Of a DNA stretch of 64,000 bases, positions 1-64,000 are shown one piece after another (positions within the stretch are counted from its first letter, which is position 1; the number at the start of each line of letters is the position of its first letter). Made by a program: the position numbers and the translations under genes. Source of the stretch: Qipengyuania qiaonensis (GTDB lineage: Bacteria; Pseudomonadota; Alphaproteobacteria; Sphingomonadales; Sphingomonadaceae); NCBI RefSeq assembly GCF_019711515.1, contig NZ_JAIGNO010000005.1, forward strand, positions 124,001 through 188,000, given 5' to 3'. Below the pieces are notes generated by a model that worked only from the letters and a program-made list of their open reading frames with translations, was not told the origin of the DNA and did no database searches.

Positions 1-135
1 GCGCGCGATATGCGTGTCCGCACGCTCGAACTCAATCTGGAGGCCAGCATGGGATCGCGCTGGTTCCACGAATCGCGCCACGGCCCTGCGACGCAATTGG
101 TGCCGCAATGGGTCGAAGAGGTTCTAAACGGCTGA
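1..135 (+). CDS. C-terminal end of an unidentified protein (partial)
   Basis: An open frame enters from the left edge of the window and ends at a TGA at 133-135, leaving 44 residues. The fragment ends in an acidic stretch (VEEVLNG). I do not recognise the family from so short a piece. It converges on the MoeB/ThiF-like gene and overlaps that gene's stop codon by 12 bp, so the two genes meet tail to tail. Codon use is GC-rich like the neighbours, which supports a real gene end. The function stays open. Confidence 0.5.
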   Translation, partial: ARDMRVRTLELNLEASMGSRWFHESRHGPATQLVPQWVEEVLNG

Positions 136-897
136 CCCGCAGGCGCTGCAAGCGGGATCCTTGGCGATGGTGAAGCTCCGCATGCCCGGCTTGAGGCCAT
201 CGAGCAGATGGACGCGACCCCAGTCGGCCTCGCCGAATGCGCTGACGCCGGCGAGCAATATGCGCACCGCCTGCATCGCGGCGAATGTGGCGACCCATCC
301 GGCCATGGCGCCGAGCATGCCATCCTCGGCGCAGGTGTCGCAATCGTCCGCGTCGAAGGCATCGCCGACGAAGCAGCGATAGCAGGGCTGGTGGGAGAGA
401 TGGCCGGCAAAGGCGCCGACCTGGCCCTGGAAGCGGCCAACCGCGGCGGATAGCAGCGACACGCCTGCATCGACACAGGCATCCGAAACGGCCAGCCTGG
501 TGGCGAAATTGTCCGTCCCGTCCAGCACGAGATCGGCATCGTCGAGCAGGGCCGGGGCATTCTCGCGCGTGATCCGGCGATCGCTGATCGCAACGTCGAG
601 CGCCGGGTCGAAACCAGTCACCCAGCGCTTGGCGATCACCGCCTTGCCATGACCGATATCGCGCGTGTTGTAGAGCGTCTGGCGCTGCAAGTTGCTCGCA
701 TCGACCCGGTCGTCATCGACCAGCGTCAGTTTCCCGATCCCCGCGCCCGCGAGATATTGCAGCGCCGGAGACCCGATTCCGCCGAGCCCGATCAGCACGA
801 GATGTTTCTGCGCCAGCGCGACCTGACCCGCACCGCCGATTTCGGGTAGCACGATATGGCGTGCAAAACGATCGAGGCGGTCGGGGGATAGGCTCAT
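124..897 (-). CDS. moeB: HesA/MoeB/ThiF-family adenylyltransferase
   Basis: A 257-residue E1-like enzyme of the family that adenylates the C-terminal glycine of ubiquitin-fold sulfur carriers (MoaD or ThiS) for molybdopterin or thiamine synthesis. The N-terminus has the family opening (RFARHIVLPEIGGAGQ). A Rossmann nucleotide loop (LIGLGGIGSPALQYLAGAG, about residues 35-53), the DxxxxSNLQRQ segment and the catalytic-loop cysteine region DTCAEDGMLG follow. Two CxxC pairs (CYRC near residue 172 and CSAC at the C-terminus) would hold a structural zinc. There is no rhodanese domain, so it is the short form. The partner carrier (MoaD or ThiS) is not in the window. The choice between MoeB and ThiF cannot be made from sequence alone. 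It lies downstream of dnaA on the same strand. Confidence 0.85.
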   Translation of the reverse strand: MSLSPDRLDRFARHIVLPEIGGAGQVALAQKHLVLIGLGGIGSPALQYLAGAGIGKLTLVDDDRVDASNLQRQTLYNTRDIGHGKAVIAKRWVTGFDPALDVAISDRRITRENAPALLDDADLVLDGTDNFATRLAVSDACVDAGVSLLSAAVGRFQGQVGAFAGHLSHQPCYRCFVGDAFDADDCDTCAEDGMLGAMAGWVATFAAMQAVRILLAGVSAFGEADWGRVHLLDGLKPGMRSFTIAKDPACSACGSAV

Positions 898-1009
898 CGA
901 AAGCCTGTTGGCACTGTGTGGAGAAGCTGTCGACAGGTCTCTGCTCCAACCTGTCTAACAGCAGCGACTTCCGTATTCTAGCGAACCGAAGGACTACGGA
1001 AGATAGTGT

Positions 1010-2473
1010 CTAGCTTTCGAGCTGGCGGAGCAGGCTGCGCACATCGCCGTCCATATCGGCGTCGCGCTGGCGCAGGTCTTCGATGAGACGCACGGCATGG
1101 ATCACGGTAGAGTGATCGCGTCCGCCGAATTTGCGTCCGATTTCTGGATAGCTGCGCGGCGTGAGGACCTTAGACAGATACATCGCCACTTGCCGCGGAC
1201 GAACCACGGCCCGGGCGCGGCGCTTGCTGCTCATTTCGCTGCGATCGATGCGATAGAACTGGCATACGGTGCGCTGGATTTCGTCGATGGTGATCCGGCG
1301 GCGATTGGCCGAGAGGATATCGGTGAGCTGTTCTTCGGCCAGCTGGAGCGAGACTTCCTGTCCGGTCAGCTGCGCATAGGCGATCAGCTTGTTGAGGCCG
1401 CCGACCAGTTCGCGCACATTGCGCGTGATCGTGCGGGCGAGGAAATCGAGCACGTCGGCAGGCACTTCCAGCGGAGCAAACCGTGTCAGCTTGGAGGTGA
1501 GGATCTTCTTGCGCAGTTCGATATCGGCCGCCTGGATATCCGCGACGAGACCCATTGAAAGGCGGCTGAGCAGGCGCGGTTCGACCCCGTCCAATGCCTG
1601 CGGCGCGCGATCTGCGGCGAAAACCAGACGCTTGCCTTCGGCCAGCAGTGCATCGATCGTGTAGAGCAGCTCTTCCTGCGCCGAAGCCTTGCCGATGATG
1701 AACTGGATATCGTCCACCAGCAGCAGGTCGAAGCTGCGCAGGCGCGCCTTGAACTCGAGCATCTGGTTGGCCTTCAGCGCCTGGACGAATTCCACCATGA
1801 AGCGCTCGGCGCTGCAGTAGAAGATCCGGCTGCGCGGGTGCGCCTGCAGGAAGCTGTGGCCGATGGCGTGCAGCAGGTGTGTCTTGCCCTGACCGGTCGC
1901 GGCCTTGAGGTAGAGCGGCGAGAATTGCGGCTTCTCGGTCGCGCCCATCCGCTGCGCGGCGTTAAAGGCCAGCACATTGGCCTCGCCGGTGATGAAGGCG
2001 GCGAAGGTAAGGCTGGGGTCGAGGCCAACCGAGCTGGTGAAGCCGGTATCGCCGAGCGTGTCGGCTCCGATCGCCATCATCGAGGTATCGGCGCCGTCGT
2101 TCGCCGGGCGGCGGCCGTCGGAATGCAGGCGCAGATCGGCGACCTGACGGCGGCCCGGATGCACCTGAATGCGGACGTCGCGTACTTCGCTGCGCGCGAT
2201 CTTCCACGCCAGGCTCAGCCGGTCGGCGAAACGGTCCTTCACCCAGTTGGCGCTGAATTCGGTAGGCAGGAACAGGTCGAGCGTACCCGAATCCTTGTCG
2301 ATTTCGCCGACCTGGATCGGTTTGATCCACTGACTGTGCAATTGGTGCCCCAGATCTTTTCGCAGGCCCTGGCTGATGTCTGCCCAATCCGCCGCCAGGT
2401 TCACCGCTTCCAGATCTTCCATGAAATCGTCCTGTGCCTTTTTCGTTGCCCCGGTTTTAGATGCTTCGCGCAT
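1010..2473 (-). CDS. dnaA: Chromosomal replication initiator protein DnaA
   Basis: A 487-residue DnaA with all four domains. Domain I lies at about residues 25-105, followed by a variable linker. The AAA+ core has Walker A TGQGKT at 193-198 and Walker B LLVDD at about 251-255, and the C-terminal DNA-binding domain carries the DnaA signature (GGRDHSTVIHA). It opens oriC in the ATP form and also acts as a transcription factor. The P-loop reads ATGQGKTH where most DnaA proteins have GxxGLGKTH, but the essential GKT is intact. The chosen start has a GGGGGAA sequence about 8 nt upstream. An internal ATG at residue 18 has a weaker site. The 440-bp region upstream is rich in GANTC sites (see its own entry), which suggests cell-cycle control by methylation. 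Confidence 0.97.
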   Translation of the reverse strand: MREASKTGATKKAQDDFMEDLEAVNLAADWADISQGLRKDLGHQLHSQWIKPIQVGEIDKDSGTLDLFLPTEFSANWVKDRFADRLSLAWKIARSEVRDVRIQVHPGRRQVADLRLHSDGRRPANDGADTSMMAIGADTLGDTGFTSSVGLDPSLTFAAFITGEANVLAFNAAQRMGATEKPQFSPLYLKAATGQGKTHLLHAIGHSFLQAHPRSRIFYCSAERFMVEFVQALKANQMLEFKARLRSFDLLLVDDIQFIIGKASAQEELLYTIDALLAEGKRLVFAADRAPQALDGVEPRLLSRLSMGLVADIQAADIELRKKILTSKLTRFAPLEVPADVLDFLARTITRNVRELVGGLNKLIAYAQLTGQEVSLQLAEEQLTDILSANRRRITIDEIQRTVCQFYRIDRSEMSSKRRARAVVRPRQVAMYLSKVLTPRSYPEIGRKFGGRDHSTVIHAVRLIEDLRQRDADMDGDVRSLLRQLES

Positions 2474-2914
2474 TCCCGCAAATTCCCCCGAAGGGCGTCT
2501 CGCGGCGCCCGTGATTTAGCTGTCAGCAAGATTGGCACAACCCGGCCATGCTCCGAGAATGGTGTCCCCGGAGATCCTCTCACTCATCGATTTTCTAAGA
2601 GCCCGGGCTGTCCCGTCCCGAGCCAAGAACCATTGTGTAAGTCGCTCGCAGGATGAGTCGCAAGGGGGATAACTGCAAAAAATATGAAATATAGTTGTTG
2701 ACTCGGGTGTAAGCCGCAGGCCTTCGTTCAAGTCGATGAATTTGTTCGAATTCGCAAATTCAGACCCTGCGAATCGCGGGATTCTCTCGGTTTGCATTAC
2801 AGGGGGGTTACGGGTGCGTATCGAAACGCAACCGTAATACGACAAAGAGGGCCGCCGGTTCGACCGGCGACCCTCTTTCGATTTCACTTCGCCGGCGCAA
2901 CCGGCGAGACCGAA
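2474..2914. promoter_or_regulatory. dnaA-rpsT intergenic region with GANTC cluster and palindrome
   Basis: This gene-free stretch of 441 bp separates dnaA from the end of rpsT. Four GANTC sites (2655-2659, 2700-2704, 2771-2775 and 2780-2784) fall within 130 bp, where about 0.5 would be expected by chance. GANTC is the target of the alphaproteobacterial methylase CcrM, which controls dnaA in Caulobacter. A TTATCCCCC sequence (minus strand, 2664-2672) matches the DnaA box at 7 of 9 positions and borders an AT-rich tract (about 2676-2695). A palindrome has 7-bp arms, GAATTTG (2738-2744) and CAAATTC (2755-2761). No open frame here looks like a gene. It probably holds the dnaA promoter. A single weak DnaA box is too little to call an origin. 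Confidence 0.5.
2844..2878 (-). terminator. Intrinsic terminator of rpsT
   Basis: A perfect inverted repeat, AAAGAGGG (2844-2851) with CCCTCTTT (2871-2878), encloses a second GC-rich stem (GCCGGT/ACCGGC). It starts about 37 bp past the rpsT stop codon and reads into TTTG on the minus strand. Confidence 0.75.
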
Positions 2915-3175
2915 TCAGAGCGTGGAAACGCGCTTCGTCAGGCGGCTCATTTTGCGGGCGGCCGTGTTCTTGTGAAACACGCCGCGGGCAACACCGCGCG
3001 CCAGTTCGGGCTGCGCTGCCTTGAGCGCGGCCTGGGCGCCGTCCTTGTCGCCACCTTCGATCGCGACTTCCACCTTCTTGAGGAAGTTGCGGATGCGGCT
3101 CAGGCGAGCACCATTGATGTCGGCGCGCTTCTCATTGCGGCGGATGCGCTTCTTGGCTTGCGGCGTATTGGCCAT
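2915..3175 (-). CDS. rpsT: 30S ribosomal protein S20
   Basis: An 86-residue, strongly basic protein that begins [17 protein letters not shown], the typical S20 opening. It ends in the conserved helix [17 protein letters not shown]20 binds 16S rRNA early in small-subunit assembly. The frame stays open further upstream, but the family's length and N-terminus fix the start at 3175. It is followed by a strong hairpin terminator and lies just upstream of dnaA on the same strand, an arrangement common in alphaproteobacteria. Confidence 0.97.
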
Positions 3176-3325
3176 GTCTGTCCTCGTCAGGCCGCACGAT
3201 ATGCGCGGCGGAAAATCTCGTAAGTGCGTGCGAAGAGGCGGCACGGGCCGCCGGAAAGCGGCGCACTTAGCGTCGCCCCTCCGAATCGTCAAGCAAATCG
3301 TCGCGCAGCTTGCCGGCGAAGTTGC

Positions 3326-3350
3326 GGAACTGCGTGCATCGGTTCCGGTT
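3326..3350 (+). promoter_or_regulatory. Possible EcfG-type promoter of msrB
   Basis: GGAAC (3326-3330) is followed after 16 nt by GGTT (3347-3350), one mismatch from the EcfG consensus GGAAC-N16/17-CGTT. It lies about 37 bp before the msrB GTG start, the right place for a promoter. MsrB repairs oxidised methionine, so stress control would make sense. This is an inference from sequence match only. Confidence 0.4.
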
Positions 3351-3387
3351 CGCCCTATATTGGGAGTATCCGGCGAAAGGACAACAT

Positions 3388-3789
3388 GTGAGCGACAAGC
3401 CCGAAACGACCGATGCGGAATGGCGCGAGAAGCTGACCCCCGAACAATATCACGTTCTGCGTGAAGCGGGGACCGAGCGCGCCTTTACCGGCAAATACGA
3501 CAAGCAATACGATGCCGGCGAATACTACTGCGCCGGCTGCGGGCAGAAGCTTTTCGAAAGCGACGACAAGTACAATAGCGGCTGCGGCTGGCCCGCCTTT
3601 ACCGCGCCGTCCGAAGGCGAGGCCGTGGAAGAGCACCGTGATACGTCGCACGGAATGATCCGCACCGAAGTGACCTGCTCCAATTGCGGCGGGCATCTGG
3701 GACATGTCTTTCCCGACGGCCCGCCCGATCGAGGAGGCATGCGTTATTGCATCAATTCCGCCGCGCTCGAATTCGAGCCCGACGACTGA
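3388..3789 (+). CDS. msrB: Peptide-methionine (R)-S-oxide reductase MsrB
   Basis: A 133-residue enzyme that reduces methionine-R-sulfoxide in proteins. Two CxxC pairs (CAGC near residue 49 and CSNC near residue 98) bind structural zinc. The catalytic segment RYCINSAAL puts the active cysteine at about residue 121. GCGWPAF and GHVFPDGP are family signatures. I place the start at the GTG at 3388 because AAAGGA lies 6 nt upstream and because the earlier in-frame ATG at 3310 would add an unlike-family N-terminus. It faces away from rpsT. An EcfG-like promoter may precede it. The MsrA partner is encoded separately at about 20 kb. Confidence 0.95.
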
Positions 3790-3902
3790 GCGGGGTTGGC
3801 CGCGCGCCCGTTCACCCGGGATTAGACCTCGCCATGCGATAGCGTGGGACTTATAGAGCCTTCAACCGAGGGCGGCGAAGACAAAGGGTACCTGCATAAC
3901 CG

Positions 3903-6071
3903 ATGGATAAGAGAGGGAGCCGCCGCAAAGGCGCGGCGCGCAAGGAACGTGCAGCGCGCGCAGCAGCGGACAAGCCGCCAAGCCGGATCGGGCTATGGAT
4001 GCGGCGCATGTTCATCTGGGGCGGCGCAATCGCTCTGCTGGTTGCGCTGTTCGTCGGCCTCGCCGTCGCATTCGCGGCTCGCTCCATGCCGGGTTACTAC
4101 CAGCTCAAAGCGACCCAGACCGCACAGACCATCGTCGTGCGTGCGCGAGACGGAACGGAGATCGTCGAACTGGGCCCCAGCTTTGGCAAATGGCTGACCT
4201 CGGACGAAATTCCGCAGGTCATGAAAGACGCGATGATCTCGGTCGAGGACCGCAGATATTATTCGCATTTCGGTGTCGATCCCTATGGTCTGGTTCGCGC
4301 CGTTTACACGGCGGCAACGGGCGATGGGCGGGTCTCGGCCACGTCGACCATAACCCAGCAGCTCGCCCGTAACGTGTTTCTCAACAACAATCGCTCGCTC
4401 GATCGCAAGCTGCGCGAAGCCGTTCTGGCAATGGCGCTGGAGGCGAAGTTCTCCAAGGAACAGATCCTCGAACTCTATCTCAACAAGGTCTATTTCGGCG
4501 GCGGCGCCTATGGCATCGATTCCGCCAGTCGCAAGTTCTTCAGCCATCCGGCGACCGAACTTTCGACCGCGGAAGCGGCGATCATTGCGGGCCTTGTAAA
4601 AGCTCCCAGTCGCTATTCTCCGACGGCCGATGTCGATGCGGCCGTGAGTCGCGCCAGCGTGGTTCTGCGACTGATGAAGGAACAGGGCCGCATTCCCGCC
4701 AATGCGACCGTCGATCCGAGCGCTGTGAAGCTGAAGGAAGAGGCCGGCCAGAACTCGGTCCGCTACTTTACCGATTGGGCGCTGCCCCAGCTCGATCTGC
4801 TCCTTCCCGAAACCTTCGAGCCGATCGAGGTCTGGACCACGCTGGATGTCGGCATGCAGCGCGCGGCGACCGCCTCGATCAAGTCGAACACGCCGGAGGC
4901 GGCACAAGGCGCGCTGGTCAGCATGGACCGTGACGGGGCGGTGCTCGCGCTTGTCGGGGGGACCGATTACATTGAGACCAACTACAATCGTGCCACCGAT
5001 GCACTGCGACAGCCCGGCTCGTCGTGGAAGCTGTTCGTATATCTCGCGGCTCTCGAGGCCGGTTACACGCCCGACGACCGAGTGGTCGATACGCCGGTAA
5101 CGATCGAGGGATGGAGCCCGCGCAATTCGTCCGGGCGCAATGTCGGCGAAATCGACCTGCGCACAGCCTTCGCCTATTCGATCAACACCGTGGCGGCGCA
5201 GCTCGGCAACGAAGTCGGCTTCGGCACGGTGGCCTCAATGGCGCGCCGGTTCGGGATCACGACGGAGATCAATACCTATCCGGCGATGGTACTCGGATCG
5301 AACGAAGTCCGCCTGATCGACATGACCCGTGCCTTCGCTGCCGTTTCTGCGGGTGGCACCTCGGTCGAACCCTATGGCATTCTCAAGGTCGAAACCGCCG
5401 AGGGCGAACTGCTCTACCAGCACGAGAACCGGGCGCGCACAGCCCAGCTTGTGCCGGACTATGTCGCTGCCGGGATAACCGATCTTCTGCAGACCGCCAT
5501 TGCCACCGGTACCGGTCGTGCAGCGGATATCGGCAGGCCCGTCGCGGGCAAGACAGGGACGACCAGCTCGAACAAGGACGGCTATTTCGTCGGCTTCTCG
5601 TCTGGCATCACGACCGGCGTATGGATGGGGCGCGACGACAATGCGCGGGTCGGCGGGTTGCAGGGGGGCACGGCGCCTGCGCGCGCTTTCGCGGCCTACA
5701 TGCGCTATGCGGTCAAGGATCGTCCGGTCCAGGAATTCGACACCGATCTGCAGCTTCCGGAATGGCAGCTTGAACCGGACGACGAATATATGCTCGGCGA
5801 TCCCGAAGACTATTATTTCATCGACGAGCAGGGCAATCTGATCGAACCGGGCACCGTGGACGGCTCGCGCGACGATCCTTTCGGCGACGAATTCGACCGG
5901 ACACTCGATCGCGACCGGCCGCGCACGCCGCCGCCGGGCCCACGGCCACCGCAGCAACCGCCGCGGGGCAGCGATGGAGCGCCGCAGGCAATCGGCGACG
6001 ATTTCCTCGACGAGGCTACCGGTTCGAGCCGCGACCCGGGCCAATCCCCTCCGCCGCGCCCGGCAAACTGA
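3903..6071 (+). CDS. Class A penicillin-binding protein 1A (transglycosylase/transpeptidase)
   Basis: A 722-residue bifunctional peptidoglycan synthase. A basic cytoplasmic start (RKGAARKERAARAAA) leads into one membrane helix (about residues 38-60). A GT51 glycosyltransferase domain follows with EDRRYYSHFGVDPYG (about residue 110) and the TSTITQQLARN motif. The transpeptidase domain has the SxxK motif as SSWK (about residue 372), SxN as SIN in AYSINTVAAQ, and KTGT at about 549. Most homologues read GSTFK at the nucleophile, so GSSWK is a mild variant. The last 80 residues are acidic and then proline-rich, and lie outside the catalytic folds. It is transcribed alone and ends in a strong terminator shared with degP. 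Confidence 0.93.
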   Translation: MDKRGSRRKGAARKERAARAAADKPPSRIGLWMRRMFIWGGAIALLVALFVGLAVAFAARSMPGYYQLKATQTAQTIVVRARDGTEIVELGPSFGKWLTSDEIPQVMKDAMISVEDRRYYSHFGVDPYGLVRAVYTAATGDGRVSATSTITQQLARNVFLNNNRSLDRKLREAVLAMALEAKFSKEQILELYLNKVYFGGGAYGIDSASRKFFSHPATELSTAEAAIIAGLVKAPSRYSPTADVDAAVSRASVVLRLMKEQGRIPANATVDPSAVKLKEEAGQNSVRYFTDWALPQLDLLLPETFEPIEVWTTLDVGMQRAATASIKSNTPEAAQGALVSMDRDGAVLALVGGTDYIETNYNRATDALRQPGSSWKLFVYLAALEAGYTPDDRVVDTPVTIEGWSPRNSSGRNVGEIDLRTAFAYSINTVAAQLGNEVGFGTVASMARRFGITTEINTYPAMVLGSNEVRLIDMTRAFAAVSAGGTSVEPYGILKVETAEGELLYQHENRARTAQLVPDYVAAGITDLLQTAIATGTGRAADIGRPVAGKTGTTSSNKDGYFVGFSSGITTGVWMGRDDNARVGGLQGGTAPARAFAAYMRYAVKDRPVQEFDTDLQLPEWQLEPDDEYMLGDPEDYYFIDEQGNLIEPGTVDGSRDDPFGDEFDRTLDRDRPRTPPPGPRPPQQPPRGSDGAPQAIGDDFLDEATGSSRDPGQSPPPRPAN

Positions 6072-6085
6072 TCTAGGGGGCATAG

Positions 6086-6123
6086 AAAAAGGGCGGTTCC
6101 CCGATGGGGAGCCGCCCTTCTTT
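6086..6123. terminator. Bidirectional terminator between PBP1A and degP
   Basis: The hairpin AAGGGCGGTTCCCC / GGGGAGCCGCCCTT (a 14-bp stem with one G-T pair) is flanked by five A on the left and TTT on the right. It can therefore end transcripts from both converging genes. Confidence 0.85.
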
Positions 6124-6139
6124 CCGTAGTTTCGAAGCC

Positions 6140-7708
6140 TCAGCGCAAGCGCACGGCTACGTAGGCCGGTGGCCGGCCACGGCGCTGGATACGCAGCAGG
6201 ACCGCCTCGCGATTCTCGTTCTGCGCGCTGCGGATAGTGTTTTCGAGTTCCTCCAGCGTGGTGACCGGCCGGTAGTTGGCCGTCAGGATGATGTCGCCGC
6301 GCTGCAGGTTCTTGCGAGCCGCATCCGAGTTCTGGTCGACCCCGGCAATGACGAGCCCCTGGGTGTCGGCATCGACGCCGAGCTGGCGGGCGATCTGCGC
6401 CGTGAGTGGCAGCATCTGCAACCCGAGTTTCTGCTCGATCACCTCGTTGTCGCCGGGCTCCATCGAGCCTTCTTCCTCCGCATCGGAATCGAACTGCTGC
6501 TGCTGGCGCAGTTCCTCTTCCGAAGGGCGCTTCCCAACGGTCACGTTGACACGGCGGGTCTGACCGTCGCGGATCAGTTCGACCGGAATCGAGCTGCCGG
6601 GGCGGATATTGGCAACCAGGAAAGACAGCGTCTGGTCGGGCGTGATGTCCTTGCCATCTATCTTCGTGACGATGTCGCCCGCGCGAATACCGGCCTGATC
6701 GGCGGGCTCGCCGGGCTGGACGGACTGGATGAACTCGCCGCGGTTCTGCGAGATGCCGAGCGAATCGGCGAGATCGTCGGTCACCGGCTGCAGCTGAACG
6801 CCCAGATAGCCGCGCTCGATCTCGACCCCGTCGCGCAGCTGCTGCACGATCGGCGCGGCAATTTCGGCGGGGATCGCAAAACCGATGCCTACGCTGCCAC
6901 CCGACGGCGAGAAGATCGCATTGTTGATGCCGATGACATTGCCCTGCATGTCGAACAGCGGGCCACCCGAATTGCCGCGATTGATGCTGGCATCGGTCTG
7001 GATATAACGGTCATAGGCGCCGCCCTGTCCGGTGACGCGCTGAATCGCCGAAATGATGCCCGAGGTTACCGTTCCGCCGAGGCCGAAGGGATTCCCGATC
7101 GCGACCACCCAGTCGCCCGGACGTGCCTGCCGTGAATCGCCGAATTCGACGAATGGGAAAGACCCGTTGCCACTGATCTTGAGTACGGCGAGGTCCGACT
7201 GCGCATCGGTGCCGACGAGTTCGGCATTGTACTCGGTGCCGTCCGGCATGATGACGGTGATTTCTTCTACCGTTCCCCGCCCGGTCGGGCTGACCACGTG
7301 ATTGTTGGTCACGACATAGCCATCGGCAGAGATGATGAAGCCCGAGCCCAGCGACTGGCCTTCACGATATTGCGGTTCCTGCTGTTGCTGCCCGCCGCCG
7401 CGACGCCCGAACAAACCTTCGAACGGTGTGCCGGCGAACGGATTGGCATTGTTGGAGGCCACTTCGATCCGCTGGCGGGTCGAGATGTTCACCACCGCAG
7501 GCTGCAACTGGGCCGTCAGATCGGCAAAACTTTCGGGGGCACCGGCGCGCGGGACGACCCGGGCCATATGGCTGTCATCGTTCTGGGCAACCTGCGCGCC
7601 CGCCGGATAGCCGGTCGCGAGCGAGATCGCGGCGCCACCCAGCAGCAGCGCACTCGTCACGGAATATGCATATCGCACTGGCTTCACGTCCTTTTCGTCC
7701 TTCTTCAT
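6140..7708 (-). CDS. degP: Periplasmic serine endoprotease DegP/HtrA (Do family)
   Basis: A 522-residue protease/chaperone of the cell envelope. A signal peptide (VTSALLLGGAAISLATG, then AGAQVA) is followed by a trypsin-like domain. Its catalytic triad is His in VTNNHVV (about residue 137), Asp in QSDLAVLK (about 170) and Ser in RGNSGGPLF (about 246). Two PDZ domains follow, the first after RGYLGVQLQPV and the second near the end. The frame stays open upstream into hflC, but the start at 7708 has an AAGGT ribosome site and gives the signal peptide. It follows hflK-hflC on the same strand, 124 bp downstream, a grouping that is common in this class and links it to membrane protein quality control. 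Confidence 0.95.
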   Translation of the reverse strand: MKKDEKDVKPVRYAYSVTSALLLGGAAISLATGYPAGAQVAQNDDSHMARVVPRAGAPESFADLTAQLQPAVVNISTRQRIEVASNNANPFAGTPFEGLFGRRGGGQQQQEPQYREGQSLGSGFIISADGYVVTNNHVVSPTGRGTVEEITVIMPDGTEYNAELVGTDAQSDLAVLKISGNGSFPFVEFGDSRQARPGDWVVAIGNPFGLGGTVTSGIISAIQRVTGQGGAYDRYIQTDASINRGNSGGPLFDMQGNVIGINNAIFSPSGGSVGIGFAIPAEIAAPIVQQLRDGVEIERGYLGVQLQPVTDDLADSLGISQNRGEFIQSVQPGEPADQAGIRAGDIVTKIDGKDITPDQTLSFLVANIRPGSSIPVELIRDGQTRRVNVTVGKRPSEEELRQQQQFDSDAEEEGSMEPGDNEVIEQKLGLQMLPLTAQIARQLGVDADTQGLVIAGVDQNSDAARKNLQRGDIILTANYRPVTTLEELENTIRSAQNENREAVLLRIQRRGRPPAYVAVRLR

Positions 7709-7832
7709 TACCTTGTATCGACTGCGCCGACGGTGATCTTTACCGCCAGGCATGTCTAAACGTTCCGGCGGACGACTGTCGTGCTCGCCGCTGAATACCG
7801 TTTGAACGGCGTTGGAACCGCTCGACGAACGA

Positions 7833-8666
7833 TCAACGTCGCCCGCGGAACTGCCGCAAATACTCGTTGTCCGGCGACAGTATGATACTGCTCTCCGACG
7901 GGTTCTCGCCATTCGAGAAGGTCGCATCGTAGCTCTGCATCGCGCGGTAGAAATCGTAAAATTCGGCATCCTTGCCGAAGCTTTCTGCATAGATGCGTGC
8001 GGCTTCCGCATCGGCATCGGCGCGAATGATGCGCGCATCGCGGCTGCCTTGGGCACGGATCGTACGCGCTTCGCGTTCACGATCCGATTCCATCCGCCGG
8101 AAAGCCGATTGCAGCGGCGCTTCGGGCAGGTCGGTCCGCACGATCTTCACGTCGACCACCTCGGCCCCGTATTGGCGCGCCTGGCGATCGAGATTGGCAC
8201 GAACATTGGCCAGCGCGCTGCCCCGCTCGGCAGTGAGCATCGCCTGGAAGGTCCGGCGGCCCAGCTCCTGACGGAGTACCGAATTGAGGATCGGCTCGAG
8301 CGCGTCGCTTACGCCCTGAGTGGAGCCGGCGCGTTCGACCATCCGAACCGGATCGGTAATGCGGAAGCGGGCATAGGCGTTTACCAGCAGGCGTTGCTGA
8401 TCTGCCGACAGCACTTCCTCGTCGGTCATTTCCAGATCGAGCAGGCGTTTCTCGATACGGTTGACGCTTTCGATGATCGGCACGCGGAAATAGATGCCGG
8501 CACCGGTCTCACCGCCCGGCGTATTGACCGTACCGACCGGCTGGCCGGTGCGGATGATCACGACCTGCTCTTCCTCGGGCACGACATAGGCGCTCATCAT
8601 GAGGCCGATCAGCAGTGCGGCGAGCGCAATCACGGTGTTGCGGTGATCCTGAAGAAAATTGCTCAT
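7833..8666 (-). CDS. hflC: Protease modulator HflC
   Basis: A 277-residue SPFH/prohibitin-type membrane protein. An N-terminal signal anchor (ALAALLIGLMMSAYVV) is followed by the SPFH domain. A long coiled-coil region is rich in Arg and Ala (REREARTIRAQGSRDARIIR). With HflK it forms a cage around the FtsH protease and tunes its activity. The start codon lies one base past the hflK stop, so the two are translationally coupled. degP follows. No residues are missing compared with the family. Confidence 0.94.
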   Translation of the reverse strand: MSNFLQDHRNTVIALAALLIGLMMSAYVVPEEEQVVIIRTGQPVGTVNTPGGETGAGIYFRVPIIESVNRIEKRLLDLEMTDEEVLSADQQRLLVNAYARFRITDPVRMVERAGSTQGVSDALEPILNSVLRQELGRRTFQAMLTAERGSALANVRANLDRQARQYGAEVVDVKIVRTDLPEAPLQSAFRRMESDREREARTIRAQGSRDARIIRADADAEAARIYAESFGKDAEFYDFYRAMQSYDATFSNGENPSESSIILSPDNEYLRQFRGRR

Positions 8667-8667
8667 G

Positions 8668-9825
8668 TCACTGGCCCTCCGGTGCGGTCACAACGGTATC
8701 GGGCGCAGTCCTCTGCGCGCGCCGCTGGATTTCCGGCAGCGGCAGGTAAGGCGTGACGTTGTCGGTCTCGACGATGGTCTTGTCGGTCTGGCTCAGCACG
8801 CGTTCCATCGTTTCGTAATACAGACGCTGGCGCGTTACTTGCGGGGCGAGGCGGTACTGTTCGTAGACCTTGTCGAAGGCCTCCGCTTCACCTTCGGCCT
8901 GCGCCAGTACCTGCTGCGCGTAGCCGCGTGCCTGGTTGCGTGCCGCATCGGCGTTCTGTTCGGCGACCTGCACATCGCGGAACGCATCGACGACCTGTGC
9001 AGGCGGATCGGCCTTTTCGATTTCCACGCCAAGTACGCGGACGCCGGCACGGTATCCGTCGAGCGTGCGCTGCATGCGCTCGCGCACGTCCTGTTCGATT
9101 GCAGCGCGGCCCTGACCCGAAAAGGTTTCGTCGAGTTGAGTTTCCGCCACCGAGGCGCGCATGGCCGCCTCGGCTGCCTCGTTCACCGTATCGATGGGAT
9201 CGACGATGCGGAATTTGAAATCGGCCAGGTCCTTGATGTTCCAGCGTACGATATAGCTCAGATCGACGAGGTTCTGGTCGCCGGTCAGGATCAGCTTGGC
9301 CTGACTGTCGCCGCCCGGGATACGAACCGAACGCACGCCTTCGACGTCTTCGACATCCACGGTTTCGATCGGGAAGGGTGCCGTTATGCGCAAGCCCGGT
9401 TGCAGCGTGCGCGTATAATCGCCCAGCGTCTTTACCACGGCCTGCTGCTGAGGACCGATCAGATGGACGCTCGTCGCGACGAGGCCGATACCGACGATCG
9501 CGATGACGGCCAGCGGAAACCAGCTCTTGCCGCCTGGGCGCTGGGGGAAACGGAAATTGGGACCGCCGGGGCCACCGCCGCCGCTGCGGCGCGGGCCTTC
9601 GGGGCCGCGGTTCTTGAAGATATCCTCGATATTCGGGGCACGTCGGCCTTCGTCGCTGCCGCCGGGCGGGAGCCAGGGGTTGCGCGGACCCTTCGGCTTG
9701 TCGCCGCTTTCCGTGCCCGTCGGCTTGTCGCCATCGCCGCCTTGCCCGGAGCCGCCGCCCCAGGGGCTTTTCTTGCCCGCCATCGCCAGGGAAATCCTCT
9801 GTCCGAACCCGTCAAAAATTCTCAT
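8668..9825 (-). CDS. hflK: FtsH protease activity modulator HflK
   Basis: A 385-residue partner of HflC. The cytoplasmic N-terminus is rich in glycine and proline (SPWGGGSGQGGDGDKP and RRSGGGGPGG). One membrane helix (about residues 105-125, SWFPLAVIAIVGIGLVATS) leads into the SPFH domain and an Ala/Gln-rich coiled coil (NADAARNQARGYAQQVLAQA). I chose the ATG at 9825, which has AAGG 7 nt upstream. The internal ATG at 9783 (MAGKKSPWGG) is also possible, with AGAGGA about 11 nt upstream. It is transcribed away from mrp. Confidence 0.93.
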   Translation of the reverse strand: MRIFDGFGQRISLAMAGKKSPWGGGSGQGGDGDKPTGTESGDKPKGPRNPWLPPGGSDEGRRAPNIEDIFKNRGPEGPRRSGGGGPGGPNFRFPQRPGGKSWFPLAVIAIVGIGLVATSVHLIGPQQQAVVKTLGDYTRTLQPGLRITAPFPIETVDVEDVEGVRSVRIPGGDSQAKLILTGDQNLVDLSYIVRWNIKDLADFKFRIVDPIDTVNEAAEAAMRASVAETQLDETFSGQGRAAIEQDVRERMQRTLDGYRAGVRVLGVEIEKADPPAQVVDAFRDVQVAEQNADAARNQARGYAQQVLAQAEGEAEAFDKVYEQYRLAPQVTRQRLYYETMERVLSQTDKTIVETDNVTPYLPLPEIQRRAQRTAPDTVVTAPEGQ

Positions 9826-9901
9826 GCGATACCTTATAGGCGTGGTTCGGCGGAAAAACAGGGGTTGCCGCGCGCTTTTCGATGCTACAGCAGCGCCGCA
9901 C

Positions 9902-10864
9902 ATGAGTTCAATCGACCCGAAATCGCTGTTGCCTGCCAGCATCGCCGAACATGTTGCAACGCTTTCCCTGAAGGGTGGGAGGGCGATCGTCGTGGTCGAT
10001 GCAGCCGGGCTGAACGAACAGCAACGTGACGAGATCAAGCGCTCGATCGACACCGCCTTGTCCGCTCGGGACGATGTTGCGGAAGTCCGGGTCGTGTTGA
10101 CGGCAGAGCGCAAGCAGCGCCGACTTATCGCGATCGGCAGTGGCAAGGGCGGAGTGGGCAAGTCGACGCTGACTGCCAATCTGGCGATCGCCCTCGGTCG
10201 CGCAGGGCGCAGGGTCGGACTGGTCGACGCCGATATCTACGGCCCTTCGCAGCCGGTCATATTCGGCAATCAGGGCCAGAAGCCGGTCGCGCGCGATGAA
10301 AAGCTGGTCCCGGTCGAAAGCGCCTTTGGCATCCCCGTGCTCTCCATGGGGCACCTCGTCGAACCGGGTCGCGCATTGGCTTGGCGGGGGCCGATGGCTG
10401 GCAATGCCCTGTCACAGCTGGTCGACGCGCACTGGGGCGATATCGATACGCTGCTGGTGGACCTGCCGCCGGGGACGGGCGATGTGCAGCTTACCATGCT
10501 CCAGCGGTTCAAGCCGGCGGGGGCGGTACTGGTTTCCACTCCGCAGGACCTTGCGCTGATCGACGCGGCGCGCGCCGGGCAGTTGTTCGATCAGGCGGAA
10601 GTGCCCGTCATCGGGCTGGTCGAGAACATGGCTGGTTATGCCTGTCCGCATTGCGGCGAGGTTTCCGATCCGTTCGGCAAGGGCGGGGTCGAGACCGCGG
10701 CCGAACGCCTCGAATTGCCCTTTCTCGGGCGCATCCCTCTGGATCTGGCCATCCGCGAGGGGAGCGACAGGGGCACGCCACCTGCCGCGGGCGACGATGC
10801 GCTTGCCCGGCCGTTTCACGACATTGCCGCCAAGGTCGACGCATGGATTGGCGCGACAAGCTAG
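9902..10864 (+). CDS. mrp: Mrp/NBP35-family iron-sulfur cluster carrier ATPase
   Basis: A 320-residue P-loop ATPase of the ApbC/Mrp type, which transfers Fe-S clusters to client proteins. An N-terminal DUF59-like part (about residues 1-75) is short and divergent. The deviant Walker A GSGKGGVGKST follows at about residues 79-89, with the Mrp signature VDADIYGPSQP and the cluster-binding CxxC in YACPHCGE near residue 244. The start at 9902 was chosen over the long upstream open frame, which runs through the opposite-strand hflK. The downstream molybdopterin enzyme gene begins 22 bp inside its 3' end. Such enzymes need Fe-S or cofactor delivery, so the coupling may be functional. Confidence 0.94.
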   Translation: MSSIDPKSLLPASIAEHVATLSLKGGRAIVVVDAAGLNEQQRDEIKRSIDTALSARDDVAEVRVVLTAERKQRRLIAIGSGKGGVGKSTLTANLAIALGRAGRRVGLVDADIYGPSQPVIFGNQGQKPVARDEKLVPVESAFGIPVLSMGHLVEPGRALAWRGPMAGNALSQLVDAHWGDIDTLLVDLPPGTGDVQLTMLQRFKPAGAVLVSTPQDLALIDAARAGQLFDQAEVPVIGLVENMAGYACPHCGEVSDPFGKGGVETAAERLELPFLGRIPLDLAIREGSDRGTPPAAGDDALARPFHDIAAKVDAWIGATS

Positions 10865-13140
10865 GCGATTTTCCGGTCACCCGTCGGCAATTGGTCGCGG
10901 GTGCATTGGTCGGCGGCGGCCTGGCCGTCGCCTGGTGGCTGTGGCCGCGACATTATTCAAGCCCGCTCGCACCCGGCCCGGACGAGCGTGACTTCGGTGG
11001 ATGGATCACTATCGGGCGCGATGGCGTCGTTACGGTGGCCGTTCCCCAGCTGGAAATGGGACAGGGGATCACGACCGTTCTGGCGCAGGTCGTGGCAGTC
11101 GAGCTCGGTGCGGACTGGCGGCAGATCGCGGTGGAACCTGCGCCTCCTTCGGGTCTCTACGCCAATATTCCGCTGGCTGCGAAATGGGCTCCGCTGTGGT
11201 CTAATCTGCCGGCATTCGCCAGCGATCCCGACAGCCGATTGGCCGAGAATTTCGCTCGCAAGAGCGCATTCATAGCGACGGCCGACGGCATGTCGCTGAG
11301 CGGATACGAAACGCCCTTGCGGGAGGCTGCGGCAAGTGCCCGGGCATTGCTGGCCATGGCCGCGGCAGCGCGCTGGGGTGTCGATTGGGAGGAGTGCGAA
11401 GTCGAGCGCGGATTGGTGCGGCATGGCGAACAGGAGCTGGGTTTCGGCAAACTGGCCGAGGCAGCAGCGGAACTCGAACCGCCCGATCCGCCACCCTTGA
11501 AGGTCGAGCCGGCTGCAGAAGATCCTTCTCCGATCGAAGCCGAACTTGCCCCTTCATTTCCTCGCCTCGATCTCCCCGCCAAGGTCGATGGCAGCTTCCT
11601 TTTTGCCGGCGATATCCGTCTGCCGGGAATGGTCTATGCTTCGATCAGGCATGGGCCGCTGGGCAATACCGATCTCGTGCGCTTCGACACGAAGGCAATT
11701 TCCGGGCTGAAGGGCCTTGTCGCGGTGGTGAAATCCAAGCGCTATCTGGCAGTCGTTGCTGAAAGCTGGTGGATCGCCGAGCAGGCCCTCAAGTCGATGC
11801 GTCCCGTCTTCGGCGGCCCCGGATCGGTCGAGAGCGTTGCGGCTTTGGAGGCACTGGAAGCGGCGCATGAAACGACCGATCTCGAGCGTATTGTGGAGGT
11901 GGGCGATGCCGATGGCCTGCTTGCGCGGCCAGACCATGCGGAAACCTATATGGTCGCGCCTGCCGTTCATGCCGCCATCGAAACCGCCAGCGCAACCGCG
12001 CGCTACGATGGTACGACGCTTGAGCTGTGGATCGCCGCGCAGGCGCCCGAACTGACCCGGCGCGCTGCGGCGAAAGCGATAGGAATCTCGCCGCAGGACG
12101 TCGTTCTCTACCCCACGGCAGCGGGCGGCAGCTTCGATGCACGACTGGAGCGGCGTCACGCTATTGAGGCCGCCCAGATCGCCGAGCAAATCGGACGGCC
12201 CGTCCAGCTGACCTGGCCGCGCGTGCAGGAGTTCCAGTCGATCCCCGTTCGCACGCCGGTCAGTGCCCGGCTGGAAGCAGCCTTCGTGCCGACGAGCGGA
12301 GGACGCATCGCGGCCTGGCGTACGCGTCTCGCCATGCCGGCTACGGTTCGCGAGTTTGGCAACAGATTGTTCGACAACATGACGGCAGAGGCCGCGGCCG
12401 AGCGTTCGGAGGGCGAAGCCGATGTGCTTGCCTGCGAAGGTGCGGTGCCGCCCTATCCCATCGAGAACGTGGCGATCGATCACCTTCCGGTATCGTTGCC
12501 TTTTCCTACCGGGCGCATGCGGGGCAATGCAGCGGCATACAACGCCTTCTTCACCGAAAGCTTTATCGACGAACTGGCCGAGCGAGCCGGGCGCGACCCC
12601 TTTCTCTATCGCATGGAGATGCTGGGGCAGTCCCCGCGCATGGCCGACACGCTGCGTCGCGCCACTCGGCTGGCGAGCTGGGATGGCGGTCGACGCGGGA
12701 CGGGCCAGGGTCTCGCCATGGTGCGTATGGGGTCGCCGGACGGCGGTGGACGGATCGCTTGCGTGGCGCAGGCTTCCTTGGGCGAGGGCGGCGTGCGGGT
12801 GACGAAACTTCATGCAGCCGTCGATATCGGCCGCGTCGTCAATCACGACATCGCCCGCCAGCAGATCGAAGGCGGGTTGATCTTCGGCCTGTCGCTCGCG
12901 ACGGGTTCGAGCATTGCCTATGAAGACGGCAAACCGGTTCCCAATCGTCTGTCGGGTCTCGCACTCCCCACTCTGGCCGACTGCCCCGAAATCGTGATCG
13001 AGTTCGTTACCGGCGACGGCCCGGCCTTCGATCCGGGCGAACTGGGCGTGGCGGTAGCGCCGCCGGCCATCGCCAATGCCCTTTACTCCGCGACCGGAGT
13101 GCGCTTTCGCCGACTGCCATTGCTTTCGGAGGGTTTATGA
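10843..13140 (+). CDS. Molybdopterin-binding aldehyde/xanthine dehydrogenase-family subunit (IorB-like), exported
   Basis: A 765-residue large subunit of the xanthine oxidase family, closest in layout to isoquinoline 1-oxidoreductase beta subunit (IorB). The N-terminus has twin arginines before a hydrophobic stretch (TRRQLVAGALVGGGLAVAW), a likely Tat signal for export of the folded cofactor enzyme. The motif QLEMGQGITTVLAQVVAVEL near residue 70 and the repeated aldehyde dehydrogenase/molybdopterin halves are typical. The small [2Fe-2S] subunit (IorA) is not next to it, which is unusual. It overlaps mrp by 22 bp and its stop overlaps the hemH start (ATGA), so the three are one operon. The substrate is unknown. 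Confidence 0.85.
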   Translation: MDWRDKLGDFPVTRRQLVAGALVGGGLAVAWWLWPRHYSSPLAPGPDERDFGGWITIGRDGVVTVAVPQLEMGQGITTVLAQVVAVELGADWRQIAVEPAPPSGLYANIPLAAKWAPLWSNLPAFASDPDSRLAENFARKSAFIATADGMSLSGYETPLREAAASARALLAMAAAARWGVDWEECEVERGLVRHGEQELGFGKLAEAAAELEPPDPPPLKVEPAAEDPSPIEAELAPSFPRLDLPAKVDGSFLFAGDIRLPGMVYASIRHGPLGNTDLVRFDTKAISGLKGLVAVVKSKRYLAVVAESWWIAEQALKSMRPVFGGPGSVESVAALEALEAAHETTDLERIVEVGDADGLLARPDHAETYMVAPAVHAAIETASATARYDGTTLELWIAAQAPELTRRAAAKAIGISPQDVVLYPTAAGGSFDARLERRHAIEAAQIAEQIGRPVQLTWPRVQEFQSIPVRTPVSARLEAAFVPTSGGRIAAWRTRLAMPATVREFGNRLFDNMTAEAAAERSEGEADVLACEGAVPPYPIENVAIDHLPVSLPFPTGRMRGNAAAYNAFFTESFIDELAERAGRDPFLYRMEMLGQSPRMADTLRRATRLASWDGGRRGTGQGLAMVRMGSPDGGGRIACVAQASLGEGGVRVTKLHAAVDIGRVVNHDIARQQIEGGLIFGLSLATGSSIAYEDGKPVPNRLSGLALPTLADCPEIVIEFVTGDGPAFDPGELGVAVAPPAIANALYSATGVRFRRLPLLSEGL

Positions 13141-14165
13141 CCTGGCGCGACCAACAGCTACCGGCCGATCACCCACCCGTGAAATCGGGCGGCATCGGGG
13201 TGCTGATTGTCAATCTCGGCACGCCCGACGCACCCGAACCGGGGCCGGTAAAGCAATATCTTGCCGAGTTTCTGTCCGATCGCCGCGTGGTCGAAATTCC
13301 CGCCATCGTCTGGCAGCCGATCCTGCGTAGCATTGTTCTCAACACGCGCCCGAAGAAGAGCGCGCATGCCTATGGACAGGTCTGGACGCAGGAAGGATCG
13401 CCGCTGGCGGTCATCACCCGCCAGCAGGCCGAAGCCATGCAGACGCGATTGGGTGAGGGCGTTCGTGTCGACTGGGCGATGCGCTACGGCACACCATCGA
13501 TCCCCGACCGACTGCAGGCCCTCATGGATGCCGGGTACGAGCGGATCCTGCTCGCGCCGCTCTATCCGCAATACAGCGCCGCCACGACCGCCACGGTTGT
13601 GGACAAGGCTGCGGATTATCTGCGCACAATGCGTTGGCAACCTGCGTTGCGCACCATGCCGCCCTATCACGACGATCCCGCCTATATCGACGCACTGGCC
13701 GCGGATATCGGGAGACAACTCGATGCACTGGATTTCGAACCCGAGGTGCTGCTGCTGAGCTTCCACGGCATGCCCGAGCGCACCCTGCACCTGGGCGATC
13801 CGTATCACTGCCAGTGCCAGAAAACCTCGCGGTTGCTGCAGGATAGGTTGCGGCGCCCCGGTCTGAAAATCCGCACCACCTTCCAGTCCCGCTTCGGTCG
13901 TGCAAAGTGGCTCGAACCCGCGACCGATGCGGTGCTCGCGCAAGAGGCGGGGGCGGGCACGAAGCGCCTCGCAATCGCCGCGCCCGGCTTTTCCGCCGAT
14001 TGCCTCGAAACGCTGGAAGAGCTTGCGATTCAGGGGCGCGAGCAATTCACGGAGGCTGGGGGAGAGCGGTTTGCGGCACTGTCTTGTCTCAATACTTCCG
14101 GAGCCGGGCTCGCCATGCTGGAAACCCTGTTGCGGCGCGAATTGTCAGGGTGGATTAACGGCTAG
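13137..14165 (+). CDS. hemH: Ferrochelatase
   Basis: A 342-residue ferrochelatase, which inserts iron into protoporphyrin IX to make heme. It starts GVLIVNLGTPDAPEPGPVKQYL, as the family does. The active-site histidine segment LLLSFHGMPERTLHLGDPYHCQC lies at about residues 202-224, and the conserved glutamate region near the C-terminus (APGFSADCLETLEEL) is present. The start overlaps the preceding stop (ATGA). It is followed by a cytochrome P450, a heme protein, and this bacterium also carries a heme oxygenase, but no co-regulation is visible. Confidence 0.95.
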   Translation: MTWRDQQLPADHPPVKSGGIGVLIVNLGTPDAPEPGPVKQYLAEFLSDRRVVEIPAIVWQPILRSIVLNTRPKKSAHAYGQVWTQEGSPLAVITRQQAEAMQTRLGEGVRVDWAMRYGTPSIPDRLQALMDAGYERILLAPLYPQYSAATTATVVDKAADYLRTMRWQPALRTMPPYHDDPAYIDALAADIGRQLDALDFEPEVLLLSFHGMPERTLHLGDPYHCQCQKTSRLLQDRLRRPGLKIRTTFQSRFGRAKWLEPATDAVLAQEAGAGTKRLAIAAPGFSADCLETLEELAIQGREQFTEAGGERFAALSCLNTSGAGLAMLETLLRRELSGWING

Positions 14166-14170
14166 ACATT

Positions 14171-14188
14171 ACTTACACTGCGGTAAGT
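14171..14188. promoter_or_regulatory. Operator-like palindrome before the P450 gene
   Basis: ACTTAC (14171-14176) and GTAAGT (14183-14188) form a perfect inverted repeat with a 6-bp spacer, 16 bp upstream of the P450 start codon. The size and position fit a TetR/AcrR-type operator. No regulator gene of that type lies nearby, so the partner is unknown. Confidence 0.4.
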
Positions 14189-14204
14189 TGTCAGGAGCTA
14201 CCTT

Positions 14205-15608
14205 ATGGCCTCGCTCGCCGCGCACCAATCTGCTGCAGTCGCCCCGTCCCACTGGACGGAAGGCAATCCTTCCGAAGATGCGCTCGCCCATATTCCGGGA
14301 GAGAAGGGCTGGCCGCTCGTCGGCAACACGTTCAAAATGCTTGCCGATCCGCATGGCGTGGTCGGGGCGATGGTCGCGCGATATGGCCGGGTCTACAAGA
14401 ACAGGGCGTTCGGCGGGTGGACCGTCGCGCTGATCGGGGCCGATGCCAACGAACTGGTGCTGTTCGACCGCGACAAGCTGTTTTCCTCCGAACAGGGCTG
14501 GGGACCGATTCTCGACCAGCTATTCCCGCGAGGTCTGATGCTCATCGATTTCGACCATCATCGCGCCGACCGCCGGGCGTTGTCGATCGCTTTCAAGCCC
14601 GAACCGATGCGGCATTACACGGGCGCACTCAATCGTGGCATCGCCAGACGCGTAGCGGAATGGGGCGGTGGCACGATGTGCTTTTACCCTGCGATCAAGG
14701 AACTCACGCTCGATCTCGCGGCGGACAGTTTCATCGGCATACCCTGGGGACCCGAAGCGGACCGGATCAACCGCGCCTTTGTCGATATGGTGCAGGCCAG
14801 CGTCGCTCCGGTGCGCAAGCCGCTGCCCTTCACCCAGATGAAGAAGGGTGTCGACGGGCGCGCTTTCCTGGTCGACTATTTCACCAAGGAAACCCACCGC
14901 CGCCGGGCAGAAGGCGGCGGGCAGGACATGTTCAGCCAGTTCGCCACCGCCGAGTACGAGGATGGCAGCCTGATGCCGGTCGAGGAGGTGGTCGACCACA
15001 TGAACTTCCTGATGATGGCCGCGCACGACACCATTACGTCGAGTGCGACCTCGCTGTTATGGCTGCTCGCCAAACATCCCGAGTGGCAGGAGAAACTACG
15101 CACGGAGATAGAAGCCGTCACCGGCGGCGCGGATGCAAATGGCAAGCCGCGCGATCTGGCCTACGACGATCTCGGCAAGCTCGAACTGACCGAAATGGCG
15201 TTCAAGGAGGCTCTGCGCTTTGTCCCGCCCGTGCCTTCCATGCCCCGCCGCGCGCTGCGCGAATTCGAGTATGGCGGCTACACGATCCCGGCTGGCACGC
15301 CTGTCAGTATCAACATCCACTGGACGCACCACAGCGAGGAATACTGGGACGAACCGGAAAAGTTCGATCCGCTGCGCTTTACGCCCGACAAGGTGAAGGC
15401 GCGGCACAAATACGCCTGGGTCCCCTTCGGCGGAGGCGCGCATATGTGTCTCGGCCTGCATTTCGCCTATATGCAGGTGAAGATCCTGATGGCGCAGTTG
15501 CTGCCGCGCTATCGTGTTGAACTGACCGATGGCGACCCGGACTGGCAGGCCTGGCCGATCCCCAAACCGAAAGATGGGCTGAAGATCGCGCTCAAGCCCA
15601 TCTCCTAG
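14205..15608 (+). CDS. Cytochrome P450
   Basis: A 467-residue soluble-type monooxygenase. It begins with a proline-rich turn region (HIPGEKGWPLVGNTFKML). The I-helix has AHDTITSS, a variant of the AGxDTT oxygen-activation motif. The K-helix ExxR is EALR (about residue 340). The heme loop FGGGAHMCLG places the axial cysteine near residue 415. The length and the absence of a membrane anchor resemble bacterial CYP families related to fatty acid or retinoid hydroxylases. The substrate is not predictable. The redox partners (ferredoxin and its reductase) are not in the window. A palindrome overlaps its promoter region. The preceding gene makes heme. Confidence 0.92.
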   Translation: MASLAAHQSAAVAPSHWTEGNPSEDALAHIPGEKGWPLVGNTFKMLADPHGVVGAMVARYGRVYKNRAFGGWTVALIGADANELVLFDRDKLFSSEQGWGPILDQLFPRGLMLIDFDHHRADRRALSIAFKPEPMRHYTGALNRGIARRVAEWGGGTMCFYPAIKELTLDLAADSFIGIPWGPEADRINRAFVDMVQASVAPVRKPLPFTQMKKGVDGRAFLVDYFTKETHRRRAEGGGQDMFSQFATAEYEDGSLMPVEEVVDHMNFLMMAAHDTITSSATSLLWLLAKHPEWQEKLRTEIEAVTGGADANGKPRDLAYDDLGKLELTEMAFKEALRFVPPVPSMPRRALREFEYGGYTIPAGTPVSINIHWTHHSEEYWDEPEKFDPLRFTPDKVKARHKYAWVPFGGGAHMCLGLHFAYMQVKILMAQLLPRYRVELTDGDPDWQAWPIPKPKDGLKIALKPIS

Positions 15609-15684
15609 TCGTTGCGAGCTTAGCGAAACAATCCACGGAATAGTCCTATGGATTGCCGCGTCGCCTGCGGCTCCACGCAATGAC
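15608..15684. repeat. Palindromic dispersed repeat of the GTCATTGCGAG type
   Basis: The segment starts GTCGTTGCGAGC and ends CACGCAATGAC, with the inner arms CAATCCA (15629-15635) and TGGATTG (about 15648-15654). This is the layout of the short palindromic intergenic repeats (GTCATTGCGAGC...GCAATGAC) that are scattered in many alphaproteobacteria and other bacteria. It directly follows the P450 stop codon. I see no second copy in this window. Confidence 0.6.
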
Positions 15685-15693
15685 CGATGCTAC

Positions 15694-15852
15694 TCAGAAA
15701 TCTATAGCGATGCCGTCCTTCACCCAGTCGCCATAGCGGGTGGGGCTCAACTCTTCCTCGTCCTTGCCCTTTTTCGGTTCGGGCGGGGGATCGTTGGTCC
15801 AGTGCGAGGGCTTTTCGAATCCCTCCGGGCGTTTGCTCGCGCGTTTCGACAT
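15694..15852 (-). CDS. Succinate dehydrogenase assembly factor 4-like protein (DUF1674)
   Basis: A 52-residue protein. The C-terminal signature RYGDWVKDGIAIDF is diagnostic for DUF1674/SdhAF4, the small factor that binds flavinylated SdhA during assembly of respiratory complex II. The N-terminal half is basic and proline-rich and probably disordered. The start at 15852 gives the family's usual small size. It lies between the P450 (convergent) and rsmB (divergent, 57 bp away). No sdh genes are in the window. Genes of this size are easily missed, so its presence is worth recording. Confidence 0.85.
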   Translation of the reverse strand: MSKRASKRPEGFEKPSHWTNDPPPEPKKGKDEEELSPTRYGDWVKDGIAIDF

Positions 15853-15909
15853 GGCCCCAAGATGATGGTGCTGGCGGCTTTGCGCAAGTCCGCGTAAGGC
15901 GCCCGGCCA

Positions 15910-17142
15910 ATGGCCCAACCCCAAGGTATCCATGCCCGCCGCGCGGCACTGCGTCTGCTCGATGCAGTGCTGCGCCGCGGCGAAACGCTCGACATCGCGT
16001 TCAACGGTGCCACGAAGGACGTGCGCAAGTTCGAGGACAAGGCGCTTGCCCGCGCCATCGCCAGCGAGGTGCTGCGGTGGCTGACCGATCTCGACGCACT
16101 GATCGACAGCGCCACGAAAAAGCCGCTGCCAGACGATGCCAAGGTACGCACCGTTCTGCGCATGATGCTGGCGCAATGGCTCCGGCTCGATACACCGCCG
16201 CATGCGGTGGTGGCGACGGGACTGGATCTGCTCGCGGGCGGTCCGCGCAGATTGGCACATGGCGTCTTCTCCACGCTCACCAAGCGCGAGGCCGCGCTTC
16301 CCGATGTCCCGACAATGCCCGTCGAGGTGGCTGCGCGCTGGGGCGACCGCACGCCTGCTATCGCCGCCGGCCTCGCCGAGCCCCCGCCGCTCGATCTGAC
16401 CCTGCGCAATCCGGCCGAGACCGAACACTGGCAGGCGAAGATGTCCGCCGACAGCCTGCTGCCCGGGCATTTGCGCCTGCCGCGCGGCGAAAATGTCGAA
16501 AAGCTGCCCGGTTTCGCCGACGGTGCGTGGTGGGTGCAGGACCTCGCCGCATCGCTTCCGGCGCGCCTGCTTGGACAGGGCGAGGGCCGGCACGTGCTGG
16601 ACCTGTGCGCTGCACCCGGCGGCAAGACGCTGCAGCTGGTGGCGCAGGGCTGGAAAGTTACCGCGCTCGATATCTCCAAGCGCCGGCTGGACCTGCTGAA
16701 GGCCAATCTCAAGCGAACGGGTCTCAAGGCCAGCACCGTGCGCGCCGACGCACTGACATGGGAGCCGAAGCACCAGTTCGACGCAATTCTGCTGGACGCA
16801 CCCTGCACCGCCACCGGCACCGCCCGCCGCCATCCCGACGTCCTTCACCGCATCGGCCATCGCCAGATCGAGGAGATGGCTGAGTTGCAGAAGGCATTGG
16901 TGGAGCGTGTGCAGGCCTGGCTAAAGCCGGGCGGAACGCTGGTCTATGCAACCTGCTCGCTGGAGCGCGAAGAGGGCGAAGCCCGGGCAGCGGCTGTCGA
17001 TCTGACCGCAGCTCCGATCCTGGCCTCCGAATTGCCAACCGGGCTGACATCCACCGAAGAAGGGTGGCTGCGTACCGATCCCGGAATGCTTCCCGACGCA
17101 GGCGGCCTCGACGGATTTTTCGTCGCGCGCTGGATCAGGTAG
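15910..17142 (+). CDS. rsmB: 16S rRNA (cytosine967-C5)-methyltransferase RsmB
   Basis: A 410-residue RNA m5C methyltransferase. The N-terminal helical domain (about residues 1-135) resembles the RNA-binding factor NusB. The SAM-binding motif is DLCAAPGGKTLQL (about residues 234-246). Motif IV LLDAPCTATGTARRHPD and motif VI YATCSLEREEGE supply the two cysteines used for product release and catalysis. Alternatives within the NOL1/NOP2/Sun family exist, but the NusB-like N-terminus favours RsmB. AAGG lies 10 nt before the start. It is followed by a GC-rich hairpin. Confidence 0.92.
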   Translation: MAQPQGIHARRAALRLLDAVLRRGETLDIAFNGATKDVRKFEDKALARAIASEVLRWLTDLDALIDSATKKPLPDDAKVRTVLRMMLAQWLRLDTPPHAVVATGLDLLAGGPRRLAHGVFSTLTKREAALPDVPTMPVEVAARWGDRTPAIAAGLAEPPPLDLTLRNPAETEHWQAKMSADSLLPGHLRLPRGENVEKLPGFADGAWWVQDLAASLPARLLGQGEGRHVLDLCAAPGGKTLQLVAQGWKVTALDISKRRLDLLKANLKRTGLKASTVRADALTWEPKHQFDAILLDAPCTATGTARRHPDVLHRIGHRQIEEMAELQKALVERVQAWLKPGGTLVYATCSLEREEGEARAAAVDLTAAPILASELPTGLTSTEEGWLRTDPGMLPDAGGLDGFFVARWIR

Positions 17143-17169
17143 CGATGCTTAGCCGCAGTCGATAAAACG

Positions 17170-17197
17170 GGCCGCCGGAGCGCGAACTCCGGCGGCC
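17170..17197. terminator. Hairpin between converging rsmB and TonB receptor genes
   Basis: GGCCGCCGGAG (17170-17180) and CTCCGGCGGCC (17187-17197) form a perfect 11-bp stem with a 6-nt loop, 28 bp past rsmB and 21 bp before the stop of the opposite gene. There is no clear T tract, so it may act as a bidirectional end or an mRNA-stabilising hairpin. Confidence 0.6.
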
Positions 17198-17217
17198 TCG
17201 TCCTAACATCGCTGCAA

Positions 17218-19566
17218 TCAGTTGCCGAAGCGTGCGGTCAACTGGATGCCGTAGAATCGCGGCTCGGCCGGAATGAAGGTGGGGATGCCGAATGCGCCCC
17301 CCGTGTTCCCGGCGTCAAGCAGGTAATCCTCGTCGAAAGCGTTGCGGATGAAGCCGGCGATCTCGTAGCGGTCGTCGGCCAGACTCACGCCCGCGCGCGC
17401 ATTGACCAGCGTCACCGGCCCCTGCGAAATCAGCTCGCTATTGGGCACTTCGAAATAGATCCGGCTGCGATGCGTGATGCTGGGCGTGGCAAACAGGCGC
17501 GCGCCGCCGCCGAGCGGATAGTCGATGGTGAAACCACCGGCGGCCTGGAACTCGGGCTGGAGACGGAAGCGTGCGCCCGAGAACTGCGGAGCGAAGGAAT
17601 TGTTCTCATCGATCCCGCCGTCGATATAGCCGGCATTGGCGAAGACACTGAACCAGTCGGCAAGCTGGACCGAGATTTCCGCTTCGACCCCAAGATTCGA
17701 GGCCTTACCGGCGCTTTCAGTGCGGCTCATACCGTCGGTGTCAACGACGGTCACCTGGAAGCCGTCGTAGACCTGATAATATGCCCCCAGCGAACCGGAG
17801 ACGCGGCCGCTTGCGAGCTTGATCCCTCCCTCGTAATTCCACACCGTCTCTTCCGGCACTAGCTGCAGGTTGGGCACTACCGTTCCGGCAGTATCCTGCG
17901 TCGCCGAAAGCTGCACTACCGGAGAACGGCGTCCCTTGGAGACGGTCGCAAAAACGTTCACTTCGGGCGACACGCGATACAGCACGTTGAAACGCGGCAG
18001 CCACGCATCGAAGCTGTCTTCGGCGGAAAAGACCCGGCCGCCAGTATCGAGCTGACCCGGTACAAGCGGCGCGCCGCTAAGCACCGAGTTGGGAACGTTG
18101 GTCAGATAGCCCGACCGGCGATCTTCCGTAAGATAGCGCAGGCCGGCAGTCAGTTCGAGCGAGTCGCCGACAAGGTAGGTGACATCGGCGAATACGGAGT
18201 AACTGTCATTTTCACCCCGGTTCTCGAATTCCGAGCGATAGGGAATCGCGCTTACCGCACCCCCGGTGGCCAACCCGGTCACTGCCGAGGATGGCACGCT
18301 GCCATCGGGTGCCACACAGGGAATGCCGGCAATCAGCGGGTCACCGAACAGCGAGCTGAGGCATTGCAGGAATGTCCCTTCCTCGGTCGAGAAAGGCACG
18401 TTCTGACGACCTTCCTCGCTGAAGATGTTCCAGCCGAACGAGCCGCGCAGGTTCGTGCCGGAATAGCTGAAACGACCCTCGTGGCTGAACTGGTTGCCCT
18501 TGGCGATCTCGGCGAATTCGAGGAACGGGGCCGCCGAACCGTCGGCGTCGAAGACTTCGGCGCTGTCGAATTCGCGGTAGCCATTGACCGTGGTGAAGGT
18601 CCAGTTGTCGTCGATGGCCAGTTCGGCAGTGAAGTTCAGGTCGTAGACTTCGCGATTCAAACCGAGTTGCGCATCGCCGAGCGCGTCCGCCGAATAGGGC
18701 GAGCCGCCGAGATTGGCATCCTCGAAAGCGTTGTCCGGGCCGCCCGGTGCACCGGCAAAAGCGGGCAGGGTGCCCGACACGAATGGCGTACCGCCATTGC
18801 GTTGCTGGTCATACGTGCCGATCAGATCGACTGTCAGTTCCGGGGTTGGGGTGTAGCGCAGCGACGCGCGCACCCCCAGTTGATCCTGCGCGTAAAGTTC
18901 CTCTTCCTGGCTCTCGGCGAGGTTTTCAACATAGCCATCGCGCGTGCGCCATTCGAAGGCGACGCGACCGGCCAGAACGTCCGACCCGGCATTGACATAG
19001 CCACCGAGCAGTGTCTGGTCGAAATTGCCGTAGCTGCCGGTCAGCTCGCCCGAGAAGCCTTCGCGCGGGCGGGCGGAGATGAGGCTGATTGCACCCACGG
19101 CAGACGCGGTGCCGAACAGCGTGGCTTGCGGCCCCTTGATGACCTCGACCCGGTCAAGGTCGTAAATGGCTTGGTACGACCCGCGCGAGCGCGAGATATC
19201 GACGCCATTGTAATAGAGCGTGACGCGCGGACCTTGTTGCGAGGAACCGCTGTCCGAGGTGATCCCGCGGATCACGACGCCGGGATTGTTGGCGCTCTGC
19301 TCCTGAATATTGAGGCCCGGAACATAGTTCGACAGTTCGTCGAGGTCGGACACCCCAAGGTCTTTGATCCGTTCGCCCGTAACGGCCGTGATCGTGATCG
19401 GCACATCCTGCGCGCGCTGTTCGACCTTCTGCGCGGTCACGACGATGGTATTGCCCGAAAATCCGCTTTCGGGCGTTTCGCTCTCGGCTTGCTCCTGCGC
19501 AAAAACAGGGGCGGTGGGAAGCGCGATCGACGCGAGCAGAGCTGCGCGGAACAAAGCTGTTTTCAT
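17218..19566 (-). CDS. TonB-dependent outer-membrane receptor
   Basis: A 782-residue beta-barrel receptor that takes up a ligand across the outer membrane using TonB energy. A signal peptide (MKTALFRAALLASIALPTAPVFA) is followed by a TonB box-like segment (NTIVVTAQK). The plug domain (about residues 45-165) has VIRGITSDSGSSQQGP and VEVIKGPQATLFGTASAVGA, and a 22-strand-type barrel ends in the aromatic signature (YGIQLTARFGN). The plug motifs resemble receptors of the iron-complex or polyphenol/lipid uptake group in sphingomonads. The ligand is unknown. The start at 19566 was chosen for its signal peptide, although no good ribosome site precedes it. Confidence 0.92.
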   Translation of the reverse strand: MKTALFRAALLASIALPTAPVFAQEQAESETPESGFSGNTIVVTAQKVEQRAQDVPITITAVTGERIKDLGVSDLDELSNYVPGLNIQEQSANNPGVVIRGITSDSGSSQQGPRVTLYYNGVDISRSRGSYQAIYDLDRVEVIKGPQATLFGTASAVGAISLISARPREGFSGELTGSYGNFDQTLLGGYVNAGSDVLAGRVAFEWRTRDGYVENLAESQEEELYAQDQLGVRASLRYTPTPELTVDLIGTYDQQRNGGTPFVSGTLPAFAGAPGGPDNAFEDANLGGSPYSADALGDAQLGLNREVYDLNFTAELAIDDNWTFTTVNGYREFDSAEVFDADGSAAPFLEFAEIAKGNQFSHEGRFSYSGTNLRGSFGWNIFSEEGRQNVPFSTEEGTFLQCLSSLFGDPLIAGIPCVAPDGSVPSSAVTGLATGGAVSAIPYRSEFENRGENDSYSVFADVTYLVGDSLELTAGLRYLTEDRRSGYLTNVPNSVLSGAPLVPGQLDTGGRVFSAEDSFDAWLPRFNVLYRVSPEVNVFATVSKGRRSPVVQLSATQDTAGTVVPNLQLVPEETVWNYEGGIKLASGRVSGSLGAYYQVYDGFQVTVVDTDGMSRTESAGKASNLGVEAEISVQLADWFSVFANAGYIDGGIDENNSFAPQFSGARFRLQPEFQAAGGFTIDYPLGGGARLFATPSITHRSRIYFEVPNSELISQGPVTLVNARAGVSLADDRYEIAGFIRNAFDEDYLLDAGNTGGAFGIPTFIPAEPRFYGIQLTARFGN

Positions 19567-19955
19567 GACCGGGGTATCGTCTCGACTTGTTGGGAAATAA
19601 GGTTCGCCAGCCGGGTAGAATTGCCTTGTGACGCAAAGATTGCCGTTGGCCTGCAGTTTTATGAAGCTGTGGCGGAGCGTAATTTCGTTGCATTGCAGCA
19701 ACACTGGCTGCTCCTGCGCGCACCCATGATACGGCGCTGCGGTTTGGCGCCGAATACCCTATGCGATCCCAGACTTTCCTACTGGCAAGTGGACGTGGCA
19801 GCTATAAGCCCATGCCGCGCACGCCCCATCCGCTGTTTGCCATCGCCAGCCTGGAGGCCATCCATCGGGTGGCGGATTTTTCGTCCCTGAACAGTGTAAC
19901 AGGCGGTCCATGTTTCAGCTTCGCCGTCACGAAGCTGAACGCGCGGACCGCCGAA
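19567..19955. other. Gene-free region between the TonB receptor and msrA
   Basis: This stretch of 389 bp has no open frame that looks real on either strand. It must contain the promoter of the TonB receptor on the minus strand. I looked for a cobalamin or other riboswitch core and saw none. Its left 350 bp hold no structure I can name. The right end holds the hairpin described separately at 19902-19952. Confidence 0.5.
19902..19952 (-). terminator. Two-stem hairpin just past msrA
   Basis: An outer stem GGCGGTCC (19902-19909) / GGACCGCC (19945-19952) and an inner stem TTCAGCTTC (19914-19922) / GAAGCTGAA (19931-19939) are both perfect, separated by small internal loops. It begins 3 bp after the msrA stop codon. 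It lacks a T tract on either side, so it may be a stability hairpin or a factor-assisted end rather than a classic terminator. Confidence 0.55.
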
Positions 19956-20492
19956 TCAGGCGTCTTCCTTCAGGTATTTCTGGAAGCTCTTGCGCAGCTT
20001 CATCAGCTTCGGCGGTATCACGGCCAGGCAATAGGGGTTTCGCTGGCCTTCGCCTTCCCAGTATTCCTGATGATAGTCCTCGGCCGGATACCATTCGCCG
20101 CCTTCGATGGTCGTCACGGCTTCCTGTCCGGGATGCTCGTCGTTCCAGCGGTCGATCGCGGCGCGCGCCTCGTCCTCCTGTCCTTCCAGCGGAAAGATGG
20201 CGCTGCGGTACTGGGTGCCGACATCGTTGCCCTGCCGATTGAGCTGGGACGGGTCATGGGTGCCCATGAAGACGTCGTACAACTGTTCGAGGGTGATCTG
20301 CTCGTCGTCGAATGTCACTCGTACACCTTCGGCATGGCCGGTATTGCCGGTGCAGACCTCCTTGTAGGTGGGGCTGGCCTGGTGACCGCCGATATAGCCG
20401 CTCTCGACCCCGCTCACGCCGATCACGTCCTTCATCACTGCTTCGGTGCACCAGAAGCACCCGCCGGCAACGATCGCCTGTTGTTCCGCCAT
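19956..20492 (-). CDS. msrA: Peptide-methionine (S)-S-oxide reductase MsrA
   Basis: A 178-residue enzyme that repairs methionine-S-sulfoxide. The catalytic motif GGCFWCTEAVM places the active cysteine near residue 13. GVESGYIGG, HAEGVRVTFD and DPSQLNRQGNDVGTQYRSAIF are family signatures. A perfect AAGGAG ribosome site lies 8 nt upstream of the start. It stands alone with a strong hairpin right after the stop codon. Unlike msrB, its upstream region shows no EcfG promoter match. Confidence 0.95.
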   Translation of the reverse strand: MAEQQAIVAGGCFWCTEAVMKDVIGVSGVESGYIGGHQASPTYKEVCTGNTGHAEGVRVTFDDEQITLEQLYDVFMGTHDPSQLNRQGNDVGTQYRSAIFPLEGQEDEARAAIDRWNDEHPGQEAVTTIEGGEWYPAEDYHQEYWEGEGQRNPYCLAVIPPKLMKLRKSFQKYLKEDA

Positions 20493-20593
20493 GTCCGTAT
20501 CTCCTTGTTGGACGCCCAGATAGGAATCCGTCTCGCGCTTGTCATCCGCTGCATGCAGGTGCAGGACGATACGGACTGTTCAGAGGGAGAGAC

Positions 20594-21439
20594 ATGATGC
20601 GTTACCTGCTTGCAACCGCCGCGCTGGCATTTGCCGTTCCCGCGGCTGCGGATAATCACGAATTGCCGAGTGCGGAGGCGTTTGCGGCAACCCACGCCGA
20701 AGCCATGTCCGGTGCGATCAACCATCCCAGCCGGGCCGACGACCGGGCGCGAGACCAGTATCGCCACCCGGCGGAAACGCTCGCCTTCTTCCGCGTCGCG
20801 CCCGACATGAAGGTCGGCGAATATGCGCCGGGCGGCGGCTGGTACACCCGGGTACTCGGTCATTACCTTGGCGGCGAAGGCAAGCTCGTCGGTCTCTATT
20901 TCGATCCCGCCAGCGGGCCGTTCAACGACGAAACCCAGCAAGGCATCCGTGCAGGCGCCACCGGCTTTGCTGCCAAGACCGCCGAATCCACCGGCCTTCC
21001 GGCAGCCAACTTCTCGGCTTTCACACTGGATGCGGTGCCTGAAGGCGAAGCCGGAACATTCGACCGGGTTGTCGTCATCCGCATGCTGCACAACATGATG
21101 CGCTGGAACAATGCCGACAGCGAAATCAAGGCCATGCGCGGCCTGCTCAAGCCGGGCGGTATGCTCGGCATCGTCCAGCATCGTGCGCCCGCGGAAGCAA
21201 CGGCTGAATATGCCGATGGCTCGAAGGGGTATCTGCGGCAGGATGACGTGGTTGGGTACATCGAGGCGCTCGGCTTCGAATTCGTCGGCAGCAGCGAGGT
21301 GAATGCGAACCCCGCCGACAGTGCCGACTATCCGGAAGGCGTCTGGGAAATGCCTCCCAGTTTGCGCACCAAGCGCGACGATCTGAAGGACAAGGGCGAA
21401 AGCGACCGCATGACCCTGCTGTTCCGCAAACGCGATTGA
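20594..21439 (+). CDS. Exported methyltransferase-like protein (COG4798 type)
   Basis: A 281-residue protein with a clear signal peptide (MMRYLLATAALAFAVPAAADNHE) followed by a class I methyltransferase-like fold. The SAM loop reads VGEYAPGGGWYTRVL where cytoplasmic enzymes have ExGxGxG, so the glycines are partly kept. A motif VVVIRMLHNMMRWN and the hinge LLKPGGMLGIVQHR match predicted methyltransferases of this exported group. The function is unknown. A periplasmic methyltransferase is puzzling because SAM is cytoplasmic. GAGGGAGA lies just before the start. It is divergent from msrA. Confidence 0.75.
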   Translation: MMRYLLATAALAFAVPAAADNHELPSAEAFAATHAEAMSGAINHPSRADDRARDQYRHPAETLAFFRVAPDMKVGEYAPGGGWYTRVLGHYLGGEGKLVGLYFDPASGPFNDETQQGIRAGATGFAAKTAESTGLPAANFSAFTLDAVPEGEAGTFDRVVVIRMLHNMMRWNNADSEIKAMRGLLKPGGMLGIVQHRAPAEATAEYADGSKGYLRQDDVVGYIEALGFEFVGSSEVNANPADSADYPEGVWEMPPSLRTKRDDLKDKGESDRMTLLFRKRD

Positions 21440-21478
21440 TCGATAGAGACCGTCAGCAGCGGTTCAGGCGATGAGAGG

Positions 21479-21515
21479 CAACCCTTCGATGTGATGCTGT
21501 TACATCGAAGGGTTG
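21479..21515 (+). promoter_or_regulatory. Hairpin covering the ribosome site of the SIMPL-domain gene
   Basis: CAACCCTTCGATGT (21479-21492) and ACATCGAAGGGTTG (21502-21515) form a perfect 14-bp stem with a 9-nt loop. The 3' arm contains GAAGGG, the only Shine-Dalgarno-like sequence before the ATG at 21520. In RNA the ribosome site would be buried. It could be a translational switch, a thermosensor, or the terminator of the preceding gene. Confidence 0.55.
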
Positions 21516-21519
21516 TTGC

Positions 21520-22284
21520 ATGTCGAAATCGCTCTCCGTTCTGCTCGCGGCGCCACTGGCGCTGGCCGCCTGTTCCGATCGAACCGACGAGGCGCGGGGC
21601 GTAGATCACGGCGAAACGCTCCTCTCGGTCAGCGCCAGCGGGCAGGCCGAAAGTCGCCCAGATCGCGCGCAGTTCCAGGCGGGCATCGAAACCTGGGCGC
21701 GCTCGGCCAGGGATGCGAGCGCGGCCAATCAGGAGAAAATTGCCGAGATCGTAGCAGCTTTGCGCGAACTCGGCGTGGAACAGGACGATATCCAGACCCG
21801 CGCAGTGAGCGTGCAGCGGATCGACTGGGGCGACCGGAAGGGCCAGTTCCAGGCGAGCAACGTGGTCGAAGTCACCATGCGCAGTCCCGACAAGGCGGGC
21901 GAAGCGGTGACCGCCGTGACCGAGGCCGGTGCCAACATCGTTGCGGGCCCCAGCCTGTCGATGACAGATCCCGAGGCGACGGCCAATCTCGCCTACGCCG
22001 ATGCTTACAAGGCGGCGAGGAAGCGCGCCGAAGCCTACGCCGCAGCAGCAGGAATGGAAGTCAGCCGGGTACTGTACATCCGCGATGCGGGGGGCACGCA
22101 GGGGCAGACATGGTTACGCGGCGCCGATGCGACGGCCGAAAGCGCGGCAATCCGCACGCAGAATGTCGCGCCTCCGCCGCCGGTCGCCATGCCCGCGCCC
22201 GAGCAGGGTTCACCTTCGATGATGATCGGCACGACGCGCAGCGACGTCTATATCCAGGTGGACTTCGCCCTGCGGGAGAAATAG
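21520..22284 (+). CDS. SIMPL-domain (DUF541) lipoprotein
   Basis: A 254-residue protein with a lipoprotein-type N-terminus (LLAAPLALAACSD, lipidation at the Cys near residue 18). The SIMPL/DUF541 domain opens with VSASGQAESRPDRAQFQAGI, and QDDIQTRAVSVQRI and AYKAARKRAEAYAAAAGM are typical of it. Members form oligomeric envelope proteins linked to oxidative stress in some bacteria. The molecular function is unclear. The start at 21520 lies 4 bp beyond a perfect hairpin that includes the ribosome site. Confidence 0.85.
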   Translation: MSKSLSVLLAAPLALAACSDRTDEARGVDHGETLLSVSASGQAESRPDRAQFQAGIETWARSARDASAANQEKIAEIVAALRELGVEQDDIQTRAVSVQRIDWGDRKGQFQASNVVEVTMRSPDKAGEAVTAVTEAGANIVAGPSLSMTDPEATANLAYADAYKAARKRAEAYAAAAGMEVSRVLYIRDAGGTQGQTWLRGADATAESAAIRTQNVAPPPPVAMPAPEQGSPSMMIGTTRSDVYIQVDFALREK

Positions 22285-22294
22285 TGCGAAACGC

Positions 22295-23158
22295 ATGAGA
22301 GAACTGACCGTCGCCGTCCTGCAATTGCCGCTTGCTCGTTCCAATGCGGCGGAAAATATCGCCGCCGTCTCCGCTCTGGTCGAGGAAGCAGCGGGCAAAG
22401 GCGCACAAGTGATCCTTCCGCCTGAACTGTTCGCGGGCGAGTACTTCTGCCGCGAGGAGGAGGAGGCGCTATTCGACCTTGCGTATCCGACGTCGGAGAG
22501 CCCCAGTGTGCAGGCGATGCAAGAGCTTGCGCACAAGCTCGGCGTGGCGATCCCGGCCAGCTTCTTCGAACGCGACGGGCAGCACTACTACAACACGCTT
22601 GCGATGATCGGGCCGGATGGCAAGATCATGGGCACCTATCGCAAGAGTCATATCCCCGATGGACCGGGCTACGAGGAGAAATACTACTTCCGCCCCGGCA
22701 ATGACGGGTTCAAGGTATGGGACGTTTTCGACGCGCGTATCGGCGTCGGCATCTGCTGGGACCAGTGGTATCCCGAATGTGCCCGGGTTATGGGGCTAAA
22801 GGGAGCCGAAGTGCTGTTTTACCCGACAGCCATCGGTTCCGAACCTTACGATGCCGATCTCGACACCAGCCGCATGTGGCGCCGCGCGATGATCGGGCAC
22901 GCCGTTTCGAACTGCATGCCCGTCTGCGCTGCCAACCGCATCGGCCATGAAGGACCGGCCGACCGCCAGCAGAGCTTCTACGGCCACAGCTTCATCTCCG
23001 ACGAATGGGGCGATCTGGTCGAGGAATTCGGCGGCTCTTCCGAAGGAGTGCTGGTGGCGACACTCGATCTCGATCGCGCAAGGAAACACCGCGCGGGCAT
23101 GGGCTTCTTCCGCGACCGCCGTCCCCAGCTTTACGGTCGCATCTGCGAGGATGTCTGA
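22295..23158 (+). CDS. aguB: N-carbamoylputrescine amidase
   Basis: A 287-residue nitrilase-superfamily amidohydrolase, the enzyme that turns N-carbamoylputrescine into putrescine in the agmatine route. The Glu-Lys-Cys triad is visible as PPELFAGEYF, YRKSHIPDGPGYEEKYYF and GVGICWDQWYPE (Cys at residue 154). The last two segments are typical of AguB rather than of other nitrilases. The partner agmatine deiminase (aguA) is not in the window. It follows the SIMPL lipoprotein by 10 bp and precedes folK by 18 bp, so the three may share a transcript. Confidence 0.9.
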   Translation: MRELTVAVLQLPLARSNAAENIAAVSALVEEAAGKGAQVILPPELFAGEYFCREEEEALFDLAYPTSESPSVQAMQELAHKLGVAIPASFFERDGQHYYNTLAMIGPDGKIMGTYRKSHIPDGPGYEEKYYFRPGNDGFKVWDVFDARIGVGICWDQWYPECARVMGLKGAEVLFYPTAIGSEPYDADLDTSRMWRRAMIGHAVSNCMPVCAANRIGHEGPADRQQSFYGHSFISDEWGDLVEEFGGSSEGVLVATLDLDRARKHRAGMGFFRDRRPQLYGRICEDV

Positions 23159-23176
23159 CGCTGGTGCGACGCAAGA

Positions 23177-23677
23177 ATGAATACTGTCATGGCAAGCGAG
23201 CATCGATATCTGGTCGCGCTGGGATCGAACCGGCGACTTGCCGGTATTGGCGATCCCCGCGCGGTACTGGATGCAACGTTGGGCGCGCTGGCACATGAGG
23301 GTTGGCGGGTCGAAGCGGTTGCGCGATACATCGAAAGCGCGCCGGTTGGCCCGTCTCTGCGCCGTTATACCAACGGCGCAGCGCTTATTGTCGGCGACCT
23401 GGCGCCGCCCGACGCGCTCGAGAACCTGCAGGGCATCGAACAAGCCTTCGGGCGCGATCGACGGGGGCAGCGCTGGCGTTCGCGCACGCTCGATCTCGAC
23501 ATCGTTCTGTGGAGCGGGGGAACATGGCATTCGTCCGGCTTGACGATCCCGCATCCGCTGTTCCGCCAGCGCGATTTCGTACTTCGTCCGACGGCTCAGA
23601 TTGCGCCGAACTGGCGTGACCCGGTTTCCGGTCTCTCGCTTCGCCAGCTCGCAGCACGGGCTGGCCGACCGGACTGA
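23177..23677 (+). CDS. folK: 2-amino-4-hydroxy-6-hydroxymethyldihydropteridine diphosphokinase
   Basis: A 166-residue pyrophosphokinase of folate synthesis. LVALGSNRRLAGIGDPRAVL is the opening, GRDRRGQRWRSRTLDLDIVLW carries the signature RxxRxxxxRTLDLDI, and IPHPLFRQRDFVLRP is the C-terminal family motif. The ATG at 23177 is used. A second ATG at 23189 has no better ribosome site. The N-terminal loop is slightly shorter than in E. coli FolK. It lies upstream of tRNA-Lys with 63 bp between. Confidence 0.9.
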   Translation: MNTVMASEHRYLVALGSNRRLAGIGDPRAVLDATLGALAHEGWRVEAVARYIESAPVGPSLRRYTNGAALIVGDLAPPDALENLQGIEQAFGRDRRGQRWRSRTLDLDIVLWSGGTWHSSGLTIPHPLFRQRDFVLRPTAQIAPNWRDPVSGLSLRQLAARAGRPD

Positions 23678-23739
23678 CGAGATTGCCGCATCACCCGCTT
23701 GACCGCCCGCGGCAGCGCCCCTAGGTGGCACGCCGTGGT

Positions 23740-23816
<77 letters not shown>

Positions 23817-23874
23817 CCATCGTCCGCCCCCGAGGCCGGATCGCCGGCTCACACAGACCGGAGCAAGCTATTCC

Positions 23875-24981
23875 ATGAAGACCCGCGCCGCCGTAGCCTT
23901 CGCCCCCAAGCAGCCGCTTGAAATCGTCGAGCTCGATCTGGAGGGCCCCAAGGCCGGCGAGGTGCTGGTCGAGATCATGGCAACCGGAATCTGCCACACC
24001 GATGCCTACACTCTCGACGGGCTCGATAGTGAAGGCATCTTCCCCAGCGTCCTTGGCCACGAAGGTGCGGGCGTGGTCCGCGAAGTCGGCGCGGGCGTGA
24101 CCAGCGTGAAGCCCGGCGATCATGTGATCCCGCTTTACACCCCCGAATGTCGCCAGTGCAAAATGTGCCTCTCGGGCAAGACCAATCTGTGCAGCGCGAT
24201 CCGCGAAACGCAGGGCAAGGGCCTGATGCCCGATGGAACCACACGGTTCTCCTATCAGGGCAAGCCAATCTACCACTACATGGGCTGCTCGACCTTTTCG
24301 AACTTCACCGTCCTGCCGGAAATCGCGGTCGCCAAGATCCGCGAGGACGCACCGTTCCACACCACTTGCTATATCGGATGCGGCGTGACCACGGGCGTCG
24401 GCGCGGTGGTCAATACGGCACAGGTTAAGCCGGGCGACAATGTGGTGGTGTTCGGGCTCGGCGGGATCGGCCTCAACGTGATCCAGGGTGCGCGGATGGC
24501 GGGGGCCGACCGGATCGTGGGTGTCGACATCAACCCCGACAAGAAGCCCTACGCCGAACATTTCGGGATGACCGACTTCGTAAATCCGAAGGAAGTCGAC
24601 GATGTGGTCGTACATCTGGTTCAGATGCTCGACGGCGGGGCGGATTACAGTTTCGACTGCACCGGCAACACCGAAGTCATGCGTCAGGCGCTCGAATGCT
24701 GTCACAAGGGCTGGGGCACCAGCATTGTCATTGGAGTGGCCGAAGCGGGCAAGACGATCGAGACGCGCCCGTTCCAGTTGGTGACGGGTCGCAACTGGCG
24801 TGGCACCGCGTTCGGTGGAGCCAAGGGGCGTACCGACGTGCCCAAGATCGTAGACTGGTATATGGACGGGAAGATCCAGATCGACCCGATGATCACCCAT
24901 GTCCTGAAGCTGGAAGAAATCAACAAGGGTTTCGATCTGATGCATGAAGGCGAAAGCATCCGCAGCGTGGTGGTTTATTGA
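23875..24981 (+). CDS. frmA: S-(hydroxymethyl)glutathione dehydrogenase / class III alcohol dehydrogenase
   Basis: A 368-residue zinc dehydrogenase that oxidises the glutathione adduct of formaldehyde. [29 protein letters not shown] carries the catalytic zinc cysteine and the GHE site. Four cysteines in [15 protein letters not shown] hold the structural zinc. The NAD fold is [29 protein letters not shown]. These are class III features. Its stop overlaps the ATG of the CoA-transferase A subunit (TGATG), and the S-formylglutathione hydrolase gene follows as the fourth gene, so this is a formaldehyde-detoxification operon. Confidence 0.96.
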
Positions 24982-25706
24982 TGGCAGACAAGCTCTTTTC
25001 CGATCCTGCTTCGGCCCTCGACGGGCTGCTTGCCGACGACATGCTGATCGCGAGTGGGGGTTTCGGCCTCTGCGGCATTCCCGAACGGCTGTTGACGGCT
25101 ATCCGTGACAGTGGGGTCAAAGGCCTGACATTCGCCAGCAACAATGCCGGTATCGACAATGAAGGCATCGGCATGCTGCTGCGCACCCAGCAGGTAAAGA
25201 AAATGATTTCGTCCTATGTCGGCGAGAACAAGGAATTCGAGCGGCAGTTTCTCTCGGGCGAGCTCGAGGTCGAGTTCTGTCCGCAGGGCACGCTGGCCGA
25301 GCGCATGCGCGCAGGTGGAGCCGGCATTCCGGGATTTTACACCAAGACTGGTGTCGGTACCCAGGTGGCCGAAGGCAAGGAAGTCAAGGAATTCGATGGC
25401 GAGGAGTATATCCTCGAACGCGGCATCTTCGCCGATCTCGCCATCGTGAAAGCGTGGAAGGCGGACGAGACGGGCAATCTCGTGTTCCGCAAGACTGCAC
25501 GCAACTTCAACCTGCCCGCTGCGACCTGTGGCAAGGTCTGCGTGGTCGAAGTGGAGGAGGTGGTGCCGACCGGCAGCCTCGATCCCGATTGCATCCACTT
25601 GCCGGGCGTCTACGTCCAGCGGATGATCGTGGGCGCTCCCTACGACAAGAAGATCGAATTCGAGACCACCAGAGAACGCGATGGCCGCGAAAGGGAGAGC
25701 GCCTGA
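24981..25706 (+). CDS. scoA: 3-oxoacid CoA-transferase subunit A
   Basis: A 241-residue alpha subunit of a type I CoA-transferase. It contains [18 protein letters not shown] (the CoA-binding glycine loop), [17 protein letters not shown] and [24 protein letters not shown], as in succinyl-CoA:3-ketoacid transferase. The ATG is nested in the frmA stop (TGATG), and its own stop overlaps the start of the B subunit in the same way. Translational coupling on both sides ties it tightly to the formaldehyde gene. The acyl substrate cannot be read from the sequence. Acetoacetate is the usual one. Confidence 0.93.
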
Positions 25707-26347
25707 TGAGCTGGGATCGCAACCAGATGGCAGCCCGCGCGGCCAAGGAGCTGGAAGACGGCTACTACGTCAATCTCGGCATCGGTATCCCGACGCTGGT
25801 CGCCAACCATATTCCCGCGGGCATGCAGGTCACACTGCAGAGCGAGAACGGCATGCTCGGCATCGGGCCGTTCCCCTATCCCGACGAGGTCGATGCGGAC
25901 CTGATCAATGCGGGCAAGCAGACCATCAGCGAATTGCCGCACAGCGCCTATTTCGACAGTGCAGCTAGCTTCGCGATGATCCGCGGCGGGCATATCGATC
26001 TGACCGTGCTCGGCGCGATGGAAGTGGCTCAGAATGGCGACATCGCCAACTGGATGATCCCGGGCAAGATGATCAAGGGCATGGGCGGCGCGATGGATCT
26101 GGTCGCGGGCGTCAAAAAGATCATCGTCGTGATGGAGCACACCGCCAAGGATGGCAGCCCCAAATTCATTCCCGAATGCACCCTGCCACTGACCGGCAAG
26201 AACGTGGTCGACATGATCGTCACTGATCTGGCCGTGTTCCATCGTCCCGATCATGACAGTGCCTTCCGTCTGATCGAGCTGGCGCCCGAAGTGACCGCGG
26301 ACGAGGTGGCGGACAAGACCACTGCGAAATACGAAGTCGCGCTTTAA
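25706..26347 (+). CDS. scoB: 3-oxoacid CoA-transferase subunit B
   Basis: A 213-residue beta subunit. The catalytic glutamate lies in [12 protein letters not shown] (about residue 48), where the enzyme forms its glutamyl-CoA intermediate. [40 protein letters not shown] and [12 protein letters not shown] are typical. It pairs with the A subunit immediately upstream (overlap TGATG). Three bases separate it from the S-formylglutathione hydrolase gene. Confidence 0.94.
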
Positions 26348-26350
26348 AAC

Positions 26351-27196
26351 ATGGCGAGCGCGCTTGAGACGATCGAGGAGCATCGCAGCCACGGCGGCGT
26401 TCAGGGTGTCTATCGCCACGCCTCGCGCAGCACCGCTACCGAGATGATTTTTTCCGTCTTCGTGCCTGAGCACGAAGAGGGTGTGGCGCTGCCGGTACTG
26501 TGGTTCCTCTCCGGGCTGACCTGCACCCATGCCAATGTTACCGAGAAGGGCGAATACCGCGCTGCCTGTGCGGAGCACGGTGTGATTTTCGTGGCTCCCG
26601 ATACTTCGCCACGTGGCGAAGATGTGCCCGATCACGAGGCCTATGATTTCGGCCAGGGCGCAGGCTTCTATGTCGATGCGACCGAGGCACCTTGGGCCGG
26701 GCATTTTCACATGCGCAGCTATATCGAGCACGAACTGCCCGCGTTGATCGGTGCGCATTTCCCTGCCGACATGCAGCGACAGGCAATCACCGGCCATTCC
26801 ATGGGCGGGCACGGGGCGCTCACAATCGGCCTGCGCAATCCCGGACGTTTCCGTTCGATCAGCGCTTTCTCGCCGATCGTCAGCCCGCTGAACTGCCCAT
26901 GGGGCGACAAGGCGCTGGGCGGCTATCTCGGTTCCGATCGCGGCATTTGGCGCGAATACGATGCGTGTGCGCTAATCGAAGACGGTGCGCGGGTCGAGAA
27001 CCTGCTTGTCGATCAGGGCACGGCGGACAATTTCCTCGAAGAACAGCTCAAAACCGAACTGCTGGCCAGGGCGTGCGATGCTGCGGAAATCTCGGCGGAA
27101 ATCCGCATGCAGGAAGGGTATGACCATTCCTATTACTTCATCTCGAGTTTCCTCGCCGAACATGTCGGCTGGCATGCCCGTCACTTGCGCAGCTAA
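26351..27196 (+). CDS. fghA: S-formylglutathione hydrolase
   Basis: A 281-residue alpha/beta hydrolase (esterase D family) that releases formate and glutathione. The nucleophile is in TGHSMGGHGAL (Ser at residue 150). LWFLSGLTCTHANVTEKGEY, PDTSPRGEDVPDHEAYDFG and YDHSYYFISSF (catalytic His) are family signatures. Together with frmA it completes glutathione-dependent formaldehyde oxidation. It is the last gene of the four-gene run, ending 38 bp before a convergent transporter gene. Confidence 0.95.
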   Translation: MASALETIEEHRSHGGVQGVYRHASRSTATEMIFSVFVPEHEEGVALPVLWFLSGLTCTHANVTEKGEYRAACAEHGVIFVAPDTSPRGEDVPDHEAYDFGQGAGFYVDATEAPWAGHFHMRSYIEHELPALIGAHFPADMQRQAITGHSMGGHGALTIGLRNPGRFRSISAFSPIVSPLNCPWGDKALGGYLGSDRGIWREYDACALIEDGARVENLLVDQGTADNFLEEQLKTELLARACDAAEISAEIRMQEGYDHSYYFISSFLAEHVGWHARHLRS

Positions 27197-27234
27197 ATCC
27201 TTCAGAGGTGAACTAAGGACGGAACCGGTCGTCC

Positions 27235-27918
27235 CTAACGCCGGTCGAGCCAGCGAGCGAGCGCGACTCCGCCGGTAATCAGGAACGGCACCAGCACCAG
27301 GCTCAGCGCGACCTTGGCGATGACCTGGCCAATCAGCAGATTGGTGATCTCGAACTGGCCGTAAAAGGCGAGCGTGATGAAGATCACGGAATCGATCGCC
27401 TGGCTCAGTGCGGAGGCAATCGCGCCGCGGACCATCAGCGATACGGTCGATGTGCCTCCCGACGAACCGCGCAGGCGCGAGAAGATCCACACATTGAGCA
27501 GCAGTGAAACGATATAGGCGGCGGGGCCTGCCATCCATACGCGCCACAGGGTCGCATGAACGCGCTCGAACGCGGCCAGGTCCTCGCCGCGGAACTCGAC
27601 CATTTCGACCGAGGCGGGAAGATTGAGCACAAGCTGCATCAGCAGCGAGGCTATCAGCAGAGGAATAAAACCCCACCAGACGATCCGGTTGGCGAGCTTC
27701 TCGCCATAGAGCTGCGCGATCGTGCTCGAAATCACGACCAACAGAAGAAAAGCGAATATGCCCGATTCGACGGCCAGTTCCGTTGGCCAGAGCTGGACCT
27801 GCTTGAAGGCCAGCACCCCCGCCAGCACGGTCATCCCGCCATATAGCAGCGTGTAGACAAACAGACCCAGCGGCATGGCTGCGGCGGCGAGCCGGGTTTG
27901 GTTGGCGGGTTCGGTCAT
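27235..27918 (-). CDS. Queuosine-precursor (VUT/YhhQ) family transporter
   Basis: A 227-residue inner-membrane protein with about six hydrophobic helices. WTELAVESGIFAFLLLVVISSTIAQLYG, the family motif region GPAAYIVSLLLNVWIFSRLR and the late segment SQAIDSVIFITLAFYGQ match the VUT/YhhQ group, which imports 7-cyano- or 7-aminomethyl-7-deazaguanine for queuosine tRNA modification. I saw no preQ1 riboswitch in the short leader. A small hairpin (GACGGC/GCCGTC, 27942-27956) lies there. It is divergent from the nucleoside transporter, so the two nucleobase or nucleoside carriers may share a control region. Confidence 0.85.
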   Translation of the reverse strand: MTEPANQTRLAAAAMPLGLFVYTLLYGGMTVLAGVLAFKQVQLWPTELAVESGIFAFLLLVVISSTIAQLYGEKLANRIVWWGFIPLLIASLLMQLVLNLPASVEMVEFRGEDLAAFERVHATLWRVWMAGPAAYIVSLLLNVWIFSRLRGSSGGTSTVSLMVRGAIASALSQAIDSVIFITLAFYGQFEITNLLIGQVIAKVALSLVLVPFLITGGVALARWLDRR

Positions 27919-28045
27919 TAATCGGCCTTGTCAGTTTCGTGGACGGCACAGCCGTCAGCATGTGGCGAAAATTGACTAATGGAGCAGTGCAAGCAAGACA
28001 GCAGTCGATTTCATCCGCAACTTGTCCTTTCCCGAAGGGAGCCCG

Positions 28046-29392
28046 ATGTCGCCCATCCTGATCAATCTCGCCGGCATAATGGCGATCCTGCTGATCGCCT
28101 TCCTGCTGTCGACGGGCAAGCGGCGTATCCGGCTGCGCGTTGTGGGTGCCGCCTTCGCATTGCAGGCGCTGATGGCACTTCTGGTTCTGCGCACGCCGTG
28201 GGGCGTGCAGTTGATTCAGGCGATGTCGAACGGCGTGATTGCGCTGCTCGACTATTCGAAAGTGGGGATCGAGGCGGTGTTCGGCTCGATGGATGCCAAC
28301 CCGTTCACCAACACGTTCCTCATCGCCGCGCTACCGGTGATCGTCTTTTTTGCCGCCATCGTTTCGATCCTCTATCACTGGGGCATCATGCAGCGCTTGG
28401 TGCGCTGGGTCGGCGGCGCGATCGGCTGGATCACCGGGATCAGCAAGGTCGAGGCGCTCGGCAGTGCGGCCAATATCTTTGTCGGACAATCGGAAAGTCC
28501 GCTGGTCGTCCGCCCCTATCTCGCCGCGTTGACGCCCAGTCGCCTGTTCACTCTGATGAGCGTAGGCATGGCGGGGGTCGCCGGTACCATCCTGGCTGCC
28601 TATGCCAGCTTCATCGGAGCGGAGGCGGTGCCTTTCCTGCTCGCCGCGGCTTTCATGTCCGCGCCGGGCGGCATATTGATGGCCAAGATCATCATGCCCG
28701 ACGATGATAGCATGCTGGCGCGCGATGCCGCCGAAATGGCCGGTGTCGATCCGGAAGACGAGATCGTCCTGCCGAAGTCGCGCATCAGTGCCGAGGGTCC
28801 CGCCGCATTGACCGAGAGCGGGAAGGCGCACGAGGTGGAGGTCGCAGAAACGTTCGAGGAAGGTCACAAGCCGGCTAATGTGATCGAGGCCGCCGCGCAG
28901 GGAACGCAGACAGGGGTCAAACTCGCCGTGGCGGTCGGTGCGATGGTCATGGTATTCGTGGCGCTGGTGGCGCTGGCCAACGGCATTCTTGGCGGGATCG
29001 GCGGCTGGTTCGGCTATCCCGACGTGAGCTTCCAGCAACTGCTCGGCTTCGTCTTTGCCCCAGTCATGTACCTGATCGGAATCCCCTGGGAGCAGGCGGG
29101 GGTCGCGGGCGGGCTGTTCGGCACCAAGATCGTGCTCAACGAATTCGTCGCCTTCATCGAACTCGGTGCTATGGATGCAAGCGTTCTGACCGAACGCAGC
29201 AGGGCCATTATCACTTTTGCGCTGTGCGGCTTTGCCAATTTCAGCTCGATCGCCATCCAGATGGCGGTAACCGGCGGGCTGGCACCGAACCAGCGCCCGG
29301 TGATCGCCAAGCTCGGCCTGCGTGCGCTCGCTGCCGGCTCGCTCGCCAACCTCATGAGCGCGGCGCTGGCGGGACTGTTTCTGCCATACTAA
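28046..29392 (+). CDS. nupC: NupC-family concentrative nucleoside transporter
   Basis: A 448-residue inner-membrane symporter for nucleosides. The N-terminal helices, the signature GSAANIFVGQSESPLVVRPYL and the C-terminal TKIVLNEFVAFIEL and FALCGFANFSSIAIQMAVTG are characteristic of concentrative nucleoside transporters. Helices alternate with a hydrophilic loop of about 60 residues (around 240-300) that is longer than in E. coli NupC. The ATG at 28046 is preceded by GAAGGGAG, which decides it over the TTG at 28022. The 2-oxoglutarate oxygenase gene follows 12 bp later. Confidence 0.93.
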   Translation: MSPILINLAGIMAILLIAFLLSTGKRRIRLRVVGAAFALQALMALLVLRTPWGVQLIQAMSNGVIALLDYSKVGIEAVFGSMDANPFTNTFLIAALPVIVFFAAIVSILYHWGIMQRLVRWVGGAIGWITGISKVEALGSAANIFVGQSESPLVVRPYLAALTPSRLFTLMSVGMAGVAGTILAAYASFIGAEAVPFLLAAAFMSAPGGILMAKIIMPDDDSMLARDAAEMAGVDPEDEIVLPKSRISAEGPAALTESGKAHEVEVAETFEEGHKPANVIEAAAQGTQTGVKLAVAVGAMVMVFVALVALANGILGGIGGWFGYPDVSFQQLLGFVFAPVMYLIGIPWEQAGVAGGLFGTKIVLNEFVAFIELGAMDASVLTERSRAIITFALCGFANFSSIAIQMAVTGGLAPNQRPVIAKLGLRALAAGSLANLMSAALAGLFLPY

Positions 29393-29404
29393 AGAACGCT
29401 CGTT

Positions 29405-30346
29405 ATGACCGATTCGAACACCGACATCGCGGTCGTGTCCCTGGCACAGCCGCTTGAGAGTATTGCCGATGAGCTGGGGCGCAGCTTCGAGGAATATGGC
29501 TTCGCGGTCATCCGCGATCACGGCATCCCGCAGGAACTGATCGACCGCGCCGAAAAGCTGTCGAAGGAATTCTTCGCGCTGCCCGACGATGCGAAGAAGG
29601 CGTACCATATCCCCGGCGGCGGCGGTGCACGGGGCTACACCCCGTTCGGCACCGAAAAGGCCAAGGATGCGAAGGTGCACGATCTAAAGGAATTCTGGCA
29701 CGTCGGGCGCGAATTGTCGGCAGGGCACGATCTGGCGAAGTACATGGCCGACAATATTTGGCCGGACGAAGTGGACGGCTTTCGCGAGACGTTCACGGAG
29801 CTTTATGCAGCCTTCGAGCAAGCTGGCGGACGGGTGCTCGAGGGTATCGCGCTCCATCTCGGCCTGCCCCGCGATTTCTTTGCCGCCACTGTCGAAGACG
29901 GGAATTCGGTCATGCGTCTGCTACGCTACCCTCCGCTCGAAGGCGAGGAAGCCCAAGGCGCGATCCGTGCAGCGGCGCATGGGGACATCAACACCATCAC
30001 GCTGCTGTTGGGCGCTGAAGAGGCGGGGCTGGAACTGCTGACCGCGCAGGGCGAATGGAAAGCCGTCGACCCACCCGAAGGCGCGCTGGTGGTCAATATC
30101 GGCGACATGCTCGACCGGCTGACCAACGGCAAGCTGCGCTCGACCACGCATCGGGTGGTGAACCCGCGCGGTGAGGCGGCTTATCGCGCACGGTATTCGA
30201 TGCCGTTTTTCCTCCACTTCCGGCCCGACTACGTGATCGAGACTCTGCCGTCCTGCATCGATCCCGAACAACCGCAAGATCATCCGGAAGCGATCTCGAG
30301 TCACGATTTTCTGATGCAACGTTTGCGAGAGATCAATCTGGCCTGA
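29405..30346 (+). CDS. Isopenicillin N synthase-family 2-oxoglutarate/Fe(II) dioxygenase
   Basis: A 313-residue non-heme iron oxygenase. The N-terminal DIOX_N part has EEYGFAVIRDHGIPQELID and ARGYTPFGTEKAKDAKVHDLKEFW. The jelly-roll core has the iron ligands His and Asp in AAHGDINTITLLL and the distal His in STTHRVVNP, then RYSMPFF with the arginine that binds 2-oxoglutarate. The layout resembles gibberellin-oxidase-like and IPNS-like proteins. The substrate is unknown. It is 12 bp downstream of nupC, so a nucleoside-derived or purine-like substrate is possible but only inferred. Confidence 0.9.
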   Translation: MTDSNTDIAVVSLAQPLESIADELGRSFEEYGFAVIRDHGIPQELIDRAEKLSKEFFALPDDAKKAYHIPGGGGARGYTPFGTEKAKDAKVHDLKEFWHVGRELSAGHDLAKYMADNIWPDEVDGFRETFTELYAAFEQAGGRVLEGIALHLGLPRDFFAATVEDGNSVMRLLRYPPLEGEEAQGAIRAAAHGDINTITLLLGAEEAGLELLTAQGEWKAVDPPEGALVVNIGDMLDRLTNGKLRSTTHRVVNPRGEAAYRARYSMPFFLHFRPDYVIETLPSCIDPEQPQDHPEAISSHDFLMQRLREINLA

Positions 30347-30598
30347 ACACTGGGACGAGAGCGAAACCGTTGCAATCGAGCATCAGCCAATGGTTTTTCG
30401 GATTTGTGGCGAAATTGCCACGCAAAAAAATCGTCTATTTTCATCGTGTTGATGATTCCGTGTGCGGGTGCGTCTCGCATGTGCAACATTTGTCTTGATC
30501 CTGTCATAAAAAGATAGCTTGGGCGGGGCGTCCTCCCGGAAGCGGGAGCGCGCTATCCAGTTTCAGCAAACCTTTAACGAGACGAAGGGATCATCTCG

Positions 30599-33166
30599 AT
30601 GAAGTTCAAGTATCTCCTGGCCGCATCGGTGGTCAGCACCGCCAGCGCCATGGTCGCCGCCCCGGCAGCCGCACAATCGACCGGTTCGATCGATTTCGAC
30701 GACAATGTCATCGTTGTTTCCGGCGCTCGTTCATCCGATGTCGGCGGTGTCGACATTCCCGATACGCCGAAAGCGAAGGTGCAGCTCGATTCAGAACTGA
30801 TCCTGCGTCAGGCCCCAGGCCAGACGATCAACGACACGCTGAACCTGGTCCCCGGTGTCAGCTTCACCAACAACGATCCGTTCGGCTCGCTCGGTGGTAA
30901 CTTCACGATCCGCGGCTTCAATTCGGACCGTATTTCGCAGACGTTCGACGGTATTCCGCTGAACGATTCGGGGAACTACGCGCTCTACACCAACCAGATG
31001 GTCGATCCGGAAATCATCGAATCCGCGACGGTCACCCTCGGTTCGACGGACGTCGACAGCCCGACGGCAGCAGCAGCGGGCGGCACGATCAATATCCGTA
31101 GCAAGGTTCCGGACGACGAGTTTGGCGTCCAGACCACGCTGACTTACGGCAATATCATCTCGAGGGGCGATCCGGGCGATCGCATGATGTATCGCTTCTT
31201 CGGCAAGATCGAAACCGGTGAAATCACCCCCGGCGGCCTCAAGGCTTTCTTCAGCGCCTCGCGCACGGAGAACGACTCTACGTTCTCTAACTACGGTGGC
31301 GTCGATAAGCAGCAGTATAACGGTAAGATTTTCCAGCCGTTGGGCGACAATGGAGACTTCGTCTCGATTGCGGCTCACTACAATCAGAACCGCAACAACT
31401 TCAACGGTTCGCCGGTGAATTTCAGCGGGATCGAAACCTACGCGATCCAGGAACCGGAGGATCGTTTCTACGAATTGTTCGACGGTACGCCTTGTACGTT
31501 GGCAACACCCGTGTTTGAAACGTCTGCTGACATTGTTGACCCGTCTAATGTCGATGATTTCATCGCTTATAGCGATGCCGATGGTTACAATAGCTGTGGT
31601 ACCCCGTTCGAGCGCCGTTACAACCCGTCCAACACAGGCAACGTTCGCGCTAGTTCGCTGTTTACGCTCAGCGATAAGTTGACGTTGACAGTTGATCCCA
31701 GTTTCCAATGGGTCAAGGCAAATGGCGGTGGTACGTCGATCGGCTACGAAGGATTTTCCGCTGACGGATATACTGGAGGTATCTTCACCGGTGACATCCG
31801 CAATCGGACGCGCATTCGTGTCACAGAGAACGACGACGGAACGAGTTCCATTTCTCCAAGTGCGACACAGTACTATTATTTCGGCGGCGTTGACCTAAAT
31901 GGCGACGGCGATACGCTGGACTACGTAACGATCTTGTCGCCAAGTCATACGCAGACCAAGCGCTATGGCGTTATCGCCAACCTGATCTATGATATCACTC
32001 CGGATCATCGCGTGCGTCTTGCCTACACGCTCGATCATGCGCGCCATCGCCAGACAGGTACCGCTGGATCGTTGTTGCTCAATGCCGAACCGGTTGATGT
32101 CTTCCCGATCAACGATCCTCTGCTTGATGCAGATGGCGTCGCGCCACAGAAGCGTAACCGCAAATCTTTCGCGATCCTTAATCAGGTTTCGGCGGAGTAT
32201 CGCGGCCAGTTTGGTGGGCTCACCGCGACGCTCGGCCTGCGCGTACCGTTCTTCGAACGCGAACTGAACCAATTTTGTGTCACCACGGATGCCTCAGGTA
32301 ACGTGAACTGCATCAACGGTGATGCAGCGATTGCCGACTATCTTGTAGAGAACCCAAGTTTTGTTGCTCCTGTTTCGGCTACATACAAGTACGACAAGCT
32401 GCTGCCGAACGTAGGCTTGACCTACGAAATTACCCCTTCGACAAGCATCTTTGCAAGCTATGCGAAGAACCTGTCCGTACCGGGAACAGACGCTCTTTAC
32501 GGTTCGCTGTTCGTGGGCGTTGCTCCGGTTCCGGAAACCTCGGACTCGTTCGACCTTGGCGTTCGCTACCAGACCGGCAATATCCAAGCGCAGGTCACCG
32601 GTTGGTATAACCAGTACAACAACCGTCTCGCCACCGCCTACGATCCGATCCTGGATCGCAGCATAACGCGCAACCTCGGCAAAGTAGAAAAATACGGCGT
32701 CGACGGCAGCATTGCCTGGAAGCCGGCTGATCCGTTTCTCCTCTACGTTTTCGGCTCTTACCTGAAGTCGGAAATCAAGGACGACGTGCAGATCGGCGCG
32801 GATTCGTTTGCGGCAACGGCTGGCAAGCGCGAATCGGGAGCGCCGAAATTCAGCTTCGGCGCTCGCGCGCAGGCTGAACTCGGTCCGGTTGAAATCGGCG
32901 CGCAGATCAAGCGCACCGGTTCGCGTTTCCTGAACGACATCAACACGGTCGAACTGCCCGGCTATACCGTGGCCGATCTCGACATGCGTCTGTCGCTGGG
33001 CCATTTCAACGAGGACTTCGAGAAGGCGTACTTCCAGATCAACGTCCTGAATGTTCTGGATGAGATCTATATCGGTTCGGCTGGAACTGGCCTGACGACT
33101 TCGGGCGGGTTCGTGAACATTGGTCCGCCGCGTGCATTCACCGCTTCGCTGATCTGGGGCTTCTAA
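30599..33166 (+). CDS. TonB-dependent outer-membrane receptor with AT-rich central part
   Basis: An 855-residue receptor. A signal peptide (MKFKYLLAASVVSTASAMVAAPAAAQ) and a TonB box-like NVIVVSGARS lead into the plug (LNLVPGVSFTNNDPFGSLGGNFTIRGFNSDRISQTFDGIPLN) and a barrel ending in AFTASLIWGF. The plug style, with FNSDRISQTFDGIPLND and STDVDSPTAAAAGGTINI, resembles receptors for oligosaccharides or unusual iron ligands. From about residue 220 to 620 the codons are clearly richer in A and T than the ends. A clear intrinsic terminator follows, and the TonB-like protein is next. Confidence 0.92.
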   Translation: MKFKYLLAASVVSTASAMVAAPAAAQSTGSIDFDDNVIVVSGARSSDVGGVDIPDTPKAKVQLDSELILRQAPGQTINDTLNLVPGVSFTNNDPFGSLGGNFTIRGFNSDRISQTFDGIPLNDSGNYALYTNQMVDPEIIESATVTLGSTDVDSPTAAAAGGTINIRSKVPDDEFGVQTTLTYGNIISRGDPGDRMMYRFFGKIETGEITPGGLKAFFSASRTENDSTFSNYGGVDKQQYNGKIFQPLGDNGDFVSIAAHYNQNRNNFNGSPVNFSGIETYAIQEPEDRFYELFDGTPCTLATPVFETSADIVDPSNVDDFIAYSDADGYNSCGTPFERRYNPSNTGNVRASSLFTLSDKLTLTVDPSFQWVKANGGGTSIGYEGFSADGYTGGIFTGDIRNRTRIRVTENDDGTSSISPSATQYYYFGGVDLNGDGDTLDYVTILSPSHTQTKRYGVIANLIYDITPDHRVRLAYTLDHARHRQTGTAGSLLLNAEPVDVFPINDPLLDADGVAPQKRNRKSFAILNQVSAEYRGQFGGLTATLGLRVPFFERELNQFCVTTDASGNVNCINGDAAIADYLVENPSFVAPVSATYKYDKLLPNVGLTYEITPSTSIFASYAKNLSVPGTDALYGSLFVGVAPVPETSDSFDLGVRYQTGNIQAQVTGWYNQYNNRLATAYDPILDRSITRNLGKVEKYGVDGSIAWKPADPFLLYVFGSYLKSEIKDDVQIGADSFAATAGKRESGAPKFSFGARAQAELGPVEIGAQIKRTGSRFLNDINTVELPGYTVADLDMRLSLGHFNEDFEKAYFQINVLNVLDEIYIGSAGTGLTTSGGFVNIGPPRAFTASLIWGF

Positions 33167-33193
33167 GCTTCCACTTCGCGAGGGCGAAATTCA

Positions 33194-33228
33194 GGGCGGT
33201 CCTCCTCACGGAGGGCCGCCCTTTTCTT
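33194..33228 (+). terminator. Intrinsic terminator of the second TonB receptor
   Basis: GGGCGGtCCTCC and GGAGGgCCGCCC form a 12-bp stem (one mismatch) around a TCAC loop, followed by TTTTCTT. It starts 27 bp after the stop codon. Confidence 0.85.
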
Positions 33229-33282
33229 GTCGCCGGCACGGTAGTGACCGGATTGGGCGGAGCCGCTATCCCGTTTCAGGCG

Positions 33283-34005
33283 ATGGACGAACAGGTCACC
33301 CGATATGCGCAGACGCGCAGAAGGCCCAATCCGTGGGTGATCCTGCTGATCGTCCTGATCCATGTCGCCATCTTCTACGTTCTCGTCCGCAGTCTGGCGC
33401 CGTCGGCCGTGGCGCGGGTCGAGCAAACGGTGGTGTCCGCCTTTACCGTAACCGTGATAGCGCCCGAACCCGAGCCGGAGCCCGAAGAGCCCGACCCCGC
33501 CGGAGCGCAGGGCGATCCCGGTCGTGAGGCGGTGCCCAAACCGGTGGCTGCCCCCGAACCGCAAGTGCGCAGACCCGAAGCTTCGCCTGTGCCACGAGCT
33601 TCTTCGACCGGTACGGCGAACAACTCGGGAGCGGCCGACGACGGGGACGGTGCTGGCCGCGCCGGCCAGGGCGAGGGCACGGGAAGCGGCGATGGCGGCA
33701 GTGGCCAAGGCGGCGGCGCGGCGACGAAGCCGGTGCTGGTTAGGGCGATCACCGATGCCGGCGCCTTTCCCATTCCGCCCGGGGGACGACAGGTCCGGAT
33801 CGGTAAGTCGGTAATCGTGCGGCTGATCGTATCGGCGCAAGGCCGCGCGACACAATGCAGCATTTATCGCCCCAGCCCGTTCCCGGAAACCGATGCAGCC
33901 GTGTGTCGGCTGGCGCTGGATCAGCTACGCTTCGAACCCGCGCGCGATGCGGAAGGAAATCCGGTCTCCGCGACCTTTTTCTACCAGCAAAGATTCTTCA
34001 ACTAG
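33283..34005 (+). CDS. TonB-like energy-transducing protein
   Basis: A 240-residue inner-membrane protein. One N-terminal helix (PWVILLIVLIHVAIFYVLV) is followed by a Pro/Glu-rich spacer (PEPEPEPEEPDP) and a long Gly/Ser/Ala-rich linker. The C-terminal region ends with the TonB-like motif FATCRLALDQLRFEPARD plus the aromatic tail YYQQRFFN. This suits a TonB analogue that transfers energy to outer-membrane receptors, in keeping with the receptor gene just upstream. The start at 33283 is chosen for the helix position. The GTG at 33244 would add 13 residues. Its end overlaps the bacteriophytochrome gene by 8 bp, tail to tail. Confidence 0.75.
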   Translation: MDEQVTRYAQTRRRPNPWVILLIVLIHVAIFYVLVRSLAPSAVARVEQTVVSAFTVTVIAPEPEPEPEEPDPAGAQGDPGREAVPKPVAAPEPQVRRPEASPVPRASSTGTANNSGAADDGDGAGRAGQGEGTGSGDGGSGQGGGAATKPVLVRAITDAGAFPIPPGGRQVRIGKSVIVRLIVSAQGRATQCSIYRPSPFPETDAAVCRLALDQLRFEPARDAEGNPVSATFFYQQRFFN

Positions 34006-36568
34006 CGGAGCTGTCCTCGTCCGTCTCGCTGCCTAAACTACCCATTACCTCAACGAGTTCGTCCCTTCCATAAGGCTTGGTAAGGAGGCCCGCAGCCCCC
34101 AACTCATCGAGTCGGTCCTGCATCTCACCGTAACCCGTGGCGAGCCAGAAGGGGATCCCCAGTTCCTTCAGCTTGGCGGCAACCGGTTCGCTATTCTCCT
34201 TGCCCAGATTATAGTCGAGGATGGCCATGGCAGGCTGGGATTTGGCGAGGCCATCGAGGGCCCCGGCTACCGAGCTTTCGATCCTGACGTCCGATATTCC
34301 TAGGTCCTTGAGACAGTCTTCGGCATCGAGCGCGATAATCATGCTGTCTTCGACCAATAGAACGCTCTTGGGCAAATTCTGGGATCTCATACTGGTTTCT
34401 CGCTTGGTCGAACCGGCCGCGCAGCTATCGTCGCGGGAACGCCATTCGACATATCGTGCCGGTATACAGAAGCGGGCTTCGACCCCTTCCAGCCGATAGT
34501 CGATTTCGGCTGTGCCATCGAGTTCATAGGGAATGGACCGTTCGATGATTGTGCTCCCGAAACCGCGGCGCTTGGGCGGCTTGACCGGTGGCCCTCCGCA
34601 TTCGCGCCAGTGGGCGCAGAAATTTCCTTCAGCATCGCGGCTCACGATAACCTCGAGTTTGCCCGACTGGTCGCTGAGCGACCCGTATTTTGCCGAGTTC
34701 GTCATCATCTCGTGCATAACGAGCGCCATGACCGTGTAGGCTTCCGGCGCAATCATCGCCTCCGGACCCTGCAGGTCCAGCCGGTCTTTCTTGTCGGTCA
34801 GATATGCGTTGGCTTCGGTGGCGATAAGTTCCGAAAACGGTGCATGCGACCAGTTGCCCTTGGTGATGTTGTCATGGGCAGACGCCAGCGAACTTATGCG
34901 CCCCCCGACTATATCGATAAAGGTTTCGATATCGGGTGCATCGTGCTTGGACTGGTTGATCAGCCCGCGGATGAGATTGAGAATGTTGCGGACGCGGTGG
35001 TTGAGTTCCGCGATCAGAAGTTCCTGCTGCTGCTGCGCCTTCGCGCGCTCCGCCACGGCTTCGTCGGTCAGGCGCAGGATGATCTCTAACAGGGTTACGC
35101 GCAGCCCTTCCGCAATATCTAGCTCGGCTTCGGACCATTTCTCCGCGCGACCTTCGACGGTTTCCTGCCAGGCTTCGAAGCTCTTGCGTGGGGTCAGCCG
35201 GACGCCGTTCGGACCGGTTTCGACGGGCTTCTCGGGATTGCCCGCCCAGGTCACGGTTTGGGTCAGCGGTTTGCGCCACAGTATAAGATAGTCGCGCGGG
35301 GTACGTGACACCGGGATAACCAGAGCGCCTGCTGCACGATCCGCAAACCGTTCGGCCTTGGGCATACGCTCGGCAATCTGATTACTGGCCAACAGGCGAC
35401 TTGTGGCAGCACCGTTGAGACTGGGAACGATCGCCCGGAACTCTTCCTCGTTCGGCGCGGATCCGCGCGAGTCGTAGATGTCCTCCACGAAAATGCTCAC
35501 CCCGTCATGCGGAATGACCTGCTGAATGACCGGTTCGATCATCGGCAGGCTCGCAGATAGCGGGGTGCCCGCGGCGACATCGCGCATGAGGCGGGTGTGG
35601 ACGCTCCGCCCCAATTCGCGGCGTTCTGCAGATTGGCGCGAAAGTGTGCGATCGAGCACCAGCGAAAAGAGTTCGGAAAACAGTTCCGCCGCCGTGCGCT
35701 GCGAATAGGGCAGCAGCTTGGGACCGTAGTGGTGACAGGCGAACAGACCCCAGAGCTTGCCGCCGATAATGATCGAGATCGACAGCGAAGCGCCCACGCC
35801 CATATTGCGGAGATACTCGATATGGATCGGCGATACCGCGCGTAGCGCGCTCATGCTTAGATCGAGCGGTTCGCCTTGGATCGATACGCTGGGTTCTACG
35901 GGCACCGGGATGGCGTTAACATCGGCAATGATGCGGAAGCGATTGCGCAGGTAGAGCGTCCGGGCCTGGTTCGGGATATCGGATTTCGGATAGCGCAGAC
36001 CATGGAACTTCTCGAGATCGTCCCGCGCAGCCTCGGCTATGACTTCACCCGAAAGGTCGTCCCTGAAGCGATAGACCATGACGCGGTCGATCTTCAGCGA
36101 GTGGCGCAATTGTCGCGCGGCCTCGTCGGCGAGCGCCTGTAGGTCGGTGTGCTTTTCCAGCCGTGTCATGATGGGCCGGAGAATGGCTAACTGACGACTA
36201 AGATCGCCGGCGGCATGTGGTTCGATCTCTAGGATAGTGGATGTGCCGGAGGTGTGCAGCGCGCAATCGAACAGGCTTTCATCGCCGAACAGCGCGATGC
36301 CGAACAACCGCTCGACCTGATCGGCAACGCTGAGTGCTGCCGCGGCGCTACGCAATTGCTCCATGGCGTGGCGAGCGAATAGGCCAGCGAGGGGGGCACC
36401 AATCTCGATCGACCATCCAGCGCCGAAGATCTCCTCTAGATTGGTAGACCGGTGCGCGACGAACCAGTCGGAATTGACCGCGACCAGGGCACCGAACGGC
36501 TGGATGCACCCCAGCTGATGAATGGGTTCACGATCGCAATTGGACAGCGTTACGGCGTGGGGCTTCAT
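33998..36568 (-). CDS. bphP: Bacteriophytochrome hybrid HWE kinase with receiver domain
   Basis: An 856-residue red/far-red light sensor kinase. A PAS domain carries the biliverdin-attachment cysteine at residue 11 (SNCDREPIHQLGCIQPFGAL). A GAF domain follows with YPKSDIPNQAR (the PASDIP motif, 194-199) and ACHHYGPK, then a PHY domain. The kinase is HWE type: ELNHRVRN with phospho-His 524, and WRECGGP. A C-terminal receiver (about 735-856) has the acceptor Asp 785 in AILDYNLG, Lys 831 in LTKPYG, and a FATGUY-like segment FWLATGYG. It is the last gene of the bphO-bphP pair (1-bp overlap). The receiver type suggests a tie to the general stress response. Confidence 0.95.
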   Translation of the reverse strand: MKPHAVTLSNCDREPIHQLGCIQPFGALVAVNSDWFVAHRSTNLEEIFGAGWSIEIGAPLAGLFARHAMEQLRSAAAALSVADQVERLFGIALFGDESLFDCALHTSGTSTILEIEPHAAGDLSRQLAILRPIMTRLEKHTDLQALADEAARQLRHSLKIDRVMVYRFRDDLSGEVIAEAARDDLEKFHGLRYPKSDIPNQARTLYLRNRFRIIADVNAIPVPVEPSVSIQGEPLDLSMSALRAVSPIHIEYLRNMGVGASLSISIIIGGKLWGLFACHHYGPKLLPYSQRTAAELFSELFSLVLDRTLSRQSAERRELGRSVHTRLMRDVAAGTPLSASLPMIEPVIQQVIPHDGVSIFVEDIYDSRGSAPNEEEFRAIVPSLNGAATSRLLASNQIAERMPKAERFADRAAGALVIPVSRTPRDYLILWRKPLTQTVTWAGNPEKPVETGPNGVRLTPRKSFEAWQETVEGRAEKWSEAELDIAEGLRVTLLEIILRLTDEAVAERAKAQQQQELLIAELNHRVRNILNLIRGLINQSKHDAPDIETFIDIVGGRISSLASAHDNITKGNWSHAPFSELIATEANAYLTDKKDRLDLQGPEAMIAPEAYTVMALVMHEMMTNSAKYGSLSDQSGKLEVIVSRDAEGNFCAHWRECGGPPVKPPKRRGFGSTIIERSIPYELDGTAEIDYRLEGVEARFCIPARYVEWRSRDDSCAAGSTKRETSMRSQNLPKSVLLVEDSMIIALDAEDCLKDLGISDVRIESSVAGALDGLAKSQPAMAILDYNLGKENSEPVAAKLKELGIPFWLATGYGEMQDRLDELGAAGLLTKPYGRDELVEVMGSLGSETDEDSSAS

Positions 36569-37128
36569 CAGGCCGACTCGATTGCAATGCGCTCGATGGC
36601 GACCGCGTTGAAATGCGCGAATGTGGCCTGGGCGGCAATCAGTACCGGACGGTCTTGCTCCGGATCATGTCCTCTTTCGAGCAGCGGCCGCAATTTGGCC
36701 CAGTAGTTTTTCATTCGCTCGTCGGCAAGGAACACCATCGGCAATCGCCCGTCGCGCTTTGCGAGCCGTGCGTGGATGGCCCTGTTGCCCATCGACGATC
36801 CCGCCAGAACCCAGCACACGCCAAGCGGATCGCAATCGGCCGGAATATCGAGGTCGGGCGCATCGGCCCCGGGTTCCCGACCGAGAGAAAAAAGATCCTC
36901 GGCAAGCAGATCTGTCTGACTGGGAGGAAGGTCGAGCCCGCCGGTCGCGGCAAGCCAACGTTCGACGCCCAACCGGGCTCGAAACTGAATGTCGATGAAG
37001 CGTTCGTAATCCGGTGCATCGCCCATCACCAGCGCGCCAAGCCGTTTATCGAGCCTCTCGTGACCCTGAGCGGTTTCCGCCTTGAGATAATCCCTGGTGG
37101 TGCGACCCACCGCATGTCGTACCGGCAT
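36568..37128 (-). CDS. bphO: Biliverdin-producing heme oxygenase BphO
   Basis: A 186-residue helical heme oxygenase that makes biliverdin, the chromophore of the bacteriophytochrome next door. The N-terminal TRDYLKAETAQGHERLDKRLG contains the proximal heme histidine (GHERLD). The second half has VCWVLAGSSMGNRAIHARLAK, in which GSSMGN is the distal-helix glycine motif. The start at 37128 gives the usual length, although the frame is open upstream. Its stop overlaps the BphP start (ATGA), so the two are made together. Its upstream 150 bp shows no recognised promoter motif. Confidence 0.9.
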   Translation of the reverse strand: MPVRHAVGRTTRDYLKAETAQGHERLDKRLGALVMGDAPDYERFIDIQFRARLGVERWLAATGGLDLPPSQTDLLAEDLFSLGREPGADAPDLDIPADCDPLGVCWVLAGSSMGNRAIHARLAKRDGRLPMVFLADERMKNYWAKLRPLLERGHDPEQDRPVLIAAQATFAHFNAVAIERIAIESA

Positions 37129-37280
37129 TCGCTCGGCCTCGCTTTCCCTACCGCAACGCCCCCAAAAAGCAGATGCCGTGAAACATCGGCAGCTGAAAAT
37201 GCACTCTGCTTCGGCGCTAAGCGGCTGAAATAGCAAATCGTTCCTGATGCCGGGAAATAAACCGGCGCTGCTGCACCGGG

Positions 37281-37583
37281 CTATTTCGGCGCGATCAGCT
37301 TCTGTCCGTGCTGGCGAATTGCTCCGGCGACCATCGGTTCGACGAAGGATAGGGCAGGTGGAAGATTGATTTCGAAGATGACCTGGTCTTCCTCGACGAT
37401 CACGCAGCCGTCTATGCCTTGGCCCATCGCCTTGACCGACAGATCCATACGATCCTCGTGCGGCCAAGTCGTGGTGACATCGGCCATGCCGCCTGGGACG
37501 AACTGGCCGATCTCGTGGCTACGCGATTGCAGCCGCCGGCGCACTTCCTCCTTGCCTAGGCTGTGGGGGATCGGAACGCGCAT
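37281..37583 (-). CDS. Polyhydroxyalkanoic acid system family protein
   Basis: A 100-residue protein starting with VPIPHSLGKEEVRRRLQSRS, the signature of the PHA granule-associated system family (Pfam PHA_gran_rgn). Its role at PHA granules is not defined. The C-terminal part (PALSFVEPMVAGAIRQHGQKLI) has the conserved amphipathic end. It is translationally coupled to the XpaC-like gene (ATGA) and is therefore transcribed with the TelA-like gene. PHA synthase and phasin are encoded at about 62-64 kb in the same window. Confidence 0.7.
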   Translation of the reverse strand: MRVPIPHSLGKEEVRRRLQSRSHEIGQFVPGGMADVTTTWPHEDRMDLSVKAMGQGIDGCVIVEEDQVIFEINLPPALSFVEPMVAGAIRQHGQKLIAPK

Positions 37584-38341
37584 CAGCTCTTGTTCTCCAG
37601 CTGCGGACTGGTCTGCGTACCTTCGCCAAACTTGTAGTCCAGATAGCGATGCTTGATCGCGAGGTCGTCGAGCGAGCCTTCGGCGAGTTGCCGAGTAATC
37701 GAATCGATCTCGCCGCTAATCCTGCCAAGGCTGTCGGTCAATTGGCGGTCTGGCGTCGATCCGGCACGCTCTTCCGCGCGCAGATGCGCCGGGATGCGGC
37801 GATAGCTGTCGATCATCTCGGGCAGCTGTTCGCCCACGAGGCTGCGCACCTCGCGCGCCTTCGGATGGTTCTGGTCGAGCCCGTCGAGCTGCAAGCCGAG
37901 CGCGTCCAGCTGTACGCCCATATCGCTGACAATCTTAGCTGCCGGCGGGGGCAGGGCGGGCCGCTGCGCCTCGAGCCAGAGCTCGGTGCGGCTGACCATC
38001 TGCTGGACATTACCCTTGTTGATGTCGGCACGTTTGGGTGTCTTCATCTTCGGATAGCTTGAAAAAATAGCCGTCGCCACAGCCGTGGCGACGATGACGG
38101 CCATTACACCCCAAAAACCGATACCGCTGAAGATCGCCCCGGCAATCCCGGCGCCGACCCAGATTGTGAAAACTGCGATCAGCAGATTGCGGATTTTCTT
38201 GGCAACATGGCTGCGTTTGGCCTTCGCAGCCCCTTCGCCGATCGAGGCTGCGCGGCGATGGCGACCGCCTTCGCGGTTGTCGCGTACCAGCGCCTTGCCT
38301 TCGGAGAGGATACGCTCGCTTTCGCGGCTGAGGTCGTTCAC
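37583..38341 (-). CDS. XpaC-like membrane protein
   Basis: A 252-residue protein. Basic residues (EGGRHRRAASIGEGAAKAKRSHVAKK) precede two adjoining membrane helices (about residues 51-90), and the rest is a soluble helical part. It fits the 5-bromo-4-chloroindolyl phosphate hydrolysis (XpaC) family, whose genes often sit next to TelA-like genes, as in Bacillus xpaC-yaaN. I infer this partly from the neighbour. The start codon is GTG. 13 bp separate it from the telA stop, and it overlaps the PHA-system gene. A catalytic role is doubtful. Confidence 0.6.
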   Translation of the reverse strand: MNDLSRESERILSEGKALVRDNREGGRHRRAASIGEGAAKAKRSHVAKKIRNLLIAVFTIWVGAGIAGAIFSGIGFWGVMAVIVATAVATAIFSSYPKMKTPKRADINKGNVQQMVSRTELWLEAQRPALPPPAAKIVSDMGVQLDALGLQLDGLDQNHPKAREVRSLVGEQLPEMIDSYRRIPAHLRAEERAGSTPDRQLTDSLGRISGEIDSITRQLAEGSLDDLAIKHRYLDYKFGEGTQTSPQLENKS

Positions 38342-38354
38342 GCGGTCAAACTCC

Positions 38355-39569
38355 TCAGCCCTCGATACTCAGCAGGCTACTTTCGGCAACCTGCTTCTGC
38401 GCCTGGGCCTGCCCTTCGGCGCGCGCGATATAGCCCTTCGATTTCTCGACCTCGTCGGTAAGCAGGGTGACGGTCTGCTTCATGCTGTCGAGCGCGCGCA
38501 GCTTGAAGCTGTCGACCTCGTCCATCGTGTCGTAGATGTTCTGGAAAGCGCGTTGCAGCGTTTCCAGCGGGATCGTGCTGGCGGCAGCCTGTTCGTGGAT
38601 CTTGCCGGTCTGGTCGCGCAGCAGCGTGCTGGTGCTGTCGATGATCCCGGCGGTGGTCTCGTTGAGCGCGGTGATCTGTCCCAGAACGAGCCGCTGGTTG
38701 GTCATCGCCTCGGCCACCGTCACCGCCGTGCGCAGCGCGCCGACCGTGGTGGTGCTGGCGCGATCGACACCCTTCACTAGCTCGACATTGTTTTTCTTGA
38801 CCAGGTCGAGCGCGAGGTAGCCCTGCACGCTCACCGCCATCTGGGTCAGCAGGTCCTGCGTGCGCTGGCGGACGTAGAACAGCGCGGTCTCGCGAACCGC
38901 TTTGGCCTTGGCCGGGTCGGTCGCGTCGAGTTCGGCGGCCTTGTCCTCCAGCTTCTGGTCCAGCGTGTTGGAGATGTGGATCATCTGTTCCAGATTGCCC
39001 ATCGCCTCCCACAGCTTCTGCCGCTCCACGTCGATCGCGGCATTGTCCATAATCAGCTCGTCCTTGCCGCTGGCGAGGTTGTTGAGGATCGACTGGATGT
39101 GCGTCTGTGCGCTCTGGTAGCTGCGGAAATAGTTGGTCAGCTTGTTGCCGAAGGGAATGATGCCGAGGAACTTGCGCGTGCCCGACAGCTTGCCGCGCTT
39201 GCCGGGGTCTAGATCCTCCACCACGCGGCGCAGTTCGGCCAGATTGGCACCGACGCCTTCATCCTTGTCCATCGCACGTACCGGACGGTCGAGGAAGCGG
39301 TTGGACATGCCCGCCGCCGCCATGATTTCCTTGCGGCCCATATTGGTCAACTGGTCGACCTTCTTGCCGAATTCGGGCGAATTGGCATCCTCGGAGATAA
39401 GGTCTTCGACGAAACCGTCTACCTTGGTTTCCAGCTTGCTCTTTACCTCGTCCGATACCGGCACGAGCCCCGCTGCCTTCTCCGGCTTGACCTCGGGCAC
39501 CGGATCGGGCGGGGTCAGGTCGAAAGCGGTCTCGGTGGCAGTGGCGGTTTGCGTTTTCGTATCGCTCAT
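38355..39569 (-). CDS. TelA-like toxic-anion resistance protein
   Basis: A 404-residue soluble, almost fully helical protein of the TelA/KlaA/YaaN family. Typical segments are GTRKFLGIIPFGNKLTNYFRSYQSAQTHIQSIL, the coiled region LYVRQRTQDLLTQMAVSVQGYLALDL and the C-terminal helices. Family members are tied to tellurite and other stress resistance, but the mechanism is not known. ATG 39569 is preceded by GGAGAG at about 11 nt. It heads the telA-xpaC-PHA-system run, all on the minus strand. Its function here is not fixed by context. Confidence 0.85.
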   Translation of the reverse strand: MSDTKTQTATATETAFDLTPPDPVPEVKPEKAAGLVPVSDEVKSKLETKVDGFVEDLISEDANSPEFGKKVDQLTNMGRKEIMAAAGMSNRFLDRPVRAMDKDEGVGANLAELRRVVEDLDPGKRGKLSGTRKFLGIIPFGNKLTNYFRSYQSAQTHIQSILNNLASGKDELIMDNAAIDVERQKLWEAMGNLEQMIHISNTLDQKLEDKAAELDATDPAKAKAVRETALFYVRQRTQDLLTQMAVSVQGYLALDLVKKNNVELVKGVDRASTTTVGALRTAVTVAEAMTNQRLVLGQITALNETTAGIIDSTSTLLRDQTGKIHEQAAASTIPLETLQRAFQNIYDTMDEVDSFKLRALDSMKQTVTLLTDEVEKSKGYIARAEGQAQAQKQVAESSLLSIEG

Positions 39570-39708
39570 GGGCGCGGGTCTCTCCAAGCGGCTATGATCC
39601 TGTATTAGGGTGGCAATACACGATCTTCAAGCGCACTGTCACCTGTCACAGCGATAGTGCCGCGCCCCGGCGGGCGAGCGCAAGGCAATTCTACGCTTTG
39701 CGCCGAGA

Positions 39709-41442
39709 TCAGGCAGCAAGATCGAGCGGTATGATTTCGCCTGCGAGGTACTGCTTCTTGGCCTTTGCCCGGCTCAGTTTGCCCGAACTTGTGCGCGGCA
39801 AGGTACGCGGTGGAACGAGTTCGACGACACAGCTCATGCCGGTAACTCCGCGCACCTTGTCGGCAATCTGGTCGCGCAGCTTGACGCGTTCCTCGGGATC
39901 GGACACGCGGCAATGGACGAGTACGGCAGGCGCCTCTTCCCCGCCCTCGGTATCGATAGAAAATGCGGCGATGTCGCCATGGTTGAAGCCCGGCAATTGT
40001 TCGACCGCCCATTCGATATCCTGCGGCCACAGATTCTTGCCGTTGATTATGATCATGTCCTTCGCACGGCCGACGATAAACAGATAGCCATCGGTCATGT
40101 AGCCCATGTCGCCCGTGTCCAACCAACCATCGACCAGGCAGTCTTGGGTTGCCTCTTCGTTGCGGAAATAGGAATGCATAACGCTTTTGCCGCGACACCA
40201 GACCTTGCCGATCTGGTGGTCGCCCTTGATCGCGTCGTTTTCACCGCGGATTTCGACCTCCATCCCCGGGATCGGCTTGCCGCAGTTGACGATCGCGCGA
40301 TAGCGCGCGGGTTTCGAAAGATCGCGTGGACGGCCCGAAAGGCGCTCCTCCTCGACCAGTTCCACCCGAATGCCTTCTCCCGGCGGCATGACGGTGACGG
40401 CAAGCGTCGCTTCCGCGAGGCCGTAGCTGGGATTGAAACTGCTCGCCTGAAAACCGGCATTGGCGAAGGCGTTGACGAAGTTCTGCATGACGTCGGGCCG
40501 GATCATGTCCGCGCCATTGCCCGCCACGCGCCAGCGCGACAGATCGAAGCGGTCCTCGACATGGCTTTGGCTGGAAATGCGCCGGGCGCAGATGTCGTAG
40601 CCAAAGGTTGGGGAATAGCTCAGCGTGGTGCCTTCGTTACGGCTGATCAGGTCGAGCCAAGCGAGCGGCCGACGGGCGAAATGCTCGGTCCGCAGGTAGT
40701 CGACCGAGACCTGGTTGGCGACGAGCGACAGGAAGCAGCCGACCAGCCCCATATCGTGATACCAGGGCAGCCAGCTCACCACGCGGTCGTTAGTGCCGAT
40801 ATGCATCGACTCCGCATGGCCGCGCAGATTGTGAAGCAAAGCTTCGTGCGTCACCGCAACGCCAGTCGGGAAACGGGTGGAGCCCGACGAATATTGCAAA
40901 TAGCAGATGTCGCCGGGCACCGCTTCGGGCAGAGTGCTTTCAGGAGCGGGGCGCAGTGCGAAATCTTCCCAGCTTTCGCCGGCGCAGCCCTGCCTATCCG
41001 CGGCTGCCTTGGCCATCTCGGCAATTTCGCCCGGGTAGATCAGTATTTTCGGGTCGGAACTTTCCAGTTGGACGGAAAGCTGGTCGATATAGCTGTCCTT
41101 GCCGCCGAAGGTCGTCGGCAGCGGTAGGGGAACGGGCCAGGCACCCATGAGCGTGCAAGCGCAGAACAGCGCGGCGAATTCGGGGCTGGTTTCGGCCACC
41201 AGCGCTACGCGATCTTCCTTCTCGATCCCCATCTCGACGAGGCGATAGGCAGCCTGAAGCGCATCTTCGCGCATTTGCGCGTAGGGATAGACGCGTTCCA
41301 GCGTCCCACGCATATCGTGAAAATTGAGGCCCTTGGCGCTGCGTGCAGCGTAATCGATGGCCTCGTTGAAGGTCGCGAATTCCGAACGGCGGCGTGGCAG
41401 GTCGCAATCGTTCGGCGTCGGCGAAAGTTCGGCGTCGGTCAT
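39709..41442 (-). CDS. Fatty acyl-AMP ligase (FadD32-like)
   Basis: A 577-residue member of the ANL (acyl-CoA synthetase/NRPS adenylation) family. The AMP-binding P-loop is YLQYSSGSTRFPTGVAVTH (about residues 180-200), YGLAEATLAV is motif A5-like, and DGWLDTGDMGYM and RTSSGKLSRAKAKKQY carry the catalytic Lys. The wide N-terminal insertion and the long C-terminus match fatty acyl-AMP ligases, which hand acyl-AMP to a carrier protein rather than to CoA. No acyl carrier or polyketide synthase gene is nearby, so its acceptor is unknown. It sits alone between two unrelated gene runs. Confidence 0.85.
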   Translation of the reverse strand: MTDAELSPTPNDCDLPRRRSEFATFNEAIDYAARSAKGLNFHDMRGTLERVYPYAQMREDALQAAYRLVEMGIEKEDRVALVAETSPEFAALFCACTLMGAWPVPLPLPTTFGGKDSYIDQLSVQLESSDPKILIYPGEIAEMAKAAADRQGCAGESWEDFALRPAPESTLPEAVPGDICYLQYSSGSTRFPTGVAVTHEALLHNLRGHAESMHIGTNDRVVSWLPWYHDMGLVGCFLSLVANQVSVDYLRTEHFARRPLAWLDLISRNEGTTLSYSPTFGYDICARRISSQSHVEDRFDLSRWRVAGNGADMIRPDVMQNFVNAFANAGFQASSFNPSYGLAEATLAVTVMPPGEGIRVELVEEERLSGRPRDLSKPARYRAIVNCGKPIPGMEVEIRGENDAIKGDHQIGKVWCRGKSVMHSYFRNEEATQDCLVDGWLDTGDMGYMTDGYLFIVGRAKDMIIINGKNLWPQDIEWAVEQLPGFNHGDIAAFSIDTEGGEEAPAVLVHCRVSDPEERVKLRDQIADKVRGVTGMSCVVELVPPRTLPRTSSGKLSRAKAKKQYLAGEIIPLDLAA

Positions 41443-41572
41443 AATTTTCGGCGGTACCCGTGAATAGCTGGAGCCTTGCGGCCTATCTCGTTGCTTTGTC
41501 CATGCGCAAACCGGCGGCTGCGCATGCTCCCGCGTTTCCCATTCTTAAAGGACTGTGGCAGGAATATGGCCG

Positions 41573-42157
41573 ATGGATGATGAACGCGCAACATTCGGTC
41601 GTACTCGCCGCCGGACAAAACCGCTTGATCGCACCCGATTGGAGGAACTGGCGGTTGCTTATGTCGCACGCTTTGCAACCAGTACGGGCAAGCTCAGGGC
41701 CTATCTCGAGCGCAAACTGCGCGAACGTGGCTTCGTTGACGAAGAACTGCCTGATATTGACTCGCTCGTCTCGAAATTCGTCGACAAGGGCTATGTGGAT
41801 GATGCCGCCTATGGTCGCGCCAAGGCAAGCGACCTCACCGCGCGGGGCTACGGATCGCGAAGGGTCGAGCAAAGCCTGCGGTCCGCCGGAGTCGCCGAGG
41901 ATTTGCGCGACTCTTTGCAACCGGGCGAGCCGCAGAGGCGCCAGGCCGCCCTGATTCTGGCGCGCAAGCGACGCTTCGGACCGTTCGGGGAAATGCGCGA
42001 TACAGACGCCGAGGAAGGGCGTAGACGGCGTGAAAAGCAGCTTGCGGCTATGGTGCGCGCGGGCCATGACTTCGAGATTGTACGGTGCGTGATCGATGCC
42101 CGCACTGTCGAGGAGTTGGAATTATGGCTCGCAGAAGTAGCCGACGAATCTGGGTAA
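41573..42157 (+). CDS. recX: Regulatory protein RecX
   Basis: A 194-residue protein of the RecX family, which caps RecA filaments and limits recombinase activity. The three-helix repeats are visible as KLRAYLERKLRERGF, DIDSLVSKFVDKGYVDDAAYGRAKASDLTARGYGSRRVEQSLRSAG and a third degenerate one. The ATG at 41573 has AGGA 9 nt upstream. The GTG at 41555 lies only 2 nt behind an AAAGGA and is less likely. The last 34 bp overlap the next gene. Confidence 0.85.
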   Translation: MDDERATFGRTRRRTKPLDRTRLEELAVAYVARFATSTGKLRAYLERKLRERGFVDEELPDIDSLVSKFVDKGYVDDAAYGRAKASDLTARGYGSRRVEQSLRSAGVAEDLRDSLQPGEPQRRQAALILARKRRFGPFGEMRDTDAEEGRRRREKQLAAMVRAGHDFEIVRCVIDARTVEELELWLAEVADESG

Positions 42158-42654
42158 AGGGTCTTTGCACATTTGCTGGCTTGGGAGCGCTCGTTGCCTG
42201 CTCGCCGCAGACACAGGCCGAATCCCCGGCGGACAAGGCTGTTTCGGTCACCGAGACTGCCGCACCGGACGTTCATCCCGTTTCGGGGCTGAAGATCATT
42301 CCGCTGACGGTTATGCGCGGCGATGAACGCATCGGTTTTCGGGTCGAGGTAGCGGATACGCGCGAGGCTCAAGCGAAGGGGCTTATGTTCCGGACCGAGC
42401 TCGGCGACTTCGAAGGGATGATTTTCCCGCATGACGGAAACACTGCCCAAAGTTTCTGGATGAAGAACACCCCGCTGTCGCTCGACATCATCTTTGTTGG
42501 CCCGGATAGCCGCATTTCCAACATCGCCGCCATGACCGAACCTTATTCGCTCGAATCGGTCTATTCGGTCGGCCCAGTGCTCGGCGTGCTCGAGTTGCGC
42601 GGCGGCCGCGCGGAAGAGCTTGGTATCGAGGCCGGCGATCTGGTCGAATGGTAA
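42124..42654 (+). CDS. DUF192-family exported protein
   Basis: A 176-residue protein with a lipoprotein-type or signal N-terminus (GLGALVACSPQTQAE). The DUF192 core has the family motif EAQAKGLMFRTELGDFEGMIFPHDGNTAQSFWMKNTPLSLDIIFV. The fold is known, but the biochemical role is not. It is coupled to recX by a 34-bp overlap. A GAGGAG site lies 7 bp before the start. Confidence 0.85.
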   Translation: MARRSSRRIWVKGLCTFAGLGALVACSPQTQAESPADKAVSVTETAAPDVHPVSGLKIIPLTVMRGDERIGFRVEVADTREAQAKGLMFRTELGDFEGMIFPHDGNTAQSFWMKNTPLSLDIIFVGPDSRISNIAAMTEPYSLESVYSVGPVLGVLELRGGRAEELGIEAGDLVEW

Positions 42655-42702
42655 GCATCGAATGGCTTGGCCAGCGCGTGCGAATCCGCTAACCGCGCGA
42701 CC

Positions 42703-43101
42703 ATGAACTTCCTCGGCAAGATTTTCACCTGGTGGGACGGTGCCACGATCGGCACGCTCCTGTGGTCCTCACGCAACGGGGAGCATGTCGGCACCGATGC
42801 GCAGGGCAACAAATATTACCGCTCGAAGAAGAAAGCCGGTGACGGTCGCGAGCGGCGCTGGGTGATCTACGATGGTGCCAATGATGCAAGCCGCGTGCCG
42901 AGCGAATGGCATGGCTGGCTGCACGGCGCGTTCGACGACATTCCCGAAAGCAATCTGCCGCCCGCTCGCATCTGGGAAGTGGATTATACGCCAAATGCCA
43001 CGGGCACAGTTGCAGCCTATCGTCCGGCGGGAGCACTCGAACGGGGCGGGAAGCGCGCCAAGGCAACGGGCGATTACGAAGCCTGGTCGCCAGAAGCGTG
43101 A
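42703..43101 (+). CDS. NADH:ubiquinone oxidoreductase accessory subunit NDUFA12
   Basis: A 132-residue accessory subunit of respiratory complex I (B17.2 type) found in alphaproteobacteria and mitochondria. Residues WDGATIGTLLWSSRNGEHVGTDAQGNKYYR and RRWVIYDGANDASRVPSEWHGWLH define the family. It has no signal peptide. The gene neighbour pair NDUFA12-DUF2155 is common in alphaproteobacteria. The stop overlaps the DUF2155 start (TGATG). The nuo operon is not in the window. Confidence 0.93.
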   Translation: MNFLGKIFTWWDGATIGTLLWSSRNGEHVGTDAQGNKYYRSKKKAGDGRERRWVIYDGANDASRVPSEWHGWLHGAFDDIPESNLPPARIWEVDYTPNATGTVAAYRPAGALERGGKRAKATGDYEAWSPEA

Positions 43102-43637
43102 TGATGCGCAGGGCGTTTGCCCTTCTCGCCACGACAGCGGCGCTTGTGGCCTGCGGGCAAGAATCGGCCGAGCCTGAAGACGCGATCCGGACTACGATCC
43201 CCGACAGCGTGCAGCAGGTGGAAATGCCCGAGCAGCCCGCGGAAGAAGCGGACATCGGGACACCAATGCAGGAACGCGTCGCCAAGTTGGGCCTGCTCAA
43301 CAAGCGCAACAATGTCAGTCAGGATCTCGAAATGCGGCCCGGCGAAGAACGGCGCGTGGGCGACGTGATTGTTCGCTTGCAAGCCTGCGAACGCACGGCC
43401 CCATGGGAAATGCCCAAGGAAACGGGCGCTTTCGTGCAGCTATTGGTCAGGCAGCGCGGCACGGAAGATCAATTCCGCAAAGTCTTTTCGGGCTGGCTGT
43501 TCAAGAACTCGCCGAGCCTGAACGTGGTCGAACATCCGATCTACGATGTCTGGGTCAAGGATTGCACGATGGACTTCCCGGGCGAAGAGGCCGCGCCGAA
43601 TCGCCAGACCGCGTCGGGCAGCGAAGCTGCAGCGTAA
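43101..43637 (+). CDS. DUF2155-family lipoprotein
   Basis: A 178-residue exported protein. The lipobox LVACG (Cys near residue 18) is followed by an acidic linker and the DUF2155 core (ERRVGDVIVRLQACERTAPWEMPKETGAFVQLLV). The core ends in PIYDVWVKDCTM, and the last 24 residues are an acidic tail. The function is unknown. The family is usual beside NDUFA12 and aat in alphaproteobacteria. Its last 97 bp overlap the convergent aat gene. Confidence 0.85.
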   Translation: MMRRAFALLATTAALVACGQESAEPEDAIRTTIPDSVQQVEMPEQPAEEADIGTPMQERVAKLGLLNKRNNVSQDLEMRPGEERRVGDVIVRLQACERTAPWEMPKETGAFVQLLVRQRGTEDQFRKVFSGWLFKNSPSLNVVEHPIYDVWVKDCTMDFPGEEAAPNRQTASGSEAAA

Positions 43638-44224
43638 CCGTCGGCTGCGGCCAACAAGTCCATGTATCGCAACTGCGGAAGCGCAACCGCGCCCATGGAT
43701 GCAAGGTGCTCGGTCATGAACTGACAGTCGAGCAAGGCGTAGCCTGCCTCGTGCATCGCGGCTACCAGCCATGCCAGTGCCACCTTGCTGGCATCGGCCG
43801 TGCGGCTGAACATGCTCTCGCCGCAGAATACGCGATCGAAAGATACGCCGTAAAGACCTCCGACCAGTTCCCCGTCCCGCCAGCATTCGATCGAATGAGC
43901 GTGGCCGGCCATATGCAGCGCGTTGTAGCTCGCTTCGATCCGGTGGCTGATCCAGCTTTCCGCATGCTCTTCGCGTGGAGCGGCGCATGCTGCGATGACG
44001 GCTGCGAAATCGGCATTACAAGTCACGCGGAAACGATCCTGCCTGAGTGTCTTCCTCAGGCTTTTCGACAGGCGGAAACCATCAAGCGGGATGATTGCCC
44101 GCTCCCGAGGTTCGACCCAGTACACTTCGGGATCGGTGCGGTGATCGGCCATGGGAAAGACCCCGCCGTGATAGCCGCGCAGCAGCAGTTCGATCGGAAT
44201 GCGGGAGGAGGCAGGGGCGTGCAT
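43541..44224 (-). CDS. aat: Leucyl/phenylalanyl-tRNA--protein transferase
   Basis: A 227-residue enzyme that adds Leu or Phe to N-terminal Lys/Arg of proteins, marking them for the ClpS-ClpAP N-end rule pathway. PIELLLRGYHGGVFPMAD, VYWVEPRERAIIPLDGFRLSKSLRKTLRQD and the core GHAHSIECWRDGELVGGLYGVSFDRVFCGESMF are diagnostic. The start ATG at 44224 gives the family length. The GTG at 44242 adds six residues. The adaptor ClpS lies at 61 kb. Its 3' end overlaps DUF2155 by 97 bp, tail to tail, and both reading frames look real. Confidence 0.95.
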   Translation of the reverse strand: MHAPASSRIPIELLLRGYHGGVFPMADHRTDPEVYWVEPRERAIIPLDGFRLSKSLRKTLRQDRFRVTCNADFAAVIAACAAPREEHAESWISHRIEASYNALHMAGHAHSIECWRDGELVGGLYGVSFDRVFCGESMFSRTADASKVALAWLVAAMHEAGYALLDCQFMTEHLASMGAVALPQLRYMDLLAAADGYAAASLPDAVWRFGAASSPGKSIVQSLTQTS

Positions 44225-44309
44225 CGTCTGCGATGATAGCACTTCATCGAACCGAGCGATATGCGCCTTGCCAAGCGCCGGCCACCATACTAATGCGCGC
44301 CCTTCCTGC

Positions 44310-44385
44310 AGGGGTGTAGCTCAGCTGGTAGAGCATCGGTCTCCAAAACCGAGGGCCACGGGTTCGAATCCTGTCACCCCTGCCA
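44310..44385 (+). tRNA. tRNA-Trp (anticodon CCA)
   Basis: A 76-nt cloverleaf. The acceptor is AGGGGTG/CACCCCT and the D arm starts GCTCAGCTGGTAGAGC. The anticodon stem TCGGT/ACCGA has loop CTCCAAA, and the T arm is ACGGGTTCGAATCCTGT. The discriminator G and the CCA end are encoded. Confidence 0.98.
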
Positions 44386-44440
44386 TTACCTTGTACATCG
44401 GTGCTTGTGCGCCGCCCGCCCGGGGCCTATCGGGCGGGCC

Positions 44441-45325
44441 ATGACCGACAAGAAAAGCGAACGCGACCTTTCGGATCGCAAGTTCTACACGGCCGACAAA
44501 GAAGCCGAATTCGAAAAGACCCAGCTAAACCAGACGCCGCAGACCGCGCATCCCGCTTATCGGCTGGCGTTCCAGGATACGGATTTCCTGCTCCGCGACG
44601 AACTTCGGCCGGTGCGTTTCCAACTCGAACTGCTCAAACCCGAAATGCTGCTCGACGAAGCCGGCGTGGGTTCCACGCTGGTGATGTATGGCAGCGCCCG
44701 TATTCCCCCGCCGGAGGCTTGCGAAACCGCGCTCGAAGGTGCGAAGGACCTGCCCGAGGAAGAGCGGCGAGTGGTCGAGAATCTCGCCAAGAAGAGCAAA
44801 TATTACGCCGAGGCTTACAAGCTGGCGAGAATCGCCAGCGAGAAGTCGATCATCGAGGATAGCAAGCGCCAGTTCGTAGTGTGCTCGGGCGGGGGCCCCT
44901 CGATCATGGAAGCGGCCAACAAGGGGGCTAGCGATGCAGGTGCCGAGAGCATCGGGCTCAATATCATTCTGCCGCACGAACAGGCACCGAACCGGTATGT
45001 CACGCCGTATCTTTCGCTGAACTTCCACTATTTCGCGCTGCGCAAGATGCATTTCCTGCTGCGCGCAAGGGCGGTGGCGGTGTTCCCTGGCGGGTTCGGC
45101 ACCTTCGATGAGTTTTTCGAACTCCTCACCCTGATCCAGACGGGCAAGATGAAGCCCATGCCGATCCTGCTGTTCGGCAAGGATTTCTGGACCCGCGTCA
45201 TCGATTTCGACGCGCTGGCCGATGAGGGGACGATTTCGAAGAAGGATCTCGATCTATTCCGCTGGTGCGAAGACGCCGAGGAGGCCTGGGGCCATATCAG
45301 CGCGTTCTACAAGCTGGATCGCTAA
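44441..45325 (+). CDS. LOG-family (lysine decarboxylase-like) nucleotide phosphoribohydrolase
   Basis: A 294-residue Rossmann-fold protein. The motifs VVCSGGGPSIMEAANKGASDAG and FPGGFGTFDEFFELL carry GGGPGxMEA and PGGxGTxxE, the signature residues of the LOG family, which splits nucleoside 5'-monophosphates in plant-type cytokinin activation and related reactions. This is the longer bacterial form, with an N-terminal region of about 60 residues. The in vivo substrate is unknown. The start at 44441 was taken, and earlier in-frame codons lie close to the tRNA. Its stop overlaps that of thiD (convergent). Confidence 0.85.
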   Translation: MTDKKSERDLSDRKFYTADKEAEFEKTQLNQTPQTAHPAYRLAFQDTDFLLRDELRPVRFQLELLKPEMLLDEAGVGSTLVMYGSARIPPPEACETALEGAKDLPEEERRVVENLAKKSKYYAEAYKLARIASEKSIIEDSKRQFVVCSGGGPSIMEAANKGASDAGAESIGLNIILPHEQAPNRYVTPYLSLNFHYFALRKMHFLLRARAVAVFPGGFGTFDEFFELLTLIQTGKMKPMPILLFGKDFWTRVIDFDALADEGTISKKDLDLFRWCEDAEEAWGHISAFYKLDR

Positions 45326-46146
45326 GACTCTTCCGACGGTCTCAGCTTGCGCACGGCCTGATGGCCCAAAGGGCCCGAGCCTGTTCCCAAACCTGGTGCG
45401 TTTTCGATCGCAGCGTGCGTGAAGGCTCGCGCGATGCGGATGGCGTGGGTTAGCGGTTGGCGATAGCCTAGCATGGTCGCCAGCGCTGCCGAGAGTGTGC
45501 AGCCGGTACCATGGGTGTGCCGCGTCTCGATCCGGGAATGAGCGAAGCTGGCGAGTTTGCCGTTCGGCGAGACGGCCCGATCGATCACCTGTGTCTCGTC
45601 ACCACTGTGGCCGCCTTTGGCGAGCACCTGCATACCATGCCGCTTGGCCAACGCCGCGGCTGCGTCGTACACTTCGTCGCCGGCTATTGGTGTGCGGCTC
45701 GTTAATACCTCCAGCTCGGGTAGATTGGGGGTCACGATGGTGGCGATGTCCATCAGCGCGGCGAAGCCGGCAATCGTGTCCTCATCGGCCAGCACCGAGC
45801 CGCTCGTCGCGACCATGACGGGGTCAAACACTATGGGTCCGGCAAAAGTGTCGAGCCGTTCCGCCAGCAATCGGGCGGTCGCGGGCGAGCCGAGCATACC
45901 GATCTTGATCGCATCGGCGCCGATGTCCGACAGGCAGCTTTCGACTTGCGCCAGGACGAATTGTGGGGGAAGCGCTTCCACGCCTTGGACGCCGCGCGTG
46001 TTCTGCGCAGTTACGGCAGTGATGGCGGTCATCGCATAGCCGCCGAGCATGGTTATGGTCTTGATGTCAGCTTGTATGCCTGCTCCGCCCGAACTGTCTG
46101 AACCGGCAATCGACAGGATGCGGGGAGGGGCGGAGTTTTCGCTCAA
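45322..46146 (-). CDS. thiD: Hydroxymethylpyrimidine/phosphomethylpyrimidine kinase
   Basis: A 274-residue kinase that phosphorylates HMP and HMP-P in thiamine synthesis. ILSIAGSDSSGGAGIQADIKTITMLGGYAMTAITAVTAQNTRGV is the substrate region, PIVFDPVMVATSGS the second signature and RHTHGTGCTLSAALAT the anion hole and catalytic Asp region. It is the last gene of the glmM-cupin-DUF1272-thiD run. Its start overlaps the DUF1272 stop (ATGA). The reading ends in the same few bases as the convergent LOG gene. Confidence 0.94.
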   Translation of the reverse strand: MSENSAPPRILSIAGSDSSGGAGIQADIKTITMLGGYAMTAITAVTAQNTRGVQGVEALPPQFVLAQVESCLSDIGADAIKIGMLGSPATARLLAERLDTFAGPIVFDPVMVATSGSVLADEDTIAGFAALMDIATIVTPNLPELEVLTSRTPIAGDEVYDAAAALAKRHGMQVLAKGGHSGDETQVIDRAVSPNGKLASFAHSRIETRHTHGTGCTLSAALATMLGYRQPLTHAIRIARAFTHAAIENAPGLGTGSGPLGHQAVRKLRPSEES

Positions 46147-46367
46147 GCCTTGAACTTCCGCAGGTCGCTGGGCGGATATTTCTCATGCAAATGCCGCGCA
46201 CGCGTCGGGCGATCCATCAGCTCACCGCCGCAATTGGGGCAGATATCATCAAGCTCGCCCGCACATGTCGCGCAGAATGTACATTCGAAGCTACAGATAA
46301 AGGCTCCGGGGCTTTCGGCAGGTAGGTCGCTGCCGCACCGCTCGCAATCGGGCCGCATTTCAAGCAT
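46143..46367 (-). CDS. DUF1272 zinc-ribbon-like protein
   Basis: A 74-residue protein starting MLEMRPDCERCGSDLP. Four CxxC-type pairs (CERC, CSFECTFC, CATC and CPNC) suit two zinc sites, and the tail ARHLHEKYPPSDLRKFK is conserved in DUF1272. The function is unknown. It overlaps the cupin gene by 8 bp on one side and thiD by 4 bp on the other. Confidence 0.85.
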   Translation of the reverse strand: MLEMRPDCERCGSDLPAESPGAFICSFECTFCATCAGELDDICPNCGGELMDRPTRARHLHEKYPPSDLRKFKA

Positions 46368-46851
46368 CGGCAGTTCCTTGTTCGCCCGTGTAATACTCTA
46401 CGCTGTCGGAACTGCAGAAGATATGCCGAATTCCGGTACCGCCGGGGCTATAGATCGACACCTTGCCCGAATCCGGATATTCGCAAGCTTCAACCTTGGC
46501 CAGCGTGGACACCGCGAGATATACAAGATCGGCATCGCCGGTGTTGACTATCTGATGAGCGACTTCGGGCCCACCGGTGGGGCAAGAGACGACATCGCGG
46601 GCACGCAATAGATAGGTTTCACTTCCGAATCTGAGCGTGCCGATCCCTTGGAGTATCAAGAACATTTCCTCTTCGGCATGGTGTGCATGGAACGGACACT
46701 GCACCTTTCCCGGCGGAACCACGGTGAGGTTATAGCCAAGATCGCGCGCACCGATGCTTTCACTGAACAAGGCGCGACGCGAAGCGTAAAGGCCGTTATC
46801 CTCGATATCGTCGAACTCAACATCGTCGAGATTTATGACCGGCCCGGGCAC
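46360..46851 (-). CDS. Cupin-domain protein
   Basis: A 163-residue single-domain cupin. The metal site is in VQCPFHAHHAEEEMFLILQGIGTLRFG (cupin motif 1), and a second part CPTGGPEVAHQIVNTGDADLVYLAVS is motif 2. Such proteins act as isomerases, dioxygenases or binding proteins, and the reaction cannot be chosen here. The start is a GTG that overlaps the glmM stop (TAGTG). It is coupled to the DUF1272 gene next in the operon. Confidence 0.8.
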   Translation of the reverse strand: MPGPVINLDDVEFDDIEDNGLYASRRALFSESIGARDLGYNLTVVPPGKVQCPFHAHHAEEEMFLILQGIGTLRFGSETYLLRARDVVSCPTGGPEVAHQIVNTGDADLVYLAVSTLAKVEACEYPDSGKVSIYSPGGTGIRHIFCSSDSVEYYTGEQGTADA

Positions 46852-48188
46852 TAGATGGCGGCCCGAACCGCGTTGCAGATCCGGTCAACCACCGTTTCCA
46901 CCTGAGCCGCATCGTCACCCTCGGCCATAACGCGAATCACGGGTTCTGTTCCCGAGGGGCGGATCACGAGACGTCCCCTGCCGATCAGTTCGGCTTCGGA
47001 ATCTGCGATGACCTGCTTGACCGTTGCGTTCTCCAACGGCCTGCCGCCGGAATAGCGAACGTTCTTGAGCAGCTGCGGGACCGGATCGAAGACATGAAGC
47101 AACTCGCTGGCCGGCTTGCCCGAACGGACCATGCTGGCGAGCACACGTAGTGCCGCAACCGTACCGTCGCCGGTGGTGCCGTGGTCGAGCAAGATCATGT
47201 GGCCCGATTGTTCGCCGCCGACGTTGAACCCGCCTGCTTTCATCCGTTCGAGTACATAACGGTCGCCAACCTTGGTCCGTTCGAGCGTCAGTCCGATGCC
47301 TTCGAGATAGCGTTCGAGGCCGAGATTCGACATGACCGTCGCGACCACGCCACCTCCGCTGAGGTCGCCACGTGCTCTCAGTCGACTGGCGATGAGTGCC
47401 ATGATCTGATCGCCGTCGATCGTTTCGCCTTTTTCGTCGATCACGATCAGCCGGTCGGCATCGCCGTCCAGCGCAATGCCGATATCGGCGCCCTCCTCGA
47501 CAACCCGCGCCTTGATCGCGTCGAGCGACGTCGAGCCGACCCCATCATTGATATTGGTACCGTTGGGCTCGACACCCATGGCGATCACTTTCGCGCCCAG
47601 TTCCCAAATGGCGCTGGGCGCGACCTGGTATGCCGCACCGTTCGCACAATCGACCACCACTTTGAGATCGTCGAAGCGGATATCGCTGGCCACCGACCGC
47701 TTGATCGCGTGAATATAGCGCCCGCGCGCATCGTCGATCCGCCGGGCGCGGCCTATGCGGCTCGGTTCGACCAGCGGCGGCTCGTGTTCCAGCAGGTGCT
47801 CGATTGCGGCTTCGGCATCGTCCGACAGCTTGAAACCGTCGGGGCCGAAAAGCTTGATACCATTGTCCTCGAACGGGTTGTGACTGGCGGAAATCATCAC
47901 CCCCAGATCGGCGCGCATTTCCCTGGTGAGCAGCGCGATGGCAGGCGTCGGCAACGGCCCCGTCATGATCACGTCCATGCCCACACTGGTGAACCCCGCC
48001 ACCAGCGCACTTTCCATCATGTAGCCCGACAGGCGGGTATCCTTGCCGATCACCACGCGATGACGATGATCGCCGCGTAGGAAATGGGTGCCGGCCGCCT
48101 GGCCGACGCGCATAGCGGTGGCGGCGGTCATTACGCCCTTGTTCGTGCGTCCGCGAATGCCATCGGTGCCGAAGAACTTGCGTGCCAT
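46851..48188 (-). CDS. glmM: Phosphoglucosamine mutase
   Basis: A 445-residue alpha-D-phosphohexomutase that converts glucosamine-6-phosphate to the 1-phosphate for UDP-GlcNAc. The opening [13 protein letters not shown], the active serine loop [15 protein letters not shown] (Ser 102), the metal loop [13 protein letters not shown] and the sugar loop GGEQSGHM are all intact. The ATG at 48188 has GGGAGA 10 nt upstream and fits the family start, although the frame is open for 11 more codons. It is the first gene of a coupled four-gene operon. Confidence 0.96.
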
Positions 48189-48362
48189 GTGGCGGAAATC
48201 TCCCATTGCCGGATACCCCATGGCGCGAATGGGCGACGAATAAAAGACCGTCCGCCCCCCTTTTCGCGCACAATATCGTGGCTATGTGCAACCACGCGCC
48301 CGTCGGGGCGTTAGGGACGCAAGAACGGAATTCTTTCACACCAACCCAAGAGGGGATAATCC

Positions 48363-48974
48363 ATGGCTTTTGAGCTGATCGACCTGCCTTATGACGATAC
48401 TGCGCTCGAACCCGCCGTGTCGGCCAAGACACTGTCGTTCCACCACGGCAAGCATCACAAGGCCTATATCGACAAGACCAATGCGGCGATCGATGGCACG
48501 GACCTTCAAGGCAAGAGCCTGGAAGAGGTCGTTGCGGCGGCACGCGGCAGCAATCCCGGACTGTTCAACAATTCGGCGCAGAGCTGGAACCACGGTTTCT
48601 ACTGGCATTCGATGGCGGCCGAGGAAACCAGCGCTTCGGACGAATTGAAGAGCATGATCGACGATGCCTTCGGCTCGGTCGACGCACTCAAAGAAAAGCT
48701 CGCCGAACGCGGTGCCGGCCACTTCGCTAGCGGTTGGGTCTGGCTGGCGATCAAGGACGGAAAATTGTCGATCGAGGAAACCCATGACGGCGATACTCTG
48801 GCCGACCAGAGCGGGGCCAACCCGCTGCTCGTGATCGACCTGTGGGAACACGCCTATTATCTCGATCACCAGAACGCTCGCCCGGCCTATCTCGATGCAG
48901 TGAACGGCAAGCTCAACTGGAGTTTTGCGAGTGAAAATCTCGCTCGCGGTACGACCTGGAAATATCCTGCTTAA
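48363..48974 (+). CDS. sodB: Iron superoxide dismutase
   Basis: A 203-residue cytoplasmic dismutase. The metal ligands are His 27 in FHHGKHHKAY, His in WNHGFYWHSM (residue 79), and Asp and His in VIDLWEHAYYLDH. The Gln in FNNSAQSWNH and the overall order fit the Fe (SodB) type rather than the Mn type. A GAGGGG sequence lies upstream of the start. No EcfG promoter match was seen ahead of it. A hairpin terminator follows. It is divergent from glmM. Confidence 0.95.
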   Translation: MAFELIDLPYDDTALEPAVSAKTLSFHHGKHHKAYIDKTNAAIDGTDLQGKSLEEVVAAARGSNPGLFNNSAQSWNHGFYWHSMAAEETSASDELKSMIDDAFGSVDALKEKLAERGAGHFASGWVWLAIKDGKLSIEETHDGDTLADQSGANPLLVIDLWEHAYYLDHQNARPAYLDAVNGKLNWSFASENLARGTTWKYPA

Positions 48975-49002
48975 CCGGAGACCTGTCGCCAGGATCGTAA
49001 GG

Positions 49003-49030
49003 CCCGTCGCCAGCATGGCGGCGGGCTTAT
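49003..49030 (+). terminator. Terminator of sodB
   Basis: GCCCGTCGCC (49003-49012) and GGCGGCGGGC (49018-49027) form a stem with one G-T pair and an AGCAT loop, followed by TTATT. It lies 28 bp past the sodB stop, overlapping the end of the opposing permease gene. Confidence 0.7.
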
Positions 49031-50208
49031 TAGTGGTCGGCGGAATTGGAGCTGTCGTGCTCGTCGAACAGGCTGGTCGCGAAGAGCGGTTCGCCGAATA
49101 CGAAGCCGACGAGGTTCGGCTTCCCGATGTGATCGAACAACGCGGTCAGCATCAGCAGGATAGGCACCGATAGCAGCGCGCCGAAGACACCCCAGATCCA
49201 GGTAAAATAGGACAGGGCGATAAGGATCATGACAGGGTTCATCGTGAAGCGTGCACCGAGGATCGACGGCGTGATAAAGTTCGCTTCGATGGTGTGTAAA
49301 GCCAGATAGGCCAGTGCCGGTACAAGGCCGAGCGGGATAGTATCTGCCGTGCCGATGCCGAACAGGCCGAGCAGCGCGATCATCACGATCGGCCCGACAT
49401 AGGGCAGGAAGTTGAGAAGGGCGGCCAGCCCGCCCCACATGATCGGCGCATCGACACCCAAGGCCCACGCGCCGAGCGCCACCACCACGCCGACCGCTGC
49501 ATTGATCCAGCCGACCGTAAAAATATAGGCCGCGACCCGGTCCTGCACCTCGCGAATGACGCGCGCGGCCTTGATGCTGGTGCCGAAACTGGCTCGACCG
49601 AACAGCAGGCGTTGGCGCAGGCGAACGCGCGCTTCGATCATGAAATAGGCCATCAGCAGGGTCAGCACGATTTCGAGGATCACACTTGGTGTGGCGAAAG
49701 CGACCTGCTCCAGCAGGCTCGGCGCGGCGAGCACGACTTCCCGCGTGCTGTCGGCGCTCATCAATGCGGCAAGCTGTCCATTGAGAGTCGCGATCCAGGC
49801 AAATTGCTCGCGAACCTCGCCGAAACGGGTCATGACGCGCTGCGCCATTGCGGGCACATCGTCGAACAGCGCGATCGCGGGTTGCAGGATCGTCCCCAGC
49901 GCCAGCACCACGATGGCGAAGAAGATGAGCAGCGCGCATAGCGCTGCAAGCGCATTGGGCAGCCCCCAACCATTCAACTTGTCCGCCAGCGGCGACAGGA
50001 TCACCGTCAGGACGAGCGCAGTTACCACCGGCAGAAAGACGACCGAGCCGATGGAAAGAACGAAGGGCAGGGCGAAGAAAAGCCCGAGTCCGATCAAGAG
50101 GACGAGCGATGAGATCAGCCGCAATTCCTGTTCGGCAAAGGCAAGCCGACGCGACCGGCGACCCGGCGCCGGTACGTCGCCCCCTTGCGGTGTCTCACCT
50201 TCTCTCAT
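49030..50208 (-). CDS. AI-2E (PerM/YdgG)-family inner-membrane permease
   Basis: A 392-residue membrane protein with about eight helices and the family's central periplasmic stretch. FFALPFVLSIGSVVFLPVVTALVLTVILSPL and LMAYFMIEARVRLRQRLLFG are typical. GGLAALLNFLPYVGPIVMIALLGLFGI is the signature motif. These proteins export AI-2 or act as general permeases, and the substrate is uncertain. It lies 58 bp downstream of ecfG on the same strand and may be read from the nepR promoter. Confidence 0.85.
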   Translation of the reverse strand: MREGETPQGGDVPAPGRRSRRLAFAEQELRLISSLVLLIGLGLFFALPFVLSIGSVVFLPVVTALVLTVILSPLADKLNGWGLPNALAALCALLIFFAIVVLALGTILQPAIALFDDVPAMAQRVMTRFGEVREQFAWIATLNGQLAALMSADSTREVVLAAPSLLEQVAFATPSVILEIVLTLLMAYFMIEARVRLRQRLLFGRASFGTSIKAARVIREVQDRVAAYIFTVGWINAAVGVVVALGAWALGVDAPIMWGGLAALLNFLPYVGPIVMIALLGLFGIGTADTIPLGLVPALAYLALHTIEANFITPSILGARFTMNPVMILIALSYFTWIWGVFGALLSVPILLMLTALFDHIGKPNLVGFVFGEPLFATSLFDEHDSSNSADH

Positions 50209-50266
50209 CGCAGCCTATCTGCCCTGCACCGCAAATTGTGACAAGCGGCGCACCGGCAAAGATTTT

Positions 50267-50872
50267 CTAGCTGCGGCTGGAGCCCTGACCTGCGGCCACG
50301 TCGTCCAGTTCTTCGAGAATGGCGCGGTGCGCGGCATCATCGTCGATCGAGCGCCGGGGAATATTCCCATCCGCGAGCATGGCGTTGAGCGCGGCACGAG
50401 CGCGACCGACGCGGCTTTTGATCGTGCCGACGGCGCAATCGCAGATCGTGGCCGCCTCTTCGTAAGAAAAGCCGCCTGCGCCGACCAGCAGCAACGCCTC
50501 GCGCCGTTCGGGCGGGAGCGTAAGCAGCGCACGATGCATGTCCGACAGATGGATCGGCTCTTCCTGTCCCGCCGGTGCGGTCAGCACGCGCTCGGCTACC
50601 GTCTCGTCGTACTCGCCGCGAAAGCGGTTGCGCCGCATGTCGGTGAGGTAGGCGTTACGGAGAATGACGAAGGTCCAGGCGCGCATGCTCGTGCCGGGCT
50701 GGAACCGGTCCTGTGCCGCCCATGCCTTAAGCAGGGTTTCCTGGACCAGATCGTCGGCCATGTCCGCCCGTCCGCAGAGCCCGCGCGCAAAAGCACGCAG
50801 ATGCGGTACGACTTCGGTCAGTTCGCGCTTGAAATCGGCCTGTTCGGAGGCCGTCCGTTTCTCGGCCGCCAT
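50267..50872 (-). CDS. ecfG: EcfG-type general stress sigma factor
   Basis: A 201-residue ECF sigma factor with only sigma2 and sigma4 regions. PHLRAFARGLCGRADMADDLVQETLLKAW is sigma2 and LLTLPPERREALLLVGAGGFSYEEAATICDCAVGTIKSRVGRAR is sigma4. These match the EcfG group that runs the alphaproteobacterial general stress response. Its ATG is nested in the stop codon of nepR (TGATG), so the anti-sigma factor and sigma are made in step. It recognises GGAAC-N16/17-CGTT promoters. Several such sites lie in this locus. Confidence 0.95.
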   Translation of the reverse strand: MAAEKRTASEQADFKRELTEVVPHLRAFARGLCGRADMADDLVQETLLKAWAAQDRFQPGTSMRAWTFVILRNAYLTDMRRNRFRGEYDETVAERVLTAPAGQEEPIHLSDMHRALLTLPPERREALLLVGAGGFSYEEAATICDCAVGTIKSRVGRARAALNAMLADGNIPRRSIDDDAAHRAILEELDDVAAGQGSSRS

Positions 50873-51042
50873 CAACTTTTGGAATCCAGCTTGTCGATCA
50901 GATCCTGAAAGCTGTCCGGCAACGGCTCTTCCACGACCGAATCGTAGAGTTGTTTCAGGCCGTTGGCCCAGTCCGGATTCTTTTCCTTGCCGCCTCCGGG
51001 CGATGAACCGGGAGGCGGGCTTTTCGGCGTGTCAGACGTCAT
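50872..51042 (-). CDS. nepR: Anti-sigma factor NepR
   Basis: A 56-residue protein, shorter than typical gene-finding limits. The conserved NepR core is WANGLKQLYDSVVEEPLPDSFQDLIDKLD (two helices), preceded by a Pro/Gly-rich disordered segment. NepR binds EcfG and keeps it inactive until phosphorylated PhyR sequesters NepR. It sits directly upstream of ecfG with overlapping codons. The promoter upstream is a perfect EcfG consensus, so the pair autoregulates. The residues PLPDSF and LIDKL are the family's most conserved. Confidence 0.93.
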   Translation of the reverse strand: MTSDTPKSPPPGSSPGGGKEKNPDWANGLKQLYDSVVEEPLPDSFQDLIDKLDSKS

Positions 51043-51133
51043 GGCTTGAAAGATAGTGCCTTCTGTGCGTCTCCGCCAACCCGACTATACCGGCGCGGGT
51101 TGCGGAAAATTCGATCCCCAATGTGCATGGCAC

Positions 51134-51158
51134 AACGCTCGTGATCCGGCCGTGTTCC
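51134..51158 (-). promoter_or_regulatory. EcfG-dependent promoter of nepR-ecfG
   Basis: On the minus strand GGAAC (51158-51154) and CGTT (51137-51134) are separated by exactly 16 nt, a perfect match to the EcfG consensus. It lies about 90 bp upstream of the nepR start. The match supports positive autoregulation of the general stress response. Confidence 0.85.
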
Positions 51159-51304
51159 CGGCACTCTCATTTCGGAACCAAACCGCCTGCGCAGCATACT
51201 ATATCGCCGGGTAAATCGTCAGGGGCAGGAAGCTGGTCACCGAAGAACTCCAACGCAAGGGGCGCCGAAGGCGTTGGCTGATCGACTATCCCCGCGGAAT
51301 TCCG

Positions 51305-52909
51305 GTGGTGATTTTCGCGCTGGTAACCGCAATCACAGTACTCAGCGTCTTTTCTATCGAACGAGGCGAGCTGGAGCGGGATGCGGCAGACGTATCTCGC
51401 AAGGCGCAGGCCATGACGTCGGCAATCGAACGGCGTGCCTATACCAGCTCGGCCTATTTGCGCGCCGGCGCCGCGCTGTTCTCGACGCAGGAAGATGTGA
51501 CGCCGGAGTTGTTTCGCCGGTTTGTCGCCGAACTCCGGCTCGATGCCAATTATCGCGGCGCTGAAGGAATCGGGTGGGCTCCGGTAGTCGGAGCGGAACA
51601 GGTGGCAGCATTCGAAGAGCGGCTGAGTGCAAGCCGCGTCGGCAATAAGTCGGTCGTGCCGAGCCTTGAGCAACGGCCCCGGGAAATCCTCACCCCCATT
51701 CTCTATCTTCAGCCGGACACGATGCGCAATCGCCGCGCGCTGGGATATGACATGTATTCCGAGCCTGTGCGGCGCAAAGCAATGGACCTCGCGGCCGCGA
51801 ATGACCGTCCGACGGCCAGTGGTCCCATCGTCCTGGTCCAGGAGGGCGGAGGCGATGCGGTCGGATTCCTGATCTACATGCCGGTGTTCGAAGGGCTAAG
51901 TACGGGCAGGGATCTCAAGGGGTTCATTTACAGCCCGTTCAACGCCTCGCAATTCCTCGATTCGGCGGGCGATCTGGTCAGCTATGAAACGGTTGGCGCC
52001 AGGCTGCGGGACGGCGAGGCGAACGATGGCGCCGTGCTGGCGCAAAGCGAGGCTTGGATCGAGGGCCGTCCCACGGTTGCGCGCGAAGTCAGCGTCGCCA
52101 ATCGGCGCATGTTGCTCGAAGTGCAGTCGGCCCGGGTCGAAGGCCTATCCTCGATGTCGATGATCACTTTGCTCTTCGGACTGGCCGTCGCCAGCCTGCT
52201 GATGCTGGTATCGCGCCTTCTGACTCAGCAGACGCTGGAAGATCGCCGGGCGATCATCTGGTTCGAGGAGCAGAACTCGATCCGCAACTCGCTGACTCGC
52301 GAACTCAACCACCGGGTCAAGAATACGCTCGCCAACGTGTTGTCGATCATTTCGCTGACAAAGCGCCGTTCCGACAGTCTGGACGAGTTTGCCGAGGGCC
52401 TGGATGGCCGTATTCGGGCACTTTCTGCGACCCACGATCTGCTGACCCAGTCTGAATGGGGCACCACTCCGATCCGGTCGGTGGTCGAAGTCGAACTTGC
52501 GCCCTACGCACGCGACGAGGATCAGAAGCTCGAACTGGTCGGCCCGCATACCGAGTTGGCCCCGAACGACGCCTTGTCGCTCGGTCTAGCGATCCATGAA
52601 CTGGCCACCAATGCGGCGAAATTCGGATCGCTGAGCGTGCCGGGCGGCAGTGTCACGGTTCGCTGGAGTCAGGTCAACGACACCTTGGCGAAGATCGAAT
52701 GGGTCGAAAGCGGCGGGCCGACCGTGTGCATGCCCCGGCGCCGGGGCTTCGGTACCGATCTCATCGAGAAAATCGTTGCACACGAACTGCGACACCCGGT
52801 CGAGCTCGATTTCGTTCCGGAAGGCGTGCGCTGCACGCTGCTAGTCCCGGTACGCGAACCGAGCGAATTCGAATTGCGCAAGAAGGGTCCCGGCGGTCGG
52901 GGCCATTAA
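51305..52909 (+). CDS. CHASE-domain HWE sensor histidine kinase (PhyK-like)
   Basis: A 534-residue membrane sensor kinase. A hydrophobic N-terminus and a CHASE-type periplasmic domain (about residues 35-260; motifs GIGWAPVVGAEQ and YLQPDTMRNRRALGYDMYSEP) precede a second membrane helix (about 286-305). The HWE/HisKA_2 kinase has ELNHRVKN with phospho-His 336, the N box LAIHELATNAAKFG and WVESGGP. This type phosphorylates PhyR. It lies between nepR-ecfG and phyR, so it is very likely the main GSR kinase. The GTG start gives a helix at the very N-terminus. A longer start at the in-frame CTG at 51233 would add the basic segment RKGRRRRWLIDYPRGIPV and may be the real one. Confidence 0.9.
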   Translation: MVIFALVTAITVLSVFSIERGELERDAADVSRKAQAMTSAIERRAYTSSAYLRAGAALFSTQEDVTPELFRRFVAELRLDANYRGAEGIGWAPVVGAEQVAAFEERLSASRVGNKSVVPSLEQRPREILTPILYLQPDTMRNRRALGYDMYSEPVRRKAMDLAAANDRPTASGPIVLVQEGGGDAVGFLIYMPVFEGLSTGRDLKGFIYSPFNASQFLDSAGDLVSYETVGARLRDGEANDGAVLAQSEAWIEGRPTVAREVSVANRRMLLEVQSARVEGLSSMSMITLLFGLAVASLLMLVSRLLTQQTLEDRRAIIWFEEQNSIRNSLTRELNHRVKNTLANVLSIISLTKRRSDSLDEFAEGLDGRIRALSATHDLLTQSEWGTTPIRSVVEVELAPYARDEDQKLELVGPHTELAPNDALSLGLAIHELATNAAKFGSLSVPGGSVTVRWSQVNDTLAKIEWVESGGPTVCMPRRRGFGTDLIEKIVAHELRHPVELDFVPEGVRCTLLVPVREPSEFELRKKGPGGRGH

Positions 52910-52925
52910 AAAAAGCCCGGGCTTT
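52906..52925 (-). terminator. Terminator of phyR
   Basis: The palindrome AAAGCCCGGGCTTT (52912-52925) is followed on the minus strand by a run of T. It sits 27 bp past the phyR stop codon and just inside the end of the convergent kinase gene. Confidence 0.6.
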
Positions 52926-52952
52926 CCCTTGAAATCGATGGTATCGGCGAGT

Positions 52953-53744
52953 TCAGCCCAGTGGGCGGCTCGACCCGAAGAACAGTGCCTGACTGACCGC
53001 TGCGCGTACCGTCTGCTCTTGGAACGGCTTGGTGACCAGATAGGTCGGCTCCGGCCGGTCGCCGGTCAGCAAACGTTCGGGATAGGCGGTGATGAAGATC
53101 ACCGGCACGCTGCTGATCGCCAGAATATCGTCCACCGCATCGAGGCCCGACGACCCGTCCGCCAGCTGGATATCGGCCAGCACGAGACCGGGAGTTTTTT
53201 CCGCCACGACTTCCTGGGCCTGGGTGCGCGTGGCGGCGGTGCCGCAAACCTCGTGACCAAGCGACGTGATAAGATCTTCGAGTTGCATCGATATCAACGG
53301 CTCGTCTTCGATGATGAGCACGCTGGTCGCCGATTCCTTGTCGATCTCGGCAATGGCTTCCTGTGCTAGCCGCTCGATGTTCTCCGCGGAGATGTCCATG
53401 ATCTCGCCGGCCTGTTCGGCAGAAAAATCTTCCAGCGTGGTCAGCAACAGCGCCTGACGGTTGAGTGGAGTAACCGATTTCAGCCTGTATTGCGCGGCAT
53501 CTTCATGGCCATCGCCGCCTACCGTTTCCGGTACGTCCAGATAGGCGCTCGACCAGACTTTGTTAAAGGCGCGGTACAGCGGAACACGGCCCCCTTCGAG
53601 CGATTGTTTCAATTCGCTATCCGCCAGTGCGGCTTCCAGCGTGGCACGTACGAATGCGTCGCCCGTGGCCTGCGAGCCGGTCAGCGCACGCGCATAGCGG
53701 CGAAGATACGGCAGGTTACGAGCAATCTGATCACCAAGCGACAT
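52953..53744 (-). CDS. phyR: General stress response anti-anti-sigma factor PhyR
   Basis: A 263-residue protein. The N-terminal sigma-like domain (about residues 1-135) mimics EcfG so that it can sequester NepR. The C-terminal receiver has the acidic pocket IIEDEP, the acceptor Asp 191 in LVLADIQLAD and Lys 239 in LVTKPF. VPVIFITAYPE is the usual alpha4-beta5 stretch. Phosphorylation opens the two domains. It is transcribed away from the Fnr-like gene, and its promoter has a perfect EcfG consensus 30 bp from the start codon. It is the central switch of the locus. Confidence 0.96.
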   Translation of the reverse strand: MSLGDQIARNLPYLRRYARALTGSQATGDAFVRATLEAALADSELKQSLEGGRVPLYRAFNKVWSSAYLDVPETVGGDGHEDAAQYRLKSVTPLNRQALLLTTLEDFSAEQAGEIMDISAENIERLAQEAIAEIDKESATSVLIIEDEPLISMQLEDLITSLGHEVCGTAATRTQAQEVVAEKTPGLVLADIQLADGSSGLDAVDDILAISSVPVIFITAYPERLLTGDRPEPTYLVTKPFQEQTVRAAVSQALFFGSSRPLG

Positions 53745-53774
53745 TTAGACCCCTTCCTTAAGGTGCGCGCTTCA

Positions 53775-53799
53775 AACGTCCGGTGCCGGCTTAGGTTCC
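53775..53799 (-). promoter_or_regulatory. EcfG-dependent promoter of phyR
   Basis: On the minus strand GGAAC (53799-53795) and CGTT (53778-53775) are separated by 16 nt, an exact consensus match, with its -10 end 30 bp before the phyR ATG. It shows that phyR is part of its own regulon. Confidence 0.85.
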
Positions 53800-53883
53800 G
53801 AGCGGGCCGCCCGCAAGCCACCGTTTGACAAGCGAGCTTTTTCAAGGGCATGCCAACGCGATAGTATCGTTAATGGGGAGACG

Positions 53884-54636
53884 ATGGCCTTGCACGACGT
53901 AGCTGTTCCCATACCCTGTCCACAGTGTCCGTTGCAATCGTGTTCGGGCCTGCGTCGACTCGACGAACGCCAACTTAAGTACATGCAGGCGTTCAAGGGC
54001 GGCGAAGTCAGGCTCGACCGAGGCGATGTGCTGATCGATGAAGGGGGCGAACACGACCGGCTTTATACTCTTCTCGAGGGCGTTCTGATCCGCTCGCGCT
54101 CGCTTGAGGACGGGCGCCGCCAGATTGTGAACTTCATGTTCCCCGGCGATCTCATCGGTCTACAAGGGGCTTTCGATGAACCTTCCAGCCATACGATCGA
54201 GGCGCTGATCGATGCGCGGGTTTGCCGGTTCAACCGAGGCGATTTTGCAAATCTTGTCTCCAGCCTCCCCAGTCTTGCCTATGACATTACCTGGCTGGCG
54301 GCGAAGGAGGAAACTGCGCTCGAGGGGCATATCGTTTCATTGGGCCAGCGCAATGCTCGCGAGCGGGTGACATATCTCGCGGTCTGGCTGATCGCTCGCG
54401 CACAATCGACATGCCTGGCTGACGACAGCAATGTCGTTGCGCTGCCGATAACGCAGTCGCAGATTGCCGATATGCTGGGTTTGTCGCTGGTTCATACCAA
54501 CCGGACCCTGAGGCAATTGGAGCGGGAGGGACTGGTCCAATGGAAATCGCGCGAAATTTGCGTTCCCGACCTGACGAAGGCCGCCGATTATGCTCAGTTC
54601 GACTGGGACAGCGAAAGGTGCCGGCCGTTCATTTGA
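53884..54636 (+). CDS. Crp/Fnr-family transcription regulator with N-terminal cysteines
   Basis: A 250-residue regulator. The N-terminus has CPQCPLQSC (Cys 12, 15 and 20), a spacing one residue shorter than the cysteines that hold the oxygen-sensing [4Fe-4S] cluster of E. coli FNR. A further Cys lies near residue 111 (ARVCRFN). A cyclic-nucleotide-like beta barrel follows (DRGDVLIDEGGEHDRLYTLLEG), then a dimer helix. The C-terminal HTH is ITQSQIADMLGLSLVHTNRTLRQLEREGLV. I cannot tell whether it binds a cluster. It is divergent from phyR and lies upstream of the candidate sRNA. Its targets are unknown. Confidence 0.85.
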   Translation: MALHDVAVPIPCPQCPLQSCSGLRRLDERQLKYMQAFKGGEVRLDRGDVLIDEGGEHDRLYTLLEGVLIRSRSLEDGRRQIVNFMFPGDLIGLQGAFDEPSSHTIEALIDARVCRFNRGDFANLVSSLPSLAYDITWLAAKEETALEGHIVSLGQRNARERVTYLAVWLIARAQSTCLADDSNVVALPITQSQIADMLGLSLVHTNRTLRQLEREGLVQWKSREICVPDLTKAADYAQFDWDSERCRPFI

Positions 54637-54674
54637 CCGGATCTTACCCTTAAGGAAAAAATTTTCGGCCTCCG

Positions 54675-54699
54675 GGAACCCTAATCCGGGCGGCGCGTA
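54675..54699 (+). promoter_or_regulatory. EcfG-like promoter of the candidate sRNA
   Basis: GGAAC (54675-54679), a 16-nt spacer, then CGTA (54696-54699), one mismatch in the -10 part of the EcfG consensus. It points at a stretch without an open frame that ends in a strong terminator, as expected for an sRNA gene. It lies in the middle of the general stress locus. Confidence 0.6.
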
Positions 54700-54705
54700 T
54701 CCTCT

Positions 54706-54794
54706 ATGTCACCGCCGAGACCCCCCCCTCCCGTCCAAGCGGCTGGTGATACGATCCCGAAAGGCCCCCGTTGGAAACAGCGGGGGCCTTTTTT
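54706..54794 (+). ncRNA. Candidate GsrN-type general stress sRNA
   Basis: A stretch of about 89 nt between an EcfG-like promoter and an intrinsic terminator. The 5' part folds as ACCGCCG (54711-54717) against CGGCTGGT (54740-54747, one bulge) and exposes a 22-nt loop. The loop holds eight C followed by TCCC (54721-54732) and contains CCTCC, the complement of a Shine-Dalgarno core. The terminator stem GGCCCCCG/CGGGGGCC is followed by six T. C-rich loops are the target-binding site of GsrN in Caulobacter, an EcfG-controlled sRNA. Homology to GsrN is not shown here, only similar design and control. Confidence 0.6.
54763..54794 (+). terminator. Intrinsic terminator of the candidate sRNA
   Basis: GGCCCCCG and CGGGGGCC enclose a 10-nt loop (TTGGAAACAG) and are followed by TTTTTT (54789-54794). 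It is strong and oriented with the candidate sRNA. Confidence 0.9.
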
Positions 54795-54836
54795 CGTGGC
54801 TCGTCTATCTCGGGAAGTGCATCGACAAATGGCAGG

Positions 54837-55268
54837 CTAGCGCAGAGCGCTCCGCAAGCGGGAAATGATGCCTTTACGTTCGGGCTCACGCAGCAGATTT
54901 ACCAGAACGCCGGCATCGTACGGTTTCTCGAGGATACAGCCGAGTGCGGCAATATTCTTCGGAATATCCTGCGGAGCGCCGGTCGAGAAGATGATCCGGG
55001 GGCTATCCGGGCTCAAGGTGCGGACCAGTTCGGCGATGGCCCACCCATCGTCGCGATCTGCCAAATGAACATCGAGTACGATCACGTCGGGCCCATCTTC
55101 GCGTAGATGCCTTAAAGCTTCCTCGGTAGAAGTGGACAGTGCGACCTTAGCGACACCCGCATCGAGAAGTGCATTTTCAATGGTAAGGCCGAGCACGGCA
55201 TCGTCTTCAACAACCAGCACATGGGCCGGGAGCTTTTCGTGCTTGGTCGTAGCGGCGGGCTGCTTCAT
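54837..55268 (-). CDS. Single-domain response regulator (receiver only)
   Basis: A 143-residue stand-alone receiver. The acidic pocket is VVEDDAVLG, the acceptor Asp lies in VIVLDVHLADRD and the Lys in LEKPYD. No output domain follows. IIFSTGAPQDIP sits where FATGUY-type receivers have their motif. An EcfG promoter precedes it, so it belongs to the general stress regulon. Single-domain receivers in this pathway can act as phosphate sinks or relays between kinases and PhyR. That role is inferred. It is close to the sRNA gene, on the opposite strand. Confidence 0.9.
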   Translation of the reverse strand: MKQPAATTKHEKLPAHVLVVEDDAVLGLTIENALLDAGVAKVALSTSTEEALRHLREDGPDVIVLDVHLADRDDGWAIAELVRTLSPDSPRIIFSTGAPQDIPKNIAALGCILEKPYDAGVLVNLLREPERKGIISRLRSALR

Positions 55269-55308
55269 CGTCTCTCTTGAACCGGGCGAAGATCGCGATT
55301 GAAATGTG

Positions 55309-55334
55309 AACGGAACGGCGGCGGGCGCAGTTCC
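55309..55334 (-). promoter_or_regulatory. EcfG-dependent promoter of the response regulator
   Basis: On the minus strand GGAAC (55334-55330), a 17-nt spacer, then CGTT (55312-55309). The 17-nt spacing is allowed in the EcfG consensus. It lies 40 bp before the start codon of the response regulator. Confidence 0.75.
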
Positions 55335-55388
55335 CGGCGGTTGTCTTCCGGTCCATCAACGTGGCGCAATTGCGACAGCCCGGAAGCG

Positions 55389-56552
55389 TCAGGACAGTAG
55401 CGGCTTCTCGAAGATGGCATATTCGCGGTTCACGGTACTGTCGATGGCATCGGCAATTGCCATCATTCCCTGATTGTCATCGAGAATCCAACCGATCTCC
55501 GCGCGCCGGGCACCGAACTTCTCCGTAGCAGCATCGCGGATCTGGCTGATCATCATGAAGGCGAGCTGGCTGGCGAGCCGAGAATTGTGGAGTTCCTTCA
55601 GTACGCCCATCAGCGGCACGCGCATCCCCGCGCCCATGGGCTTGCGCATCCATCGCAGAATATGGAACCAGCCCAACGGCAGAAGCTTTCCATTCACCTT
55701 GCGCAGCACACCGTTGAGATCTGGGAAGGTCAGCATAAACGCCATCGGCCGCCCGTCGATTTCGGCGATCACGTTGAGATCGGGATGGATGATCGGCTTC
55801 AGTTTCTTGCCGGCATAGGCGATTTCGGCATTGGTGAATGGCACGAAGCCCCAGTTCTTCGACCAGGCGTCGTTGAGGATGGAGAGGATAGTTTCGACCT
55901 CGTCGTCCCAGCGTTTCACGTCGACGGGGCGGACTGTGATCCGGTCGTTGCGTTTGCCCGACTGCACTATGCGTCGGACCAGGGGCGGGAAATCGATCGA
56001 CACGTCGAGATCGTAAGTCAGCAATGTCTTCGAACGCGCGTAGCCAGCGCGTTCGATCCATTCCCGGTAGATCGCCGGATGGTGTCCCATCATGATCATC
56101 GGGTCGTGATCCTGCCCTTTCACGAGCAGGCCAGGCTCTTCCCAAATCGACATCGAAATCGGGCCGATCGCGCGATCCATGCCCTGACTGCGCAACCATT
56201 CCTCGGCCTTATCAAGCATCGCATGGGCGATCGTTTCGTCCGCGGCATCGAAATAGCCGAACATTCCCGCTCCAGGGCCGAAGCCTTGCTCGCGCGGCAA
56301 TTCGAGCGCGAGGCGATCGATATGCGCCGAGATACGACCCACCGCCTTTCGGCCGCGACGCGCGATGAACAGCTGGTGCGAGGCATGGCCGAAAAAGGGG
56401 TTTTTGCCGGGATCGACCAGTTCGAGCTGCTCGGATCGCAGTTGCGGCACCCAATGCGGTTCGCGCGCGGCGAAGGCACGGCCAATGTCGACGAACTCGG
56501 CGCGTCCCTTCTTGCCTTCGACCGGCTCGATCACCACATTTCCCTCTGACAT
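55389..56552 (-). CDS. GNAT-fold protein of the YghO type
   Basis: A 387-residue protein. The N-terminal half carries FVDIGRAFAAREPHWVPQLRSEQ, then SHQLFIARRGRKAVGRISAHIDRLALE, a typical acetyltransferase strand-loop pair. The second half has SKNWGFVPFTNAEIAYAGKKLKPI. The layout resembles the uncharacterised E. coli YghO and its relatives, which contain a GNAT domain. The substrate is unknown. It is transcribed alone and has no close functional neighbour. Confidence 0.6.
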   Translation of the reverse strand: MSEGNVVIEPVEGKKGRAEFVDIGRAFAAREPHWVPQLRSEQLELVDPGKNPFFGHASHQLFIARRGRKAVGRISAHIDRLALELPREQGFGPGAGMFGYFDAADETIAHAMLDKAEEWLRSQGMDRAIGPISMSIWEEPGLLVKGQDHDPMIMMGHHPAIYREWIERAGYARSKTLLTYDLDVSIDFPPLVRRIVQSGKRNDRITVRPVDVKRWDDEVETILSILNDAWSKNWGFVPFTNAEIAYAGKKLKPIIHPDLNVIAEIDGRPMAFMLTFPDLNGVLRKVNGKLLPLGWFHILRWMRKPMGAGMRVPLMGVLKELHNSRLASQLAFMMISQIRDAATEKFGARRAEIGWILDDNQGMMAIADAIDSTVNREYAIFEKPLLS

Positions 56553-56701
56553 TCGCGCGTTACCTTCGTTCAGCTTGGATTAGCCCTGTGTGCGCTAGCC
56601 GATCTTTGTCAAGGAAACGCAGGGTCCCGATCACTATGATCGACACCCGGCGCTGTATCGCGCGCGAGTTTTCGGCTAGAGGCCTCTCAGGAAAATCGAC
56701 C

Positions 56702-57799
56702 ATGACCGTGCAACAGACACAGATTTCGGCTGCCGATATCGTCTCGCGACGCGACGCGGGATCGGGTTGGCACGCGCAGATTCCCGACGACAAGGCGATG
56801 CTGCGCGCTGCACGCGACCTGACCAAGGATATCGCCGAACACCGTGCGGACATCTACTGGCCCGATATGGTCGGTTCGGCGCTTGTCGGTTACGCCTCGC
56901 TGGCCGGCGCGATCCTCGTCGACAGCGTGCCGGTGGCGATCGCGCTTACGATCCTGTCTATCCTTGCGCTCTACCGGGCGCTGCTGTTCATCCATGAGAT
57001 ATCGCATTTCCGCAACGGTGCACTGCCCGGTTTCCGTACCGCGTGGAATGCGTTTGTCGGCGTGCCGATGCTGACGCCGTCTTTTATGTACGAACAGGTG
57101 CACACGCTCCATCACAAGCGCACGCAATACGGCACGGTCGAGGATCCGGAATACCTGCCGCTCGCGCTGATGAAGCCGTGGAGCCTGCCGACCTTCGTGC
57201 TGATCGCGCTGCTGGCCCCCGCCGCGCTGTTGTTCCGCTTTGCCGTCCTTGTGCCGCTCGGGGCGATCATGCCTCCGATCCGTCAGTTCACCTGGCAGCG
57301 GTTAAGCGCGCTTGCTATCAACCCGGACTTTCGTCGTCGCCCGCCCGAGGGCGATCTGCGGCGGCGGGTTTTCTGGCTGGAGCTGATGGGCATGCTGTGG
57401 AGTTGGGCGCTGATCGGCAGCGTGTTCGCATTCGGCTGGAAACCGCTGCTGGTCGCTTTTGCAGTCGCCTCACTCGTGGCGTTGCTCAACCAGCTGCGCA
57501 CTCTGGTCGCCCATTTGTGGGAGAACGAGGGCGAGGCGATGACCGTCACTGCCCAGTTCCTCGACAGCGTCAACATCCCGCCTCCGGGTCGCATTGCCGA
57601 GCTGTGGGCGCCGGTCGGTCTGCGCTATCATGCATTGCACCACCTCATGCCCTCGATGCCCTACCATTCGTTGGCCGAAGCGCATCGACGACTTGTAGCG
57701 GAACTCGAAACCGGCTCCAGCTACCATGGCGCGAACCATGCTGGCATGGGCGTACTGGTGGCCCGCATCGCCCGCAACACCATGCGTCCGCGCGGCTGA
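56702..57799 (+). CDS. Fatty acid desaturase
   Basis: A 365-residue membrane enzyme. Three His boxes, HEISH (about residue 100), HTLHHK (about 138) and HALHH near the C-terminus, bind the di-iron centre. Four hydrophobic helices are visible. It belongs to the soluble-electron-donor membrane desaturase group. The bond position and lipid class cannot be told. ATG 56702 has AGGA 10 nt upstream, and the open frame continues upstream without a better site. It faces away from the YghO-like gene. Confidence 0.88.
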   Translation: MTVQQTQISAADIVSRRDAGSGWHAQIPDDKAMLRAARDLTKDIAEHRADIYWPDMVGSALVGYASLAGAILVDSVPVAIALTILSILALYRALLFIHEISHFRNGALPGFRTAWNAFVGVPMLTPSFMYEQVHTLHHKRTQYGTVEDPEYLPLALMKPWSLPTFVLIALLAPAALLFRFAVLVPLGAIMPPIRQFTWQRLSALAINPDFRRRPPEGDLRRRVFWLELMGMLWSWALIGSVFAFGWKPLLVAFAVASLVALLNQLRTLVAHLWENEGEAMTVTAQFLDSVNIPPPGRIAELWAPVGLRYHALHHLMPSMPYHSLAEAHRRLVAELETGSSYHGANHAGMGVLVARIARNTMRPRG

Positions 57800-57891
57800 A
57801 AACCCCCTGCTTGGCATAAGGTAACTCGCCTTGATGGTTGGGAGTTGCCCTCGCATTTCACCCGACGATGGGGTGGGTAAACTGGCGTGGA

Positions 57892-58410
57892 TCAATCGAG
57901 AAAACGGATCATCGCGATGCGCCGATCCTTCGGAATGCCGAATACCACTGCGGATTCTAGCGATTCCGACAGATGCGGATAGTCCTCGCAACCATCGATC
58001 TCGACAAAGCCTCGCCGGGCATAGAATGGTGCGTTCCAAGGGACATCGCGAAAGGTGCTTAGAGTGATCGCTCGGTAACCGGCATTGCGCGCATCGATCG
58101 CCAATGCTTCCAGCAGTGTAGCCCCGATTCCGCGCCCCTGGTGGCGCATGCTTACGCTCAGTTCGTGCAGATGCAGATCACGCCCTATCGGCGCAGCTTC
58201 GGCGAAACCGACGACCACACCGTCGACTACAGACACGAGCGAACGCCCCCTGGCAATCAGTCTGGCGTGATCTTCTGCCGATGTGGTCGGCGGAATAGGC
58301 ACGCCGGCCAAAGCCGGATATTCGTGGAACCGGGCGGCTGCATCATCTTCTACACGATGAATGGCCTCGGCATCCTCCGCCCGCGCCAGCCGGATCGAGA
58401 AGTCGTTCAC
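57892..58410 (-). CDS. GNAT family acetyltransferase
   Basis: A 172-residue acetyltransferase. The acetyl-CoA loop is MRHQGRGIGATLLEALAIDARNAGYRAITLSTFRDVPWNAPFYARRGF, with Q-x-x-G-x-G/A. The substrate is unknown. It starts with GTG, and its first bases overlap the lptG stop (GTGA). The coupling to the LPS-transport genes is probably just operon read-through. Confidence 0.88.
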   Translation of the reverse strand: MNDFSIRLARAEDAEAIHRVEDDAAARFHEYPALAGVPIPPTTSAEDHARLIARGRSLVSVVDGVVVGFAEAAPIGRDLHLHELSVSMRHQGRGIGATLLEALAIDARNAGYRAITLSTFRDVPWNAPFYARRGFVEIDGCEDYPHLSESLESAVVFGIPKDRRIAMIRFLD

Positions 58411-59504
58411 TCTTCGGTACGGATAAGGACGGTCTCACCGATCAGGAAGAACAGCAGGAACGGCGCCCAAGCCGCCAGAAAGGGTGGATAGCCGCCGAAA
58501 CTGCCCATCGCGAGCGCGGCATTATCGACCACGAAATAGGCGAAGCCGAGCGCCATGCCGATCACTGCACGCACGAAAAGCTGTCCTGAACGCGCGAGGC
58601 CGAACGCTGCGACCGCGCCCAGAAGCGGCATCAGGAAAGCGGATAGCGGGCCGGATATCTTGTGCCACCATTTGGCCCGCAATTCGGCTGTCCGACGGCC
58701 GGCACGCTCGAATTCGGCAATCGAACCGGTGAGCGTCCAGAACGGCTCGGCATCGGGATCGATCTTGGCAAGGTCGATCTGATCTGGCGTCAGGTCTTCG
58801 CCCACCACGAGTTCTTTCGGTGTGTCGGTGACCGCGTTCTGCACGTTGAAGCGCGTGATACCTTCCAGGCGCCAGCCGGGCCCGGCGTAGCGCGCGCGAT
58901 CCGCATCGATCTGCTCGACGATCATGCCGTCATCGTTGCGGCGGTACCAGGTGACGTCGCGCATGGCGATGGCTTCGCCCCGTCCCGCAAGATAAGCTGC
59001 GGTAAGGATATTGCGGTTGTCGGTCAGATAGATGTTGGTGCGCACCCTGCTTTCGGTCGGAATGGGCCCATAGTCTACCGCCTCCCAGGCTTTCAGGGTT
59101 TCGGTCGATCGGGTGACGACCTGTTCGTTGAATACGAAACTCCCCAGCGAGACGATGCCGGCCGTAAGCAGCAGCGGCGCGAGGACCTGATGGGCGGACA
59201 GTCCGGCCGCCTTCATGGCGATCACTTCGCTGTTCTGATTGAGCGTCACCAACGTGATCAGCGTCGCCAGCAGCACGGAATAGGGCAGGAAGCGCGCGAT
59301 CAGCTGCGGCACCCGCAAACCGGCATAGGTCAGCAATTCGCCTTGGCCGTTGCCCGCCACGGCGAGGATCTCCCCGCTGTTGGACAATAGATCGAGCATC
59401 AGCAGAACGAGCACAAGCACGAACAGCATCGCCGCGATCCTGGCAGCGAAGAGCTTTGCCAGATACAGCGTGAGCGTGCGCGAAGGGAAAAAGTCGAGTT
59501 GCAT
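58407..59504 (-). CDS. lptG: LPS export permease LptG
   Basis: A 365-residue permease subunit of the LptBFG transporter, which lifts LPS from the inner membrane towards the bridge. Helices near the N-terminus (LYLAKLFAARIAAMLFVLVLVLLMLDL) and the C-terminus frame a periplasmic beta-jellyroll (about residues 130-270). It pairs with LptF just upstream, separated by 9 bp. The ATPase LptB is not in the window. Confidence 0.9.
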   Translation of the reverse strand: MQLDFFPSRTLTLYLAKLFAARIAAMLFVLVLVLLMLDLLSNSGEILAVAGNGQGELLTYAGLRVPQLIARFLPYSVLLATLITLVTLNQNSEVIAMKAAGLSAHQVLAPLLLTAGIVSLGSFVFNEQVVTRSTETLKAWEAVDYGPIPTESRVRTNIYLTDNRNILTAAYLAGRGEAIAMRDVTWYRRNDDGMIVEQIDADRARYAGPGWRLEGITRFNVQNAVTDTPKELVVGEDLTPDQIDLAKIDPDAEPFWTLTGSIAEFERAGRRTAELRAKWWHKISGPLSAFLMPLLGAVAAFGLARSGQLFVRAVIGMALGFAYFVVDNAALAMGSFGGYPPFLAAWAPFLLFFLIGETVLIRTEE

Positions 59505-59513
59505 CGGGTTGCG

Positions 59514-60734
59514 CTATTCCGCCGCCGCCAGATCGATCTTGAGCGACCGACGCCGGAACAGCCGGCCGATCCGCTTGGCCAGCTTTTCGAACCAGATTTC
59601 AAGCGCCCCGGTGGCCTGCCCGCCAGGAACGAAGGCGACCCGCCAGTACATCCAGACGATCAGGGCGGCGAACAGGAAGAACGGCCCCCACAGGGCGATG
59701 ATCGGATCGACCCGACCCAGCGCGGCAATGTCCTCGCCATACTGGTTCACCTTGTGATAGGCGACCACCATCACGATCGACAGGAACACGCCCAGGGCGC
59801 TGCTCGATCGTTTCGGCGGCACGCCCAGCGCCACCGCAAGCAGGGGCATCAGAGCCATCATCACCACTTCGACCAGACGGAAATTGAAGCTCGCCTGGCT
59901 GGCGTCGCGCTGGCTTTCGGGCAGTTCGTTGCTCCAGCCGATCCGCAGGAGCTCGGGGAGAATGTATTCGCGCTCGGCATCGCCGCGCGCGCGAAACTGT
60001 TCGACCGCGGGCAGATCGATGGGCAGATCGTGTCGGGTGAAGGTCAGGACGCGCGGCGTCAGGCTACCGGTTTCCTGTACAATAGTTCCGTCGGTCAAAC
60101 GCAGGATGATGGTGTCCGGGTTGTCGGTCGTGGCGAGGAATGACCCTTCCTTGGCGGAAATCGACAGCACCTGGTTCTTGTCGTTCGAAACCCGCGCGAA
60201 GATGCCCTGAAGACGCCGGCCGTCATCTTCGCTTTCGTCGATCCGCAGCGCCATGCGGTCTGCCAGCGTGGTAAATTCGCCGACCTTGATCGACGCGCCC
60301 AATGCGCCCGATCGCAGTTCGTATTCCATCTGTTCGTAATAATAGCGGCTGATGGGCTGGATGAAGAACACCAGCGCGACATTCACAGCCATCAGCACAG
60401 CGGTGATCGCGAAGGGAACGCGCAGCAGCCTGCCATAACCGAGCCCGACCGCGCGGAAGACGTCCAGTTCGCTGGTGGTCGCCAGCTTGCGAAAGGCGAG
60501 CAGAACGCCGAGCAGCAAGCCGAGCGGAATGGCAAGGCTGGCATATTCGGGTATCAGCGCGATCAGCATCCTGAACACGACACCGACCGGGCCTCCTTCG
60601 ACCGCAACGAAATCGAACAGCCGCAGCATCTTGTCGAGCACGAGCAGCGAGGCCGCGATGGCGAATACCGACAGCATCGGAACGATGACGAGCCGGAAGA
60701 TATATCGATCGATGCTAGGCAGGAACTTGAGCAA
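59514..60734 (-). CDS. lptF: LPS export permease LptF
   Basis: A 406-residue permease subunit with the same layout as LptG. It opens with RYIFRLVIVPMLSVFAIAASLLVLDKMLRLFDFV, and LATTSELDVFRAVGLGYGRLLRVPF carries the conserved cytoplasmic coupling region that meets LptB. The periplasmic domain lies at about 130-290. It precedes lptG in the same operon. clpS lies downstream of phasin and 86 bp upstream of lptF on the same strand. Confidence 0.92.
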   Translation of the reverse strand: MLKFLPSIDRYIFRLVIVPMLSVFAIAASLLVLDKMLRLFDFVAVEGGPVGVVFRMLIALIPEYASLAIPLGLLLGVLLAFRKLATTSELDVFRAVGLGYGRLLRVPFAITAVLMAVNVALVFFIQPISRYYYEQMEYELRSGALGASIKVGEFTTLADRMALRIDESEDDGRRLQGIFARVSNDKNQVLSISAKEGSFLATTDNPDTIILRLTDGTIVQETGSLTPRVLTFTRHDLPIDLPAVEQFRARGDAEREYILPELLRIGWSNELPESQRDASQASFNFRLVEVVMMALMPLLAVALGVPPKRSSSALGVFLSIVMVVAYHKVNQYGEDIAALGRVDPIIALWGPFFLFAALIVWMYWRVAFVPGGQATGALEIWFEKLAKRIGRLFRRRSLKIDLAAAE

Positions 60735-60820
60735 GGTTTCGCCGGTCAGTTGTTTCCGCCTGCTGCCCTAGCGCGCTTTGTGGCGCAGGTCATGCTCTTC
60801 GTCATGAAGGTTGCAACCTT

Positions 60821-61183
60821 TCACGCCTTTTCCAGCGTGCATTGTAGCGGATGCTGGTTCTGGCGTGCGAAATCCATAACCTGGTGAACCTTGGTTTCGG
60901 CGACTTCGTAAGGGAAGATCCCGCACACGCCGACACCCTTCTGATGAACGTGCAGCATCACGCGCGTGGCTTCTTCCATATCCATCTTGAAGAACCGCTT
61001 GAGGACGATGACGACGAATTCCATCGGCGTGTAATCGTCGTTCAGCAGCAGCACCTTGTACTGACTCGGCTTCTTGGGCTTGGCGCGGGTCTTGGTGGCA
61101 ACCCCGACCTGGCCGTCGCCTTCGCGCGAATCGTCGTCGTCACCGGCGGCGCGGATCGAAAGGGGAAGCAGGGTATCGAGCAT
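60821..61183 (-). CDS. clpS: ATP-dependent Clp protease adaptor ClpS
   Basis: A 120-residue adaptor that delivers N-end rule substrates to Clp[26 protein letters not shown] carries the N-degron pocket residues ([10 protein letters not shown]), and [24 protein letters not shown] is typical. The ATG at 61183 has GGAG 6 nt upstream and is preferred over the ATG at 61195. The N-terminal 25 residues are acidic. The aat gene of the same pathway is at 44 kb. Confidence 0.95.
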
Positions 61184-61287
61184 GACGTGCTCCATTATCG
61201 TATCGGATCGCCAAATCGCAAGGCGCTTGGACGGAGCAATTGGCGCGTTTCGGCTTAAGAAACGACTGATGCGTCTTCCGGACACGC

Positions 61288-61323
61288 AAAAAAAGGGCCG
61301 GATGGTTCGAAACCATCCGGCCC
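61288..61323 (-). terminator. Terminator of the phasin gene
   Basis: A perfect 13-bp stem, GGGCCGGATGGTT (61295-61307) with AACCATCCGGCCC (61311-61323), has a 3-nt loop and is followed on the minus strand by seven T (61288-61294). It lies 70 bp past the phasin stop. Confidence 0.92.
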
Positions 61324-61393
61324 CTCGGTGTCCAATTCGCCGGGCGGGGAGAGAGGAGAGAGTGCCCGGCGGAATTGAAATGGGTCGAAAGGC

Positions 61394-62239
61394 TTAGGCC
61401 GCCTTCGAAACCTTTTCCGCCGCCAGGCTCATGCGGTTCGAAACCGGTGCGAAAGCTTCGTTGGCGAGCTTCAGCATGGCTTCGGTGTTCTTCGAAGTGG
61501 TCGAAACCATGGCGTCGAAGTTGCGACGGGCGATTTCGCCCTGCAGCTGGAACAGCTCGGTCGGCGACTTAATCGCAGCAAACTTCTTGACGTCGTCCTG
61601 GACGGTTTCGGCAGCCGACTTGGCTTCTTCGATATAGTCGCGGCCCATGTCCTGCATGCCGGCGGCGAGGATCTTGCTCGATTCGACGAGAGCTTCGAGG
61701 TTGCCCTTCTGGAATTCGACAGCGTCTTTGGTCATTTCGGTGCCCTTTTCGTAAGCGGCCTTGGCACGGGTCTGCACGTCGGCAGCCAGTTCCTTGGCCT
61801 TGGCGGCGTAGTCGGTGGTGGCGGTGTTCTTGGCAGTGGCCATGATGGTATCCTTCAACTGGGAAATCGGAGTGGTCTTGGCGGGGCTCGCCTTGGTGGC
61901 TGCGACCTTCTTCGGGGCCGCCTTGGTCTTCTTGGCAACGACCGGCTTCGCGGCCGGAGCAACCTTTTTGGCGGCAACCTTCTTGGGTGCAGCCTTTTTC
62001 TTCGCGACAGTTTTCTTCGGCGCGGCCTTCTTGACCGGCGCTTTCGCTTTGGGCGCAGCCTTGGCGGGTTCGGCAGCCACGGCCTTGGCAACCGCGTCGG
62101 TCTTGACCGGCGCCGTCACATCCGCTTCGACGGCCTTCTCGACCGTTTTCGCGTTCACCGCTTCTGCGGTTCTCTTTTCCGCAGCTTCGGCAAAAGCCTT
62201 TTCGGCAGCGGCATCGATTTTGCTCTGGCTCTCGGCCAT
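61394..62239 (-). CDS. phaP: Phasin with a long Lys/Ala/Pro-rich N-terminal part
   Basis: A 281-residue granule-associated protein. The N-terminal 130 residues are rich in Lys, Ala and Pro, with repeated AAPKK and VAKK units (KAPVKKAAPKKTVAKKKAAPKK), like histone H1 or the DNA-binding half of PhaF. The C-terminal 140 residues form the phasin helices (AAKAKELAADVQTRAKAAYEKGTEMTKDAVEFQKGNLEALVESSKIL). Phasins cover PHA granules. The basic part could tether granules to the nucleoid, as in PhaF, but here it is at the other end. ATG 62239 is used. Two palindromes flank its promoter. Confidence 0.85.
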   Translation of the reverse strand: MAESQSKIDAAAEKAFAEAAEKRTAEAVNAKTVEKAVEADVTAPVKTDAVAKAVAAEPAKAAPKAKAPVKKAAPKKTVAKKKAAPKKVAAKKVAPAAKPVVAKKTKAAPKKVAATKASPAKTTPISQLKDTIMATAKNTATTDYAAKAKELAADVQTRAKAAYEKGTEMTKDAVEFQKGNLEALVESSKILAAGMQDMGRDYIEEAKSAAETVQDDVKKFAAIKSPTELFQLQGEIARRNFDAMVSTTSKNTEAMLKLANEAFAPVSNRMSLAAEKVSKAA

Positions 62240-62253
62240 GGGAAACCTCGCTT

Positions 62254-62316
62254 TGTTGCACTGCACAAAATAGACATTGCAACCGCGAAGTCAAGGAATT
62301 TTTGTGCAGTGCACAA
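62254..62316 (-). promoter_or_regulatory. Phasin promoter flanked by two PhaR-like operators
   Basis: On the minus strand -35 TTGACT (62294-62289), a 16-nt spacer, then -10 TATTTT (62272-62267) form a standard promoter. The palindrome TTGTGCAGTGCACAA (62302-62316) lies just upstream of the -35. A copy matching 13 of 15 bases (62254-62268) covers the -10. The TGC-rich palindromes resemble the operators of the PHA repressor PhaR. The spacing between centres is 48 bp. No phaR gene is in the window. Confidence 0.65.
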
Positions 62317-62346
62317 TAACCTGGATTGTGAACATATTCCAGCTAG

Positions 62347-64000
62347 TTAGCGAGTGGCGACATAGCGGCCGGGCGCGTTTTCGATCACATTGTCGCCCTT
62401 GCTGCCGGGCTTGCGCTTGCCCGTGGCAGGCGTCGTCGCGCCGTCTCGCTCACGCAGCCAGTCGATCCAGTCCGGCCACCAGCTGCCCGGATGTTCCTGC
62501 GCCCCCTCGCGGAACTCCGTGAGGCTGCGGGGCGCGCCGTCGTGGGTCCAGTACTGATACTTGCCCGCATCGGGCGGATTGACGACGCCGGCGATGTGGC
62601 CCGACCCGGCGAGTATGAATTTGAGCGGACCCTTGAAATGATCGGTGATCCGCCAGACGCTCTCGGCAGGCGCAATATGGTCTTCCTTGCCCGCCTGGAC
62701 ATAGGTCGGCGTACCGACCAGCCCGAGATCGACCGGTGTACCGTCGATGCTCAGCGCATTCGGTTCGACCAGCTTGTTGTCGCGATACAGGTCGCGCAGA
62801 TATTGCTGGTGCCATTGCGCCGGCAGATTGGTGACGTCGCCGTTCCAGTGCAGCAGATCGAAGGCCGGATACTCCTCGCCCAGCAGGTAATTGTTGACGA
62901 CGTAGTTCCAGATCAGATCGGTGCCGCGCAGCAGATTGAAGGTCGCCGCCATGTACCGCCCGTCGAGATAGCCGTCGGCACTCATCGCCTTGACCATGCC
63001 GAGCTGGTTGTCGTCGACGAAATTGAGCAGCTCCCCCGCTTTCTCGAAATCGACCTGCGCGGTGAAGAAGGTCGCGCTCTTCACCTTGTCTTGCTCGCTG
63101 CGCCGGTGGAGCAGGGCGAGCGTGGCGGCCAGTGTGGTGCCCGCCACGCAATAGCCGATCGCATGCACGCTCTTCACGCCCAGCCGATCGCGGATATGGT
63201 CGATCGCATCGATCTGCGCGCGGACGTAATCGTCCCAGATCACGTCCTTCATGCTGGCATCGGCCGATTTCCAGCTGACCATGAACACGGTCACGCCTTG
63301 TTCGACGGCCCAGCGCACGAAGCTTTTCTTGGCGTTGAGGTCGAGGATATAAAAGCGGTTGATCCAGGGGGGGAAGATGACCAGCGGGGTTTCCAGCACT
63401 TGCCCGGTCGAGGGGGAATACTGGATCAACTGGTAGAGCGGGGTTTCGTGAACGACCTTGCCCGGCGTCACGGCGATGTTCTCGCCCAGCTTGAAGGCGC
63501 TGGCATCGGTGTGCGACAGCTGGCCGCGGCGTAGATCGGCGAGCAGATGCTCCATGCCCTTCACCAGGTTCTCGCCCCTGCTCTCCAGCGTGCGCTCCAT
63601 CACCACGGGGTTGAGCAGCGGGAAGTTGGACGGGCTGGCCGCTTCGGTGATCGCGCGGGTGGTGAAGCGCAACTGTTCGCGCTTGTCGTCGGACAGGCCA
63701 TCCATCCGGTCGACCATCTCGCCGACGCGCTCTGCCAGAAAGAGATAGGTCTGGTGGATCAGCGCATAGGCAGGATGTGCGCGCCAGCGCGGATCGGCGA
63801 AGCGGCGGTCCCGGCGCGGCAATTCGGGATCGCCCTTCGCTTCGGCCGCGCCGTCCATACCGAGGCCGTATTGCCCCAGCACCTGCTGCCACAGCGCCAT
63901 GCCCTCCTGCATCAGCGCCTGCTGCTGGGCAGGATCGGCGATGGGCATCTGGCGGTACCAGTCTTCTGCCATGCGCATCCAGCGCGACGGATCCATATAG
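62347..64000 (-). CDS. phaC: Class I poly(R)-hydroxyalkanoate synthase PhaC (5' end cut by the window)
   Basis: At least 550 residues of a PHA synthase, which polymerises hydroxyacyl-CoA. The lipase-like box GYCVAG carries the catalytic Cys (about residue 283 of the visible part). VHETPLYQLIQYSPSTGQVLETPLVIFPPWINRFYILDL, NLLRGTDLIWNYVVNNYLLGEEYPAFDLLHWNGD (catalytic Asp region) and GSGHIAGVVNPP (catalytic His) are family signatures. The first ATG in the window (63996) may be internal, since class I enzymes are usually a few dozen residues longer. It lies upstream of phasin on the same strand, with a separate promoter for the phasin. Confidence 0.9.
   Translation of the reverse strand, partial: YMDPSRWMRMAEDWYRQMPIADPAQQQALMQEGMALWQQVLGQYGLGMDGAAEAKGDPELPRRDRRFADPRWRAHPAYALIHQTYLFLAERVGEMVDRMDGLSDDKREQLRFTTRAITEAASPSNFPLLNPVVMERTLESRGENLVKGMEHLLADLRRGQLSHTDASAFKLGENIAVTPGKVVHETPLYQLIQYSPSTGQVLETPLVIFPPWINRFYILDLNAKKSFVRWAVEQGVTVFMVSWKSADASMKDVIWDDYVRAQIDAIDHIRDRLGVKSVHAIGYCVAGTTLAATLALLHRRSEQDKVKSATFFTAQVDFEKAGELLNFVDDNQLGMVKAMSADGYLDGRYMAATFNLLRGTDLIWNYVVNNYLLGEEYPAFDLLHWNGDVTNLPAQWHQQYLRDLYRDNKLVEPNALSIDGTPVDLGLVGTPTYVQAGKEDHIAPAESVWRITDHFKGPLKFILAGSGHIAGVVNPPDAGKYQYWTHDGAPRSLTEFREGAQEHPGSWWPDWIDWLRERDGATTPATGKRKPGSKGDNVIENAPGRYVATR

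Follow-up and report, generated by a model that had tools for sequence, protein, structure and literature searches.

A probable small RNA gene with an EcfG-type promoter and a C-rich loop beside phyR in Qipengyuania and related genera

Does the general stress locus of Qipengyuania qiaonensis encode an RNA arm of the response in addition to its sigma factor and regulators? To our knowledge, the alphaproteobacterial general stress response has mostly been described at the level of transcription, and GsrN is its best-studied RNA arm. The question is raised by a short stretch beside phyR in the 64,000 nucleotides of DNA that were analysed as a whole (the window), where an earlier note had proposed a GsrN-type stress sRNA. 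Comparison with related genomes strongly supports an sRNA gene at 54675-54794 whose promoter is of the EcfG type and whose loop is C-rich. The RNA beside phyR is very probably regulatory and switched on by stress. We judge with considerable confidence that this is a stand-alone, EcfG-controlled sRNA of about 89 nt, whose C-rich loop would pair with G-rich sites in mRNAs.

The predicted RNA and its promoter

The features of the locus are collected in table 1. The −35 box GGAAC (54675-54679) is followed, after a spacer of 16 nt, by CGTA (54696-54699). The predicted RNA starts with the A at 54706 and extends for 89 nt to 54794. Its loop holds eight C (54721-54728), then T and CCC, and the GC-rich terminator hairpin ends in six T (54789-54794). 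The earlier note had described an EcfG-like promoter and a strong intrinsic terminator that bound an RNA of about 89 nt, and a 5' hairpin with an open loop of eight C and TCCC. Both descriptions agree with direct reading and with the predicted fold: the 54706-54794 RNA has a folding energy of −45.2 kcal/mol (z −5.44), 0 of 200 shuffles were equally stable, and a longer stretch around the sRNA gave z −4.33. A simple scanner run over 53700-55400 reported no terminator, and a single sigma-70-like sequence as promoter. The GGAAC/−10 pattern occurs five times in the window against 3.04 expected from shuffled sequence. As the pattern alone is thus not beyond chance here, conservation must carry the argument, and the EcfG-type promoter is significant because its position is kept across genomes. 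The same GGAAC −35 motif, paired with CGTT, was found by the pattern search upstream of nepR-ecfG, phyR and the receiver gene.

Table 1. Features of the sRNA gene and the surrounding stress locus (window coordinates; samples of loci and members as defined in the text).
Feature	Position	Strand	Basis
EcfG-type promoter GGAAC-N16-CGTA	54675..54699	+	direct reading; GGAAC at N16 in 30/30 + 40/40 loci
A/T tract AAAAAATTTT, UP-element-like, 5' of −35	54656..54665	+	alignment
sRNA gene, predicted 89-nt transcript	54706..54794	+	fold, covariance model, covariation
5' hairpin presenting C-rich loop	54707..54751	+	folding; helix 97.4% paired, 56 rows
C8-TCCCGTCCAA loop, predicted targeting seed	54721..54738	+	loop-core column identity
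Single-stranded linker CGATCCC, conserved	54752..54758	+	mean column identity 0.91, 40 diverse members
Intrinsic terminator hairpin and T-tract	54759..54794	+	folding, covariation
phyR, constant divergent neighbour	52953..53744	-	PF22029, PF22233, PF00072
Fnr/Crp-type regulator, lineage-specific neighbour	53884..54636	+	PF00027, PF13545
Receiver-only response regulator, convergent	54837..55268	-	PF00072; present in 29/40 diverse loci
GGAAC/CGTT upstream of receiver gene	55309-55334		promoter match
ecfG sigma factor	50267..50875	-	Pfam sigma-70 r2/r4
nepR, just upstream of ecfG	about 50872-51042		NF051865 match well below cut-off
GGAAC/CGTT before nepR-ecfG	51134-51158		promoter match
CHASE-domain HWE histidine kinase, stress locus	51305..52909	+	PF03924, PF07536

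Conservation, distribution and synteny

Matches to the window DNA of the sRNA were present in all 48 sampled genomes of the same genus and in none of 31 sampled genomes from other families of the order. The best 30 loci from the 49 genomes matched, own included, were aligned, and their 5' hairpin and loop are nearly letter-identical. A covariance model built from these 30 Qipengyuania loci matched 126 of 298 sampled genomes of the family; at 55 bits or more it found 118 of the 298, with one such copy each, in 40 of 96 genera. Eight of the 126 gave only matches below 37 bits. Two of these (L389, L390) are true members cut at contig ends; the other six are terminators with no GGAAC in the 60 nt upstream, and were rejected. 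Three further weak matches lie in genomes that hold a strong copy (L387, L388, L396), and none has GGAAC in the same distance. Plain terminators explain most weak matches of the model. The last of these three, L396:4057-4143 in a Qipengyuania genome (G044), shows a hairpin loop with CCCTCTCCCGTC before a terminator at the end of an open reading frame, and is perhaps a 3'-UTR element.

Beyond the family the model found little. The order sample gave matches in 50 of 196 genomes: 48 strong ones, all from the own family, a diverged true member (G450, locus L385) and a weak match outside the family (G395). In the class sample, five of 289 genomes matched, three of them from the own family; the two weak matches (L113, L114) are, on reading, unlike this sRNA. 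Sampled genomes of the order (196) and class (289) thus hold no convincing match outside the family. For genera without a strong match, 30 genomes were chosen, four of them from other families and three with a weak match. PhyR matches in 21 of the 30 gave 23 loci, and a full-sensitivity model search of these found nothing above 16.7 bits. In many of the 23, as judged by eye and unscored, phyR directly faces a nepR-like reading frame.

The named carriers among the matches listed amount to at least 119 pieces, one chance match included. They come mostly from Erythrobacteraceae and Novosphingobium: Qipengyuania, Erythrobacter, Porphyrobacter, Altererythrobacter, Croceibacterium, Croceicoccus, Pontixanthobacter, Tsuneonella, Pelagerythrobacter, Citromicrobium, Aurantiacibacter, Novosphingobium, one Blastomonas record and metagenome-assembled genomes (MAGs) are among the matches listed. 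The chance match is a cyanobacterial MAG contig (L166) that fits the loop pattern when gaps are allowed, but has neither the exact loop nor a phyR match. The diverged orthologue (L385:4032-4127) adjoins phyR and keeps both the hairpin and a promoter, GGAAC-N16-CGTT; its loop, CTCCCCACCTCCCCCC, is still C-rich and contains ACCUCC, which resembles the 16S anti-Shine-Dalgarno (anti-SD) sequence. Two EcfG matches lie in the stress locus of this genome.

Finer comparison used 40 diverse loci of 14 kb each, drawn from the weaker-scoring family matches. Across these the loop core CCCCTCCCGTCC has a mean column identity of 0.996, whereas the terminator reaches 0.766 on the 5' side of its stem and 0.457 in its loop; the C-run itself varies from 5 to 9 among the loci compared. 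A seed would be expected to vary less than the stems and the terminator, as this loop core does. The structure is also conserved. In an alignment of 56 members that was itself fitted to the structure of the model, pairing holds in 97.3% of pair cells and two-sided changes occur in 16 of 26 pairs, a level that none of 500 shuffles, which ignore relatedness, reached. Most of these pairs lie in the terminator, where 14 of 15 show a two-sided change in one member or more, against two of 11 in the 5' helix. Upstream of the promoter, at −18 to −12 relative to GGAAC, A or T stands in 32-39 of the 40 diverse loci (alignment on GGAAC), and the A/T tract may play an UP-element-like role. The linker between the hairpins is possibly a processing site or a second pairing site.

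The constant neighbour of the gene is phyR. It lies divergently beside the sRNA in 40/40 diverse loci, 36 directly and four with an Fnr gene between, and ecfG and the kinase are each found in 34/40 of these 14-kb stretches. The 30 Qipengyuania loci (about 3 kb each) hold phyR in 29 and Fnr in 26, and 103/119 pieces of the named set hold phyR, with several sites so near the piece edge that absence is uninformative. A position between an Fnr-like regulator and a stress response regulator, as first noted, is therefore correct for the window, and its Fnr side for most Qipengyuania loci, but with Fnr in only four of the 40 diverse loci it is phyR that is constant. The nearest downstream gene among those queried (the receiver gene or that of the 55389 protein) is convergent in 40/40 loci, so the RNA stands alone. 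A 387-aa protein (55389-56552, minus strand) is conserved near the stress locus in 40/40 diverse loci and matches nothing in Pfam or NCBIfam at E 0.001.

Hairpin, C-rich loop and promoter, on whose conservation in related genomes the earlier note had staked its proposal, are thus all three conserved, and its central claim, that the stress locus encodes an sRNA with a C-rich loop behind an EcfG-type promoter, is backed by conservation, covariation and synteny with phyR.

Mode of action and alternative readings

The mechanism that we favour would run as follows. (i) Phosphorylated PhyR would bind NepR and EcfG would be freed. (ii) RNA polymerase carrying EcfG would transcribe the sRNA gene from GGAAC-N16-C(A/G)TN, and the intrinsic terminator would end the transcript. 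(iii) The 5' hairpin would keep the loop CCCCTCCCGTCC open. (iv) This loop would pair with G-rich sequences, mainly ribosome binding sites of the GGGAGG type or 5' leaders. (v) Pairing would alter the translation and stability of several mRNAs, and the sRNA would give the general stress response a post-transcriptional arm comparable to GsrN in Caulobacter. When a C-rich loop hardly varies and the structure that carries it is conserved and partly covaries, this usually signals a pairing seed.

Targets were sought in several ways. The one place in the own genome with the perfect 12-nt complement of the loop is the antisense strand of the sRNA itself; with up to one mismatch there are 19 matches, against 24 for a reversed-pattern control. 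The motif GGGAGGGG was found 3-10 nt before ATG 75 times in five genomes and its reversed control, in which the SD content is not kept, 22 times. Thirty of these matches were taken as loci, 19 stretches were retrieved, and starts with at least 40 codons were compared between genomes. The leader of pntA2 matches in three of five Qipengyuania genomes and is not kept in the family, where the median duplex is −12.6 kcal/mol in 19 carriers and 10 non-carriers alike; the five strongest duplexes (−18 or lower) all come from carriers. Leaders of the locus genes are unexceptional, with medians at the 16th percentile for phyR, the 26th for nepR and the 7th for Fnr (four loci only). Those of TonB receptors are weakly shifted (p 0.003, with an imperfect background for comparison). 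In the own genome, two inverted copies of GGCCGGGAGGGGGCGTGGGATG lie 25 bases apart (contig 22, 363383-363451), and another genome (G021) has a similar inverted pair.

These limited searches, which covered complements, GGGAGGGG sites, pntA2, the locus genes and TonB receptors, returned no conserved target. For that reason the pairing step is one that we infer, and a competing account stays alive, in which the loop titrates a protein or competes for SD sequences generally, without pairing to specific mRNAs. The near-invariance of the loop in 40 diverse members also speaks for this account, as it goes beyond the strict need of a seed that faces changing targets, and so does the resemblance of the loop to the 16S anti-SD. 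The diverged orthologue, however, has changed its loop letters and kept only their C-richness, and the target null comes from a search limited to the sets just named. We consider titration or SD competition unlikely, if worth keeping in view.

All 30 Qipengyuania loci carry GGAAC with CATT or CGTA exactly 16 nt on. GGAAC at N16 is likewise present in 40/40 diverse loci, where the −10 box is CATT in 36, CGTT in two, CGGT in one and CTTT in one; its first base is C and its fourth T in 40/40. In the named set, GGAAC precedes the loop in 117/119 loci (the exceptions are L166, which lacks the loop, and L212, which is cut at the locus edge), with a recognisable −10 box at N16 in 114 and CGTT in 12/119. 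The window has CGTA where most relatives have CATT. Promoter class and locus together point to EcfG control.

Within one regulon, CGTT stands upstream of phyR in 34/40 loci and of ecfG in 34/34, against CATT before the sRNA in 36/40: a conserved departure from the consensus. This divergence is what could suggest that GGAAC/CATT serves sigma-70 or an ECF factor other than EcfG, leaving the RNA outside EcfG control. According to the available text of a study of EcfG promoters in Sphingopyxis granuli, however, few non-consensus −10 boxes are more frequent there than CATT, and mutation of CGTT to CATT lowered transcription in vitro (PMC7083833); in that species CATT thus occurs among EcfG promoters and is transcribed in vitro. 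The constant GGAAC at N16 in both sets of loci, the CGTA of the window and the CGTT of 12 named loci also argue against a different sigma factor, which we regard as improbable.

It is very improbable that the region is a short protein-coding gene, or a leader or attenuator of a downstream gene. An ATG does stand at 54706, and 22 of 56 rows have a start codon within 15 nt of the 5' end, followed by 20 or more open codons. The C-run, however, varies from 5 to 9 and would break any frame, which marks the region as non-coding; the 5'-end ATG is absent in 36/56 rows and kept in only 20/56, which leaves the overlapping open reading frames unsupported; and the stems covary, and the nearest queried downstream gene is convergent throughout the 40 loci. 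Scarcely any weight falls on the reading that the element is no more than a conserved terminator that ends transcription of the convergent receiver gene, perhaps in both directions: the terminator is the strongest helix and plain terminators explain most weak model matches, but promoter boxes and loop are the most conserved parts, and the element is kept in 11/40 loci without a receiver match.

Comparison with known small RNAs

At gathering score, Rfam 15 finds only two tRNAs in the window and nothing in the sRNA loci of six relatives. Weaker Rfam matches of the element fall mostly on the terminator. One, to the Caulobacter sRNA CC2171 (RF01867; 23.7 bits, E 0.003), shares a GC-rich terminator and was rejected, as it covers 29 of 159 model positions and lies far below the gathering score of 75. 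A search of open-access literature found no GsrN homologue in sphingomonads. A term search of the main text of PMC6599016 and PMC7083833 found no mention of sRNA, small RNA or GsrN, and the parts available of PMC12148442, PMC9505733, PMC4741004 and PMC5463345 hold nothing on this stress-locus RNA.

The Rhizobiales sRNAs SmelA075 and SmelA099, as described in the available text of PMC3927594, resemble the present RNA in a conserved anti-SD-like C-rich loop on variable stems. They differ in having three and four hairpins with CCUCCUCCC loops, against one CCCCUCCCGUCC hairpin here, and no link to an EcfG locus is described in that text. The SmelA075 type is defined by at least three hairpins with CCUCCUCCC loops; this RNA has a single CCCCTCCCGTCC hairpin and a terminator.

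GsrN (CCNA_R0081) is the closer parallel. The available parts of the GsrN paper (Tien et al. 2018, PMC5869019) report it from Caulobacter crescentus and other Caulobacteraceae, with predicted counterparts in rhizobia. It is driven by sigma-T/EcfG, measures about 100 nt and uses a C-rich 5' loop to pair with G-rich mRNA; it acts in this way on the katG leader and is predicted to do so at other G-rich sites. Further traits of GsrN are dependence of the transcript on EcfG, processing to a 5' isoform that is stable, and stabilisation through Hfq. Those parts also state that Erythrobacter litoralis has no apparent gsrN-like gene. The survey relied on an EcfG site close to consensus, proximity to the locus and public transcriptome data, and the methods describe a strict GGAAC/CGTT scan; its use on E. 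litoralis, and the strain, are not stated there (PMC5869019). In a genome matching E. litoralis HTCC2594 (G285), the covariance model finds the sRNA at 78.5 bits behind GGAAC-N16-CATT, a promoter that a strict GGAAC/CGTT scan would miss. The family would thus extend the RNA arm of the stress response to a large sphingomonad branch that includes this genome. Its promoter, loop and stems are resolved in enough detail to allow a direct test by knock-out and pulldown.

As to descent, the model has no convincing match outside the family in the 289 class genomes, with GsrN itself compared through its published targets only. A tentative possibility is an origin of the sRNA within the Erythrobacteraceae-Novosphingobium lineage, separate from that of GsrN and accompanied by rearrangement of the stress locus. 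If so, EcfG systems would have gained a C-rich-loop RNA more than once, the conserved suboptimal −10 box (CATT) would restrict firing to high EcfG activity, and the loop, being near-invariant, would serve for a type of site shared by many mRNAs, such as SD sequences.

With GsrN the RNA shares an EcfG/sigma-T promoter motif, with GGAAC at N16 and the strict CGTT in a minority; the usual position near ecfG-nepR-phyR, with phyR in 40/40 and ecfG in 34/40 diverse loci; and, as a predicted structure, a length of about 90-100 nt, a 5' hairpin whose C-rich loop is exposed, and a terminator at the 3' end. In contrast to GsrN, the −10 box is mostly CATT, and the gene lies beside phyR in 40/40 diverse loci, whereas in C. 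crescentus gsrN is distal. The loop here is CCCCTCCCGTCC, whereas GsrN targets such as AAGUCGGGGGGCG imply another seed (PMC5869019). The label GsrN-type accordingly fits in architecture, promoter class and position, but does not extend to the seed. On present comparison the RNA is best read as an EcfG-controlled sRNA that would act in trans, much as GsrN does in Caulobacter but through another seed, and its relatives as a probable lineage-specific family of EcfG-controlled C-rich-loop sRNAs, to be grouped with GsrN by those three shared traits.
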